Origin: a virus
Virus record (IMG/VR): IMGVR_UViG_3300047496_000072
Coordinates: 1 to 42,985 of that record
Length of the DNA stretch: 42,985 bases
Direction: 5' to 3' (one strand)
The translations under genes were made by a program, and so were the position numbers. Shown piece by piece: positions 1-42,985 of the stretch. The notes beneath the pieces were generated by a model. It did no database searches. It had not been told where the DNA came from and worked only from the letters and a program-made list of their open reading frames with translations. Within the stretch, counting starts at the first letter, position 1. Every line of letters begins with the position of its first letter.

Positions 1-127
1 CCAGTCGGCGGGAGTCATCCGGTTGGAGGTGACTGAGGTCACGCCCACCAGGTCCTTGCGCTCCAGGACGCCGGACTGCACCTGCACCTTGGTGCCCGTG
101 TGCGGGGCCACAATCATCTGGTCGTTG
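1..127. repeat. Terminal direct repeat (copy 1), circular-contig overlap
   Basis: Bases 1-127 are identical to 42859-42985. The overlap lies inside one open reading frame that continues in phase through both copies. An exact 127-base overlap equals a common assembler k-mer length, so it most likely marks a circular or circularly permuted molecule and not a biological terminal repeat. That interpretation is inference. Confidence 0.95.
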
Positions 128-1545
128 CCAATGTAGATGCCCACGTGGTCCACGCCGTTCGGGCCGGTGCCGAAGAACACGAGGTCCCCCGCCTGAGCCG
201 CCTTGGGGTCAACCTTGGTGGTCTTGTTGTACTGGTCCTGCGCCACCCGGGGCAACGAAATACCGGCCTGCTGATAGGACCACTGCACGAGACCCGAGCA
301 GTCGAATCCGGACCCGGGCGACTCGCCGCCCCACACGTAGTTGGTGCCCTGCTGTCCCAGGGCTGCGGTGATGGCCGACCCTCCAGCCAGACCACCGTGG
401 TTGGCAGGGTTGTGGGTGTAGGGGTCCACCGAGGGGGTCTTGCCGACCTGGCCACCAGCGATGTTGACCACGGCGGGCGGGCCAGCCTGGGCGGAGGTCT
501 GGTTCATGGAGTTGACGATCTGCTGGCCATAGGCGCCGATGGTCTCGGTGTTGCCAGCACTCGGGTAGGGGACGCTGTTCTGCTTCGAGGCGTCACCAGC
601 CCAGGCCGGGTAGTACCACGCCTCGGCGGTGTTCTGCCAGTTGCCGTACTGGTTGTAGAGGTTCAGGGCGTTGTACCTGGCCACGGCATCCTGCACGGCG
701 GGAGGAGCCTGACCGGCAGGGGCGTTGGCGTACTGGCCGTAGCCCGCCGCCTTGGCTTCGCTGGTCCAGGTGGACTGGATGTACTGGTAGGCGCCCGAGG
801 CCCCACCCTTGGCATTCTCAGCCTGGTAGTTACCACCCGACTCGTGCTGGCGGATGGCGGCGAGGAAGCTGTCCACGTCGGCGTTGCCCTTGGTGCCTTC
901 TGCGGAACCCGCCGCTGAAGCCTCGGAGGCGGTGGCGTCGGCCTGGGTGGCGGCAGCCGACTGCTGGTTCAGCTGGTCGGCCACAGCCTGCAGCTCGCCC
1001 TGTGAGGCATTGCGCCCGAGGAGCCGCTGGGCGGTGGCGTTGACAGTGCCCTCGATGTCGCTGGGGGCGAAGGTCTGCTGCTTCTCGCTGATCTGTGGGA
1101 TGGGGGCGGAGCCAACGCTGCCCGTGCTGGTGGAGTTCTGGGCGGCCGTGGTGAGGAAGTCCCCCATCTTCTGGCCAGAGTTGGAGGCGTCGATGGCCGC
1201 AGCCCGGAACGCCTTGCCATCCTCGTCGCCCCCCGAAAGGGTCCCCAGCTTGGGCTTTTTCGTGCCGTAGTACCCGGCGACGTAGAGGTCGTTCTGGATC
1301 GTGGCCAGCTGCGCCCGAGCCGCCGTGCTGGTGCTGGCTTCCTTGGCCAGCTTGTCCAGGGCACCCATCGCCTGGGCCACGGTGACGGACCCGATGGGCA
1401 GCCCCAGGAGAGCACCCACCCCGGTGACCTGCTGGGAGTCCTCGGCCGACAGACCGGCCGGGTTCACAGCGGTGACGTTCTGATTGGGCGACTGGAGGTT
1501 CAGCTGCCCGAAGAGTCCGGCGTAGTTCGTTTTCTGAGTGACCAT
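1..1545 (-). CDS. Tail lysin: transglycosylase-like plus NlpC/P60 domains (5' part)
   Basis: This is the N-terminal 515 codons of a 614-residue protein completed at the other end of the contig (to 42559). Residues about 228-290 resemble a lytic transglycosylase/Rpf fold: HESGGNYQ with likely catalytic Glu235, then GASGAYQYIQSTW. Residues about 400-485 are an NlpC/P60 peptidase with Cys416 in FDCSGLVQWS and His467 in DHVGIY. The protein therefore carries glycan-cutting and peptide-cutting domains, as expected of a virion enzyme that opens host peptidoglycan during DNA entry. The ATG overlaps the stop of the 1709-aa gene by one base (TGATG). It sits among internal-virion-type genes and not beside the holin-like genes, which argues for an entry role over a lysis role. 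No signal peptide is visible. Confidence 0.88.
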   Translation of the reverse strand, partial: MVTQKTNYAGLFGQLNLQSPNQNVTAVNPAGLSAEDSQQVTGVGALLGLPIGSVTVAQAMGALDKLAKEASTSTAARAQLATIQNDLYVAGYYGTKKPKLGTLSGGDEDGKAFRAAAIDASNSGQKMGDFLTTAAQNSTSTGSVGSAPIPQISEKQQTFAPSDIEGTVNATAQRLLGRNASQGELQAVADQLNQQSAAATQADATASEASAAGSAEGTKGNADVDSFLAAIRQHESGGNYQAENAKGGASGAYQYIQSTWTSEAKAAGYGQYANAPAGQAPPAVQDAVARYNALNLYNQYGNWQNTAEAWYYPAWAGDASKQNSVPYPSAGNTETIGAYGQQIVNSMNQTSAQAGPPAVVNIAGGQVGKTPSVDPYTHNPANHGGLAGGSAITAALGQQGTNYVWGGESPGSGFDCSGLVQWSYQQAGISLPRVAQDQYNKTTKVDPKAAQAGDLVFFGTGPNGVDHVGIYIGNDQMIVAPHTGTKVQVQSGVLERKDLVGVTSVTSNRMTPADW

Positions 1546-4500
1546 CAGCGCACTGCTTCCAGGGGTCCGTACTGCCACCTGAAGTTCTGATTGTAGAACG
1601 TCAGGAAGCCGGGGATTGTCTCAGCAAAGTCTACGGCATAAGTGCGGAGAATCCGTGTGTTGGTGCTGGCCTGAGAGTTATTGAACTTCCCACGGTAGAT
1701 GTCCTGGCCTACCTTCTGGGACGCCTCGATCCATTCGACCACCTTTTCGTGGCCCTGTTCCTTCATCTGCTGGGAGTAATCGGTGATCTGGGCGGCTGCC
1801 TTGGCGTAGTAGACGGAGGGGTCCTCGATCTGGAACGCAGGGTACTTCTGGTGCACCAGCTGGTCGATCAGGGTGGCATTGATGGTGGACCCGGCCCACT
1901 GGCCGTACTCATCGGGGTTGTTCCCCAGCTTGTACTTTGAGGTGTGGTGGGCGTTGTACTCCACGTACTTGGCCACGGCGGCGTTGAGCTGACGGCGGTA
2001 GGCGTAGGCGTCGGACAGCTGTGAGTCGGGAGTCTCGGCCACGGGGCGGGCGAAGAAGATTCCCGACTTGGCCGGGTGGAGCTGGTCCAGGCTCACCTGC
2101 TTCACGATGGCGGCCTGCTGGGTGATTTCCTGCACCACGTCCTGGAGTTCCCGGGCGGCAGGGACGAACCCCTTGATCGTTTGCACTCCCCCGGCGTCGG
2201 CGTTGTACTGCTGGGGCAGGAAGAGGTTGAGGATCGGGGCGTTGATCCCACCGAACTGGCCCAGGCCCACGCCATGGGCGAAGGCATTGAGCCGGAGGGC
2301 CTCCTGCGCTACAGGCATGTGCTTCTGCACCCAGCCCGAGGAGAGCAGCTTCGAGCCGGTCGGGTCGGCCATGTTGTACTCGTTGTACGCCTGGAGGCCA
2401 GCCGTCAGCATCATCCGCTGAGCGGTGTGATCCAGCATGTAGGCGCCCATGTTCCGGTACAGCGTCTTGTCGAACGAGAACGGGAAGAACACGAAGTTGA
2501 CCGACCGCTCCAGGGCACTGCGGCCCTCGCCGTAGGCGGCGGAACCGTACCCGAAGTCCTTGACCAGGTTGGCCTTGATTTCGGTGTTGGTGAGGCCCGC
2601 CTGCTTCCAGTGGTAGGCGGCATATGCCTCGTGGTCCCGGTGGTTGAACATCCCCCAGGGGTCCACGGCGTAGAGCGCCTGGGTGCCCTCGTCGTAGCTG
2701 TCGTTCTTCAGCTCCGGCATGGCCTTGTCCAGAATGCGGTGCGCCTCTTTGTAGACACCCATCTTGTCCATGGCGATCTTCGGGAAGAACGTGGGCGGCA
2801 CGCCATCGGCGCTGACCTTGACCATCGCCTTGACAACACGCCGCACAGAGAACTCCGGGGACAGCTGGAACCGGAACTTGTTACGGAGCGTGGCCAGGCG
2901 GGTGGGCAGGTTCTCCAACATGCGGCCAGCGGACCCGGGCACGGGGCGCCCCATGTAGCTCAACTTCTGAGCGGCCAGGTTCTCCACCTTCTGCAAGCCG
3001 AGGAGCCTGGTGGGCATATCGGCCTTGGCTTTCTGGATGGCCCGGTACACCTCGTGAATGTCGTCGTCGGTCATCAGCGGCCGCTCTTTATAGATGCGGC
3101 TGAGGGGCTGCAGGCCGCCGCTCACCTGGTCGGGGTTGTAGTGCCGGTACTCCAGCTCCCGAGCCAGCTGCGTTTCCTTCGGCACGTCCTCGTTGGCCCT
3201 ACGGCCCAGCACGCTCTTCAGGTCCTTCTCGGTGACGTGCATGAGGCCCAGCGAGTTCTCCACCTCGTTCGAGAGTTCCTGAGCAGCCAGCTGGCGAGCG
3301 GCAGGCTCGGTGATGGGGTTCCCGCTTGCGTCACCCTTGCGGAAGAACAGCTCGGTCAGCTTGTCCTCGCTCGCCTTGTAGGCCGAGGTCGGCGGCACGT
3401 GGCGCTGGATGAACGAGGCGATGCCCGGGTTGCTCTTGATCAGGTTCTTGTCCCGCAGCTCTGCGATGATCGTGTGGGCGTTGAAGTACGGAGGCAGCTG
3501 TCGGATGCCGCCAGTCGGCTCGGACTTGCCCTTCTCAATCTGGTTCTGCAGCTCGTTGTGCAGCCGAATGTTGAAGTCCAGCCCCATATTGGAGGAGGAG
3601 ATGTTCTCCGGCGACATGCCCAACCGCTCCACCAGGCGGCGTCCAGCGGACAGGTGGGAGTCGAACACGTCCAGCGCCGGGTGGTTGTAGAAGTCGAACC
3701 CAATCCCCTTACCCATGACAGGCATGTAGCCCAGCTCGTCCAGCCGGGCGAACGCCTCACGCAGCTGTGGCGACACGGGCAGGGTGCCCCCGGTCAGGTC
3801 GTTACGGACCCAGCGCACGATGCCCGCTCCCTGGTCGAAGGGGATGTACCCGTTGTCCTGGAGCTGCCCGGTGAGGAGCCGACGAGCGGCGGTCTCCGCC
3901 TGCGACTCGCCCCGGAGCGGACGAATCTCAACAGAGCGCACGCCGTTCAGCCCAGTGTCGGTGCGGCCAGCCTGGAACTTGGAGCGGTTCCGGAGTTCCT
4001 GGTACCGAGCGCCGGGGGCATTGAGGTCTCGCTGCCCCGTCAGCCCGGTCGGGTCGTGCTCGAAGGTGATCCCCTTGTTGGACTGCAGCTGGTTGCGGTC
4101 ATTGGCCCACTGGCGCACTTCGGGCTGGCTCTCGTGCAGGACCTCCATCGCCTGGCGAGGCGACGTGTTCAGGTACAGGGCGCCAGGAGTGTGCTGGTCC
4201 AGTGAGGCGGTGTCGGTCGGGCCGCTGCGGTTGAGGGTGACGGGCAGGTCGTCGGGCTTCGTGCGGACGGGGTGCTCCCGCAGGTAAATCTCGCTGGCCT
4301 GGTTCTCGGCCTTCTGGTGCAGCAGCTTGATCAACGTCATGTCGGAGGGGTTGTCGCTCGTGACGTTGGCAGGCATGTGGTCGGCGTCAATGCCGTAGTT
4401 CTCGAACAGATACCCAGCAATCTCCGACGTGATCCGCTGCACGTCCTTGGCGGCGTCGTCACTGCCCTCGCCACCAGCCTGCAGCCGGGAGAGTGCGTCG

Positions 4501-6674
4501 TTGTAACGGTCCTCCATGTCGGTGGCCTCGGCGGAAGCCACACCGGACGGCTTGTAGTCAGCCTTGCGGGCGACTCCGATGGTGCCACCGGGCACCTCGT
4601 CGTGGATCATTTCCGCACGGCGGGGCACGACAATCTCACGCATGATCTGAGACATCTCGTGGAAGTTCTCGGTATTGTCCTTGATCCACGAACGGGGAGA
4701 GGCGCTCGTTTTTTGTATCTCGGATGCGATGCGGTTGGACAGCTCGTTGTTGCCGCCCCAGTGAGGGATGCTCTTGTCGTGCGAAATCATTTCGGCCGCT
4801 GACCGCTGCAGGTCGGAGTGGTCGCCGTTGAGCGCCTTCTGGTACGCCTCGGTGGCGAGGTTGTTCAGCACCGAATACTGATCGCCAAACTCCTGGAGCT
4901 GTGTGGCCTGCTCGTCCTTCGGCATCTTCGCCCACTCCACCTCCGCATAGTGAGCGGCGGCGTGCTGGTACACCTTGTTGGTCCAGAACCGGATGAAGTT
5001 GGAGTCTCCACCAGCGGCCTCCACCAGGTCGGCGTGGGACAGCGGTGCCTCGCCCTGACCGCTGGCCAGCTGCCGGATCGACCGAGAGTTGCGGCCTGCG
5101 TTCACGCCCCGCACGATGGCGGTGCCGAGACCGGACGACCCCATGGCCTCCTGCATGGCGTCGTTGGCGCCAGTCACGTCGGACCCAACCGAGGCGGAGA
5201 TGGTGCCGGGGCCGGTGAGCGGCGGGTGCAGCACCCACGCCAGTGTGTTCAGCCCGGGGGAAATGTGGTGGCCCAGGACGGTGAACCCCAGCTTGGCCTG
5301 GAGCATGTCATCGAGCTGGTTGATCCGCTGCATGTGGTCGATGGACTGCGACAGTTCCGAAGGGCTGCCCTGCACGATGGATTGGGCGGTTCCGATCCCC
5401 CTGATCTTGGCACCCGCCACACCGAGCTGACCGATGGCGGTCCCGGCCGTCCGCACGGGGGCGTAGGCGTAGGGACGGGCCAGCAGCGTGCGAGCACGGT
5501 AGTAGGAACCCTCCTCACCCAGAATCTTGTCGACCAGTGGCCCCGTCATCTTCAGGATGGGCGTGTTGGCGACAGCCTTCGAGGACAGCACCCCGGTGGC
5601 ACCACCCTCAGCCTGTGTCGGCGCCTTGTAGAGCGTCTTGGCGATGACCCCGGGACCACGCCGGGCGGCGGCGGCGTCCAACCCCTCAGCGGCGTTGTCT
5701 CCAGCGGCAGCGGCCACAGCCCCACCGGCCTTGAAGAGGCCGTGGGTAGCCAGCACGTCACCGAGAATCTGCAGGGCGTCGGTCTCCTGCCCCCGGAACC
5801 CCTGCTCCTCGTAGGAGGTGGCCGGAGTGATGTTCTTGGGCTGGCCGATGGCTCCCTGCACCACATTCTCTGCCGGAGCGGCGTAGCCCGCCATGGCTCG
5901 GTGGATGTCGGCGGAACTCTTGACGGTCTCCTGCGGGTGGGTGAGCAGCTGGAATCCGCCTGCGAACCCACCGGCCACATTGCGAAGATCACCGGCAGCG
6001 GAGTGAGGTACGGAGGCGACGAACCCGGCGACGGCGGTGGCAGCCTGCCGGGGAAGCAGGGAGTTGAACACGCCCAGCGCCCGGCCCAGCGGAGTAGACC
6101 CCGCCTGGCTGCCACCCAGCTCGGCCGTCTTGGCCGCCTGAACGTACTGCGAATACGCGCCGTTCCACCCATTGTTCCACACGCCGTTCGTGGGGAGGCC
6201 CTGGCCGTAGCCCTTGGCGGCGAGCTGCTTCTGGACGTGAACGAGGTCGCCGTCCTGCAGCGGCCACGGGCCGATGGTGTTGGTCAGGTAGCTCCGCACG
6301 GCGAGGCCCAGGCTCGGGTCCTTCTGGAGGAGCGGGTCCTCGGTGAGGTAGTGGATCGAGCCATCCACGGAGCCGTATGCCTTTCGGAGCACAGCAGCCA
6401 TGCCACCCAGCGCCCGATCCGTACCTCCGGTCATAGCCAGGGTGGCGGCGGTCTGCGGTGGCATCCAGCCGTGCACCTTGCTCAGCCCGACAAAGCGGTC
6501 GGCGAAGTTGTCTACAGGTTCCTTCCGGGCGGCCGGGTGGTTCGGGGCCAGCTGGGTGTCGGTCGGCTTCGGCTGGGTCGGGTCCTGCGGTATCTCGGCC
6601 GGAACGGAGTCGGCGCCCATCGCCGGGTGCGGGTTGGGAGCAAAGACGCCTGTGGCGTTAGGGTTCCCGGCCAC
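1545..6674 (-). CDS. Very large virion protein (1709 aa), probable internal virion/ejection protein
   Basis: This is the largest gene in the genome, 1709 codons from a GTG that overlaps the stop of the previous gene (TAGTG). I recognise no catalytic domain. The sequence is mostly soluble and helical, with an Ala/Gly-rich N-terminal third, long charged helices in the middle and an aromatic segment near the C-terminus (NFVFFPFSFDKTLYRNM) that resembles motifs in giant virion proteins of other phages. It lies between the packaging genes and the tail lysin, the place where podovirus-type phages carry large ejected proteins comparable in size to T7 gp16 or N4-type virion proteins. The role is inferred from size and position. 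Long open frames on the opposite strand reflect GC-rich codon use. Confidence 0.8.
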   Translation of the reverse strand: MAGNPNATGVFAPNPHPAMGADSVPAEIPQDPTQPKPTDTQLAPNHPAARKEPVDNFADRFVGLSKVHGWMPPQTAATLAMTGGTDRALGGMAAVLRKAYGSVDGSIHYLTEDPLLQKDPSLGLAVRSYLTNTIGPWPLQDGDLVHVQKQLAAKGYGQGLPTNGVWNNGWNGAYSQYVQAAKTAELGGSQAGSTPLGRALGVFNSLLPRQAATAVAGFVASVPHSAAGDLRNVAGGFAGGFQLLTHPQETVKSSADIHRAMAGYAAPAENVVQGAIGQPKNITPATSYEEQGFRGQETDALQILGDVLATHGLFKAGGAVAAAAGDNAAEGLDAAAARRGPGVIAKTLYKAPTQAEGGATGVLSSKAVANTPILKMTGPLVDKILGEEGSYYRARTLLARPYAYAPVRTAGTAIGQLGVAGAKIRGIGTAQSIVQGSPSELSQSIDHMQRINQLDDMLQAKLGFTVLGHHISPGLNTLAWVLHPPLTGPGTISASVGSDVTGANDAMQEAMGSSGLGTAIVRGVNAGRNSRSIRQLASGQGEAPLSHADLVEAAGGDSNFIRFWTNKVYQHAAAHYAEVEWAKMPKDEQATQLQEFGDQYSVLNNLATEAYQKALNGDHSDLQRSAAEMISHDKSIPHWGGNNELSNRIASEIQKTSASPRSWIKDNTENFHEMSQIMREIVVPRRAEMIHDEVPGGTIGVARKADYKPSGVASAEATDMEDRYNDALSRLQAGGEGSDDAAKDVQRITSEIAGYLFENYGIDADHMPANVTSDNPSDMTLIKLLHQKAENQASEIYLREHPVRTKPDDLPVTLNRSGPTDTASLDQHTPGALYLNTSPRQAMEVLHESQPEVRQWANDRNQLQSNKGITFEHDPTGLTGQRDLNAPGARYQELRNRSKFQAGRTDTGLNGVRSVEIRPLRGESQAETAARRLLTGQLQDNGYIPFDQGAGIVRWVRNDLTGGTLPVSPQLREAFARLDELGYMPVMGKGIGFDFYNHPALDVFDSHLSAGRRLVERLGMSPENISSSNMGLDFNIRLHNELQNQIEKGKSEPTGGIRQLPPYFNAHTIIAELRDKNLIKSNPGIASFIQRHVPPTSAYKASEDKLTELFFRKGDASGNPITEPAARQLAAQELSNEVENSLGLMHVTEKDLKSVLGRRANEDVPKETQLARELEYRHYNPDQVSGGLQPLSRIYKERPLMTDDDIHEVYRAIQKAKADMPTRLLGLQKVENLAAQKLSYMGRPVPGSAGRMLENLPTRLATLRNKFRFQLSPEFSVRRVVKAMVKVSADGVPPTFFPKIAMDKMGVYKEAHRILDKAMPELKNDSYDEGTQALYAVDPWGMFNHRDHEAYAAYHWKQAGLTNTEIKANLVKDFGYGSAAYGEGRSALERSVNFVFFPFSFDKTLYRNMGAYMLDHTAQRMMLTAGLQAYNEYNMADPTGSKLLSSGWVQKHMPVAQEALRLNAFAHGVGLGQFGGINAPILNLFLPQQYNADAGGVQTIKGFVPAARELQDVVQEITQQAAIVKQVSLDQLHPAKSGIFFARPVAETPDSQLSDAYAYRRQLNAAVAKYVEYNAHHTSKYKLGNNPDEYGQWAGSTINATLIDQLVHQKYPAFQIEDPSVYYAKAAAQITDYSQQMKEQGHEKVVEWIEASQKVGQDIYRGKFNNSQASTNTRILRTYAVDFAETIPGFLTFYNQNFRWQYGPLEAVR

Positions 6675-7147
6675 TACGGCACCGAGCGGTTGGAGAGCGT
6701 GGCGTGAACGGCGTCACGGATGCCCTTGGTTGCTGCGTCGGCCGTGTCTCCCAACTGGTCCAGGGCGGCGACGGCCATCATCAGCGGGTCGTTCGGGTTG
6801 GCCTGGTTCATGGTGAGGGCTTCGGGGCCGGGGCCGGGGCCGAGGGGCAGCCCAGCGGTGACCGGCTCGGCGGGGCGCTGGGTGGGGCCAGTGAACGGCA
6901 GGGTGCCGGGGGCTGGTCCCGGGCTGGGGGCAGCGGGGGGAGGAGAGGACCCACCACCCCCAGCCGGGCTTGGTGCGGCGGGCGGTGCGGACCCCATCGG
7001 GACGGCACGCTGCGCTGCGATCAGCTTTGCCCTGTCTCCATAGGGCAGGCCGGTGGGAGCAGAGACCGGGAGCTGCGCTCCCTGCAGGTCAGTGCGGTTC
7101 GGGTAAGACGTGCCTTTGTTGCCTGCACGGCGGCCACCACGGGCCAT
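6674..7147 (-). CDS. Pro/Gly-rich small virion-region protein (157 aa)
   Basis: The N-terminus is basic (ARGGRRAGNKGTSYPNRTDL), the middle (about residues 50-105) is a low-complexity Pro/Ala/Gly linker, and the C-terminal 45 residues form a possible helix (MMAVAALDQLGDTADAATKG). The ATG overlaps the preceding TAA (TAATG) and its stop overlaps the GTG of the 1709-aa gene, so it is translationally coupled on both sides. Small basic proteins are common next to portal genes in actinophages. Function is unknown; a minor head or connector role is only suggested by position. Confidence 0.75.
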   Translation of the reverse strand: MARGGRRAGNKGTSYPNRTDLQGAQLPVSAPTGLPYGDRAKLIAAQRAVPMGSAPPAAPSPAGGGGSSPPPAAPSPGPAPGTLPFTGPTQRPAEPVTAGLPLGPGPGPEALTMNQANPNDPLMMAVAALDQLGDTADAATKGIRDAVHATLSNRSVP

Positions 7148-7326
7148 TACGCCTGCTCCGGCTCCAGCTCTTTACACACCTGAGCGAAGCGGTCGTGGCC
7201 CTCTTTGGCGGCGTGCACCAGCACACGGCCCACCTGGTTCAACCGGGGGTCGTTCGGGTTGACGGCCATCCACTTCTGGCGGAGGGCCTCAACGGAGTGC
7301 TTCGGGGTGTACCGACCAAGGCTCAT
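7147..7326 (-). CDS. Small hypothetical protein (59 aa) between portal and 157-aa gene
   Basis: The ATG overlaps the portal stop (ATGA) and the TAA overlaps the next ATG. The product is a charged, probably helical peptide beginning MSLGRYTPKHSVEALRQKW and ending CKELEPEQA. Gap-free packing between two coupled genes is the main evidence that it is real. The function is not recognised. Confidence 0.7.
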   Translation of the reverse strand: MSLGRYTPKHSVEALRQKWMAVNPNDPRLNQVGRVLVHAAKEGHDRFAQVCKELEPEQA

Positions 7327-9185
7327 GCGGGCGCTCCTGCGGGAACGGGTGACTGCGCTCCTCCGTGCAGTGAACCGAGAAGCGTGGCCAGGTTTTCTAT
7401 GGACGGGGTGGGGGGCTGGACTCCTGGGGGGACCTGCCCGGGTGGGACCGCTGCTCCGCCCGGGCCACCATCCGGAGTGGGTGCCAGACCAGGGGCGCCT
7501 GCGGGTCCGGGCGGGGTACCAGGAGGAGGCTGATTGGCCTGCCGGTCCTGCTCCTGCTGGTGCACGGCGTTGACTGCAGCGGCAAGGGAGTCATACTTGT
7601 TCTCCTCCAGGGCAAGTGAGATGTTGGCAACGTCCACAGCGGAGAGCTGACCGCCCTGGACCTGCTGGGCGATGGCGGCGAGAAGGGCATCCTGCAGCGA
7701 CTCGCTGATGATCATTTCCTTCTCGTGCGTCGGGTCGTCAATCAGCGGGTGCATCCTCTGGGCGCTGTCGATGGAGAGCGTCTTGAGGGAGAGAAGCTGG
7801 CCGATCAGCACCGTGAGCTGGTTGGCGTCCGACCCGGCGTTCGGGTAGTCCACGAAGTTCACGTCGGAGTCGAAGGTCTTATTGGGCGTGTAGTTGACCT
7901 TGCCCCGGTTGCCCTTCATCTTGCGGATGTAGAAGCTGACCTGCTGGTTCCCGTAGTACGCCTTCGAGATTGCGATGCCGATGGTGTTCTCGGCTTCCTT
8001 CGAGCGGGCGAGGAGGGTCTGGGCCTCCTGGATGGGGAAGTCCACCTGGGCGCTCATGATGTCGGCGCCACGCTTACCAGTGCGGACGTTGGTGGGCGAC
8101 TGGCCACTCATTTCCTGGGGCAGGCCGCCCTGTGCTCGCTGGTTGGCTTCGAGCATTTCGGACATCTGCATGGCAATGGCGGGGGGGGTGACCTGTTGAG
8201 GCTGAAGGACACCCCCCGTCACCACGCCCGTGCGCCCATCTTCCGGCACGGCTTCTGTCAGCACTTCGGGCAGCTCACCCGGACGGCCCACGAGCCATTC
8301 CTTGGTGAACACCGAACGCTGGACTGCGATCAGGGTCAGCGCCATGAGGCGGGCCTGCATCTGGAACATGCCGGTCATGCCGTCGAACTTGCCGATGGGC
8401 ATGTCCAGGCTGGTCCTCTTGGGAACCACGGCGGTGCACATGCCAGCCCGGTTGACCTGGCGGAGGACCTGGGCGAAGGGGGCGCCGGGGGCTGGGGTGG
8501 GGCTGCCATAGGTGCCGCCACCAGGGCCAACGGGGGCCTTGCCCACGATCAGCATGACGAACTCGTCGTCGTCCACGTACTCCAGCACCTCGAACTTGGA
8601 GTCCGGGCGGTCGTCGTTGCCCTTCTCCAGCGCCCAGTATGCCTCGGGGTAGCGGTTCTTGATGAAACCCAGCGTCACCTCGTAGCTGAAGATGCAGTTG
8701 TTGGGCGTCATGTCGTCGGGGTTCGGCCGGGGGCCGGGGTACGACTGCAGCGGCGAGCGCACGTGCCAGGTGGGCACGGCGTGGCTCTTGGAGTGACCCG
8801 GGCGAATCATCACCGGGGACGAGGCGTAGGCCAGGAGGTGCCGGGCACGACGGCCATCGAGCACGTCCATCATCGAGTGGTCCCACCAGCCCATGATGGC
8901 GAGGCGGCGGTCCCGGGCCTTGCGCTCCGAGAGGGGCTGGCCAGGGAAGAGCGGGGGGCAGTCCACGTCGGGCTTGACGGAGCTGATCCGGGCACCGAGC
9001 TGGTCGATGCCCTGCTGCACCAAGTTGGCGACAGCTGCCTTCTCCACCTTGTCCACCTGCGGGAGCGGGAGCACCAGGTCGCCGTTGTAGAGGCGCCGGA
9101 TTTCTTCCATCTTGGCGAACATTGGACCCATGGCGCTGCGGCGCTCGTGCCACATGGCCAGGATCACTTCACACTCGGTCGTCAT
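7323..9185 (-). CDS. Portal protein
   Basis: This 620-aa protein lies directly after the terminase gene with an ATGA overlap. Its sequence is portal-like: an N-terminal helix with RRLYNGDLVLPLP, a beta-rich middle, a long helical segment (about 300-480) containing MQARLMALTLIAVQRSVF and GADIMSAQVDFPIQEAQTLL, and a Pro/Gly-rich disordered tail after about residue 545. Portal proteins form the dodecameric ring at the capsid vertex that docks the terminase and channels DNA. The size fits podovirus-type portals. The family is assigned from position, length and general pattern, not from a unique motif. Confidence 0.82.
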   Translation of the reverse strand: MTTECEVILAMWHERRSAMGPMFAKMEEIRRLYNGDLVLPLPQVDKVEKAAVANLVQQGIDQLGARISSVKPDVDCPPLFPGQPLSERKARDRRLAIMGWWDHSMMDVLDGRRARHLLAYASSPVMIRPGHSKSHAVPTWHVRSPLQSYPGPRPNPDDMTPNNCIFSYEVTLGFIKNRYPEAYWALEKGNDDRPDSKFEVLEYVDDDEFVMLIVGKAPVGPGGGTYGSPTPAPGAPFAQVLRQVNRAGMCTAVVPKRTSLDMPIGKFDGMTGMFQMQARLMALTLIAVQRSVFTKEWLVGRPGELPEVLTEAVPEDGRTGVVTGGVLQPQQVTPPAIAMQMSEMLEANQRAQGGLPQEMSGQSPTNVRTGKRGADIMSAQVDFPIQEAQTLLARSKEAENTIGIAISKAYYGNQQVSFYIRKMKGNRGKVNYTPNKTFDSDVNFVDYPNAGSDANQLTVLIGQLLSLKTLSIDSAQRMHPLIDDPTHEKEMIISESLQDALLAAIAQQVQGGQLSAVDVANISLALEENKYDSLAAAVNAVHQQEQDRQANQPPPGTPPGPAGAPGLAPTPDGGPGGAAVPPGQVPPGVQPPTPSIENLATLLGSLHGGAQSPVPAGAPA

Positions 9186-11143
9186 CCTACGGGAACATCC
9201 TTCAGCCAGGTGGGCGTGGGCGTCATACGGACCTTGGGTTCTCTGGAGTACACGTGCTGCAAGTTTGCCTCACCAAACCACTGGCTCATTACCAGGTCAT
9301 CGGTACGAAACTGCGGGTAGCGAGTGACCTCCTCTACCAGCTTCAGAGACATCATACGTGACGCATCGCCCTTGCCGGGTATCCTCACGAGGCCACGACG
9401 GTAAAGGGGACTGAGAATCTGCGGCCCCAGCTTCGGGTCCAGCTTGTTGGTGGCGAAGGTCTCGTGGCCGATCACCCGGACCCCGGTCATCTGCTGCCAG
9501 CGGCGGAAGGCGTCGGTGGCGAGGAAGAACCGCTGGGCGCCGTTCTGCTCGTAGATCAGCGTGCTGATGGGGAACCCGGCGATCACGCTCTTCTCGTGCC
9601 ACTCCTGGAGCAGGCCCTTGAACGAGTTGGAGGCGTTGTCCCAGTCAAGGAACTGGTCCACCCGCAGCTTGCCCCGGTGCAGCGCCATGAGGAACCGCAG
9701 GTTGGTGGCGGGGTGGTACACCCACAGCTGGATGCCCCACATTTTCGTCGGGGAGGGGTCGCACGTCAGGTAGGCCACGTAGGGGAGCGCCAGCTTCGGC
9801 AGCTCCCACGCCGACCGCTCGTTGTCCCAGCAGCCGGGGAAGATTTCGTGTGTGCTGGGGTGCGTGCCGCCCTTGATCCAGAACATGTCCACGAGCGCCT
9901 GCTTCGGGTCCATGTCCTCCTGCTGGTACACGGTCTGGAAGTTGGCGCCGTCGCCGTTCTCCATCTCCGCCTCCAGCTCCCGCCATGGCAAGCGGTAGGG
10001 ATCGAGCAGGCAGCCGTTGGGGTAGTAGTCCACGTCGTCGTGCTCGCCCGTGCAGCGGTCCTCGTAGTGGGATTTGAACACAATGTGGTGGTATTTCTTG
10101 CCCGGCTCCGCATCGCAGCAGCCGTCGTGCTCCATTACCGTGCTGGACCCGACTTTCTTATCCAGACAGTGACGGTAGAGGTCCTCGGGGCCGAGTCTCT
10201 GTCCCTGTATGACGAGAAGGCCACCAGGCTCCAGCCGCTTTTCAGCAACCTTGTCCCAGCGATCACGCTGCTTGTCGATGCGTTCGGCGGTGGTGAGGAA
10301 CTTGTCCTCGGTAACGTCGTCCCAGATGCAGAAGTCGAAACGTCCACCAATGAAGGCGGTGTCCAGTCCGTAGGCACTCCAGGTCGGTTCCTTCTCTGTG
10401 ATGGGCCGGTCGTCCAGCTGGCTGACGATGAACGCCTGCGCCGTCCACAACACCGACCCTTCGGGCTTGAACAGGCCGTAGTCGGCCAGGAGCGTGGCCT
10501 CGCCGTCGTAGGCCAGGTCCATCTCCATCTCCTCGGACTCCGCCCGGACTATGTAGGGCGACTCCAGTGCATTCCGCAGACGGAGCAGATACCGCTCTGC
10601 GAGAGACTGAGAGGCCGATCCCATGAGTCCACGCAGTCCTCGCCGCTTGCATGTGAGCCAAGCAGGGATGTCAAGGGTGAACAGCGTGGATTTACCAGAC
10701 CCGGGGGGACAGTTATCAACGAGAAACTCCTTGTTCTTGGTCTCCAGGAAATCGTTTACCTGGTGCCCGGCCTGCTCCTGCCACGGTGTGGATTTCCGAC
10801 CAAAATAGCGGCGGCGGAAATACCCGAAATCGTCAAGCGCACGCAGCGCCTCGGGGGAAAGCTGCTCCCGGGGAATCGCACCCAGATGTTGGGGCGAGTG
10901 GCCAGGCACATTGGCACGTCGGGCCGGATTGGTGCCGCCGCCCGAGGTTTCGCCGGACTTCCCCGTCTTTCCTCGGTGGGACCGCTCGGCTGGGGCATAG
11001 ACACCTTCGTTCTCTGCCTTCACCTTAGACTCACGCCGCCACGCCGAGGGCTGACTGACGCCGCACTTGCGACACGCTTCCGCCTGCGAGTATCCCTTCG
11101 CACGCAGCCGGTCGTACTTCTCCCACGTGGCGGGTGCGATCAC
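9182..11143 (-). CDS. terL: Terminase large subunit with N-terminal HTH-like region
   Basis: This is the ATP-driven DNA packaging motor and nuclease. Walker A is CPPGSGKST (residues 145-153) and Walker B is CIWDDVTED (272-280). The nuclease half has acidic residues typical of the RNase H-like fold, including Asp462 in YLTCDPSP and a conserved-looking LIYEQNGAQRF segment. The first 40 residues (GYSQAEACRKCGVSQPSAWRRE) look like a helix-turn-helix more usual in small terminase subunits or regulators. The start is GTG at 11143, directly behind GGGAGG. At 653 aa the protein is long for the family, in keeping with the added N-terminal region. No separate small subunit is obvious nearby on this strand. 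Confidence 0.93.
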   Translation of the reverse strand: MIAPATWEKYDRLRAKGYSQAEACRKCGVSQPSAWRRESKVKAENEGVYAPAERSHRGKTGKSGETSGGGTNPARRANVPGHSPQHLGAIPREQLSPEALRALDDFGYFRRRYFGRKSTPWQEQAGHQVNDFLETKNKEFLVDNCPPGSGKSTLFTLDIPAWLTCKRRGLRGLMGSASQSLAERYLLRLRNALESPYIVRAESEEMEMDLAYDGEATLLADYGLFKPEGSVLWTAQAFIVSQLDDRPITEKEPTWSAYGLDTAFIGGRFDFCIWDDVTEDKFLTTAERIDKQRDRWDKVAEKRLEPGGLLVIQGQRLGPEDLYRHCLDKKVGSSTVMEHDGCCDAEPGKKYHHIVFKSHYEDRCTGEHDDVDYYPNGCLLDPYRLPWRELEAEMENGDGANFQTVYQQEDMDPKQALVDMFWIKGGTHPSTHEIFPGCWDNERSAWELPKLALPYVAYLTCDPSPTKMWGIQLWVYHPATNLRFLMALHRGKLRVDQFLDWDNASNSFKGLLQEWHEKSVIAGFPISTLIYEQNGAQRFFLATDAFRRWQQMTGVRVIGHETFATNKLDPKLGPQILSPLYRRGLVRIPGKGDASRMMSLKLVEEVTRYPQFRTDDLVMSQWFGEANLQHVYSREPKVRMTPTPTWLKDVPVG

Positions 11144-11152
11144 CCTCCCAGG

Positions 11153-11353
11153 CTACCCGTATCCGCTGTTGCGCCTCGTGCCGGGGTGGAAGTGCACGGC
11201 GGCGTACTTGCTGATCTTCACCTTGACGGTGCCCTTGGGCAGCTTGGACTCAGCGGCAGCCGTCATGGAAGCCCTCGCCGTGGGGGAGAGGTAGTTGGCC
11301 CCCTGCAGCAGCCCGCCACCCATGTAGAGCGACTGCGACTGCGGATTGGCCAT
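11153..11353 (-). CDS. Small basic hypothetical protein (66 aa)
   Basis: A 66-residue product starts at ATG 11353, five bases after the upstream stop, with GGGG just ahead. It ends in a basic stretch (KGTVKVKISKYAAVHFHPG). It is the second gene of the late transcript, immediately before the terminase. No family is recognised. A role in head assembly or packaging is a guess from position. Confidence 0.65.
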   Translation of the reverse strand: MANPQSQSLYMGGGLLQGANYLSPTARASMTAAAESKLPKGTVKVKISKYAAVHFHPGTRRNSGYG

Positions 11354-11357
11354 GCCC

Positions 11358-11522
11358 CTAGTTTACGACCTCTGCGATGCGATGCAGGATGTCCGCACGC
11401 CTGGCTCGGTAGCCGTCGATCTGTGTCTGGAATCCCTCCATGGTGACCTGAGCGTCGTGCTCCACCTGAGCGATCAGGCCATCCACTTCGTCCAGCTCCG
11501 TCTGTAACGGGTGTGGTGTCAT
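11358..11522 (-). CDS. Small coiled-coil-like protein (54 aa), first late gene
   Basis: This ORF of 54 codons starts at ATG 11522. The product is strongly helical and heptad-like (LQTELDEVDGLIAQVEHDA, then MEGFQTQIDGYRARR). GGAGG lies about 5 bases upstream, and it is the first gene after the minus-strand promoter at 11531-11559. Its function is unknown; a small terminase-like or scaffolding-type role is possible but unsupported. Confidence 0.6.
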   Translation of the reverse strand: MTPHPLQTELDEVDGLIAQVEHDAQVTMEGFQTQIDGYRARRADILHRIAEVVN

Positions 11523-11530
11523 GTCCCTCC

Positions 11531-11559
11531 ATCATGTATTGCTTTAACTAAGATGTCAA
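11531..11559 (-). promoter_or_regulatory. Late promoter, TTGACA-17-CATGAT
   Basis: On the minus strand a perfect -35 TTGACA (11559-11554) and a -10-like CATGAT (11536-11531) are separated by 17 bases, just ahead of the 54-aa gene that leads to the terminase and portal. It interleaves with a plus-strand promoter in the same 40 bases. Confidence 0.6.
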
Positions 11560-11567
11560 GCTATGCT
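11539..11567 (+). promoter_or_regulatory. Early promoter, TTGCTT-17-TATGCT
   Basis: TTGCTT (11539-11544) and TATGCT (11562-11567) are 17 bases apart on the plus strand and point to the 86-aa gene at 11595. The -10 sequence is the same as in the promoter at 20708-20736, suggesting a shared early promoter class. Confidence 0.6.
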
Positions 11568-11594
11568 TCAACTATCGACTGATGCGGAGGTGCA

Positions 11595-11855
11595 ATGGGT
11601 AAGGCAAACATCGAGCAGTTCGAGCAGCTCAACCGCCCCAAGGGGCTGCCGTGCGGCATGTGGACCATCATCCACGCCCTGGACGGCACCCAACTCGATT
11701 CCTTGAACGAAGCCCTGGCCACACCATCTATTTCCCCCAGGGCCATCGCCACCGTTCTCGGCAGATGGGGACATTCCACCAGTCATCAGATTGTCTATCG
11801 GCACCGTAGCGGCCTTTGCTCGTGTGCCCAGAGAGCCGAGTCGGAGGCCAAGTGA
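11595..11855 (+). CDS. Small HTH-like protein (86 aa), first early gene
   Basis: The ATG is preceded by GGAGG with good spacing. The product begins with a helical segment (IEQFEQLNRPKGLPCGMWTI) and ends in a pattern common in small actinophage DNA-binding proteins: SISPRAIATVLGRWG, then a recognition-helix-like HQIVYRHRSG and a Cys pair (CSC). It is the first gene under the early promoter, back to back with the terminase operon. It could be a regulator of the divergent promoters or a small terminase subunit. The HTH assignment is by pattern only. Confidence 0.72.
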   Translation: MGKANIEQFEQLNRPKGLPCGMWTIIHALDGTQLDSLNEALATPSISPRAIATVLGRWGHSTSHQIVYRHRSGLCSCAQRAESEAK

Positions 11856-12895
11856 GCGAGTTCGAGGAAGCACAGTCGGAGCTGGACGCAGCCCTGCGGA
11901 GAGGGGACGAATATAAGCGCCAGCGTGATGCTCTCACCAAGAGCTACGACCAGCTGGTGAAAAAGTGCGACCTGCTGGTCGGACTGGATGCCGTGAAGGC
12001 GGATCGGCCCCCGACCTGGCTGCACAAGCCCTCGAAGAGCCATCAGCACCAGGGCATCGCCAACCTGATGCTCTCGGACCTTCACCTGGACGAGACCGTT
12101 TTCCCTGGTCAGATGGGTGGAGTCAACGCCTACAACCGGGAAATCGCCGTCATGCGGCTGAAGTCCACGGTGGAGAACACGGCCGAGATTGCCCACAACT
12201 ACATCACCGGCTACCGCTACGAGGGGATCACGGCATGGCTCGGGGGCGACGTATTCTCCGGCAACATCCATGAGGAGCTGAAGCAGACCAACGCCGCTCC
12301 GATCATGGCCAGCTTCGACTTCTGGGTGGACCCCATGGTGGCGGCGCTGAAGTACCTGGCCGACGCCTTCGGGAAGGTCCACGTGCCGGGCTGCGTGGGC
12401 AACCACGGCCGGAACACCTACAAGCCGGTGATGAAGAACCGGGTGGAGGACAACTTCGACTGGCTCTTCTACCGGGTCCTCTTCCGGGAGCTGAAGTCGG
12501 ACAAGCGGTTCACCTGGCAGCTGCCGGTGACCACCGATGTAAGCGTAACCCACTATGACCACCGCTACCTGCTGACCCATGGGGATCAGTTCCGGGGCGG
12601 TTCGGGCATCGCTGGCATCCAGACCCCGCTGGCGCTGGGCGCCTACAAGAAAGGGCGCCGCAACCAGGCCGTGGGCAATCCGTTCGACACCATGCTGCTG
12701 GGCCACTTCCACCAGCTGATGTTCCTGCCGGGTGTCATGGTCAACGGGAGCCTGAAGGGCTACGACGAGTACGCCGCCACGGCAAACTTCGGCTACGAAG
12801 TGCCGCAGCAAGCGTTCTGGATCAGCACTCCTGAGCGGGGGCCGATCTTCCACCTGGGCATCCAGCCCCAGAACCGTGAGCGGGAGGGCTGGTGA
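11852..12895 (+). CDS. Metallophosphoesterase (calcineurin-like)
   Basis: The 347-aa product starts at GTG 11852, overlapping the previous stop (GTGA). After an N-terminal coiled coil (about 1-48) the calcineurin-like phosphoesterase motifs appear in order: SDLHLDE (Asp76, His78), AWLGGDVFSG, VGNHGRN, LTHGDQF and LGHFHQL. Together they supply the two-metal site. Phage enzymes of this family may act on DNA ends, nucleotides or signalling molecules, and the substrate cannot be told from sequence. It heads a tightly coupled run of early genes ending with a nucleotide-type enzyme. Confidence 0.9.
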   Translation: MSEFEEAQSELDAALRRGDEYKRQRDALTKSYDQLVKKCDLLVGLDAVKADRPPTWLHKPSKSHQHQGIANLMLSDLHLDETVFPGQMGGVNAYNREIAVMRLKSTVENTAEIAHNYITGYRYEGITAWLGGDVFSGNIHEELKQTNAAPIMASFDFWVDPMVAALKYLADAFGKVHVPGCVGNHGRNTYKPVMKNRVEDNFDWLFYRVLFRELKSDKRFTWQLPVTTDVSVTHYDHRYLLTHGDQFRGGSGIAGIQTPLALGAYKKGRRNQAVGNPFDTMLLGHFHQLMFLPGVMVNGSLKGYDEYAATANFGYEVPQQAFWISTPERGPIFHLGIQPQNREREGW

Positions 12896-13077
12896 CTAAG
12901 CGCCTTGGCATCATGGACCTGTCGGAAGGTCTGAAGCCGCTGGGGTACATCCTGGGCGGGAAGTTCTTCATCTTTGGCGAAGGAGAAGTCTCCCTTGGGC
13001 GGTTCAACGAAGTGGTCGGTGGAGACATTGGCGGCGGCTGGACTCTCAGCTTCGAGCCGGAAGAGGGTGAGGAGTGA
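12892..13077 (+). CDS. Small hypothetical protein (61 aa)
   Basis: The GTG start overlaps the phosphoesterase stop (GTGA) and its own stop overlaps the next GTG. The product is short, Gly-rich and acidic at the C-terminus (LSFEPEEGEE), with a beta-like core (YILGGKFFIFGEGEVSLG). No family is recognised. Its reality rests on coupling. Confidence 0.6.
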   Translation: MTKRLGIMDLSEGLKPLGYILGGKFFIFGEGEVSLGRFNEVVGGDIGGGWTLSFEPEEGEE

Positions 13078-13331
13078 GCCGCAAGGTGAAACGCCTGCCC
13101 GTGGTGGAAGTCCACTGGGAGGACGCCCACGGAGGTGGCGTGGCCTGGGAGAAGGGCATCGACAACATCAGCCTGGAGCTGGAGAAGGTCCGGACTGTTG
13201 GCTTCCTGGCCAAAGAGACCGACGACGCTGTGCTGGTCATCCTGTCGATGACGACCCGTGGCCACACTGACGCTTACATTCTGATCCCGAGAGCCAACAT
13301 CACGAGTTTCGACAAGCTGGAGGAGAAATGA
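13074..13331 (+). CDS. Small hypothetical protein (85 aa)
   Basis: The GTG start overlaps the previous stop, and the stop overlaps the ATG of the next gene. The predicted small beta-rich fold contains VVEVHWEDAHGGG near the N-terminus and alternating hydrophobic strands (TVGFLAKETDDAVLVILSM, AYILIPRANI). Small beta-barrel proteins of this pattern are frequent in actinophage early regions. Function unknown. Confidence 0.7.
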   Translation: MSRKVKRLPVVEVHWEDAHGGGVAWEKGIDNISLELEKVRTVGFLAKETDDAVLVILSMTTRGHTDAYILIPRANITSFDKLEEK

Positions 13332-13987
13332 CCACTACGCCCGCCATCAAGCTGCCCAGCGAGCCTGGCAAGCAGATCATCAACACGATCTACCTGGCCG
13401 GACCCATGCGGAACTACGACGACTTCAACTTCCCGGCGTTCTTCGCCGCCGCCGAGGACCTGCGGGGTCTCGGCTACGAGGTCCTGTCTCCCGCCGACCA
13501 CGACGTGGAGATGGGGCTGGACTACAAGAACCCCGACCTCGATGGCCAGGGCTTCAACCTGGAGGCGTCCATGCACTGGGACCTCACTTCGGTGCTCCAG
13601 TCGGACGCCGTGGTGGTGCTCCCGGGGTGGGAAGCGTCAACCGGGGTCGGGCACGAAGTCGCCGTAGCGAGGTGCACCGGGAGGCCGGTGCTGGAGTACC
13701 CGTCGCTCAAGCCGGTCAAAGAGGAGTCGGTGGCGAAAGAGGCTCACCGCCTCGTCCGTGGGAACCGGCAGGCGTCCTATGGACATCCCGCCGATGACTT
13801 CACCCGCACGGGGCGTATCTGGGGTGCGATTCTCGGGTGCGATGACATTCCTCCTGAGCTGGTCGGCCTGTGCATGGCCGCTGTGAAGATTAGCAGAGAG
13901 GTCAACGGCCACAAGCGGGACAATCTGGTTGATCTGGCGGGCTACGCCGAGACCGTGCACCTGGTCCATGAGCGCAATGGGTCGTGA
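13328..13987 (+). CDS. DUF4406-like nucleoside deoxyribosyltransferase-type domain fused to DUF6378-like domain
   Basis: The 219-aa product has two parts. Residues about 18-125 resemble the DUF4406/nucleoside 2-deoxyribosyltransferase fold: TIYLAGPMRNYDDFNFPAF, YEVLSPADHDVEM and VVLPGWEASTGVGHEVAVA. Residues about 135-215 match the phage DUF6378 pattern: RQASYGHPADDFTRTGRIWG, then LVGLCMAAVKISREV and KRDNLVDLAGYAET. Both domain types occur in phages and suggest nucleotide or nucleoside metabolism, perhaps control of dNTP pools. The substrate is unknown. The ATG overlaps the previous stop (ATGA). Confidence 0.85.
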   Translation: MTTTPAIKLPSEPGKQIINTIYLAGPMRNYDDFNFPAFFAAAEDLRGLGYEVLSPADHDVEMGLDYKNPDLDGQGFNLEASMHWDLTSVLQSDAVVVLPGWEASTGVGHEVAVARCTGRPVLEYPSLKPVKEESVAKEAHRLVRGNRQASYGHPADDFTRTGRIWGAILGCDDIPPELVGLCMAAVKISREVNGHKRDNLVDLAGYAETVHLVHERNGS

Positions 13988-14073
13988 GAACCGCTCTTTT
14001 TTTGGGAGAGTTGTACCTGGCTGGTTCCCTGCTGTTTGCGGCGGGGAGTATCGTCGCCTTGCTGAGGAGTTAG
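13984..14073 (+). CDS. Membrane micropeptide (29 aa)
   Basis: This ORF of 29 codons starts with GTG overlapping the preceding stop (GTGA) and ends three bases before the next GTG. The product is one hydrophobic segment (LYLAGSLLFAAGSIVALL) with charged ends, a plausible single transmembrane helix. Exact packing between two genes supports translation. The role is unknown; interference with a host membrane protein is one possibility. Confidence 0.45.
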   Translation: MRTALFLGELYLAGSLLFAAGSIVALLRS

Positions 14074-14076
14074 ATC

Positions 14077-14265
14077 GTGCCGCCGAGGAGGGAACGCTGT
14101 GGGAGGAATCACGAGCCGGACTGGTACGACCATTCGGATGGGTCACGGTCATGCCGTGCGTGCAGGCGCCTGGTCGATATACGGAAGAGGACGCCCTACA
14201 GGCCCAAGACTGAGCTGCTGTGGGACACCCTCACCCGTGAGGAAGTGATGGCGGGGAGGGCCTAG
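14077..14265 (+). CDS. Small Cys-cluster protein (62 aa)
   Basis: The GTG start is preceded by GAGGAG. The N-terminal half carries C-x-(N/G)-H ... C-x-x-C residues (RCGRNHEPDWYDHSDGSRSC, then RACRR), a zinc-binding pattern common in small phage proteins and in the N-terminal part of some HNH endonucleases. No nuclease core follows. It lies between the membrane micropeptide and another Cys protein. Confidence 0.65.
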   Translation: MPPRRERCGRNHEPDWYDHSDGSRSCRACRRLVDIRKRTPYRPKTELLWDTLTREEVMAGRA

Positions 14266-14480
14266 TGGCTGGCATCCTCAGCACCGAGGCTGGTCACTAC
14301 GGGTGGTGCCCCACCTGCGGAAAGGAAGGCCCGGCACGCAGCTCCCAGGAGGAGGCCGGGGCTGATTGCCACAGCCATGAGGAGCGGAACCCTACACACG
14401 CCAAGGGCTATGGCATCCCAGGGACCCAGCCGGTCGAAGGACCGGAGGCCGTGGGACTGAAGAGGACCCTCCTGCACTAG
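14265..14480 (+). CDS. Small zinc-binding-type protein (71 aa)
   Basis: The GTG overlaps the previous TAG by one base. The sequence starts with HYGWCPTCGKEG, one half of a zinc ribbon, followed by a Cys/His segment (ADCHSHEERN). The rest is Gly/Pro-rich. It is the last gene of this plus-strand run and its stop overlaps by three bases the stop of a converging minus-strand gene. Function unknown. Confidence 0.5.
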   Translation: MAGILSTEAGHYGWCPTCGKEGPARSSQEEAGADCHSHEERNPTHAKGYGIPGTQPVEGPEAVGLKRTLLH

Positions 14481-14794
14481 CTGGCGGCTGGCGCCTCTGC
14501 GGGCGCAGCCTCGGCGGGAGCGGCCGGTGCGGCGGGGATCACAGTGTCGGCCTCAGTCACGTCGGCCGTCAGGGCGCTGGTTGCCGTCTGCACGTTGGCC
14601 ACAGCGGTGTCGATGGCCGCCTGGTCCTCGGGCGAGATGTTGGCAGCCTTCACGACGGTGATCAGCTCACCGATGGCCGTGCCAACGGATTCCACCTCCG
14701 CCACAAGCTGGGTTACTGCGTCGGTGAGGTCCTGGGTGGTTGCCACGATCAGTCGTGTCCTTTCGTCGGGTGTAAGCGGTCGTCTGCGGAACAT
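14477..14794 (-). CDS. Helical hypothetical protein (105 aa) with Ala/Pro tail
   Basis: I chose ATG 14794 (FRRRPLTPDERTRLIV) because the upstream in-frame region contains the tRNA-like element. Residues about 10-80 form a long amphipathic helix-rich stretch (AVTQLVAEVESVGTAIGELI, then DQAAIDTAVANVQTATSAL). The C-terminus is an Ala/Pro/Glu tail. This pattern resembles small coiled-coil proteins found in many phages. It lies downstream of the structured RNA candidate and may share its promoter. Confidence 0.65.
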   Translation of the reverse strand: MFRRRPLTPDERTRLIVATTQDLTDAVTQLVAEVESVGTAIGELITVVKAANISPEDQAAIDTAVANVQTATSALTADVTEADTVIPAAPAAPAEAAPAEAPAAS

Positions 14795-14817
14795 TGAGTC
14801 CCATTCTACTGGTTGAA

Positions 14818-14964
14818 GGTGCCAGCCCCCGGGATTCGAACCCGGTAGCTGCACCATCATAGCCCGGACACGGCGAGGCCCCCCGGGCAAGGGAACCGAG
14901 GGGCCTACAAGCCGTGCACACAACCACAGTCCACTGACGGATGCGGAGCGTCAGTCGGGCTGCC
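14818..14964 (-). ncRNA. tRNA-like structured RNA candidate
   Basis: On the minus strand a perfect T-arm (CCGGG-TTCGAAT-CCCGG, about 14831-14847) is followed by GGGCTGGC then ACC, like a tRNA 3' end with a discriminator A. The putative 5' end (GGCAGCCC, 14964-14957) can pair with GGGCTGGC, seven of eight positions. Between them are a 7-bp hairpin (ACTGACG/CGTCAGT, loop of 9) and a large compound stem (CACGGC/GCCGTG enclosing AGGCCCC/GGGGCCT). No normal D-arm or anticodon arm is evident, and about 147 nt is too long for a tRNA. A promoter sits just upstream. It may be a tRNA remnant, a tRNA mimic or an unusual ncRNA. Confidence 0.4.
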
Positions 14965-14993
14965 TTGACAGGATGCCACGTACAGGTCAAGAT
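14965..14993 (+). promoter_or_regulatory. Possible promoter, TTGACA-17-CAAGAT (plus strand)
   Basis: TTGACA (14965-14970) lies 17 bases before CAAGAT (14988-14993). It interleaves with an opposite promoter-like pair inside an 8-bp inverted repeat (CCTTGACA 14963-14970, TGTCAAGG 14993-15000). No plus-strand gene follows for thousands of bases, so the site may be an operator and not a real plus promoter. Confidence 0.35.
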
Positions 14994-14998
14994 GTCAA
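14970..14998 (-). promoter_or_regulatory. Promoter for the tRNA-like RNA, TTGACA-17-CATCCT
   Basis: On the minus strand TTGACA (14998-14993) and CATCCT (14975-14970) are 17 bases apart. Transcription would start near 14964, at the 5' end of the acceptor-like stem. The upstream bases CTTGACATCTT also occur at the late promoter near 11.55 kb. Confidence 0.5.
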
Positions 14999-15002
14999 GG
15001 CA

Positions 15003-15125
15003 CTACCAACGACAGGAGTCATAGTCGCCCTTACATGGGGCGCCGTTCAGTGTAAGCGAGTCCTCCTCACTCTCATAGAAGTCCCGGCCCAGGAATGGGT
15101 AGCCCCACGACAGCAGCGGTAAGGC
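15003..15125 (-). pseudogene. Possible gene remnant, 40 codons without a normal start
   Basis: A minus-strand frame of 40 codons reads like protein (SWGYPFLGRDFYESEEDS, then LNGAPCKGDYDSCRW and TAG). It begins directly after a stop and has no ATG, GTG or TTG. It may be the 3' end of a gene lost by deletion, or chance. It stops three bases before the inverted-repeat promoter. Confidence 0.25.
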
Positions 15126-15873
15126 TCACGGCGACCGAGAGGAACAGGGGAGCATCGGGACGAACTGAGAGCTTTCTTGAAAAAGGGGGGAGTCCCCCTA
15201 TTCCCCGAATGCGCGCCTTTGACTGAAGGCCGGGACAGTTCACCAGCCCCCGAGCTGCGCCACGCAGCGACGGCGAGGGGGCGGAAAACGACCTTTCTCC
15301 CAAAACCCGGCTGAATGCGAACGAGGGGGAGAAAGGGATCGGACAGACAAGAACCGTGCTCGGCAGATCGGCTGCGCCGACTACCTGCGCCTTTACCGAA
15401 CTGCGGGGACGCTGAGAGGTGCTACTCACGGTGTTACCGCCATTCAGGCTTAGAAGCCCATCTGAAAAAGCGATACTGGGCGTCTGGGTCGTTTGAAAGC
15501 GGAAAAAGTCCTGGATAGTCACGTAAAAGTCCAAAGCCGCTCGGCACATCGGGGGTCAAACTGCTACATCTAGCTCTCTCGGCTGTGCAAAGTTTGTAGC
15601 CGGTAAGTCACGTGTCTCACACTGCTACATGACCGATCGACTACTCACCTTCTATACATACGCACACTGATCCACCATCCACAACGATGTGTTGGTCACT
15701 ACTACCAACCAAGAAGGAACGTGCTTCGCACGCTGCCCCACTCACTGCGTTCGTTCGTGCACGCATTCGCTCGTTCCTCGCTCATGCGTGCTGCCACCCC
15801 GCCGCTGCGGACACCGGGAACCGGGCCGCAGTCGGTTGGCGATCGGGGCTGATTGGCGGTGCGACCGCTGGTG
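15126..15873. other. Mostly non-coding stretch with repeats and hairpins
   Basis: I find no convincing gene in about 750 bases. Visible structure: a 9-base element CTGCTACAT at 15561-15569 and 15622-15630 with an inverted TGTAGC at 15595-15600; hairpin CGTGC-TTC-GCACG at 15720-15732; inverted repeat GCACGCAT/ATGCGTGC at 15759-15766 and 15784-15791; GTTGGT/ACCAAC near 15691-15709; and a possible plus-strand -10 TATACA near 15653. The hairpins could end minus-strand transcription from the gene at 15874. Confidence 0.5.
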
Positions 15874-16548
15874 CTACCCGAAGGCGGCGCCCATGAGGCG
15901 GGAGAAGGTCGGAAGCGGGGCGGTCTCGTGGACGTCCATCGCCCCGTAGCGGATCGTTGGGCCGTCCTCGTGGCGCCACACGATGACGCACCCGGTGACC
16001 TCCACTTCGCCGTGGTCCTGGTGCTCACCCTCATGCCCGGCGATCAGGGTGCACTCTGAGTCCGTCCCGTCCTCGTGCATGAAGTCGTGGTGTGGCTCCA
16101 GGGCGCCGCATCGGCGCCCGGTTGGCTCGACCAGGTGGCTCGCTGGCGCCAGGACGGGGACGGTCTCGCCCTGGTCCGTGGTGTCGGTCCACTCCTGGTC
16201 CTCGCCGGGGTAGTTGTGGCCGGTGGGATCCACGACTGCCAGCACGTCCGACTCCTCCAGGTGGCAGGAGCCGAGCACTGTCACCCGTTGCAGTCCTTTG
16301 GCGGTAGTGCTGAAATCCCGCTGGTGTGCCCATCCTGTCCGGTACCAAGCGTCCAACTCTGCCAGTACATAGTCGTGGGCGCTGGCGCCGTCGCTGGCCA
16401 CGTCCGTGGTGAACAGGTCCGCCATGCGGAAAGCCGCAGCGTCCAAATCATCCACCTCGGAGTAGCTGGTGACCACCCCGGTTGGGCGGTCCGTGGTCAC
16501 GAGTAGCAAGCTAGGCATGGTGCTGTCCTCCTGGGTTGTAGGTGTCAT
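15874..16548 (-). CDS. Hypothetical protein with C-terminal Cys/His zinc-type motif (224 aa)
   Basis: I take ATG 16548 as the start because it overlaps the previous stop (TAATG); a second ATG at 16518 is also possible. Residues about 140-180 contain RRCGALEPHHDF, then CTLIAGHEGEHQDH. That C...H...C...GHxGxH arrangement is found in many small actinobacterial and phage proteins and probably binds zinc. The remainder is acidic and not recognised. It is the distal gene of the minus-strand island that begins with the amidoligase. Confidence 0.65.
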   Translation of the reverse strand: MTPTTQEDSTMPSLLLVTTDRPTGVVTSYSEVDDLDAAAFRMADLFTTDVASDGASAHDYVLAELDAWYRTGWAHQRDFSTTAKGLQRVTVLGSCHLEESDVLAVVDPTGHNYPGEDQEWTDTTDQGETVPVLAPASHLVEPTGRRCGALEPHHDFMHEDGTDSECTLIAGHEGEHQDHGEVEVTGCVIVWRHEDGPTIRYGAMDVHETAPLPTFSRLMGAAFG

Positions 16549-16715
16549 TAGTTCAACTCTCCCGGCTGTAGTGGTGTGTATGGTCGCAGTAGATCATCCT
16601 GTCCAATCAGTTCCATTAGTCGGACGGCCCACGCTTGAGCCTTAGCAGTCTTTCCGCAGTTCTCATACGCAATGGATTTAGCTAACGCTTGGGATGCTGC
16701 TGCTCTGTCGGTCAT
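16548..16715 (-). CDS. Small helical protein (55 aa)
   Basis: ATG 16715 gives a compact helical product (TDRAAASQALAKSIAYENCG, then AQAWAVRLMELIGQ) whose TAA overlaps the ATG of the 224-aa gene. No Shine-Dalgarno is visible. A perfect palindrome, TGGTCA-ttg-TGACCA (16717-16731), occupies the place where one would be, so translation may be leaderless or regulated. Function unknown. Confidence 0.6.
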   Translation of the reverse strand: MTDRAAASQALAKSIAYENCGKTAKAQAWAVRLMELIGQDDLLRPYTPLQPGELN

Positions 16716-16716
16716 G

Positions 16717-16731
16717 TGGTCATTGTGACCA
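16717..16731. promoter_or_regulatory. Palindrome at a start codon (possible operator)
   Basis: TGGTCA-TTG-TGACCA is a perfect 6-bp dyad one base upstream of the 55-aa gene's ATG. Its position suggests an operator or translational control site. This is inference. Confidence 0.35.
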
Positions 16732-16760
16732 TATCCGACACCCTTGTCTACCCCTGTCCT

Positions 16761-16802
16761 CACAACGATCCCACAACGCTCCCGCACAACGCTGGCACAA
16801 CG
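16761..16802. repeat. Four phased CACAACG heptamers
   Basis: CACAACG starts at 16761, 16772, 16785 and 16796, spaced 11, 13 and 11 bases, close to one helical turn. The array lies in the 206-base gap (16716-16921) upstream of the 55-aa gene. Phased iterons of this kind often bind a regulator or replication protein; none is identified. Confidence 0.55.
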
Positions 16803-16921
16803 GGGGCGGGTGCGGCGGGCCAGGCGGCGGGTGAGACTGAACCTGGAGACCGGGCCGTCACCGGGCCGGGCCACCTCGTGCACGCCGTCACACCACGGCC
16901 CACACTGTCGGTCACCGGGTC

Positions 16922-17179
16922 TCACCATGACGGCCGCTGTCGCACCATGAGTGGTGTCTGCCGTGGCTCCTGGCCCTCGGGAACAATCACAGTGCACGGT
17001 GTGGACCCACGGCGGGAGATTGAGAAGGCGTCGGTTGTGATCCACACCCTGAATCCATCAGTGTAAGTCCCAGTGACCAGGCCCACCATTCCGCCGAGAC
17101 CACGGGCGGATTGTGGCTCTACCAGGAAGTCACCCGCCCGCACGACAGAGAAAGTGACGGTTATCCGGTCTCCTCTCAT
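16922..17179 (-). CDS. Small hypothetical protein (85 aa) after the amidotransferase gene
   Basis: The ATG overlaps the stop of the class II amidotransferase-like gene (ATGA), so it is probably co-translated. The product looks beta-rich (RGDRITVTFSVVRAGDFLV, then GLVTGTYTDGFRVWITTDAF) with a basic C-terminus. No family is recognised. Coupling to the amidoligase set makes a role in the same pathway possible but unproven. Confidence 0.65.
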   Translation of the reverse strand: MRGDRITVTFSVVRAGDFLVEPQSARGLGGMVGLVTGTYTDGFRVWITTDAFSISRRGSTPCTVIVPEGQEPRQTPLMVRQRPSW

Positions 17180-18336
17180 GTTGCCTGGTCCAGTGCGAGA
17201 CCATCGGTAACCACGTATGGCACGAGAAGTGCATCGTTGGCGGGATCGACGGCCCAGGTGCGACCATCATCGGCCAGGTACAACCCGGTGTCAGGGTCCC
17301 AGTGCCCTTCAATGATGGGCACGCCTTGAGGAGTGAACCGTTGCTCCGTCACCGGGGCAGTCTCGGTCTCCTCCTCCTCCTCGTCCTCGGCACTGTCTGA
17401 CACGTTGTCCTCCAACCAATCGGCGCCGTCAAGGACGTCGGCGACCAGCTTCTCCAGCTCCCGGGCATCTCCTCCAACCCAGGCCCGTATATCATCGGGT
17501 TCCACGCACAGCAGGTCTGCCGCATGTTCCAGGCGTATCTGCCCTTCCGTTTGGGCCGGGACGGTCCTCCTGTAGAACGGGAGCAGCTCACCCCCCGGCC
17601 CTCGGGTGGTTCCCTCGGTCGCCGTGGTCATGGTGGCCCGAATGATCCGACCCTCATTGTTGCTCGTGAGTGTCCTCTCGGCACGCCTGGTCCGGTTGCC
17701 CCCCCACACTGCGGGAGTGCTAGTGCCCTGGTGTCCATGCCCGGTCCACCTCTCCCCATCCACGTAGCGGGGGCGGGTGCGAGCATGGGACAGATGGTGT
17801 GAGTACCAGCACGAGGTCCGCTGAGACCAGTGACCCTTCTCCTCATTCCAAATGATGCACCGGCCACCACGTTCCCGGCGTGCCGACAGGAGAACGACCT
17901 TGTTCGACTTGAGCCAGGCCTCGGTCTCGGCTTTGGTGTCCTGAAGTTCCTTCCAAGTCATCCCGGCAATGTGATCCTCGGCGAGAATGCGGGAGTCCGA
18001 ACGGTTGCCCCACGGCCCATCATGCAGGGGCATGACGCCGTTGTGTAGGAGCATCCACGGTTCGCCGGGAACCTGGAACGGGTGAGTATTCTCCTCATTG
18101 ACTCCGCCCTGGGTTGCGATGCGTGCGTGGAAGATTCCCCAACATTCGGGATGCTTATCCTGTTCCCGTAGGAAACCGTCAATGATGCGTTTTGCGTCCA
18201 ACGGATCCCGGTCACTGATCAAGTTGCCCCGGTAGCTGATCACGAACCCGAAACCGTCCGGATTCTCAAAACAGGCGTCGAGCAGGTCGTCCCGGGGGAT
18301 ACGTTCTCCAGGTGGTGCTGCGATGATGACACACAC
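17176..18336 (-). CDS. Class II glutamine amidotransferase-like (Ntn hydrolase) protein with acidic C-terminal extension
   Basis: The GTG start places Cys at residue 2 (MCVIIAAPPG), the expected N-terminal nucleophile of class II glutamine amidotransferases once Met is removed. Further family-like motifs are FHARIATQGG (69-78), NTHPF (83-87), LLHNGV (96-101) and a Ser-Asp-Ser near 114. Such domains release ammonia from glutamine or act as related Ntn hydrolases. After about residue 185 there is a separate region with an acidic run (EDEEEEETETAP) and a C-terminal segment EGHWDPDTGLYLADDGRTW. It follows the amidoligase gene by four bases in the same operon, matching the known association of phage amidoligases with such proteins. 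Substrate unknown. Confidence 0.85.
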   Translation of the reverse strand: MCVIIAAPPGERIPRDDLLDACFENPDGFGFVISYRGNLISDRDPLDAKRIIDGFLREQDKHPECWGIFHARIATQGGVNEENTHPFQVPGEPWMLLHNGVMPLHDGPWGNRSDSRILAEDHIAGMTWKELQDTKAETEAWLKSNKVVLLSARRERGGRCIIWNEEKGHWSQRTSCWYSHHLSHARTRPRYVDGERWTGHGHQGTSTPAVWGGNRTRRAERTLTSNNEGRIIRATMTTATEGTTRGPGGELLPFYRRTVPAQTEGQIRLEHAADLLCVEPDDIRAWVGGDARELEKLVADVLDGADWLEDNVSDSAEDEEEEETETAPVTEQRFTPQGVPIIEGHWDPDTGLYLADDGRTWAVDPANDALLVPYVVTDGLALDQAT

Positions 18337-18340
18337 GGTA

Positions 18341-19738
18341 CTAGGCCCTTTCGTGGGTCTCGGGTCCCGGCGAAATCGGGACGATGAATGAAACTCCTCG
18401 GTTAGCGCACAGCTGCGCTACGTGTTGCGTCTGCCCATCCTCCAGGTGGTCCAGACACCATTCTCCGAACCGTTCCCAGGTCACCTGGTCCCGGGTTGCG
18501 GGTGAGACTTTGACCTCACCGGAGAACTTGATCAGTGCGTCAATAAACGCACACTGTCCCAGGACCGACGATGCACACAAGGTGCCCTTCCAGTACCGGA
18601 GTTCGATAGTCTCGGGATTGACATTGATTGCCACGGAACGATCACCCTTGCTTTCCTTCCCGGCAATGACCCTTAATGGCGACTGCGGGCCGCTGGGCCG
18701 TTCAATGACGGAGTGCTCTAATCTCCAAGTGCGGATACGTTGCTCGTGAAAGTGGTCCAGGAGATAGGAGCTGGAGTACCCGCCATTAGGTGTCAGGTTG
18801 CGATCGTACACACTCCGTTCAACGGGTGTGAGGTTGGCCACGATCATGGGATGACCGGGACGTGGCGGGATGATGGGCCGTTGGCCCGGTTCCCGTTTCT
18901 TGGGCCATGCCGCATAGTGGGCATCCTGGCGCCCGGCCAACTTCACACACTGGTCCCGAAAGGCTGAGACCTGGAGCCACGAGAACAGGTACTCGTGTGC
19001 CCGGCCGTGGAAGGCCTTACGGGATACGTGAGCATGTAGTCCGGTGGACTCGTGCCCCCACGCCCTGCCACCTAGCGCCACGATCTCACCCAACACGCCG
19101 TCCAATCCCTCCGCCACAAGGTAGCGGTAGGTGCTCGGGTGCGTTTTGCACTCGGCGCCCGTTCGCAGTGAGCTGTCGTGCGTCGTCCATCCTAGGCCAG
19201 ACTCAAACCAGGCGACCACGATGTCCTGCACGTCCCCGTTAGGACATTCGGTTTCAATCTCCAGGCCCAGGTACGGTGCCCTGTCGGGCGCCACCGGGTA
19301 GCGGCCACCACTCCCCCGCCGCCTCATTTCTCGGGAGAGAGTAGAGAACGGTTGGGCAACCGGGTTGCCCTGGTCACTCACCTTGCAGTAGTTGACGGTT
19401 GGCGGAACGGCGCCGTATCCCATAACGGTTCGCATGGCACACTGGCAGGAACCGTCGCACGTGAAACCGCCGCAGGGTGCCCCGGTGCGCCCCTGGCACT
19501 CGTGATACCGCCGCTGGCCCTGCTCCTCGCAACCGGGGCAGGGAACACACCCGCAGGAAATGTCCCGGTGACCGCAGTGTCCACAAATCTCGTGGATGCG
19601 GGTAGGGATACGCCGATCCATACTGTCATACCCGATAGCGTCCCGGGTTGGCTCATCCTCGGGACGTGGCCGATGGTTCCTCATACCGGACGCACGTTGC
19701 TCCTCGCAGTCCCAGCAATAACACTCTCGCAGTGGCAC
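18341..19738 (-). CDS. Amidoligase (glutamine-synthetase-like fold) with N-terminal Cys-rich region
   Basis: The 465-aa product starts at GTG 19738, behind AGGAGGT. Residues about 6-100 hold some 17 cysteines in CxxC-type pairs (CYCWDC, CGHCGH, CGCVPCPGC, CDGSCQC), probably zinc fingers. From about 155 the sequence fits the phage amidoligase family: GLEIETE (158-164), CKTHPS, GLHAHVSR (233-240) and TIELRYWKG (377-385), which correspond to acidic, His and Arg/Glu residues of the COOH-NH2 ligase fold. These enzymes are predicted to form amide bonds using ATP. It precedes the class II amidotransferase-like gene and faces an ATP-grasp gene across a shared control region. The family call is fairly firm; the substrate is unknown. 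Confidence 0.85.
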   Translation of the reverse strand: MPLRECYCWDCEEQRASGMRNHRPRPEDEPTRDAIGYDSMDRRIPTRIHEICGHCGHRDISCGCVPCPGCEEQGQRRYHECQGRTGAPCGGFTCDGSCQCAMRTVMGYGAVPPTVNYCKVSDQGNPVAQPFSTLSREMRRRGSGGRYPVAPDRAPYLGLEIETECPNGDVQDIVVAWFESGLGWTTHDSSLRTGAECKTHPSTYRYLVAEGLDGVLGEIVALGGRAWGHESTGLHAHVSRKAFHGRAHEYLFSWLQVSAFRDQCVKLAGRQDAHYAAWPKKREPGQRPIIPPRPGHPMIVANLTPVERSVYDRNLTPNGGYSSSYLLDHFHEQRIRTWRLEHSVIERPSGPQSPLRVIAGKESKGDRSVAINVNPETIELRYWKGTLCASSVLGQCAFIDALIKFSGEVKVSPATRDQVTWERFGEWCLDHLEDGQTQHVAQLCANRGVSFIVPISPGPETHERA

Positions 19739-19785
19739 CCTTGCCTACCTCCTGCCCCCGGGAGTCCTCCCAGGTGGCATGAGGT

Positions 19786-19814
19786 ACACTGAACCTATCA
19801 GAAGGGAATGTCAA
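19786..19814 (-). promoter_or_regulatory. Amidoligase operon promoter, TTGACATTCC motif
   Basis: On the minus strand TTGACA (19814-19809) and CAGTGT (19791-19786) are 17 bases apart, and the predicted transcript has a leader of about 40 bases with AGGAGGT. The sequence reads TTGACATTCC, ten variable bases, then GTTCAG-T-GT. The divergent copy at 19872-19900 has the same frame. Confidence 0.5.
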
Positions 19815-19881
19815 CCCTCTTCCCGAAATAGCCTTCTGACCTGGGATTATGTAACTTTTTCATAATACCCCTTGACATTCC
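19805..19881. repeat. Nested inverted repeats between the divergent ligase genes
   Basis: The outer arms GGAATGTCAA (19805-19814) and TTGACATTCC (19872-19881) are a perfect 10-bp inverted repeat. An inner AT-rich dyad ATTATG/CATAAT lies at 19846-19851 and 19861-19866. The arrangement suggests one regulator controlling both directions. Confidence 0.6.
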
Positions 19882-19900
19882 AGGCGGAGGAGTTCAGAGT
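19872..19900 (+). promoter_or_regulatory. ATP-grasp promoter or operator, TTGACATTCC motif
   Basis: TTGACA (19872-19877), 17 bases and CAGAGT (19895-19900). A start 6-7 bases on would fall at the ATG (19907), giving a leaderless transcript. GGAGGAG within the spacer argues instead for a promoter further up, such as CATAAT at 19861-19866, with this motif acting as an operator. Confidence 0.4.
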
Positions 19901-19906
19901 GCCCGC

Positions 19907-20605
19907 ATGATCGTTTCATCATCCCGAAGGGTTCGGGGTAGTGGTGAGGCTTTGGAACGTGCCCTAGTGGCGGCAGGCTATAACGGCCCGCACGTCAACT
20001 ACGGCGCAAGCTGGAGCACTCACCCGGGAGCGCTGAACAGTCCGGAGTCAATCGGGCGGGCCGCTAATAAGCGGGTCGCACTGGAGACCATGCGGGCCGC
20101 TGGAGTTCCTACCCTGTTCCTACCGGGACCAATAGAGGAAGTGAACACGTGGCCTTGCGTGGCCCGGCGAGACTTCCACCAGGGCGGTAGGGGATTCTTT
20201 CTCTGCCATTCCAGGCGGGAGCTGGACCGAGCTATCAGGAAGGGTGCTACTCACTGCCAAACGTACCTGGAGGGTGCCCGGGAGTTTCGGGTGCACGTGT
20301 TCCAGGGGCAATCAATCAAACTCTCTGAGAAGATAGGAGGAGGAAACCATAGAACGGGTGCAACTTTTGTGCACCCTCGGGAGTTCGGTCACCGTAAGCG
20401 GCTGCGGCAGGCCGCTAAGGGTGCTGTCCTGGCCCTGGGCCTGGACTTTGGCGCCGTTGACCTCCTATGGAAGAGGGTAGAGGACCCAGGCGGATACGTG
20501 GACGTGTGCGCCGTCCTGGAGGTCAACACTGCCCCACGGTTGACTGATGCCACCAGCGACACACTGGCCCGGTACGTCAGTGCACTCATGCGGGTGCCAG
20601 AGTGA
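19907..20605 (+). CDS. ATP-grasp ligase
   Basis: The 232-aa product has the ATP-grasp hallmarks in order: a helical start with NKRVALETMRAAGVPT, the strand and Gly-rich nucleotide loop VARRDFHQGGRGFFL (86-99), YLEGAREFRVHVF with Glu126 and Arg128, FGAVDLLW with Asp185, and LEVNTAPRL with Glu205 and Asn207 as metal-binding residues. These enzymes join a carboxylate to an amine or thiol through an acyl-phosphate. The protein is short for the family, as are other phage copies. It is divergent from the amidoligase operon and shares its control motif, so the two ligases probably act in one pathway, such as building a peptide tag, modifying a protein or making a small metabolite. The substrate is unknown. 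Confidence 0.9.
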   Translation: MIVSSSRRVRGSGEALERALVAAGYNGPHVNYGASWSTHPGALNSPESIGRAANKRVALETMRAAGVPTLFLPGPIEEVNTWPCVARRDFHQGGRGFFLCHSRRELDRAIRKGATHCQTYLEGAREFRVHVFQGQSIKLSEKIGGGNHRTGATFVHPREFGHRKRLRQAAKGAVLALGLDFGAVDLLWKRVEDPGGYVDVCAVLEVNTAPRLTDATSDTLARYVSALMRVPE

Positions 20606-20610
20606 GAGGG

Positions 20611-20704
20611 TGTGGACAACCTGTGGATATGTTGGGGATAACTTTTCCACAGGCCGGGACTTCTAGCCTTCACCGGGCCACGATTTCTAGCCCGCACCGG
20701 GCCA
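20611..20704. other. Origin-like region: DnaA boxes and 24-bp iterons
   Basis: Three DnaA-box-like 9-mers cluster at 20611-20619 (TGTGGACAA, the reverse complement of the actinobacterial box TTGTCCACA), 20622-20630 (TGTGGATAT) and 20643-20651 (TTTTCCACA), with a CCTGTGG/CCACAGG dyad and GGGGATAAC between them. Two 24-bp-spaced copies of TTCTAGCC-n-n-CACCGGGCCA follow (20661 and 20685). The block lies in a 166-base gene-free gap just ahead of a strong promoter and the SSB gene. A replication origin is the natural reading, but it is inference. Confidence 0.6.
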
Positions 20705-20707
20705 ATG

Positions 20708-20736
20708 TTGACAGCGTGACAACATGCTGCTATGCT
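20708..20736 (+). promoter_or_regulatory. Strong early promoter, TTGACA-17-TATGCT
   Basis: A consensus TTGACA (20708-20713) and TATGCT (20731-20736) are spaced by 17 bases. It would drive the 68-aa gene, SSB and the long coupled early run. The -10 equals that of the promoter at 11539-11567. Confidence 0.75.
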
Positions 20737-20771
20737 GACTCCAGTCACACAAACCGTTGCAAGGAGGTTTT

Positions 20772-20978
20772 GTGGTTCGCAGAGCCAACTGTCCCGAAGT
20801 GAAGGTTATTTTATCGACCGCACGAAAGGCCAAATGGCTAGTGATCGAGACAAAGTCTGGTTGGAGAGTCCTCTCTCCGAACGGAGTGGATGCGGTCACT
20901 ATTCACCAAACACTCTCGGATCATCGAGGAATCAAGAATGCGAAGGCTCTATTTCGTAGCTTCGGATTAGAGCTGTAG
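20772..20978 (+). CDS. Small HicA-like or dsRBD-fold-type protein (68 aa)
   Basis: I chose GTG 20772 because AAGGAGG ends about five bases before it. The product contains AKWLVIETKSGWRVLSPNGV and then VTIHQTLSDHRGIKNAKALF, a beta-beta-helix order that resembles small HicA-type or RNA-binding-fold proteins common in actinophages. No antitoxin partner is adjacent, so a toxin function is not implied. It is the first gene under the strong promoter, directly before SSB. Confidence 0.7.
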   Translation: MVRRANCPEVKVILSTARKAKWLVIETKSGWRVLSPNGVDAVTIHQTLSDHRGIKNAKALFRSFGLEL

Positions 20979-21003
20979 CCAAGACAGAGAAAGAGGAGAG
21001 CAA

Positions 21004-21453
21004 GTGCCCAACACAACAGTCGCCCTGGTTGGCAACCTGACCAGGGACCCCGAGTTGAAGTTCACGCAATCGGGTTTGCCCGTTGCCAACTTCAGCATTG
21101 CCGTCAGCGAGGGAACGAAGGACAATCCCAAGACCAGCTTCTACGACGTGTCGGCGTGGCGCAGCCTCGCACAGAACGCCGTGGACAGCCTGCACAAGGG
21201 CCTCCGGGTCGTCGTGTTCGGCGTCCTGGACCAGAGCAACTGGGAGGACAACGACGGCAACAAGCGGACCCGGGTGCAGGTGACAGCAGAGGCCCTCGGC
21301 CCGGACCTGCGGTTCCACACCGCACACGTTCAGTCCACGTCGGCGCCACAGCAGGCACAGGGCATCACGCAGGCACCCCAGCAGGGAGCACCGCAGGGCT
21401 ACCCAGACAGCGCCACCCAGGCACCCCGTGACTTCCGGGAGGAGCCGTTCTAA
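21004..21453 (+). CDS. ssb: Single-stranded DNA-binding protein (SSB)
   Basis: The 149-aa product starts at GTG 21004 behind GAGGAGAG. The N-terminal 110 residues are a typical OB-fold: TTVALVGNLTRDPELKFTQSG at the start, then VANFSIAVSE, SFYDVSAWRSLAQNAV and LRVVVFGVLDQSNWED. A Gln/Pro-rich linker leads to an acidic tip (DFREEPF), the usual binding tail for partner proteins. It coats single strands during replication and recombination and probably works with the Rad52-type protein at 24086. It lies next to the origin-like region. Confidence 0.95.
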   Translation: MPNTTVALVGNLTRDPELKFTQSGLPVANFSIAVSEGTKDNPKTSFYDVSAWRSLAQNAVDSLHKGLRVVVFGVLDQSNWEDNDGNKRTRVQVTAEALGPDLRFHTAHVQSTSAPQQAQGITQAPQQGAPQGYPDSATQAPRDFREEPF

Positions 21454-21493
21454 TGCCAACCCGGGAACAGCTAATGCCAACCTGGGAACAGCT
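21452..21493 (+). repeat. 21-bp tandem duplication of a start region
   Basis: Two copies of a 21-base unit (TAATGCCAACC-y-GGGAACAGC, one mismatch) are in tandem at 21452-21472 and 21473-21493. The unit contains the start codon, so the encoded protein begins MPTREQL-MPTWEQL with two possible starts. Confidence 0.85.
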
Positions 21494-21713
21494 GGAGGGG
21501 GCCTGGCGGGAGCATAGGTCGTACACCTTTGTCCCACTTACTACTGACCTGATGCCCGACACCCCACACGTTTACCCGAGTGTTCACAATCCGATGACCT
21601 GTGAACTCTGTATCCTGGCGGAGATAGAGCGGATCGGTCGGCCAGTCCCGGAGCCGCCACGTCCTGGTCGGCTTGCTGACCGTCTGCGGATGCGCCGGGC
21701 TATTGCCGTCTAG
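21453..21713 (+). CDS. Small hypothetical protein (86 aa) with duplicated N-terminus
   Basis: The ATG overlaps the SSB stop (TAATG). The 21-bp duplication produces MPTREQL-MPTWEQL at the N-terminus, and initiation at 21474 is also possible. The middle has a Cys pair (NPMTCELCILAEIERIG) and the C-terminus is basic (LADRLRMRRAIAV). No family is recognised. It is part of a run of small coupled genes. Confidence 0.7.
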   Translation: MPTREQLMPTWEQLEGAWREHRSYTFVPLTTDLMPDTPHVYPSVHNPMTCELCILAEIERIGRPVPEPPRPGRLADRLRMRRAIAV

Positions 21714-21843
21714 CCAGCGGACATACGAATGCCCGAAGTGCCATCTGCGGGTGACTTGCCGGGGCCGGGTGGAAGGACACCTGTGCCCCGGCAACAAGTC
21801 GAAGTGGGTGCCCGGGCGCCAATGGAAAGAGGTGGAGGGATGA
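21703..21843 (+). CDS. Small zinc-ribbon protein (46 aa)
   Basis: This frame gives a clear zinc-ribbon-type sequence: RTYECPKCHLRVTCRGRV, then GHLCPGNKSKW and a C-terminus WKEVEG. Its stop overlaps the next ATG (ATGA). The start is uncertain: TTG 21703 is used here and TTG 21673 is possible; both overlap the preceding gene in another frame. The Cys pattern and coupling support it despite the weak start. Confidence 0.55.
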   Translation: MPSSQRTYECPKCHLRVTCRGRVEGHLCPGNKSKWVPGRQWKEVEG

Positions 21844-21950
21844 CACACGGACACTGCCGGGGATGCGGAGACCAGACGTTTGGTACTGACATCTGCGACG
21901 ATTGCGAGCAGCGTGCTGACGCTGAGGAGGACCGGGATGACGAAGAGTAG
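21840..21950 (+). CDS. Zinc-finger micropeptide (36 aa)
   Basis: Starts at ATG 21840 overlapping the previous stop. It carries two CxxC pairs (HCRGCGDQTFGTDICDDC) and an acidic tail (DAEEDRDDEE), a minimal four-Cys zinc-binding unit. The function is not recognised. Confidence 0.65.
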   Translation: MTHGHCRGCGDQTFGTDICDDCEQRADAEEDRDDEE

Positions 21951-22173
21951 CGGCATCGAGTTTTGGGACGATGCCAGAGACCCTCGTCATGGCACCGTCA
22001 ACGGATACACCAACCTGCTGTGCTCGTGCGACAGGTGTCGGGAGGCGTGGCGTGTTGCCCACAAGGCGTACATGCACCGTGACAACAACCTGGAGAAGCA
22101 CGCCGACAGGGCCATTGCGGCCCGGGGTGGCACCAGGACCAAGCCGTACAAGCCCCGACAGAGGGAGGAGTAA
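21937..22173 (+). CDS. Small Cys-containing phage protein (78 aa)
   Basis: The ATG at 21937 overlaps the end of the previous gene. The sequence PRHGTVNGYTNLLCSCDRC, then REAWRVAHKAYMHR follows a pattern common in actinophages (HGTxxGYxxxxCxCxxCRxA), probably a small zinc fold with a basic helix that could bind nucleic acid. The C-terminus is basic (KPYKPRQREE). Function unknown. Confidence 0.72.
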   Translation: MTKSSGIEFWDDARDPRHGTVNGYTNLLCSCDRCREAWRVAHKAYMHRDNNLEKHADRAIAARGGTRTKPYKPRQREE

Positions 22174-22319
22174 TGCCTCAGCTCGTTACGGACGGCTACG
22201 CCCGGTGCCCCACGTGTAGGGCGCTTGTCAGGGTGCTGTGCAAGTACCACTGGGGCAGCCTGTTGGCCGTCCACCTGCACCAGGGACGGGTGTGTCCGAC
22301 GACGCAGATACCGGCATGA
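22173..22319 (+). CDS. Zinc-ribbon-type protein (48 aa)
   Basis: Starts at ATG 22173 (TAATG overlap) and stops with an ATGA overlap to the next gene. The product begins PQLVTDGYARCPTCRALV and has later Cys and His residues (VLCKYHWG, HLHQGRVCP). It is one of several consecutive small zinc-type proteins. No function assigned. Confidence 0.62.
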   Translation: MPQLVTDGYARCPTCRALVRVLCKYHWGSLLAVHLHQGRVCPTTQIPA

Positions 22320-22672
22320 CGGCGCTGTCGCTGGACTACCGGCCCGCCAAGAACGACCGCCATCATCCGGCCAAGTACCTGCATCAGGAGTCGTGCTTGG
22401 GCAAGGACACAAACGGAGCGGTGTGCGACTGCGAACGCATCCCGAACCCACGTTGGAGTCCGGGGTCCGACACGACAAGAAAAGGAGATACAACCATGAC
22501 AAAGACCGAGAAGATCGCACGACTGACGCAAGCCGTCTGTCAGGCGAATATGACGTTCAATCACCTGACGGGACTCACCGACGAGGACCGCTCATTCATT
22601 GACACTTTCAGGACCATGTGCGCCGAGGCCGAGGTCTCCTACTTGCAGCCGCCTCAGCAGGTCCATGTTTGA
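22316..22672 (+). CDS. Hypothetical protein (118 aa) with strong internal start
   Basis: ATG 22316 overlaps the previous stop and opens a 118-codon frame with a central Cys/His region (KYLHQESCLGKDTNG, CDCERIP). A much stronger start is inside it: AAAAGGAG precedes ATG 22496, giving a 58-aa product (TKTEKIARLTQAVCQANMTF). Either one long protein or two in-frame products may be made. Function unknown. Confidence 0.6.
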   Translation: MTALSLDYRPAKNDRHHPAKYLHQESCLGKDTNGAVCDCERIPNPRWSPGSDTTRKGDTTMTKTEKIARLTQAVCQANMTFNHLTGLTDEDRSFIDTFRTMCAEAEVSYLQPPQQVHV

Positions 22673-23150
22673 CGCCCCCACCCCACCCCCTGAGGGGTCC
22701 GACGAGCTGCCCACCATCCTGCGTGAACTGTTCGCTGATGGACGCGTCTCAACGCACTACGACGGGTGCTGGCGGGTTCACAAGGGATGTGCCGCCCTGT
22801 TCGCTGCTGACGCCCTAGACGAGGAGCGGCGGAAGCGAACAGGCTTAAAAGCCCAGGCCGAGTTAGACGACAAGCGCATCAGCAAATGGATCGCCAGCGC
22901 AGATGCAGCCGAAGAACGCCGCCTGTTCGCCTGTGAGCAGCGTGACGTGGCGCAGGCGGCGCTGGCCGTCACGACAGCGGCCTTAGACGAGGAACGGCGG
23001 CGGGGCGACGAGTTGCGGCGGGCACTGACCGAGGCCGAGCCGGACCTCGCTGCCGCCTACTTGCTCTGCAACGGCACGCCGCTACCGATGGACATGCGAA
23101 AGAGAGTCCTGCGCACGCTCGACCGACTCAGGAGGATGGCTGATGACTGA
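22665..23150 (+). CDS. Coiled-coil protein (161 aa) with PPPEGSDE N-terminus
   Basis: ATG 22665 overlaps the previous stop region. After a short Pro-rich N-terminus (TPPPEGSDELP) the product has a Cys segment (YDGCWRVHKGCAALF) and a long charged helix with two LDEERR repeats (ALDEERRKRTGLKAQAEL and ALDEERRRGDELRRAL), likely a coiled coil. Its N-terminal motif is shared with the next gene. Function unknown. Confidence 0.68.
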   Translation: MFDAPTPPPEGSDELPTILRELFADGRVSTHYDGCWRVHKGCAALFAADALDEERRKRTGLKAQAELDDKRISKWIASADAAEERRLFACEQRDVAQAALAVTTAALDEERRRGDELRRALTEAEPDLAAAYLLCNGTPLPMDMRKRVLRTLDRLRRMADD

Positions 23151-23421
23151 CATGACCGACGACGGGACCGACAGCGTGACTCCCCCCACCCGTCCCCCTG
23201 AGGGGTCTGACGAGCGCCCCGAATGCGCTGAGTGCGAGGAAACCGCCGTGGGGATCGCGTCGTGTGACGCCGGAAAGCGACCCGTGTGCGAGGCCCACAT
23301 GGACGCCTACGACGCGGAAGGCGTGTCCACCGCGATCTACACCTTCGCCGCCCTCACCGCCGAACAGCGGGCACATACCGAGACTAAGCGACGACTGGCG
23401 CTTTATGAGGAAGCGGAGTAG
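23143..23421 (+). CDS. Cys-rich small protein (92 aa) with PPEGSDE N-terminus
   Basis: ATG 23143 overlaps the previous gene. The N-terminus TPPTRPPEGSDERPE repeats the motif of the preceding protein, including at DNA level. A zinc-type segment follows: CAECEETAVGIASCDAGK then PVCEAH, a four-Cys/His unit. The C-terminal helix is charged. Function unknown. Confidence 0.68.
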   Translation: MTDMTDDGTDSVTPPTRPPEGSDERPECAECEETAVGIASCDAGKRPVCEAHMDAYDAEGVSTAIYTFAALTAEQRAHTETKRRLALYEEAE

Positions 23422-23771
23422 TGAGCAAGACCCTCTATGCCGAGTGGGCAGAGGATCATGACCTGCTGCGCCAGGGCCACCAGTGGCGGGCTGATCCCAC
23501 CGAGGGGCAGTGTCGCAGCTGCGGGGCTGAGGTTATGTGGGTGTCCACGGAGAAGGGGAAGGCGATGCCGATTGACCCCGACCCCGAGAGGTATGGACGG
23601 TTCTGTTTTACGGGTGAGATTGACGACCTCCGGCGTCCGGTGGTTCACTACCAACGGAACGACGAGGCGTTGGATGGTCGTTTGCTGTACAAGTCTCACT
23701 TTGCTACGTGCCCGGAGAGGCAGACGAAAGCAGCGGAACCTCCGCTGTCGGAGGCTGAGAGAAATCTCTAG
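23421..23771 (+). CDS. Zinc-type hypothetical protein (116 aa)
   Basis: GTG start (TAGTG overlap). Contains QCRSCGAEVMWVSTEKGKAM then PIDPDPERYG and a later FATCPE, a pattern seen in small phage proteins with a zinc knuckle. Near the 3' end the gene includes a perfect hairpin (CCTCCG-CTGT-CGGAGG, 23739-23754). A promoter for the next genes begins right after its stop. Confidence 0.7.
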   Translation: MSKTLYAEWAEDHDLLRQGHQWRADPTEGQCRSCGAEVMWVSTEKGKAMPIDPDPERYGRFCFTGEIDDLRRPVVHYQRNDEALDGRLLYKSHFATCPERQTKAAEPPLSEAERNL

Positions 23772-23772
23772 C

Positions 23773-23781
23773 TGATACACT
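23773..23781 (+). promoter_or_regulatory. Extended -10 promoter TGATACACT
   Basis: TG-n-TACACT fits an extended -10 element with no clear -35. The downstream leader (AGAAAAAGATT, then GGAGGA) closely matches that after TGATAAGCT at 26338, suggesting a duplicated promoter-leader unit. Confidence 0.45.
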
Positions 23782-23801
23782 CAGAAAAAGATTGGAGGAG
23801 A

Positions 23802-24089
23802 ATGGTAACCAAACTGAACGTCGGCGCTGTGCTGAACTTCGACCAGACGAGCATCCTGGTGACTATCGGGAATCGGAACAGTCGGACCACAGTTTCCGTG
23901 GCGCTGACCATTGACCAGGGTGACGAACTCCTGGAGCAGCTGCGCCACTGCATGAACGAGGTGCACAGCGAGGAGCTGTACGAGGAGTACCTGGACCGCC
24001 AGGGACTCACCCACGAGCAGGCGCTGGACGTGATGCTGCGCTCGGATGACCTGGAAGTCGTCCAGATCGACCAGGGGACCATCGGATGA
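23802..24089 (+). CDS. Hypothetical protein (95 aa) before the annealing protein
   Basis: ATG 23802 is preceded by GGAGGAG. The N-terminal half is beta-rich (VTKLNVGAVLNFDQTSILV, then TTVSVALTIDQGDELLEQL) and the C-terminal half is acidic and helical. Its stop overlaps the ATG of the Rad52-type gene. It may assist recombination, but only the coupling suggests this. Confidence 0.7.
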   Translation: MVTKLNVGAVLNFDQTSILVTIGNRNSRTTVSVALTIDQGDELLEQLRHCMNEVHSEELYEEYLDRQGLTHEQALDVMLRSDDLEVVQIDQGTIG

Positions 24090-24589
24090 ACTACTTGCCC
24101 GACGAAGGTGTATTCTGGACACAGCTGGAGCAGCTCTTCAAGCCGATCAACACCAACCGGGTGCAGAAGCGGCAGGGACAGAGCTACCTGGAGTCCTGGG
24201 ACGTTGCCGCCCACCTCACCCGCATCTTCGGCCCGCTCAACTGGAGCACCAAGCTGCTGGCCAGCGACCTGGTGTTCGAGGAGAAGAGAGAGACCGGGAA
24301 GTGGGACGTGTGCTACCGGGCGTTCATGCGGCTGGAGGTCAACACCGACCGGGGAGCGTGGGCAGGGCCGTGTATCCACGAAGATGTTGGCACCGGCACC
24401 GCCAGCAACCAGCCCGACCGTGGCAGTGCCCACGACCAGGCGCTCAAGACGGCAGCGAGTGACGCCATGAAGCGGTGTGCTCGCCTGCTGGGCAACCAGT
24501 TCGGGCTGTCGCTGTACGACGGCGGCTCGGTAGGAACGGTGGTCAGCAGCTCGCTGGCCCACCCCAACCCCTTTGAGGAGGGCCAATGA
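24086..24589 (+). CDS. Rad52/22-type single-strand annealing protein
   Basis: The 167-aa product matches the Rad52/Rad22 family pattern found in phages: YLESWDVAAHLTRIFGPLNW near residue 35, a central strand region (WDVCYRAFMRLEV), then GTGTASNQPDRGSAHDQALK, TAASDAMKRCARLLGNQFG and LSLYD. These proteins form rings that anneal complementary strands during phage recombination and replication. The C-terminal tail (HPNPFEEGQ) is short, so this is the annealing core alone. No partner exonuclease is recognised nearby. SSB is about 3 kb upstream in the same block. Confidence 0.88.
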   Translation: MNYLPDEGVFWTQLEQLFKPINTNRVQKRQGQSYLESWDVAAHLTRIFGPLNWSTKLLASDLVFEEKRETGKWDVCYRAFMRLEVNTDRGAWAGPCIHEDVGTGTASNQPDRGSAHDQALKTAASDAMKRCARLLGNQFGLSLYDGGSVGTVVSSSLAHPNPFEEGQ

Positions 24590-24795
24590 GCAAGTGCAAG
24601 TGCAGTCAGTCTGACCTCACCCCCACGGAGTGCTACGAGGCGGCTGCAGAGGTGTTGCGCCGCAAGGACTACCCAGTCCCCTCTTACGGCGGGACCAGCG
24701 TTTCCACCGTGACCTTGATTACGCACACCGAAGCCGCCAAAACATGGATTCAGCTGGGTGACGCCCTGAAGGGCCTGGAAGAGGCGAGCAAGTAA
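24586..24795 (+). CDS. Small hypothetical protein (69 aa)
   Basis: ATG overlaps the annealing-protein stop (ATGA) and its TAA overlaps the next ATG. The N-terminus has CKCSQSDLTPTEC, followed by an Ala-rich helix and AAKTWIQLGDALKGLEE. No family recognised. Confidence 0.62.
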   Translation: MSKCKCSQSDLTPTECYEAAAEVLRRKDYPVPSYGGTSVSTVTLITHTEAAKTWIQLGDALKGLEEASK

Positions 24796-25013
24796 TGGGC
24801 ACGCCTGTCATCTGTGACGTTTGCGAAAGGATCATGCCCGCCGCCAGGCTGGCGGTCTCTCAGAACAGCATGGGTACCGCCCCCGCGCATTCTCCATGCC
24901 TGCCGGATGGTTGGCAGTACATCAGCCTGAGTAGCGGCATCCTTACCCTCAACGGTGAGGTGTGCTCCAAGTCCTGTGCGCTCAAGTTCATCGACCGTCG
25001 CTGGGCGGCATAA
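24795..25013 (+). CDS. Zinc-type hypothetical protein (72 aa)
   Basis: Coupled on both sides (TAATG). A Cys pair near the N-terminus (PVICDVCERIMPAARL) and another near the C-terminus (EVCSKSCALKFIDRRW) suggest a split zinc-binding unit. Function unknown. Confidence 0.62.
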   Translation: MGTPVICDVCERIMPAARLAVSQNSMGTAPAHSPCLPDGWQYISLSSGILTLNGEVCSKSCALKFIDRRWAA

Positions 25014-25237
25014 TGGGGTCCGTGGCTCTCTCAGCGCAACTCCATGGCATCGCCCACCACGGTTGGCGCCTTCAGGTTGACACCCGCTGGCTCTCCCGGC
25101 TTCTGTACTGCCGGGAGCCGCAGGACTTGACCGACCCGCAGGCCCACGAGCTGCTCATGTTCCTCGCCAAGCAGGGCGATCCCGGCGAGCTGGGCGCCGC
25201 CATCTATGACTGGGAGGAAACGGGTGACCTGGAGTAG
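25013..25237 (+). CDS. Small hypothetical protein (74 aa)
   Basis: I chose ATG 25013 because it overlaps the previous TAA. The product is a small helical protein (WRLQVDTRWLSRLLYCREPQ, then DPQAHELLMFLAKQGDPG). The next gene begins inside its 3' end. No family recognised. Confidence 0.6.
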   Translation: MGSVALSAQLHGIAHHGWRLQVDTRWLSRLLYCREPQDLTDPQAHELLMFLAKQGDPGELGAAIYDWEETGDLE

Positions 25238-25442
25238 TACGCACGTGCCCCGCAAGTGGGTGGAGGATGACAAGACCATCTTCGGCGGGCCGCTGCACGT
25301 GACGTGTGAGTGCGGGCTGGACTTCACAGGGAAGGACCCCATGGCCCAGTTCCGTGCCCACTACTCCAGCGGCATCACCCAGGACACCGCACCGAAGCCC
25401 ATCAACACCAACCAGCGCACAAAGAGGAGCCGACTGCGATGA
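25224..25442 (+). CDS. Small Cys-pair protein (72 aa)
   Basis: GTG 25224 is preceded by GGAGG at suitable spacing and overlaps the previous gene by 14 bases. Contains HVTCECGLDFTGKDPMAQFR, a CxC zinc-type motif followed by a possible helix, resembling half of a C2H2-like finger (FRAHYSSG). The C-terminus is basic (NTNQRTKRSRLR). Function unknown. Confidence 0.62.
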   Translation: MTWSSTHVPRKWVEDDKTIFGGPLHVTCECGLDFTGKDPMAQFRAHYSSGITQDTAPKPINTNQRTKRSRLR

Positions 25443-25540
25443 CGCATGTCTACGTTTGGGAGTGGTACATCAGTCAGTCCAAGGACTGGCAGTGGACGTG
25501 GTTCCTGTTCTTGCTGCTTGTCATGGTGCCAAAGGGGTGA
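25439..25540 (+). CDS. Membrane micropeptide (33 aa)
   Basis: ATG overlaps the previous stop (ATGA) and its TGA overlaps the GTG of the XRE gene. The peptide is aromatic at the start (VYVWEWYISQ) and ends in one hydrophobic stretch (WFLFLLLVMVPKG), a plausible transmembrane helix. Role unknown. Confidence 0.5.
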   Translation: MTHVYVWEWYISQSKDWQWTWFLFLLLVMVPKG

Positions 25541-25941
25541 GTGTAGCTATCGGCTCGGCCGACGAGATAGGTGAGTTCGTCAAAGAGCTGCGGCTGGAGT
25601 CTGGGCTGACCCAGGTCCAGCTCGCAGAGCGGATGGGCGGCATCACCTACAACGCCATCAGCATGATCGAGAGGGGGCACTCAGTCCCGAGGCTGAGGAC
25701 CCTCCTCTCCATCGCCAAGGCGTGCGACGTTGAGCTGTGGTTGACCGCCGAGATTCCGCCCGACCAGGAGAGAACGCCCAGGTCAGAGGTGGTGGAGGTG
25801 CGGGCCGAGGCGCCAGCATCTAAAGTGGCACCCGTGCCGGAGGCGAAGAGCAAGCGCCCGCCGATGGCATGTCAGCAATGCAACACCCCGGCAGTGGGCA
25901 CCAGCGGAGGGTTCCTCTACTGTGCTGAGCACCTGCCCTGA
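25537..25941 (+). CDS. XRE-family HTH regulator with C-terminal zinc-type motif
   Basis: The 134-aa product starts at GTG 25537 (GTGA overlap). Residues about 10-70 are a classic Cro/C1-type HTH: ELRLESGLTQVQLAERMGG, ITYNAISMIERGHSVPRL and LSIAKACDVELWL. A Pro/Ala/Glu linker leads to a C-terminal CQQCNTPAVGTSGGFLYCAEH, which looks like a small zinc-binding unit. It may control early or late phage promoters. Candidate targets are the inverted-repeat promoters at 40.02 kb and 14.97 kb, but no link is shown by sequence. Confidence 0.85.
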   Translation: MSVAIGSADEIGEFVKELRLESGLTQVQLAERMGGITYNAISMIERGHSVPRLRTLLSIAKACDVELWLTAEIPPDQERTPRSEVVEVRAEAPASKVAPVPEAKSKRPPMACQQCNTPAVGTSGGFLYCAEHLP

Positions 25942-25983
25942 CCCATTCCCTACGCCGAACACAAGGCAAGGTGGTACTAATGC

Positions 25984-26340
25984 GTGACACTGATTCTGCT
26001 CCTGCTTTCGTTGATCACCTGGATATTCCCCCCGAGTACGCACACGACTTCATCCATCCCGCCAGTCACTACTACGACGAGCGCCCCTCCGACCACCACG
26101 CTTCCAGCCAGCTCCGTTTCCCCTTATGAGTACGAGGCGTGGACCAAGGTCGCCGTCTGTGAGGAGGGGGGCTGGGGGCACTACGGTTTCCCCGCCTACC
26201 CGGACAGCCTGGGCATCAACACTCGCAACTGGTACGCCAACGGGGGCGGCAGCGACCTCTCACCCAACGCCCAGATTGCCGTGGCCGATCGGATTCAGCA
26301 TGATCCCCCCGACCAGGACGGCCACTGCCGTGCTTGGTGA
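25984..26340 (+). CDS. Secreted Rpf-like transglycosylase-type protein
   Basis: GTG 25984 gives a hydrophobic N-terminal segment (TLILLLLSLITWIF), a Thr/Ser/Pro-rich linker (about 17-45), and a C-terminal domain like actinobacterial resuscitation-promoting factors: WTKVAVCEEGGWGHYGF with a likely catalytic Glu, DSLGINTRNWYANGGG, and QIAVADRI before DGHCRAW. The expected location is outside the membrane, acting on peptidoglycan. Its place in the early block, far from the lysis genes, is unusual. A competing frame from ATG 25980 reads a hydrophilic 49-aa peptide over the same bases; signal plus domain make the GTG frame the better call. Confidence 0.75.
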   Translation: MTLILLLLSLITWIFPPSTHTTSSIPPVTTTTSAPPTTTLPASSVSPYEYEAWTKVAVCEEGGWGHYGFPAYPDSLGINTRNWYANGGGSDLSPNAQIAVADRIQHDPPDQDGHCRAW

Positions 26341-26346
26341 TAAGCT
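26338..26346 (+). promoter_or_regulatory. Extended -10 promoter TGATAAGCT
   Basis: TG-n-TAAGCT overlaps the stop of the Rpf-like gene, with a leader (GAGAAAAATCTT, then GGAGGA) like that at 23773. It would drive the nuclease gene. Confidence 0.42.
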
Positions 26347-26370
26347 GAGAAAAATCTTCTGGAGGATTAG

Positions 26371-26760
26371 GTGAGCGTAGGCGAGGACCTGACGGAGGAG
26401 TGGTTGCTGGAGCAGCGCATCCCCTTTGTGGGACAGTGGCGGTTCCATCCCATCCGACGTTGGCGGTTCGACTTCGCACTGGGCAAACCCGAGGCAGTTG
26501 AGGTGAAGGGTCGCACTATGTACGCACCAACCCACCCGTCCGTCGTGAAGATGGCAGTGGAGGTGGAGGGTGGTCAGTTCACCGGAGGCCACAAGCGGGG
26601 GGCTAAGGCCGACACCGATCTGGACAAGTTCAACACCGCCACGCTCATGGGCTGGCGGGTGTTGCGGTTCTCTACTGGCCAGGTTCAGCGGGGGGAGGCG
26701 TGGCCTGTGATTGCGGAAGCGTGGGCTGCTTGTCTGGCGGCAAGCCGGGCACCACGTTAG
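26371..26760 (+). CDS. PD-(D/E)XK-type endonuclease-like protein (129 aa)
   Basis: GTG 26371 follows GGAGGA. The product has a restriction-endonuclease-like core: RRWRFDFALGKPEAVEVKG (D...ExK), then VEVEGGQFTGGHKRGAKAD and DKFNTATLMGWRVLRFSTG. The second half closely follows the pattern of small phage endonucleases related to the Vsr/DUF559 group. The segments AVEVKG and AVEVEG look like an internal duplication or insertion around the active site. It is the last plus-strand gene and its 3' end overlaps the converging minus-strand gene by 89 bases. Confidence 0.78.
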   Translation: MSVGEDLTEEWLLEQRIPFVGQWRFHPIRRWRFDFALGKPEAVEVKGRTMYAPTHPSVVKMAVEVEGGQFTGGHKRGAKADTDLDKFNTATLMGWRVLRFSTGQVQRGEAWPVIAEAWAACLAASRAPR

Positions 26761-26959
26761 GCACACCCTCGGTGTGGACGATCAGGTGGTCCAGCTTGGC
26801 GTGCAAGTGACCCCACTTGGTCTCAAACCAGTGGCGCACCACCGGCACGAAGAACGCCGACAGGGTGCCCACGACGAGCAGTGAGGTGACATCCTCGGGG
26901 GCATTCCCCTTGATGCTGGCCCACCAGTAGCCGAACCAGAAGGTGTGCAGCCAGTTCAT
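26672..26959 (-). CDS. Small membrane protein (95 aa), last late gene, holin-like
   Basis: ATG 26959 overlaps the preceding stop (TGATG). The N-terminus holds an aromatic region (NWLHTFWFGYWW) and a probable transmembrane segment (VTSLLVVGTLSAFFVPVV), followed by a charged, Pro-rich C-terminus. It is the third membrane protein downstream of the lysin and may be part of a lysis cassette. Its last 89 bases overlap the nuclease gene on the other strand. Confidence 0.68.
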   Translation of the reverse strand: MNWLHTFWFGYWWASIKGNAPEDVTSLLVVGTLSAFFVPVVRHWFETKWGHLHAKLDHLIVHTEGVPNVVPGLPPDKQPTLPQSQATPPPAEPGQ

Positions 26960-27285
26960 CAGATGACGTGGCCACCGAAGAGACCACCGAAGAGGCCCGA
27001 CAGAGCCACCACGGCCACCCCAAGAGCGGCCCAGTTGCGAGCAGCCGACAGCCGCCAGCTCTCCAAGTCCCTGATCCGGTCGGCGTGTCCCTCAGCCTTG
27101 GTGACGAGGGCTACCAGATCGGCCTTGTCGGCCTTGCCGTCCACCTTGGTGCTGATGTCTTGCAGTACGAAATCCTGCTTGTCCATCCTGCCCAAGATGT
27201 CGGTTTTGAGGTCAGCAACAACCTCTTTTACCGTCCACTGATCGGGCAAGAGGTCGGCGGGAGCCTCACGAGAACTTTCCACCAC
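26959..27285 (-). CDS. Coiled-coil protein with C-terminal membrane helix (108 aa), lysis-region
   Basis: Starts at GTG 27285 directly after the preceding TGA. A charged coiled coil (about 15-80: VVADLKTDILGRMDKQDFVL, then KVDGKADKADLVALVTKAE) ends in one hydrophobic Gly-rich segment (WAALGVAVVALSGLFGGLFG). This shape is common among phage lysis-region proteins and minor holins. The role is inferred from neighbours. Confidence 0.7.
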   Translation of the reverse strand: MVESSREAPADLLPDQWTVKEVVADLKTDILGRMDKQDFVLQDISTKVDGKADKADLVALVTKAEGHADRIRDLESWRLSAARNWAALGVAVVALSGLFGGLFGGHVI

Positions 27286-27480
27286 TCATACAGCCGGGCT
27301 GAGCGGTGGAATGGTGGTGCCAGCACCAGGCGCAAGGCCCGCACCGCCCACCAGGCTGGCGTAGGCCAGGGTCCAGAGGTTGGAGGGGACCGGGTGGCCC
27401 AGGGCCACCAGAACCACCGCTCCAGTCACGCAGAGAGCCGTCAGAAGGAAGGCCAGAGTGTGTGCGGCCGGTGTTTTCAC
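27286..27480 (-). CDS. Two-helix membrane protein (64 aa), candidate holin
   Basis: The GTG overlaps the lysin stop (GTGA). Two hydrophobic stretches (HTLAFLLTALCVTGAVVLVA and WTLAYASLVGGAGLAPG) with few charges fit a small two-pass holin. Its place next to the lysin supports this. No family motif is visible. Confidence 0.65.
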   Translation of the reverse strand: MKTPAAHTLAFLLTALCVTGAVVLVALGHPVPSNLWTLAYASLVGGAGLAPGAGTTIPPLSPAV

Positions 27481-28235
27481 GACCCGAATACTAACACGGC
27501 ACCATAAGTGGCATCGGGAACCATGCCCTCCACAACGATGGCTCCGTTGGGGGAACTGGGGCCGGGTGTGGCCGAGGCTGACCAGACCTGGGGGGTGGTG
27601 TCGTAGTGCCCCACCTTGTCCGGGTTCTCGGTAGTGAACCAGACGTTGACCAGCCCGGCCACATTCTCAGGGGCAGGAATCCAGCCCTTGCCACCCTTCA
27701 GGGCCACGCTCACGTTGTAGCTCTTCATGTTGTCTCCTATTTCGATGGGTCCCGGGGGTGGGTCCGAGGGGTGGGGCGGCGGGTCGATGCCGGGGATGTA
27801 GTCCACGAACACGGACTCGTCGTAGCCCCCGTGGTCCACGTACTGGTGTGCGGCGGCGCCGGGGTAGAGATTGGCTCCGTTCCCGGGGTAGGCGGCGACC
27901 CAGTACCACGGCTCCACAACCTTGGCGTCGGTGAACGCCTGCCGGACAGCGGGCCACGCTGAGAGGGAGCAGTACGCGCCGGGGTTCGGGTGGCCAGCCT
28001 GTCGTCTGCGCTGCACCCAGCCTGGAGCGTCGGCGGGGGTGGCATCCCCCTTCTCCACGTCCAGCACGTCGCCCTCGTTGTCGGAGGAGCGGACGGTGAT
28101 GCGAAAGACGATCTTGCCACCTTCCTTGGCGGCGATGGCGGCAGCGTCGTCGTAGCTTCCGTCGTCGTACCCGGCGTAGAGGTCAGCATCACCGGGCAGG
28201 GCACCCGGGTTCACCGAGTCGTAGCAGCGCCTCAC
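27477..28235 (-). CDS. Lysin with glycoside-hydrolase-type domain (GH25/DUF1906-like)
   Basis: The 252-aa product starts at GTG 28235, overlapping the fibre stop (GTGA). Residues about 1-150 resemble the TIM-barrel glycosidase-like domain of actinophage lysins: CYDSVNPGALPGDADLYAGY, DVEKGDATPADAPGWVQRRR, GAYCSLSAWPAVRQAF, EPWYWVAAYPG and AAHQYVDHGGYDESVFVDY. Acidic residues in DVEKGD could be catalytic. A Pro-rich linker (about 152-168) leads to a beta-rich C-terminal part that may bind the wall or another virion component. It precedes three small membrane proteins and is the likely endolysin. Confidence 0.8.
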   Translation of the reverse strand: MRRCYDSVNPGALPGDADLYAGYDDGSYDDAAAIAAKEGGKIVFRITVRSSDNEGDVLDVEKGDATPADAPGWVQRRRQAGHPNPGAYCSLSAWPAVRQAFTDAKVVEPWYWVAAYPGNGANLYPGAAAHQYVDHGGYDESVFVDYIPGIDPPPHPSDPPPGPIEIGDNMKSYNVSVALKGGKGWIPAPENVAGLVNVWFTTENPDKVGHYDTTPQVWSASATPGPSSPNGAIVVEGMVPDATYGAVLVFGS

Positions 28236-29548
28236 GGAAGGGGGATGACCGTGATCTGGCGGTTGATCGCCGTGCAGGTGCCACCAAGAGTGGCCCGGTA
28301 CTTGGCGGTGAAGGTGTTGACCCCCGGCGTCAGCCCCGTCACCACGTACACGGCCGACCCTTGCTGCGAGGTGTTCCCAACGTGGTTCGACATGCACTGG
28401 GCGTCGGTCGCCGCCACCGTGGTGGCGCCCGAGACAGCGAATGCCATCGCTCCACCATCTGAGGCCGTGTTGCTGCCGAGCTGGGCAGACACGATGACCA
28501 TGGCCGAAGTGCCGGTGACGGGGGACACGGCGGGGCCTGGGGTCGTCAGGTCAGTGTAGGTAAGAGAGGTCGTGGTCTCACTGGTCGCCACGGTGGCCGA
28601 GAGAACGCCCGGCAGGACTGCCAGGTCGGCGTCGTAGCTGCGCCACTTGGAGGTGACCCCGTTGTACTGGAAGAACACCGACAGCGCCACGCTGATCGTG
28701 GTCGTGGCGGGGAGAGGTGCGGCCGGGCTGGACTCGAACCCGGTTCCCCAAACAATCGACCGGGCCGTGCCGTTGTCCGTTATGCGGATTTCCAGCAGGT
28801 CACCGTCAACCGGCGTGCCACTCAGGTTGGTGGTCATGCTGGTGATGTTGGCTGCCAGAGCGGTTATCTCGAACAGGTCCGTGTTGTCGGTGTTGATCGT
28901 CGGCGTGGCGCTGGAGGCGGTGGAGGTGATCCGGCGAGTGATGCGCTTGTTGGTGAAGGTGGACGTGGTGGAGTCGGCAGCCGCCAGGGCGTGCACGTGG
29001 TCCGACCGGGCGGGCGTCGTGTCGGTGCCATCGGCCACTGCCGACCCAAGTTTCTGGCTACGCCCTACCCCGAACCCGGTCCACTGCAGCCCCCCAGCAC
29101 CAGCCTGAAGGAAGGAGTTGGTGGCGCCTTTGGCCAGCTTGATCAGCGTATTGGCTGCTGAACCCACGAGGAGGTCACCGGCTGCGGCGATAGCCCCGAG
29201 CGTCTGGACCACAACCTGGTTGGCCTCGTCCATGTCCTGGGCGTCGATCACGTGAAGCACGGAAGCCCCGGCTGCGTGGGTCTGGGCCGACCCTGATCCG
29301 TTGTACGCCCGGCCATTGGTGTTGACCGTGCAGGTATTACCCGACCTGGAGGCGCACTGGATCTTCTCTTCCAGGGCTGTCCCCTGGTCAATGACCACCA
29401 TGAAGGGGCCTGTCCCACCATCGGGGAAGGTGCTCCCGTCGTTCAGGGTGAAGGACGAGGCGCTGTTGGACATGCCACCCACACCCAGCACCGCACTGAC
29501 GGAGACTGCGTTCTGGAACTGGCGGCGGATATAGGAGTTAATGGACAT
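28232..29548 (-). CDS. Tail fibre or receptor-binding protein (438 aa)
   Basis: ATG 29548 follows the nozzle-like gene by 13 bases. The N-terminus (SINSYIRRQFQNAVSVSAVL) is a possible virion anchor. The rest is Thr/Ser/Ala/Gly-rich and beta-predicted, with fibre-like phrases (GRAYNGSGSAQTHAAGASVL, ADGTDTTPARSDHVHALAAA). The C-terminal half (about 320-438) resembles a compact beta-sandwich that could contact the host. It lies just before the lysin, a usual place for fibre genes. The assignment is by composition and position. Confidence 0.72.
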   Translation of the reverse strand: MSINSYIRRQFQNAVSVSAVLGVGGMSNSASSFTLNDGSTFPDGGTGPFMVVIDQGTALEEKIQCASRSGNTCTVNTNGRAYNGSGSAQTHAAGASVLHVIDAQDMDEANQVVVQTLGAIAAAGDLLVGSAANTLIKLAKGATNSFLQAGAGGLQWTGFGVGRSQKLGSAVADGTDTTPARSDHVHALAAADSTTSTFTNKRITRRITSTASSATPTINTDNTDLFEITALAANITSMTTNLSGTPVDGDLLEIRITDNGTARSIVWGTGFESSPAAPLPATTTISVALSVFFQYNGVTSKWRSYDADLAVLPGVLSATVATSETTTSLTYTDLTTPGPAVSPVTGTSAMVIVSAQLGSNTASDGGAMAFAVSGATTVAATDAQCMSNHVGNTSQQGSAVYVVTGLTPGVNTFTAKYRATLGGTCTAINRQITVIPLP

Positions 29549-29561
29549 TTAGCTTCCGATC

Positions 29562-31532
29562 TTAAACGACGGTTCTACAGGTGATAACAGCGACCCCGTT
29601 CAGCTCGCCACTGAGGCTGGCCCACTGTTCCGGAATCCAGTCAATGGACTCGATGGTCACGGCGCCGGGGTTGATGTTCCCCACCTGGAGGGTGACGATC
29701 TGCTTGCTGGACCGGAGGGCATCGAGGATTGCGTACTCGTCCGAGGGCACGATGAAGTGCTCCACGTCCTTGATCGTGTACTTCTCCCTCAGCTGGATCA
29801 CCACGTTCCAGTCGGTGGGGGCCACGGCGGCGGGGACGCTCCGAATAGTGTGGCGGGTGAGTACCGGCGTCTGAGCACCGATCGACCCCGCCTGGTTCCC
29901 GACCCCCCAGTCCGAGTAGAGCACCTCCCGAATCTCCATGGTCTGACAGAGGTCCTGATTCGTGGCGTTTTCGGCGAAGGTCTGTCCCGCCGACTCCGCT
30001 ATCCCGGTGTTGGAGAACGAACCACCATCGAGTGACACAAGGGTCTGGATGGCAGGCCCGAAGCCCTCGGACCCGGAGGAGGGGAGCGCCTGGAAGGTGA
30101 GGTCCACGAACACGGGGCGCTTGTTGTCTGCGATCCCGTAGGTGATCAGCCCGGAGTCGATCGTGCCGGACAGCACGTAGTTCGTAGTGTCCTCGATGAT
30201 CACGCCGACCCCCGCCACGGCATACACCGGGGTTGGTGCCGAACCTCCCGTGGCCTGGAAGTGGACGACCGAGGTGACGTGACCCTGGTACAGCATGGCC
30301 GGATCAGTCATCAGGTCGGTGGCCCAGGCTGGGGCCAGGTCGCTCACGAAAACCGAGGGGTCCATCCGGAACAAGCCCGTGCTGGTCACGTCGTAGTTGT
30401 CGTAGTTGCCCCAGATGAAGCGGTCGAAGCCGCTGAAGCACGACACCCCGCCACGCTGGAGGGTGACGGGGCCGATGGTCAGGGACACCGTGCCCGCCAC
30501 GCCGTTAGCAAGGGCCTGCTCTGCGAAGCGCCACCCCTGGCTCGTGCCGATGGCCACGCCCGACCCGGCGTACCCGTAGATGGCGTTGACGGTCTCGCCG
30601 TTGGGGAGCTGGCCACACAGGATGGGGGCGGCCAGCGCCGTCCCATCAGCGTTGATCTGGATGGAGTAGATGACACCCACGTCGCCGGAGTTGCCCGCTG
30701 CGAAGATGACGCCGTTGCCGTTGGTGAGGTCCGTCCACACCAGGTTGCCGTAGTTCGACACCCCGAGGGCGGCAGGCAGAGCGCCGGACGTGATGACGTT
30801 GTAGAGGCTGGCGCCGCTGGCCACCATCAGGCGTCCCATAGTGAACCGCACGATGGCGGAGGACGACACGCCGGTAGACACGTACTGCGTGGCGCTGGCC
30901 GCACCCTCCGTGGTGGAGTAGACGCCGCTGGCACCGTAGGCCACGTACACGCTGTGGCCGTCCGAACAGATGGAGCTGGGGGTGACGCCACCGGGCGTCC
31001 CCGTCACCGTGGTGAAGGTCACCAGGTCAGAGGTGTATTTCAGGGCTGTGCCGTCAAGCAGGTAGAGGTGGTTGTTGCACACGGCGAACTGCACGTTGGT
31101 ATTGGCGCTGGACAGCGCCCGTGTGGTGGTGTGGAGGAGCTGGAGCTGCCACTGGGTCCACGGGTCGATGCCCTTGCTGGAGCGGAAGCTGAACTCCGAG
31201 GAACTCTTGCGATCCAAGAACACCTGGCTGGCTCCCTCGTGCCAGCTGTCCTGGGTCCGGCGCCAGAGCTGTTCGGTAGAGAGGGACTGCTCACCCGGCT
31301 CGTTGGAGGTGTCGGCCTGCGTCCTGGTGATGGTCGTGGTGGTGGCCCGCATGGCCTGGCGCTTCCACGGCTTGAACTCCAGGTCGTGCAGGTACTCCCG
31401 GCCGTGGATGGCGATGACGAAGGGGTCGGGGACAAGCGAGGAGGACCCACCACCGGGGATGTCGGACCACACCGAGTCCAGCGGGCCAGCGAGGGTGCCC
31501 TGGAAGTTTCCCGAGGGCGGGCGGAGCGTCAC
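29562..31532 (-). CDS. Tail nozzle-like or tail protein (656 aa)
   Basis: I chose GTG 31532 (TAGTG overlap with the previous stop); GTG 31559 is also in frame. The sequence is beta-rich with repeated short hydrophobic strands and propeller-like phrases (FAVCNNHLYLLDGTALKY, SICSDGHSVYVAYGASGVYS, IVRFTMGRLMVASGASLYNV). Length, position after the adaptor-like gene and before the fibre, and beta-propeller character are similar to tail tubular protein B/nozzle proteins of short-tailed phages. No family motif is decisive. Confidence 0.66.
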   Translation of the reverse strand: MTLRPPSGNFQGTLAGPLDSVWSDIPGGGSSSLVPDPFVIAIHGREYLHDLEFKPWKRQAMRATTTTITRTQADTSNEPGEQSLSTEQLWRRTQDSWHEGASQVFLDRKSSSEFSFRSSKGIDPWTQWQLQLLHTTTRALSSANTNVQFAVCNNHLYLLDGTALKYTSDLVTFTTVTGTPGGVTPSSICSDGHSVYVAYGASGVYSTTEGAASATQYVSTGVSSSAIVRFTMGRLMVASGASLYNVITSGALPAALGVSNYGNLVWTDLTNGNGVIFAAGNSGDVGVIYSIQINADGTALAAPILCGQLPNGETVNAIYGYAGSGVAIGTSQGWRFAEQALANGVAGTVSLTIGPVTLQRGGVSCFSGFDRFIWGNYDNYDVTSTGLFRMDPSVFVSDLAPAWATDLMTDPAMLYQGHVTSVVHFQATGGSAPTPVYAVAGVGVIIEDTTNYVLSGTIDSGLITYGIADNKRPVFVDLTFQALPSSGSEGFGPAIQTLVSLDGGSFSNTGIAESAGQTFAENATNQDLCQTMEIREVLYSDWGVGNQAGSIGAQTPVLTRHTIRSVPAAVAPTDWNVVIQLREKYTIKDVEHFIVPSDEYAILDALRSSKQIVTLQVGNINPGAVTIESIDWIPEQWASLSGELNGVAVITCRTVV

Positions 31533-32437
31533 TACAGCACCCGGAGCGGGTAGCCCCACTGCTTCAGGAGTCCTGAAGCCACCCGCATGATCCTCTCCTG
31601 CCGCAGCAGCAGCAGTCCCTTGTAGGAGTTGAGCACCTGGCCACCCGTCACCAGCTCCAGCTGAAGCGGGTCGGTAGTGGCCTCGGTGAAGTTGCGCTTA
31701 ACCTCCCGGCCCGCCATCAGGGAGCAGGCGGCACCCAGGGCGGGCAGTCCGTTGGCCGCAGCCGGGAGACCGGCCACGGTCTGGAGGTCGTCGGTCAGGT
31801 TGACGAGATGGGAGAACCGAGAGCGATAACGGACGTGCATGGGCAGGCCCGGGTGTGCGCTCTCGTTGAGGAGGAGGGCCATGCCGCTGGGGTAGTCGGT
31901 GGTGGGGACTGACCGGGCCACCTCGAAGGACCGGATGGCTGGGAGGTGCATGGTCGGGCCGGGAATCTTGTACCGGATTTCCTGGATGGCCAGCACGTTG
32001 TCGGGAGTGACGCCGGTCATGTCATAGCCGCTGACCGCAGCGTTGTAGGTCAGCTCCAGGTCCTTGATGGCGAACAGCCCAGCGCTCGGAGAGGCCAGGT
32101 CGTCCAGGTCCTCGTTAATCGCACGCTGGATCATGTACGGGGAGAACTTGGGCATGGCCTCTACGAAGGCCCCGTTGGTGTGGGTGGCGGGGGTGCTCCC
32201 GTCTACCCCTCTGTCACACAGAGTGACCCGAGTGCCAGAGGTCTCCCAGATGCGAATGTGCTCCAGGTCGATGGCCACGATGGCCCCTCGCTGGGCGATG
32301 GCCCCGAGGTCGTAGGAGAGGGTGAAGTTGGTGGCGTTGGGGTCCGTGATCGCCACGCCCAGCTTGTTGCTGTAAGGCTGCTGGTTCGAGTACAGGAACG
32401 TCCGTGTCTCGTTGATCAGGTCGCTCAGGGTGGTCAT
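31532..32437 (-). CDS. Head-to-tail adaptor-like protein (301 aa)
   Basis: ATG 32437 overlaps the stop of the GT2-like gene (ATGA). The N-terminal part is a short helix followed by beta segments (SDLINETRTFLYSNQQPYSN, FTLSYDLGAIAQRGAIVAID), and the C-terminal part is helical (GLPALGAACSLMAGREVKRN, KGLLLLRQERIMRVASG). This helical C-terminus and the position before the nozzle-like gene fit a connector or tail tubular protein A role. The call is inference from context. Confidence 0.6.
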   Translation of the reverse strand: MTTLSDLINETRTFLYSNQQPYSNKLGVAITDPNATNFTLSYDLGAIAQRGAIVAIDLEHIRIWETSGTRVTLCDRGVDGSTPATHTNGAFVEAMPKFSPYMIQRAINEDLDDLASPSAGLFAIKDLELTYNAAVSGYDMTGVTPDNVLAIQEIRYKIPGPTMHLPAIRSFEVARSVPTTDYPSGMALLLNESAHPGLPMHVRYRSRFSHLVNLTDDLQTVAGLPAAANGLPALGAACSLMAGREVKRNFTEATTDPLQLELVTGGQVLNSYKGLLLLRQERIMRVASGLLKQWGYPLRVL

Positions 32438-33078
32438 GGGTGGCGCACAGATACCTTTGGATCAAGCCATAATCCTCCCCCCCCAGTGTAGGGCCAACGG
32501 CCATCCCATGCCTGCAAGGGGGCATACTCGCTGGTGGCGAAGCAGCTCCCACAGCTGTCGATCTTGACCAGCCCATCCACTACGGTCGGCTCATGTGGGT
32601 AGTACGGCGGCTCCTCAGTGAAGTGGGTGCCTTCCATCCGGTAGCCCCAGTGGTCGTAGAACCGAGGGGAGTTGTACTCCAGGGCCAGGGGTGCCACGGA
32701 GCGACCCGTCTTGGCCTGCTCGATCAGCTGCGCCAGAGCGGGGGCTTCCCATACCAGGTCAGCCTCTACCCACACGAGCGCCTCCGGCTCCTGCTCCAGC
32801 GCCATCCGCAGGACGGGCCGAACCACCGAGGCGATCTGGGTCCAGCGCAGGCTCGTGTCCACGCTGCCGAAGTCGGCGCCGCCGTGGTTCACCTCCAGCA
32901 GGTTCTCAATCTTGTCGGGTGGGGTGTTCTCCAGGGCGTCCGCTGTGCCGTCCGACGCATCGCCGTAGCCCACCGAGACCCTGATGTCCACCAGCTCCCG
33001 GAGCCGACGCATCTGGGCCAGGTAGCGGTCCATGTAGCCCATCGAGTTCCGCATGATGGAGCAGACGGCAACCGTCAT
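32434..33078 (-). CDS. GT2-like glycosyltransferase-type protein (214 aa)
   Basis: ATG 33078 overlaps the 23-aa gene. The sequence resembles short GT-A nucleotide-sugar enzymes: TVAVCSIMRNSMGYMDRYLA at the start, VGYGDASDGTADAL, a D-x-D-like acidic site (ALVWVEADLVWE) and a C-terminal DSCGSCFATSEYAPL. These enzymes pass a sugar from a nucleotide donor to an acceptor. It is the last gene of the sugar module inserted among virion genes. It lacks a clear full-length GT2 C-terminus, so it may be a compact or non-catalytic member. Confidence 0.68.
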   Translation of the reverse strand: MTVAVCSIMRNSMGYMDRYLAQMRRLRELVDIRVSVGYGDASDGTADALENTPPDKIENLLEVNHGGADFGSVDTSLRWTQIASVVRPVLRMALEQEPEALVWVEADLVWEAPALAQLIEQAKTGRSVAPLALEYNSPRFYDHWGYRMEGTHFTEEPPYYPHEPTVVDGLVKIDSCGSCFATSEYAPLQAWDGRWPYTGGGGLWLDPKVSVRHP

Positions 33079-33146
33079 CGGTTCACCAGGCAGTCACAGA
33101 GTCGGCGGTCACGCTCGCCGCAGTAGGGGCACGGCTCTTCGGGCAC
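33075..33146 (-). CDS. Zinc-knuckle micropeptide (23 aa)
   Basis: A 23-codon ORF starts at GTG three bases after the dehydratase-like stop and ends with an ATGA overlap to the GT2-like gene. It contains PCPYCGERDRRLCDC, four Cys in CxxC and CxC spacing, a minimal zinc-binding unit. Tight coupling on both sides argues that it is translated. No function assigned. Confidence 0.5.
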   Translation of the reverse strand: MPEEPCPYCGERDRRLCDCLVNR

Positions 33147-33148
33147 GG

Positions 33149-34258
33149 TCACAGGAAATCTCCAATCAGATTGGCCACTGCTTCAACATCCCCCCTATAA
33201 GGGGTGGGGTGCAGGCCCACGAACAGGCCCTCCTCGTCCACACGGTCGGCGCCAGGGGTCGGGCCGAAGTAGAAGCCCGTGAACGCCCGCTGGTTCCGCA
33301 GGTTGCCCGCCAGGATGGGCCGTGTCTCCACACCGTTCTCCTCCAGGTACGCCGCCAGAGCGTCCCGCTGCTTGGCCTCCACGAACATGGGGATGCCGAA
33401 CCATGACGGGGTGCAGTGCTCGGGTACGTCCATGAGGCGCACGCTGGGGTGGTCGGCCATGTACCGAGCGAAGTGGTTGTAGTTCGCCGTGCGGTTCCGA
33501 ATGAAGTCGTCCACCTTAGCCAGCTGCACCAGCCCGATGGCGGCCTGCACCTCAGTGGGCCGCAGATTGAACCCGGGGCCGTCGAAGGTGTACTTGTCGT
33601 CGCTCTTGTGGCGAGTCCAGCCGTGGCTGCGGAGCGAGCGGTACTTGTCGGCCGTCACATGGTCATTGGTGGTGACCATGCCACCCTCCATCGTGGTCAT
33701 GTGGTGGGAGAAAAAGAACGACCAGCTGGCATCGCCGTGTGCACCCACCGACGCCAAGGTTGCGTCCTTCGCACCCAGCGCCTCGCAACAGTCCTCGGTG
33801 ATGTAGGGCCACTTGCTCGGGTCCGGGTTGTGGAGGATTGACCTGAGCAGTTCGCCAATGTCCACCGGCACGCCCATCAAGTGCGGGATGCTGATGGCCT
33901 TGGTCCGAGAGGTCAGCGCCTGTTCTACCAGCTCAGAGGTGGTATTCACTCCGTCCACGTCGCAGAACTTCACGTCCCACCCGGCCATCTCCCACGCCCA
34001 CGCATGGGTCGGCCACGTCACGGCGGGAATGATCACCTGCCCTCGGATGGGGGGTGCCCACGCCATGAGCAGGTCGGCGGAGCTGCCGCTGTTGACCATG
34101 ACTGCGTGCGGCACGCCGACGTAGCGTGCGAACGCCTCCTCGAACTCCTCCACCTTCTCCCCCATGGTGGTCTTGCCACTGAGCACCACCTCGTAGGCGG
34201 AGTTGGCCTCCTCCCAGTCCATGGTGGACTCAGCTAAGGGGTACCAGTATTCGCCCAC
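33149..34258 (-). CDS. PLP-dependent sugar 3-dehydratase-like protein (DegT/ColD type, Lys-to-His)
   Basis: GTG 34258 follows GGAGGAG and gives 369 aa. It is a DegT/DnrJ/EryC1/StrS-family protein: SGSSAD (57-62), IIPAVTWPTHAWA, ITEDCCEALGA with Asp156, and SFFFSHHMTTMEGGMV (180-195). The PLP-binding Lys that should precede the EGG motif by six residues is His185. That replacement is the signature of GDP-4-keto-6-deoxymannose 3-dehydratase (ColD) and the related E1 dehydratase, which remove a sugar hydroxyl and do not run ordinary transamination. It probably makes a 3-deoxy or 3,6-dideoxy nucleotide sugar. Its neighbours are two glycosyltransferase-type genes. The exact substrate is inference. 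Confidence 0.85.
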   Translation of the reverse strand: MGEYWYPLAESTMDWEEANSAYEVVLSGKTTMGEKVEEFEEAFARYVGVPHAVMVNSGSSADLLMAWAPPIRGQVIIPAVTWPTHAWAWEMAGWDVKFCDVDGVNTTSELVEQALTSRTKAISIPHLMGVPVDIGELLRSILHNPDPSKWPYITEDCCEALGAKDATLASVGAHGDASWSFFFSHHMTTMEGGMVTTNDHVTADKYRSLRSHGWTRHKSDDKYTFDGPGFNLRPTEVQAAIGLVQLAKVDDFIRNRTANYNHFARYMADHPSVRLMDVPEHCTPSWFGIPMFVEAKQRDALAAYLEENGVETRPILAGNLRNQRAFTGFYFGPTPGADRVDEEGLFVGLHPTPYRGDVEAVANLIGDFL

Positions 34259-35667
34259 TTGGCTTTCTCCTCCTCCAGGATGGTGTCGGTGAGGCTCTGG
34301 CCGGTGCCGTACTTCTGGTGGCACGTCGGGCAGTACGCCTGCCGATCCATCAGTTCCTTCATCTTCTCGGCCTGCCACGGCAGCAGCCCGTGGTCCCCTG
34401 CGTCCCACACCTCGTTGCCGTTCCCGTCGATGACGGGTGTCTCTGACTTGGCAATGTCGATCAGCCCAGCCTCGAAGAGGATGCGCTTCACGTCGCCCGA
34501 CACTCGGTACTCCTCGCCCGGCTCGAAGGCCATGATGTTGCCGCCGATGTCAGCCTTGTGGTGCTTCAGCAGGACCACCTTGTAGAGCTTCCCGGACGGC
34601 TCGTACCAGTTCAGCTGGCCACCCTGGAAGGGAGTCAGCCGCTCCCGGCCGATGGCGTCGATGAACCCGGTGGCGGTGTTCTTCCAGTTGAACTCGGCCA
34701 GGGCGAGCGGGGCGTTTTCCTTGGCCCGCTCCACACACTCGGCGTACTCCTCGTAGACGTAGCGCATGTACTCACAGAGCTGGCCGTAGTCAGGCTCCCA
34801 CCACACGCCGCTGTCGCCATAGACGAAGGCGCCCGCCTTCTCCAGCTTGGACTCCAGGGGCATCCCGTAGTGGGCGAACGCCTCGTGGCCGTGGGCACCC
34901 GTGAGGATGGTGGGGAGTCCCTGCACGATGGCCTGGAGGGGCTGGAGGCCGAAGCCCTCGCCCCGGGCGGCACCGATGTAGCAGTGGGCGTTGGCGTACA
35001 GGTCAATCTCGGCCTCGGGTGGGATGTACCCGGTGACGTGTTCGATCCTCTCGCCGTAGTAGTTCTCCGGCCGAGGGGCCTTCATCACCAGGTAGGGCGT
35101 GGGCTGGTCCTGGCGCCAAGAACCCTCCGGGAACACCTCCCGGAACGCCTCATACACCAGGTCAGTGCCCTTGCGCTGGCCACGGCCACCCACCAGGAAG
35201 TTGAACCGGGTGGTGGGCATGGTGCGGGGGACATAGAACCACTGCTTAGGGTCCACCCCCAGGGGCACGTACTTGACGTTGTGGTGGTACTCCGAGAACA
35301 ACTCCTGGTTCTGCCGGGACGGCACGATCAGGGTATCGAACTCGTGGAAGTTTTCCCGGAACACGGCGGGCAGGTGGTTGGTCTCGTACATGGTGTAGAG
35401 GACAGTCGTCTGCCCCTTCCACCAGCCCCGGGCGTGGGCCGGGACGGAGGCCCATGCCACGATGTTCGTCATGCCCTCTCGGGGCTTGCCACCGAATGCC
35501 TCGTAGGCGCTCTCGTCGTCCAGGACGTAGGTGTTGGGGGCGTCAGCGATGTTGTCGTAGACGGTGATCCCCTGCTTCTCCACCTCTTCTCCCAGGTGGA
35601 CGCCCATGCGGCCGTAGCCGATCTGAGCGGAGCGGACACGGAAGAGGGTGATTTCAGGCTGCGACAT
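34234..35667 (-). CDS. GT4-type glycosyltransferase with C-terminal Cys motif (477 aa)
   Basis: ATG 35667 lies inside the end of the macro-domain gene. The sequence is GT-B-like: an N-terminal Rossmann region (YGRMGVHLGEEVEKQGITVY, FDTLIVPSRQNQELF), KYVPLGVDPKQWF, RFNFLVGGRGQRKGTDLVYE, then YIGAARGEGFGLQPLQAIVQ with the E-x7-E-type acceptor/nucleotide site near Glu247. An extra C-terminal region (about 355-477) has a VVLLKHHKADIGGNIMAF segment and CPTCHQKYG. It likely transfers a sugar, perhaps the product of the neighbouring dehydratase, to a virion protein, phage DNA or host glycan. Confidence 0.85.
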   Translation of the reverse strand: MSQPEITLFRVRSAQIGYGRMGVHLGEEVEKQGITVYDNIADAPNTYVLDDESAYEAFGGKPREGMTNIVAWASVPAHARGWWKGQTTVLYTMYETNHLPAVFRENFHEFDTLIVPSRQNQELFSEYHHNVKYVPLGVDPKQWFYVPRTMPTTRFNFLVGGRGQRKGTDLVYEAFREVFPEGSWRQDQPTPYLVMKAPRPENYYGERIEHVTGYIPPEAEIDLYANAHCYIGAARGEGFGLQPLQAIVQGLPTILTGAHGHEAFAHYGMPLESKLEKAGAFVYGDSGVWWEPDYGQLCEYMRYVYEEYAECVERAKENAPLALAEFNWKNTATGFIDAIGRERLTPFQGGQLNWYEPSGKLYKVVLLKHHKADIGGNIMAFEPGEEYRVSGDVKRILFEAGLIDIAKSETPVIDGNGNEVWDAGDHGLLPWQAEKMKELMDRQAYCPTCHQKYGTGQSLTDTILEEEKAKWANTGTP

Positions 35668-36187
35668 AGCTCAGCTCCCGGTTGTAAAGGGCCAGCGTCT
35701 TGGTGTCGTAGGCCACCAGAATGGCTACGTCCAGGTCTGCGGTGCTCTCACGCAGTTCCCGAACCGCCACCTGTGCGGCCCGGTCTGCGGGGAAGCGGAA
35801 CACCCCCGTACTGATGGCCGGAAAGGCAATGGAGCGAGCGCCAAGCCGAACCGCTTCAGCGAGCGAGCTGCGGTAGCAGTTGGCCAGGTCCTCCACCAGG
35901 CCGTGACGCCACTCGTGCTCCCGTCGCATGTGACCACCCCCCACCCACACGGGACCCACGGTGTGGATGACCCACCGAGCGGGGAGGTTGAAGCCCGGGG
36001 TGGACTTGGCGTGTCCCACTTCGCAACCACCCAGCGGGTTGCAGGCTCGCATCATGTCGTCGTGGCCCGCCGCCTGCCAGATCGCACCATCCACCCCGCC
36101 ACCACCGACCAGCTCACGATTGGCTGCGTTCACGATGGCGTCCACCTCCAGGGTGGTGATGTCTCCGTGGAAGAGTTCAACTCGCAT
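35654..36187 (-). CDS. Macro-domain protein (MacroD/YmdB-type)
   Basis: The 177-aa protein is almost a minimal macro domain: ELFHGDITTLEVDAIVNAAN (3-22), GGGGVDGAIWQAAG, a C-x4-GGCEVGHAKSTPGF segment, VIHTVGPVW and SIAFPAISTGVFRFPADRAA. This pattern matches enzymes that bind ADP-ribose and often remove ADP-ribose from proteins or hydrolyse O-acetyl-ADP-ribose. In a phage it may reverse ADP-ribosylation by a host defence toxin or process ADP-ribose derivatives. It is the first gene of the sugar module. The function is inferred from the fold. Confidence 0.92.
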   Translation of the reverse strand: MRVELFHGDITTLEVDAIVNAANRELVGGGGVDGAIWQAAGHDDMMRACNPLGGCEVGHAKSTPGFNLPARWVIHTVGPVWVGGGHMRREHEWRHGLVEDLANCYRSSLAEAVRLGARSIAFPAISTGVFRFPADRAAQVAVRELRESTADLDVAILVAYDTKTLALYNRELSYVAA

Positions 36188-36533
36188 CGGGCACCTGCAC
36201 GCTCTTGGGGCGGCTGACTTCCATGGCCTTGGCGATAGCGAGACCCTCCTGGACCTGGGGCTTTACGCTCTTCGGAACGATCTTCCCCATCTCCACCTCG
36301 AACTGGTCGGTGGCCCGGGACTCCAGGGCTGCGGAGTCGTCAATCCGGGGGGGCTGGATGCCATTGCGCCGGAGCCGCTTGTAGGCGGGCATGTCGGCCT
36401 CCCACCGTTTGTCGGTGGCGTTACCAGTGACCGCCTCTGGATGCCTCGTGGGCATGGCGGAGGGCTGGAACCCAACCGATCTGATGCAGCCTCTACCTTC
36501 AAGGCACTTGAAACAACGGCCACAATCGGCCAT
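36177..36533 (-). CDS. Hypothetical virion-region protein (118 aa) with N-terminal Cys cluster
   Basis: I chose ATG 36533 because AGGAGGAG lies just before it. The N-terminus has CGRCFKCLEGRGC, a zinc-type cluster. The middle (KRWEADMPAYKRLRRNGIQP, then RIDDSAALESRATDQFEVE) is a pattern common in actinophage hypothetical proteins near virion genes. Its 3' end overlaps the macro-domain gene by 11 bases. Function unknown. Confidence 0.68.
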   Translation of the reverse strand: MADCGRCFKCLEGRGCIRSVGFQPSAMPTRHPEAVTGNATDKRWEADMPAYKRLRRNGIQPPRIDDSAALESRATDQFEVEMGKIVPKSVKPQVQEGLAIAKAMEVSRPKSVQVPDAS

Positions 36534-36550
36534 GCTCTCCTCCTCCTGCT

Positions 36551-36796
36551 TTAGATCAGTCCTGCCCACCTTGAGGCTGCGGCGTTCTCGCCCCAGTTCT
36601 TGGTGCCAGCCAGCTGGTTCAGCACGCCCTCAAGATCACGATACGCCGTCTTGGCGTTGCCCGCAATCACGTTGAGCGCACCGACAAGGGGAAACCCCTT
36701 GGTGCCAGCCATTGTATTCGCTGCGTAGACGTGCCCGTTGACACCCGGGGTGCCAGCCTTGGCGATGATTGCTGCGGACAGCTCGGATGGTCCCAT
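36551..36796 (-). CDS. Small virion-region protein (81 aa)
   Basis: ATG 36796 overlaps the previous TAA (TAATG). The product is Ala/Gly-rich with helix-like parts (PSELSAAIIAKAGTPGVNGH, then KTAYRDLEGVLNQLAGT). No family recognised. It belongs to the run of small genes downstream of the capsid. Confidence 0.6.
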   Translation of the reverse strand: MGPSELSAAIIAKAGTPGVNGHVYAANTMAGTKGFPLVGALNVIAGNAKTAYRDLEGVLNQLAGTKNWGENAAASRWAGLI

Positions 36797-37164
36797 TATG
36801 GTCCTGTCGTGTAGCCAGCGTTGTTGAGGGTGGTCGCCTCCGCTGACGTGATTTGGTTGATGCTCCCGCCGTAGTACGTGCGGACCACGTAGGGCACCTG
36901 GTAGGTGTCCACCTCCACGAGGGCACCTCCCGACTCGTAGATGGACCGGACATAGGGGTCGGTCGGGGGCTGGATCATGTTGGGCGGCGTGCCCTGGACC
37001 TGGGAGTCCCTGATCGTTCCGTCCGACATGAGGAAGATGTTGCGGCCCCGGGTCTGCTGCTTGAAGTGCCGAAACAGCGGATTCATGGACGACGGGTGCA
37101 TGATGTCCGGGGTCACGTAGACGGCCGGAACGATGTCGTCGCTCGGAGGTGTGAACGTGGGCAC
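36796..37164 (-). CDS. Small virion-region protein (122 aa)
   Basis: The frame opens at GTG 37164, 10 bases after the previous stop, with a G-rich run just ahead. The product is beta-like (DIVPAVYVTPDIMHPSSMN, RNIFLMSDGTIRDSQVQG, QVPYVVRTYYGGSINQITS). It may be a minor capsid or decoration component by position. No family recognised. The start is uncertain. Confidence 0.62.
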   Translation of the reverse strand: MPTFTPPSDDIVPAVYVTPDIMHPSSMNPLFRHFKQQTRGRNIFLMSDGTIRDSQVQGTPPNMIQPPTDPYVRSIYESGGALVEVDTYQVPYVVRTYYGGSINQITSAEATTLNNAGYTTGP

Positions 37165-37173
37165 CCCCCAATC

Positions 37174-37524
37174 CTACTTGGGGTCGGGGTGAGTGACCTG
37201 TCCGCTGCCATCCTCGAGGTACTGCGGGTCGTCGTCCCAGCCAGGCTCGCCACGCATCCCGATAGTCAGGAGGTCGATGGGCTGCTTGCTCTGGTTCAGC
37301 CGAGGGTCGTCACCCTGCAACACGGGAGGGGTGCTCGTGGGTCGGGCGCCGGGGAGCCAGCCACCGTTCCCCGCCTCTTCCTCCAGGGTCACCGGGTGGT
37401 AGTTATACGGCGACAGGGGCACGTCCCGCTGTACCGGGGGCACCTCCCGGGGGTGGTCGGAGTTGGAGTTGTGGTACCGATACCCTTCCAGGTCGTCGGC
37501 GTGCTGGGGACTGTGATCACGCAC
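37174..37524 (-). CDS. Small hydrophilic virion-region protein (116 aa)
   Basis: GTG 37524 overlaps the previous TAG (TAGTG). The sequence is charged and Pro-rich, probably disordered (RDHSPQHADDLEGYRYHNSN, then SQGTHPDP-like acidic end). No motif recognised. Coupling to the next upstream gene supports it. Confidence 0.62.
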   Translation of the reverse strand: MRDHSPQHADDLEGYRYHNSNSDHPREVPPVQRDVPLSPYNYHPVTLEEEAGNGGWLPGARPTSTPPVLQGDDPRLNQSKQPIDLLTIGMRGEPGWDDDPQYLEDGSGQVTHPDPK

Positions 37525-37751
37525 TAGAAGCCACCCCTGTCGTGGGACAGCTTGGCGCCTGCGACCATGCCCCGGCCACCCTCCATGGTGTTGGCCTTGG
37601 CGGCGGGGATGCGCTCAGGCATCTCGCCGTGGTGGGCCGACTTCACGACGGCGCCAGTGGTGGCCTCGTCAAAGCGAGCCGAGTCGGCTGCGGGAAAGTG
37701 GTGGCGGTGCTCAGGGCCTCCGCTGCCACCTCCGTAACGTCCGTTGTCCAT
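37524..37751 (-). CDS. Small Gly/His-rich protein (75 aa)
   Basis: ATG follows the previous TAG without a gap. Begins DNGRYGGGSGGPEHRHHF and continues with a basic/Ala-rich helix (TGAVVKSAHHGEMPERIPAA). No family recognised. Confidence 0.58.
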   Translation of the reverse strand: MDNGRYGGGSGGPEHRHHFPAADSARFDEATTGAVVKSAHHGEMPERIPAAKANTMEGGRGMVAGAKLSHDRGGF

Positions 37752-37970
37752 CTATCTCACCGGGTCCTGTGCCCTGAAGGGCGGCTTGTCGGGGTCATCG
37801 AGCAGCTCTCTGCCAGGACCATCGTAGGTGCTGCCAGCGGTCTCGATTGCCGAGGTGGGGACGGTGACTGACCCGTCCATTTTGAGGTGCGCTCCACAGC
37901 TGAAGCACTGGAACCCATCGAACTGGGCGCCAAGGTCGAAGCTGCGGCAGTTGCGACAGCTGATGGCCAT
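37752..37970 (-). CDS. Zinc-ribbon protein (72 aa)
   Basis: I chose ATG 37970, two bases after the previous stop. The product starts AISCRNCRSFDLGAQFDGFQ then CFSCGAHLKMDG, a complete four-Cys zinc ribbon of the rubredoxin-like type, followed by an acidic tail. Such ribbons are common in small phage proteins. Function unknown. Confidence 0.72.
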   Translation of the reverse strand: MAISCRNCRSFDLGAQFDGFQCFSCGAHLKMDGSVTVPTSAIETAGSTYDGPGRELLDDPDKPPFRAQDPVR

Positions 37971-37972
37971 GA

Positions 37973-38197
37973 CTAGCTCTTGAACGATCCGGGCTTGGCC
38001 TGCCCACGGTGGAGGTTGAAGTCCATGTTGGTGTGGCTGTCGGCCTTGGGATGCACGTCGCCGGAGCTGTCCTGCGGGTATGGGGTACTGCACCCGTCGT
38101 CGTGCTGGTCTCCATACGGCGACACCAGGTTGGTGCTGTCGATCGGATACACGAACTCTCCGTGCCGGTCTGCGGCTGGGGTTGCGTCGAAACTCAT
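37973..38197 (-). CDS. Small hydrophilic protein (74 aa)
   Basis: ATG 38197 follows GGAGAAC. The sequence is polar with many Asp, His and Ser residues (SFDATPAADRHGEFVYPIDS, then MDFNLHRGQAKPGSFKS). It is the first gene after the capsid gene and its large hairpin. A decoration or minor head role is possible but unsupported. Confidence 0.62.
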   Translation of the reverse strand: MSFDATPAADRHGEFVYPIDSTNLVSPYGDQHDDGCSTPYPQDSSGDVHPKADSHTNMDFNLHRGQAKPGSFKS

Positions 38198-38221
38198 GTG
38201 TTCTCCTGTTCGTCCCGTAGC

Positions 38222-38286
38222 GGGCCGGGGAGCGAGTCCATGTGCCTCCCGAGGGGCATTCCTACTGACTCACTACTCCCCGGCCC
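38222..38286 (-). other. Three-tier stem-loop after the capsid gene
   Basis: Perfect 11-bp outer arms (GGGCCGGGGAG 38222-38232, CTCCCCGGCCC 38276-38286), a middle GAGTC/GACTC pair (38234-38238, 38267-38271) and an inner hairpin (38243-38258, loop CCGA) nest in a 65-base element in the gap between the capsid and the 74-aa gene. No U-run follows, so it may limit read-through or protect the capsid mRNA end and not be a simple terminator. Confidence 0.6.
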
Positions 38287-38303
38287 TGCCGGGTGGTTAC
38301 AGA

Positions 38304-39290
38304 CTACAGCGAGGTGTTGCTTCCAGCGGTGGCGTTCTGGCCGACCGAGGATGCGGACTCCACACGGTAGAGGGCGGCCTGGCGGAAGATGCCGTAAGCA
38401 CCGAGCCAGTACCAACCCATGGGGACCCAACGACGGAGGTAGTCCGTGATCGGGCCGGGGGCCACACGGGGGAGGGCACCGTTGCCATCGGCGCTGGAGT
38501 ACGCCTTGGCGAGGGCCTGCCGCCCGAGGATGAGCGTCCCGTACACGTCGGTGTCCGTGGTGGACGACCCGGCGTCTGCGAAGATCGGGGTGCGGGGGGT
38601 CTCCACGAACCTCGTGCCTTCAAAGGCGCCAATCTCACCGCTCCAGATTTCTCCGGGCTGCGAGTACGTGTGCGGGTCACGCCACGAAGCGGAGCCGGTC
38701 TGGCCCCTGAAGTCGTAGCTGACATCCGGGTGGATAAAGCCGCAGTACAGGCCAGCGATGCTGGGCACGTTGTTGCGGACCAGGACGGCACGGGCGAGCC
38801 GTGCGTCCGCAGCACCGAACGTGTTCAGCGGCGTGACCGAGGAGCGGCCGGACGGGGCGGCGCCGGTACCTGTCGAATAGGCCACCGTGGTGCCACCCTG
38901 GAGCACGCCCAGGGCGATGGTGTCCAACGACTTGCCAGCGTTGAAGCCGATGACATTCGCAACCACCGGGTCGAACGGCACGAACGAGGTCCCTCGCAGC
39001 AAGGCGGAGGTGAGGACGGCGGCGCCGTACTCGGCCAAGGTGAGGGTGACGGTCGTGTCGGCCAGCACCAGTGGGGTGATGTCCGTGGACTCGTTGATCG
39101 AAGCCGACTGGGTGGCCAGGTCCGACTGCACGACGAACTTGACAGCGTTTCCAACCATGGACTGGTTGGTCGGCTGCACGTCCGCCACTGCGTCGTAGTA
39201 CAGCTCAGGACGCAGTGCGTAATACGCACGGAGTTCCCAGGCTGTCTGGTCCCAATCGACCGCAGAGCCGATTGTGATGCCGGAGGGCAT
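38304..39290 (-). CDS. Major capsid protein (HK97-type, N4-gp56-like)
   Basis: The 328-aa product follows the scaffold-like gene by 21 bases. Its pattern resembles the N4-gp56 family of HK97-fold capsid proteins: RAYYALRPELYYDAVADVQP, VKFVVQSDLATQSASINE, VTLTLAEYGAAVLTSALLRG, YCGFIHPDVSYDFRGQTG and DTDVYGTLILGRQALAKAYS. Length and the place right after a scaffold candidate and a dedicated promoter support major capsid protein. High-level expression is expected. The family call is by sequence pattern. Confidence 0.85.
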   Translation of the reverse strand: MPSGITIGSAVDWDQTAWELRAYYALRPELYYDAVADVQPTNQSMVGNAVKFVVQSDLATQSASINESTDITPLVLADTTVTLTLAEYGAAVLTSALLRGTSFVPFDPVVANVIGFNAGKSLDTIALGVLQGGTTVAYSTGTGAAPSGRSSVTPLNTFGAADARLARAVLVRNNVPSIAGLYCGFIHPDVSYDFRGQTGSASWRDPHTYSQPGEIWSGEIGAFEGTRFVETPRTPIFADAGSSTTDTDVYGTLILGRQALAKAYSSADGNGALPRVAPGPITDYLRRWVPMGWYWLGAYGIFRQAALYRVESASSVGQNATAGSNTSL

Positions 39291-39311
39291 GTCTGTCTCT
39301 TTCGGGGTTGG

Positions 39312-39809
39312 TTAGCCGACCAGGGCGCCAGTGACTCCGCCGTACCGCCCGAAGATTTCCGCAAACTTCTGATCGTAAGCGGGGTCTGTGGGCGACAGAG
39401 CTGCGAGTTCTTTGTTGCGCTCGGCCAACTTGTCGGGTGGGGGTGTTCCCTGGCCATTGGCCGCAAAGTCGTTCGCTGCGTTGAGCGCATCGACCTCGCC
39501 ACGGATGGGGTCGGGGGTGCCAGATGACTGGCCTCCGAAAGATTCCTGCCACTCCTGCCGGATGGCTTCCGGGGACTCTTCGCCCTGGTAGCCAGCGATG
39601 AAGTAGCTTGCCCTCTTGTCCTCCAGCGGGATGCCCGCCTGGACAAAAGCACGCTCTTTCTTCAGCTGCTTGTTCTCTGCAAGGGCTTCCTTGCCCTCCT
39701 CAGCCAGCTTCTCCAGGCGCCGGATGTCCTTGCGGGACAACTGGACCATCCTGGGTGAGCCGTCCGGGGTGACCGGGTTGCCATTGGCGTCAAACAGTTC
39801 GTCAGTCAT
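39312..39809 (-). CDS. Scaffold-like capsid assembly protein (165 aa)
   Basis: I chose ATG 39809 (TDELFDANGNPVTP) behind GGAGAG. The product is acidic with a central coiled coil (SRKDIRRLEKLAEEGKEALA, ENKQLKKERAFVQAGIPLED) and a charged C-terminal region. This shape, and the position before the capsid gene, are typical of phage scaffolding proteins, which shape the procapsid and then leave. The role is inferred. Confidence 0.75.
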   Translation of the reverse strand: MTDELFDANGNPVTPDGSPRMVQLSRKDIRRLEKLAEEGKEALAENKQLKKERAFVQAGIPLEDKRASYFIAGYQGEESPEAIRQEWQESFGGQSSGTPDPIRGEVDALNAANDFAANGQGTPPPDKLAERNKELAALSPTDPAYDQKFAEIFGRYGGVTGALVG

Positions 39810-39906
39810 TCGGTTCTCTCCTGTTGCTCGTACACGCCAGCCACGGAGGTGTGGAGGGCGGGGAGGTCCCTGGACATGGGACAGCACAGGACGTGAGGGG
39901 AGGGAC

Positions 39907-39969
39907 GGCCCCTAGGGCCTGTCAGCACACGAGCGGCTCTTCGCTACCGGGTGTGTGGAGGCCCGGTAG
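39907..39969 (-). other. Hairpins in the scaffold/capsid leader
   Basis: The predicted 5' leader (about 39810-40011, roughly 200 bases, no gene) contains a perfect 8-bp hairpin (CTACCGGG/CCCGGTAG, 39944-39951 with 39962-39969) and a second stem GGCCC/GGGCC near 39908-39919. They may stabilise the late mRNA or affect its translation. Confidence 0.45.
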
Positions 39970-40009
39970 GACCGTGGAGGCGCTTCAACGCACATGGGCG
40001 GAGCGCAAC

Positions 40010-40045
40010 CAAGACTCAGTATACAGATTAGTTGAGTCTTGTCAA
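40010..40045 (-). promoter_or_regulatory. Capsid-operon promoter inside a perfect inverted repeat
   Basis: On the minus strand TTGACA (40045-40040), 16 bases, then TATACT (40023-40018). A perfect 9-bp inverted repeat (CAAGACTCA 40010-40018, TGAGTCTTG 40033-40041) has one arm touching each element. The transcript would carry a leader of about 200 bases before the scaffold gene. The dyad suggests operator control. Confidence 0.7.
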
Positions 40046-40214
40046 GTAACTACCCTCGCCACCACTGCATGTCGACATAATCCGACATTGCAGCAAAGCC
40101 GGGATATTCCGACAAGTAACTACCCTCGCCACCACTGCATGTCGACATAATCCGACATTGCAGCAAAGCCGGGATATTCCGACAAGTAACTACCCTCGCC
40201 ACCACTGCATGTCG
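40043..40214. repeat. 70-bp tandem repeat, 2.5 copies
   Basis: Two full units (40043-40112 and 40113-40182) and a 32-base partial third (40183-40214) are identical. The partial unit is the 3' end of the 56-aa gene, so the array copies that gene's last codons and stop plus following DNA. Each full unit contains an ATG-opened end reading MQWWRG then TAG. Confidence 0.92.
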
Positions 40215-40360
40215 GGTGCCCAGTACAGATGTTCAGGGCAAACACGCCAGGTGAGCTGGGTCTGTCCCGGGATCAGCCGGAGTTCATGGACCGGGTTGCC
40301 GCAGCGGTAGACCTCATTGCCCGAGGCGTCGTACCGGGCGAACTGGCAGCCGTCAGCCAT
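40190..40360 (-). CDS. Small zinc-type protein (56 aa) whose 3' end is tandemly duplicated
   Basis: ATG 40360 overlaps the previous gene's stop region and follows AAGGA. Cys residues at about 5, 26 and 48 with His (DGCQFARYDASGNEVYRCGN, then WRVCPEHLYW) suggest a zinc knuckle. The last codons (DMQWWRG, stop) lie in the 70-bp repeat, and two more copies of this end follow downstream. Function unknown. Confidence 0.68.
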   Translation of the reverse strand: MADGCQFARYDASGNEVYRCGNPVHELRLIPGQTQLTWRVCPEHLYWAPDMQWWRG

Positions 40361-41411
40361 TCCTTGGCGTAGCTCCCAGGCCGGTGATGCCCCGGTTCTG
40401 GGTCTCAGCGAAGTGGTAGTTACCCTGGAACACGGCCTCACGCTGTTGCGCCCGCTCCGCTATGGCCTGAGCGTCCGGGGCGTTGCCGCCGAACTCAGCG
40501 CCCAGCTGTACCGGCTCAGCGATGGCCTGCTCAGCGGAGCCGGGGAGGGCCGTGAAGAGCTGGGACTGCTTGGCCAGGTCCTCAAAGCCCTTCTGGGCCG
40601 AGGAGTCCGTGACCCCCATCTGAGCCAGCGCCATCTGCTGGTCAGCCCCGATGGCGCCGTACCCCGTCCGGGTGGCCTCGGCGCCGATCTGGGCAGCCGT
40701 GAACTGGTTCTGGAGCAGCGGCAGGGCTGTCTCGGGGTTGAGGTAGTAGGCGGCCAGTCCCCCTGGGCCAACGCCGTAGTCATCCTGGAACTGCTTGAGC
40801 ACGTCAGGCGGGGCCTTCAGTGCAGCCGTGAGTCCCTGGGTGATCCTGGCATCGAGTTCAGTGGTACTTACGTCGTGGCCCATCAAGGTCACCAGCTCGT
40901 TGGTGTTGATGAAGCCCTGGGGCAGCCCGGCCTGCTGAGCCACGCCAGTGGCGTAGTCCTGGTAGCTGAGAATCTGGGCCTCAGTCATGGCTGGCAGGCC
41001 AGCGGCGGTGCGAGCCTTGGCCACCTGCCCAAAGATGGAGTTGACGTAGAACTGCTGCTGCCGCATCGAGTAGAGAATCTGGTCGATGCTGTTGTTGGAC
41101 TGAATCTGCTGGGTGGCCCACTGGACAGCATCCTGGCCAAAGCCCCATGAGGTCAGCTCAGAGCTGATGATTGCCACGGCGTCCTGGTCCGTGATGGGGT
41201 TCCCGTTGGCGTCCGTGGTCGTGCCAGTCCCCAGCGCAGGACCCGTCGTGCCAGCCCCCCCGTTGCCGGTGGCGGCGGGCCTGCTCGGCTTCAGGATCGC
41301 CGTGGCCGGGATGCCACCCGGGAACTTGGTCGTGGCCTTGGGGTGGACGCTGCCACCTGCGTACTTGCTCAGGGTGTTGACGTCTGGAGGTGCTCCGAGG
41401 AAGTTAGCCAT
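40353..41411 (-). CDS. Internal virion-type protein (352 aa)
   Basis: ATG 41411 follows the previous stop by two bases. A Gly/Thr/Pro-rich N-terminal third gives way to helical regions (ISSELTSWGFGQDAVQWATQ, then SIDQILYSMRQQQFYVNSIF) and a Gln/Ala-rich C-terminus. It is last in a chain of four large virion genes after the portal (1709, 614, 382 and 352 aa). An internal core or ejection protein role is inferred from position. No enzymatic motif seen. Confidence 0.7.
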   Translation of the reverse strand: MANFLGAPPDVNTLSKYAGGSVHPKATTKFPGGIPATAILKPSRPAATGNGGAGTTGPALGTGTTTDANGNPITDQDAVAIISSELTSWGFGQDAVQWATQQIQSNNSIDQILYSMRQQQFYVNSIFGQVAKARTAAGLPAMTEAQILSYQDYATGVAQQAGLPQGFINTNELVTLMGHDVSTTELDARITQGLTAALKAPPDVLKQFQDDYGVGPGGLAAYYLNPETALPLLQNQFTAAQIGAEATRTGYGAIGADQQMALAQMGVTDSSAQKGFEDLAKQSQLFTALPGSAEQAIAEPVQLGAEFGGNAPDAQAIAERAQQREAVFQGNYHFAETQNRGITGLGATPRNG

Positions 41412-41413
41412 AT

Positions 41414-42562
41414 CTAGTTGATAGGTACGCCGCTGATGGACGGTGCCCCGGCGTCATTGAAGGCGGTGCTCCCAGCGGGGCCGGTCGGGGCCTTGCCGAA
41501 CACCTGGGCCAGGCCCGAGGCGATGGAGCTGGCCCGGTCCTTGGCGTTGACCGAGTTCATGTAGCCGTACTGGGGGTCCTTCATGATCGTCTGCTGCCAG
41601 TCGTAGAGAGACATAGCGGTGGGCGTCCCACCGGGGCCGGGCGTGGACAGCGGGCGCTGCCACTTGGCCTGCGTCATGTCGATGCTATCGGGAGCCACGC
41701 CAAGCAGCTGAGCTGCGACTTCCTTGTACGGCGTCACGTAGTCGGCGGGGGTGATCCCGGACTTGATGGCTCCGGCGATACTGGGGTAGAGGGATGCCGC
41801 CTGGTTCTGGAAGTAGGCGTCCACTCCGTCCAGGGTCATGTGCCCACCAGCCAACGACGTGGCAAAGGACTGGGCGGTGGAGTTGGAGATGGGCACCAGA
41901 TACTTGGCCGCTTCGTTCTGGATCGACTGCACCGAGGACTGCAGTGAGCCGCCCGCACCCACGCCCGTCGTGATTCCGGCGTACTTGAACTGCATGTTGC
42001 CCTTGGAATCCGTGACGATGTTCTGGGAGATGTTGTCCTTGATCTGCTGGTCCGTCCAGCCAAGGGCAAGCGACTGGCTGGCCAGCAGGCTGAGCTGGGC
42101 GCCCGTGGCCTGGAACCCCATCTGCGAGAGTGTGGCTCCCAGGGACGACTCCTGCGCCGACATGTCGGCCTGGGACTGGCCGGGGTCGGTCTGGACTTCC
42201 TGAATCCACTTGCGAACAGAGTCGCCGTGGGTCTGCCACCAGGGGGTGGACTGCAGGGCGGCGGTGACGGCGGTCTCGTCGGCGCCGGTCTGGGCCATCT
42301 GGACAATGACACTGCCCAGGTCCGGGACGTTGAGCATCCAGGCCAGGTCGGGGTACTGGTTCTCCACCGCCGTGATGGCGTCTGCGCCAACGGTTGAGGC
42401 CGTGGATGCGCCCGGAGTGCCCGGGGTGCCCGCTCCTCCCACGCCGCCCGGCACGCCCGAAAGGGCAGCCTGCTGCTGGGACTGGAGAGCCGAGAGATAG
42501 GACCCTCCGCCTGCGGCCACCGCCGCATGAAGGGCCTCCCAGTCTTGCTGAGTCATACTCAC
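41414..42562 (-). CDS. Internal virion-type protein (382 aa)
   Basis: GTG 42562 overlaps the tail-lysin stop (GTGA). The N-terminus MTQQDWEALHAAVAAGGGSY resembles a segment near the end of the lysin (MTPADWAALSKA). Long helical repeats follow (ESSLGATLSQMGFQATGAQL, LLASQSLALGWTDQQIKDNI), with a Gly/Pro linker between about 35 and 60. No catalytic motif is visible. The position suggests an internal virion or ejection component working with the lysin. Confidence 0.72.
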   Translation of the reverse strand: MSMTQQDWEALHAAVAAGGGSYLSALQSQQQAALSGVPGGVGGAGTPGTPGASTASTVGADAITAVENQYPDLAWMLNVPDLGSVIVQMAQTGADETAVTAALQSTPWWQTHGDSVRKWIQEVQTDPGQSQADMSAQESSLGATLSQMGFQATGAQLSLLASQSLALGWTDQQIKDNISQNIVTDSKGNMQFKYAGITTGVGAGGSLQSSVQSIQNEAAKYLVPISNSTAQSFATSLAGGHMTLDGVDAYFQNQAASLYPSIAGAIKSGITPADYVTPYKEVAAQLLGVAPDSIDMTQAKWQRPLSTPGPGGTPTAMSLYDWQQTIMKDPQYGYMNSVNAKDRASSIASGLAQVFGKAPTGPAGSTAFNDAGAPSISGVPIN

Positions 42563-42985
42563 GAGGTCTGCGCCGCCAGGGAGACCGGAGTGTTGCGAAC
42601 TCCCGAGGCTCCGGCGTTTGCGCCGAGCGTCTTGTTGATGGAGTCAAACACATTGAGCAGGTTATTCTGCTGAAACTGGCCTGAGTCCTGGTTCTCCAAG
42701 ACGTTGGTCGCAGCGTCGTCCACGGAGGAGGCGCCAGCGGGCGTTGGGGTGACCGTCACGTTGTCTGCACCCGTCCCCGCAGCCGGAGTGGCACCTGCGG
42801 CAGCACCCGTCAGGTACGCCTGGGCACCGGGGGTGGCCCCAGCCTTGGAGAGGGCCGCCCAGTCGGCGGGAGTCATCCGGTTGGAGGTGACTGAGGTCAC
42901 GCCCACCAGGTCCTTGCGCTCCAGGACGCCGGACTGCACCTGCACCTTGGTGCCCGTGTGCGGGGCCACAATCATCTGGTCGTTG
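42559..42985 (-). CDS. Tail lysin, 3' part (C-terminal segment)
   Basis: The frame continues from the lysin at 1-1545 across the 127-base overlap. Unique new sequence is 42858-42559, and the whole gene is 614 aa. This part completes the NlpC/P60 domain (MIVAPHTGTKVQVQ) and adds about 100 residues of Ala/Thr/Gly-rich linker with a MTPADWAALSKAGATPGA module and a C-terminal tail (NLLNVFDSINKTLGANAG). An apparent start at 42975 is an internal Met, not the gene start. Confidence 0.88.
   Translation of the reverse strand, partial: NDQMIVAPHTGTKVQVQSGVLERKDLVGVTSVTSNRMTPADWAALSKAGATPGAQAYLTGAAAGATPAAGTGADNVTVTPTPAGASSVDDAATNVLENQDSGQFQQNNLLNVFDSINKTLGANAGASGVRNTPVSLAAQTS
42859..42985. repeat. Terminal direct repeat (copy 2), circular-contig overlap
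   Basis: Identical to bases 1-127; see that entry. Confidence 0.95.

Follow-up and report, generated by a model that had tools for sequence, protein, structure and literature searches.

An adjacent amidoligase-amidotransferase gene pair with a divergently oriented ATP-grasp ligase in a phage genome

Phage cassettes combining an amidoligase with a glutamine amidotransferase (GAT) have been predicted since 2009. For phiEco32/LUZ24-type phages a "peptidoglycan modification cassette" has been published (PMC5498523, PMC3890496), and the cassette of phiEco32, LUZ24, RIO-1, and PSA-HP1 is credited to Iyer et al. 2009, Hardies et al. 2013, and Duhaime et al. 2017. An amidoligase-GATase pair is also carried by the OM43 phages MEP401 and MEP402 (PMC10580990), and in the cluster S mycobacteriophage Marvin an amidoligase and a glutamine amidotransferase are represented by gp105 and gp106. 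No report of a proven reaction for phage amidoligase-GAT cassettes was found in the literature searched.

The stretch of DNA analyzed here, referred to as the window, is the whole 42,985-nt viral record IMGVR_UViG_3300047496_000072, in which genes for an amidoligase, a class-II GAT, and an ATP-grasp ligase lie within 3.4 kb (Table 1). As judged from the ORF coordinates, the amidoligase and GAT genes are located on the same strand with a 4-bp gap; the ATP-grasp gene is divergent on the opposite strand and therefore lies outside the amidoligase-GAT operon. The ORFs and motifs listed in an earlier note on this DNA were found in place, and the three enzyme families it named were correct, as supported by PF13230 and phrog_25883 for the GAT, phrog_2599 for the ATP-grasp protein, and phrog_16683 together with profiles for the amidoligase. 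It was also right to connect the genes with the combinations of ligases that Iyer, Aravind, and colleagues predicted for phages; the published cassettes hold the same three families. This kind of cassette is already known from many phages, and the window represents a divergent case. Its peculiarities are the divergent layout over a paired 26-bp element, an insertion in the amidoligase, and a GAT that has lost its zinc cluster.

Table 1. Coordinates of the cassette genes and neighboring features in the window
Feature	Coordinates	Strand	Remarks
Amidoligase (Amidoligase_2 / COOH-NH2 ligase, predicted glutamine-synthetase-like fold)	18341..19738	-	465 aa, GTG start
Short class-II (Ntn) glutamine amidotransferase, GAT	17176..18336	-	386 aa, GTG start, placing Cys at residue 2
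RimK-like ATP-grasp ligase (assigned by profile and motifs)	19907..20605	+	232 aa, divergent from the amidoligase-GAT pair
Divergent intergenic region with imperfect inverted repeat	19739..19906	.	Candidate shared operator/promoter element
85-aa ORF	16922..17179	-	Overlaps the GAT stop by 4 bp; cassette membership unsupported

The described systems share different portions of this arrangement. As in the window, an amidoligase and a class-II GAT are linked to an ATP-grasp ligase of the same family in cassettes of the phiEco32/LUZ24/RIO-1/PSA-HP1 type; in these, however, the amidoligase is of a different, zinc-less type, the GAT is longer, and a COOH-NH2 ligase and a gamma-glutamyl cyclotransferase are often present as well. 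Both are missing from the window, as neither PF14395 nor PF06094, respectively, was matched in the whole record. Marvin gp105-gp106 show the same adjacent order, Cys-rich N-terminus, and amidoligase/short-GAT subtypes, and the two GATs share 30% identity over 217 aa, whereas Marvin lacks the phrog_2599 ATP-grasp, its GAT carries a C-terminal Cys cluster missing in the window, and its amidoligase is free of the insertion. MEP401 and MEP402 resemble the window in the adjacent pair, the Cys-containing amidoligase N-terminus, and the early-gene position, but have no ATP-grasp. A Cys-rich amidoligase, a short GAT, and an ATP-grasp ligase occur together, as in the window, on the IMG/VR contigs L118, L136, and L185, where all three genes are on one strand, in contrast to the divergent ATP-grasp gene of the window. 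A 7-deazaguanine DNA modification system (GAT-QueC) was ruled out, as QueC (PF06508) had no match in the record.

The amidoligase gave no direct Pfam match, with no hit to PF12224 even at E≤10; homology to PF12224-positive proteins was established via profiles instead. Specifically, 31 of the 33 aligned family members matched PF12224, a profile made from 32 relatives, with the window protein left out, recovered that protein at E=6e-36 and reported none of 1000 shuffles, and profile-profile comparison with PF12224-positive phage amidoligases yielded 98.4% probability (E=8.6e-15). The protein also matched phrog_16683 in a PHROG profile search (E=8.5e-7) and Marvin gp105 in two-sequence BLASTP (4e-9). 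Two alignments showed the conserved motifs GxExE, D-x-S, G-x-H-x-H, and T-x-E-x-R to be present, and residues G158, E160, E162, D188, S190, G233, H235, H237, R367, N372, T377, E379, and R381 are invariant in the family alignments. The catalytic domain extends from about residue 153 to 431, with a family-atypical insertion at about 283 to 361. In the AlphaFold2 model, pLDDT is around 90 for the catalytic core and averages 57 over the whole model; the best PDB match is YbdK (1tt4) at only 5e-4, followed by glutamine synthetase and Dop, and the protein is accordingly modeled with a GS/GCS-like fold. Residues 5 to 121 form a Cys-rich N-terminus, which most likely binds zinc. Regarded previously as an unusual addition, this segment turned out to be a family trait present in 72/72 complete relatives. 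Its similarity to LIM domains was set aside as a sign of homology, since Cys spacing alone can produce it.

The GAT scored 25.2 bits against PF13230 (GATase_4; cut-off 23) and 1.4e-19 against phrog_25883. Cys2, Arg72, Asn99-Gly100, and Asp114 are invariant among 19 sequences and the glutamine-holding set is retained; by these residue criteria, the protein belongs to the class-II (Ntn) glutamine amidotransferases. Its ordered domain comprises residues 1 to 184, followed by an acidic or disordered tail (185 to 386) lacking the Cys cluster found in relatives. The GlmS glutaminase domain (1xff, 6.7e-8) was the best match of the structural model, which also matched EgtC at 6.6e-6. The third protein matched phrog_2599, a family labeled S6 glutaminyl transferase, at E=1.3e-27, and its nearest viral relatives show 44% and 41% identity. 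It carries the conserved residues N54-K55, R88, E126-x-R128, K142, N147, and E205-x-N207, and the profile together with the ExR and ExN motifs indicates an ATP-grasp ligase. Assignment to the R2K clade was rejected, R2K_2 (PF18299) scoring 13.2 bits, below the cut-off of 26.2. The catalytic residues are thus intact in all three enzymes.

Relatives in viral contigs were recovered with alignment queries but not when a single protein served as the query. A nucleotide search of the phage collection with 4 kb of the window gave zero matches, as did tblastn with the amidoligase, the latter reflecting a sensitivity limit because two-sequence comparison and profiles do detect relatives. In all 75 IMG/VR loci that could be assessed, which represent about 32 sequence clusters, the amidoligase adjoins the GAT; the same holds for at least 16 of 18 loci from bacterial genomes. 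The two form a fixed, obligate pair. A fused amidoligase-GAT ORF in locus L032 was discounted as a natural fusion; an assembly deletion is likely, because the Met-Cys of the GAT is absent and the ORF matches locus L034 minus an internal stretch. The ATP-grasp was absent from all 80 IMG/VR loci and all 33 whole records found via the amidoligase; the positive control of this search was detected in 4/4 cases. From the ATP-grasp side, an amidoligase and a GAT were detectable within 8 kb in 63 of 80 IMG/VR loci, 18 of which, in 11 clusters, have the same amidoligase/GAT subtypes as the window. Co-occurrence of the three genes had been set beforehand as a test, and the proposition that they are never found together is refuted by these loci. 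The proposal of one amide-bond set consequently holds for the amidoligase-GAT pairing, but not for the ATP-grasp as a fixed member; it is an optional, recurrent third one. In the loci of its closest relatives (L112 and L113), the ATP-grasp gene is divergent from genes for a GAT-II and an amidoligase-like protein, as in the window, and that of L154 is likewise divergent.

The intergenic region contains an imperfect 32-nt inverted repeat (arms at 19783 to 19814 and 19872 to 19903), each strand of which holds TTGACATTCC-N10-GTTCAG. Of 600 dinucleotide shuffles, 1 reached its score, as did 2 of the 505 other stretches of 168 nt taken from the phage; a sigma-70 scan of the region found no consensus promoter. 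For the 85-aa ORF, no Pfam hit and one marginal PHROG match (0.04) were obtained. The encoded protein, considered a coupled and unusual addition in the earlier note, has no relative among the 91 related loci searched and therefore cannot count as a cassette member; the 165-aa and 224-aa ORFs likewise have no relatives in the related loci searched.

We favor, at about even odds, an amide-bond cassette performing glutamine-dependent carboxylate amidation and amino-acid ligation, most likely on a host envelope peptide. The GAT would split glutamine and hand ammonia to the adjacent amidoligase, or hold the gamma-glutamyl group; the GS-fold amidoligase would spend ATP on activating a carboxylate for conversion to the amide, its Cys-rich and most likely zinc-bound N-terminus helping to hold the substrate or a partner. 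The divergent ATP-grasp enzyme would ligate an amino acid onto the same or a related peptide in a joint pathway. The most likely target would be the host peptidoglycan stem peptide, altered after infection, e.g., to exclude other phages. Host peptidoglycan has already been proposed as the target for phiEco32-, LUZ24-, and RIO-1-type phages (PMC5498523, PMC3890496). The earlier note had offered a virion protein, a host protein, or an anti-defense molecule as conceivable targets.

The best-surviving alternative, which we consider unlikely, is that the amidoligase works in the manner of EgtA- or YbdK-like ligases, installing a gamma-glutamyl group or an amino acid, and that the Ntn protein takes this group off again like EgtC of ergothioneine synthesis, which would make it a hydrolase, not an ammonia donor. 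The top PDB match of the amidoligase model, YbdK, is a GCS2-type ligase, the GAT model resembles EgtC, and related cassettes, including that of L112, contain a gamma-glutamyl cyclotransferase. However, GlmS ranks first for the GAT, whose glutamine-holding residues are retained, and EgtC is an independent enzyme, whereas the amidoligase and GAT genes are inseparable, so that a complex fits. Two unrelated systems side by side, with the Marvin-type pair in one pathway and the ATP-grasp in another, seem improbable: all close relatives of the pair lack the ATP-grasp and the strands are opposite in the window, but the ATP-grasp is rarely found without an amidoligase and a GAT nearby, the divergent layout recurs in L112 and L113, and the ATP-grasp and amidoligase genes both start beside copies of one element. 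In protein tagging, a protein of the host or the phage would receive amino acids from the Cys-rich amidoligase and the RimK-like ATP-grasp, comparable to the action of RimK on ribosomal protein S6 or of PafA with Pup. This is suggested by the S6 family label, by Dop (a GS-fold pupylation enzyme) among the fold matches, and by the LIM-like Cys repeats of relatives, which suggest macromolecule binding, yet it has little chance of being right, as Dop is matched only weakly (0.028), the label denotes homology only, and known tagging systems do without a GAT.

For glutamine-dependent amidation coupled to amino-acid ligation, note that the closest relatives of the pair lack the ATP-grasp, and the amidoligase and GAT must therefore be useful alone. 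As the window is devoid of a gamma-glutamyl cyclotransferase and a second COOH-NH2 ligase, the peptide chemistry borrowed from proteobacterial phages may not apply. Ntn domains of GATs can also work as plain amidohydrolases, as in EgtC, which counts against this explanation. In a more specific and tentative version, the Cys-rich (zinc-type) amidoligase and the GAT might constitute a dedicated two-subunit glutamine-dependent amide synthase. Such an enzyme, widespread in environmental phages and distinct from the phiEco32 type, would act early in infection to amidate a single defined carboxylate of the host; the ATP-grasp would have been acquired later, as a second step controlled by the same phage operator.

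The survey narrows the problem to a two-gene core of fixed order, in which a Cys-rich ligase and a short GAT are always adjacent and the ATP-grasp is optional. This amidoligase-GAT core is amenable to co-expression and activity tests, and Mycobacterium smegmatis with its Marvin-type phages provides a laboratory model.

The amidoligase, the class-II glutamine amidotransferase (GAT) and the ATP-grasp ligase proposed in the earlier note were all found where it had placed them, in a 42,985-base record of IMG/VR type that also has genes for terminase, major capsid, tail, endolysin, SSB and Rad52-like proteins. Only 4 bp separate the amidoligase and GAT genes, both on the minus strand, and a 168-bp divergent region lies between this pair and the ATP-grasp gene on the plus strand.

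Cassette genes and repeated elements in the window
Feature	Position	Strand
GAT	17176-18336	-
Amidoligase	18341-19738	-
TTGACATTCC-N10-GTTCAG element	19789-19814	-
TTGACATTCC-N10-GTTCAG element	19872-19897	+
ATP-grasp ligase	19907-20605	+

Elsewhere, the record contains a tRNA-Asp (gtc) gene (14821-14898, -), a 1709-aa open reading frame (ORF) with no match in Pfam or PHROG (1545-6674, -) and, in the early region, a gene for a Rad52-like annealing protein (PF04098, 1e-26; 24086-24589, +). Within the virion-gene block, a DegT/DnrJ/EryC1 aminotransferase gene (PF01041, 7e-67) adjoins a GT4-like glycosyltransferase gene (33149-35667, -); together they might attach an amino sugar to the virion.

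The three family assignments were borne out. The GAT matched PF13230 (GATase_4) in the Pfam search, and the ATP-grasp ligase matched the family phrog_2599 (1.3e-27); the R2K clade of ATP-grasp ligases was not matched in the Pfam search. A direct Pfam search with the amidoligase gave no match. Despite this, it belongs to the family as judged by profiles: it can be aligned with gp105 of mycobacteriophage Marvin, gp06 of OM43 phage MEP402 and the ctgrD200 amidoligase; a profile of 32 viral relatives excluding it recovered it at 6e-36 (0 of 1000 shuffles reported), and 31 of the 33 aligned members matched PF12224 (Amidoligase_2). Profile-profile comparison with PF12224-positive phage amidoligases gave 8.6e-15; E-values of the profiles built here relate to small sequence sets. 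In the alignments, all three enzymes retain their catalytic residues.

The predicted GAT structure, confident at residues 1 to 184, matched the GlmS glutaminase domain (6.7e-8) and EgtC (6.6e-6). The amidoligase model (mean pLDDT, 57; confident at about 150 to 270 and 370 to 440) matched YbdK and 1tt4 (~5e-4), followed by glutamine synthetase and, weakly, Dop, and is supportive, though not strong on its own. An insertion in the amidoligase and a disordered GAT tail are indicated by alignments and low model confidence. By sequence comparison, the window GAT has lost a C-terminal Cys cluster conserved in most relatives. The Cys-rich N terminus of the amidoligase, previously considered an unusual addition, is instead a family trait, since at least two CxxC-type motifs precede GxExE in all 72 amidoligases with a complete N terminus among the matches listed. 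In some IMG/VR amidoligases (L035, L039, and others), a profile of these N-terminal repeats (about 200 aa) resembles LIM domains of solved structures (1.4e-5), which may reflect homology or shared Cys spacing.

Co-occurrence was surveyed from both sides, each time in the 80 best-scoring loci listed for an IMG/VR search with an alignment of that enzyme, a non-random sample of metagenomic fragments in which absences apply within the DNA examined. Seen from the amidoligase, our own profiles identified the next gene downstream, on the amidoligase strand, as a GAT in 75/75 continuing loci, the contig ending at that point in the remaining 5. Because the 72 longer amidoligases group into about 32 sequence clusters, these loci do not count as independent. 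A phrog_2599-type ATP-grasp gene was found within 6 kb in 0/80 of these loci and in 0/33 whole records with an amidoligase; the positive control detected 4/4, the window included. The pair was also seen at at least 16 of 18 loci in bacterial assemblies, again with no ATP-grasp gene; the assemblies with the pair (loci L103, L106, and others) are mostly Clostridia. Seen from the ATP-grasp ligase (reference locus L111 left uncounted), an amidoligase was detectable within 8 kb in 67/80 loci, a GAT in 72/80 and both in 63/80; 18 of the 80 (11 clusters) share the window's subtypes. From both counts, the amidoligase-GAT pair is the core, and the ATP-grasp ligase an optional third member seldom found without it.

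On a by-eye reading, a divergent amidoligase is present in some loci scored as lacking one. The ATP-grasp ligases nearest to that of the window among the matches listed are those of L112 and L113 (44% and 41%); in both loci a GAT-II gene adjoins an ORF whose motifs resemble those of amidoligases (ELExQ, DGS, GMHI, FEYR; read by eye, profile match below significance), the two lying on the strand opposite the ATP-grasp gene, as in the window. L112 also carries a gamma-glutamyl-cyclotransferase-like ORF (5153-5560, -; by eye) beside its ATP-grasp gene. The divergent layout recurs in L154.

The two identical TTGACATTCC-N10-GTTCAG elements, found nowhere else in the record, face away from each other, one before the amidoligase and one before the ATP-grasp gene, inside a 32-nt imperfect inverted repeat. 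An equal score occurred in 1/600 shuffles of the region and 2/505 other 168-nt windows. The repeat, spotted post hoc, suggests candidate shared control of both genes; L113 and L154 have longer divergent regions with different inverted repeats.

Amidoligase, GAT and ATP-grasp genes are listed side by side in UFV-P2 and LUZ24-like phages (PMC3890496), and Escherichia phage KBNP1711, Citrobacter phage CVT22 and an Alcaligenes phage carry the same set; the pair is shared with Marvin and with OM43 phages (PMC10580990). The window therefore carries a divergent example of a cassette already known. The fullest cassettes include a gamma-glutamyl cyclotransferase and a second ligase, whereas neither was found in the window.

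Class-II GATs release ammonia from glutamine, GS/GCS-fold ligases activate a carboxylate with ATP, and ATP-grasp ligases join a carboxylate and an amine. In the window, the GAT would free ammonia from glutamine, the GS/GCS-fold amidoligase would use ATP to activate a carboxylate, and the ATP-grasp ligase would couple a carboxylate with an amine. Such strict pairing speaks for joint action of GAT and amidoligase as one enzyme. For related cassettes, published proposals name peptidoglycan as the target and superinfection exclusion as the role (PMC5498523; PMC10580990); we rank this reading first for the window's cassette as well, with peptidoglycan as its putative target.
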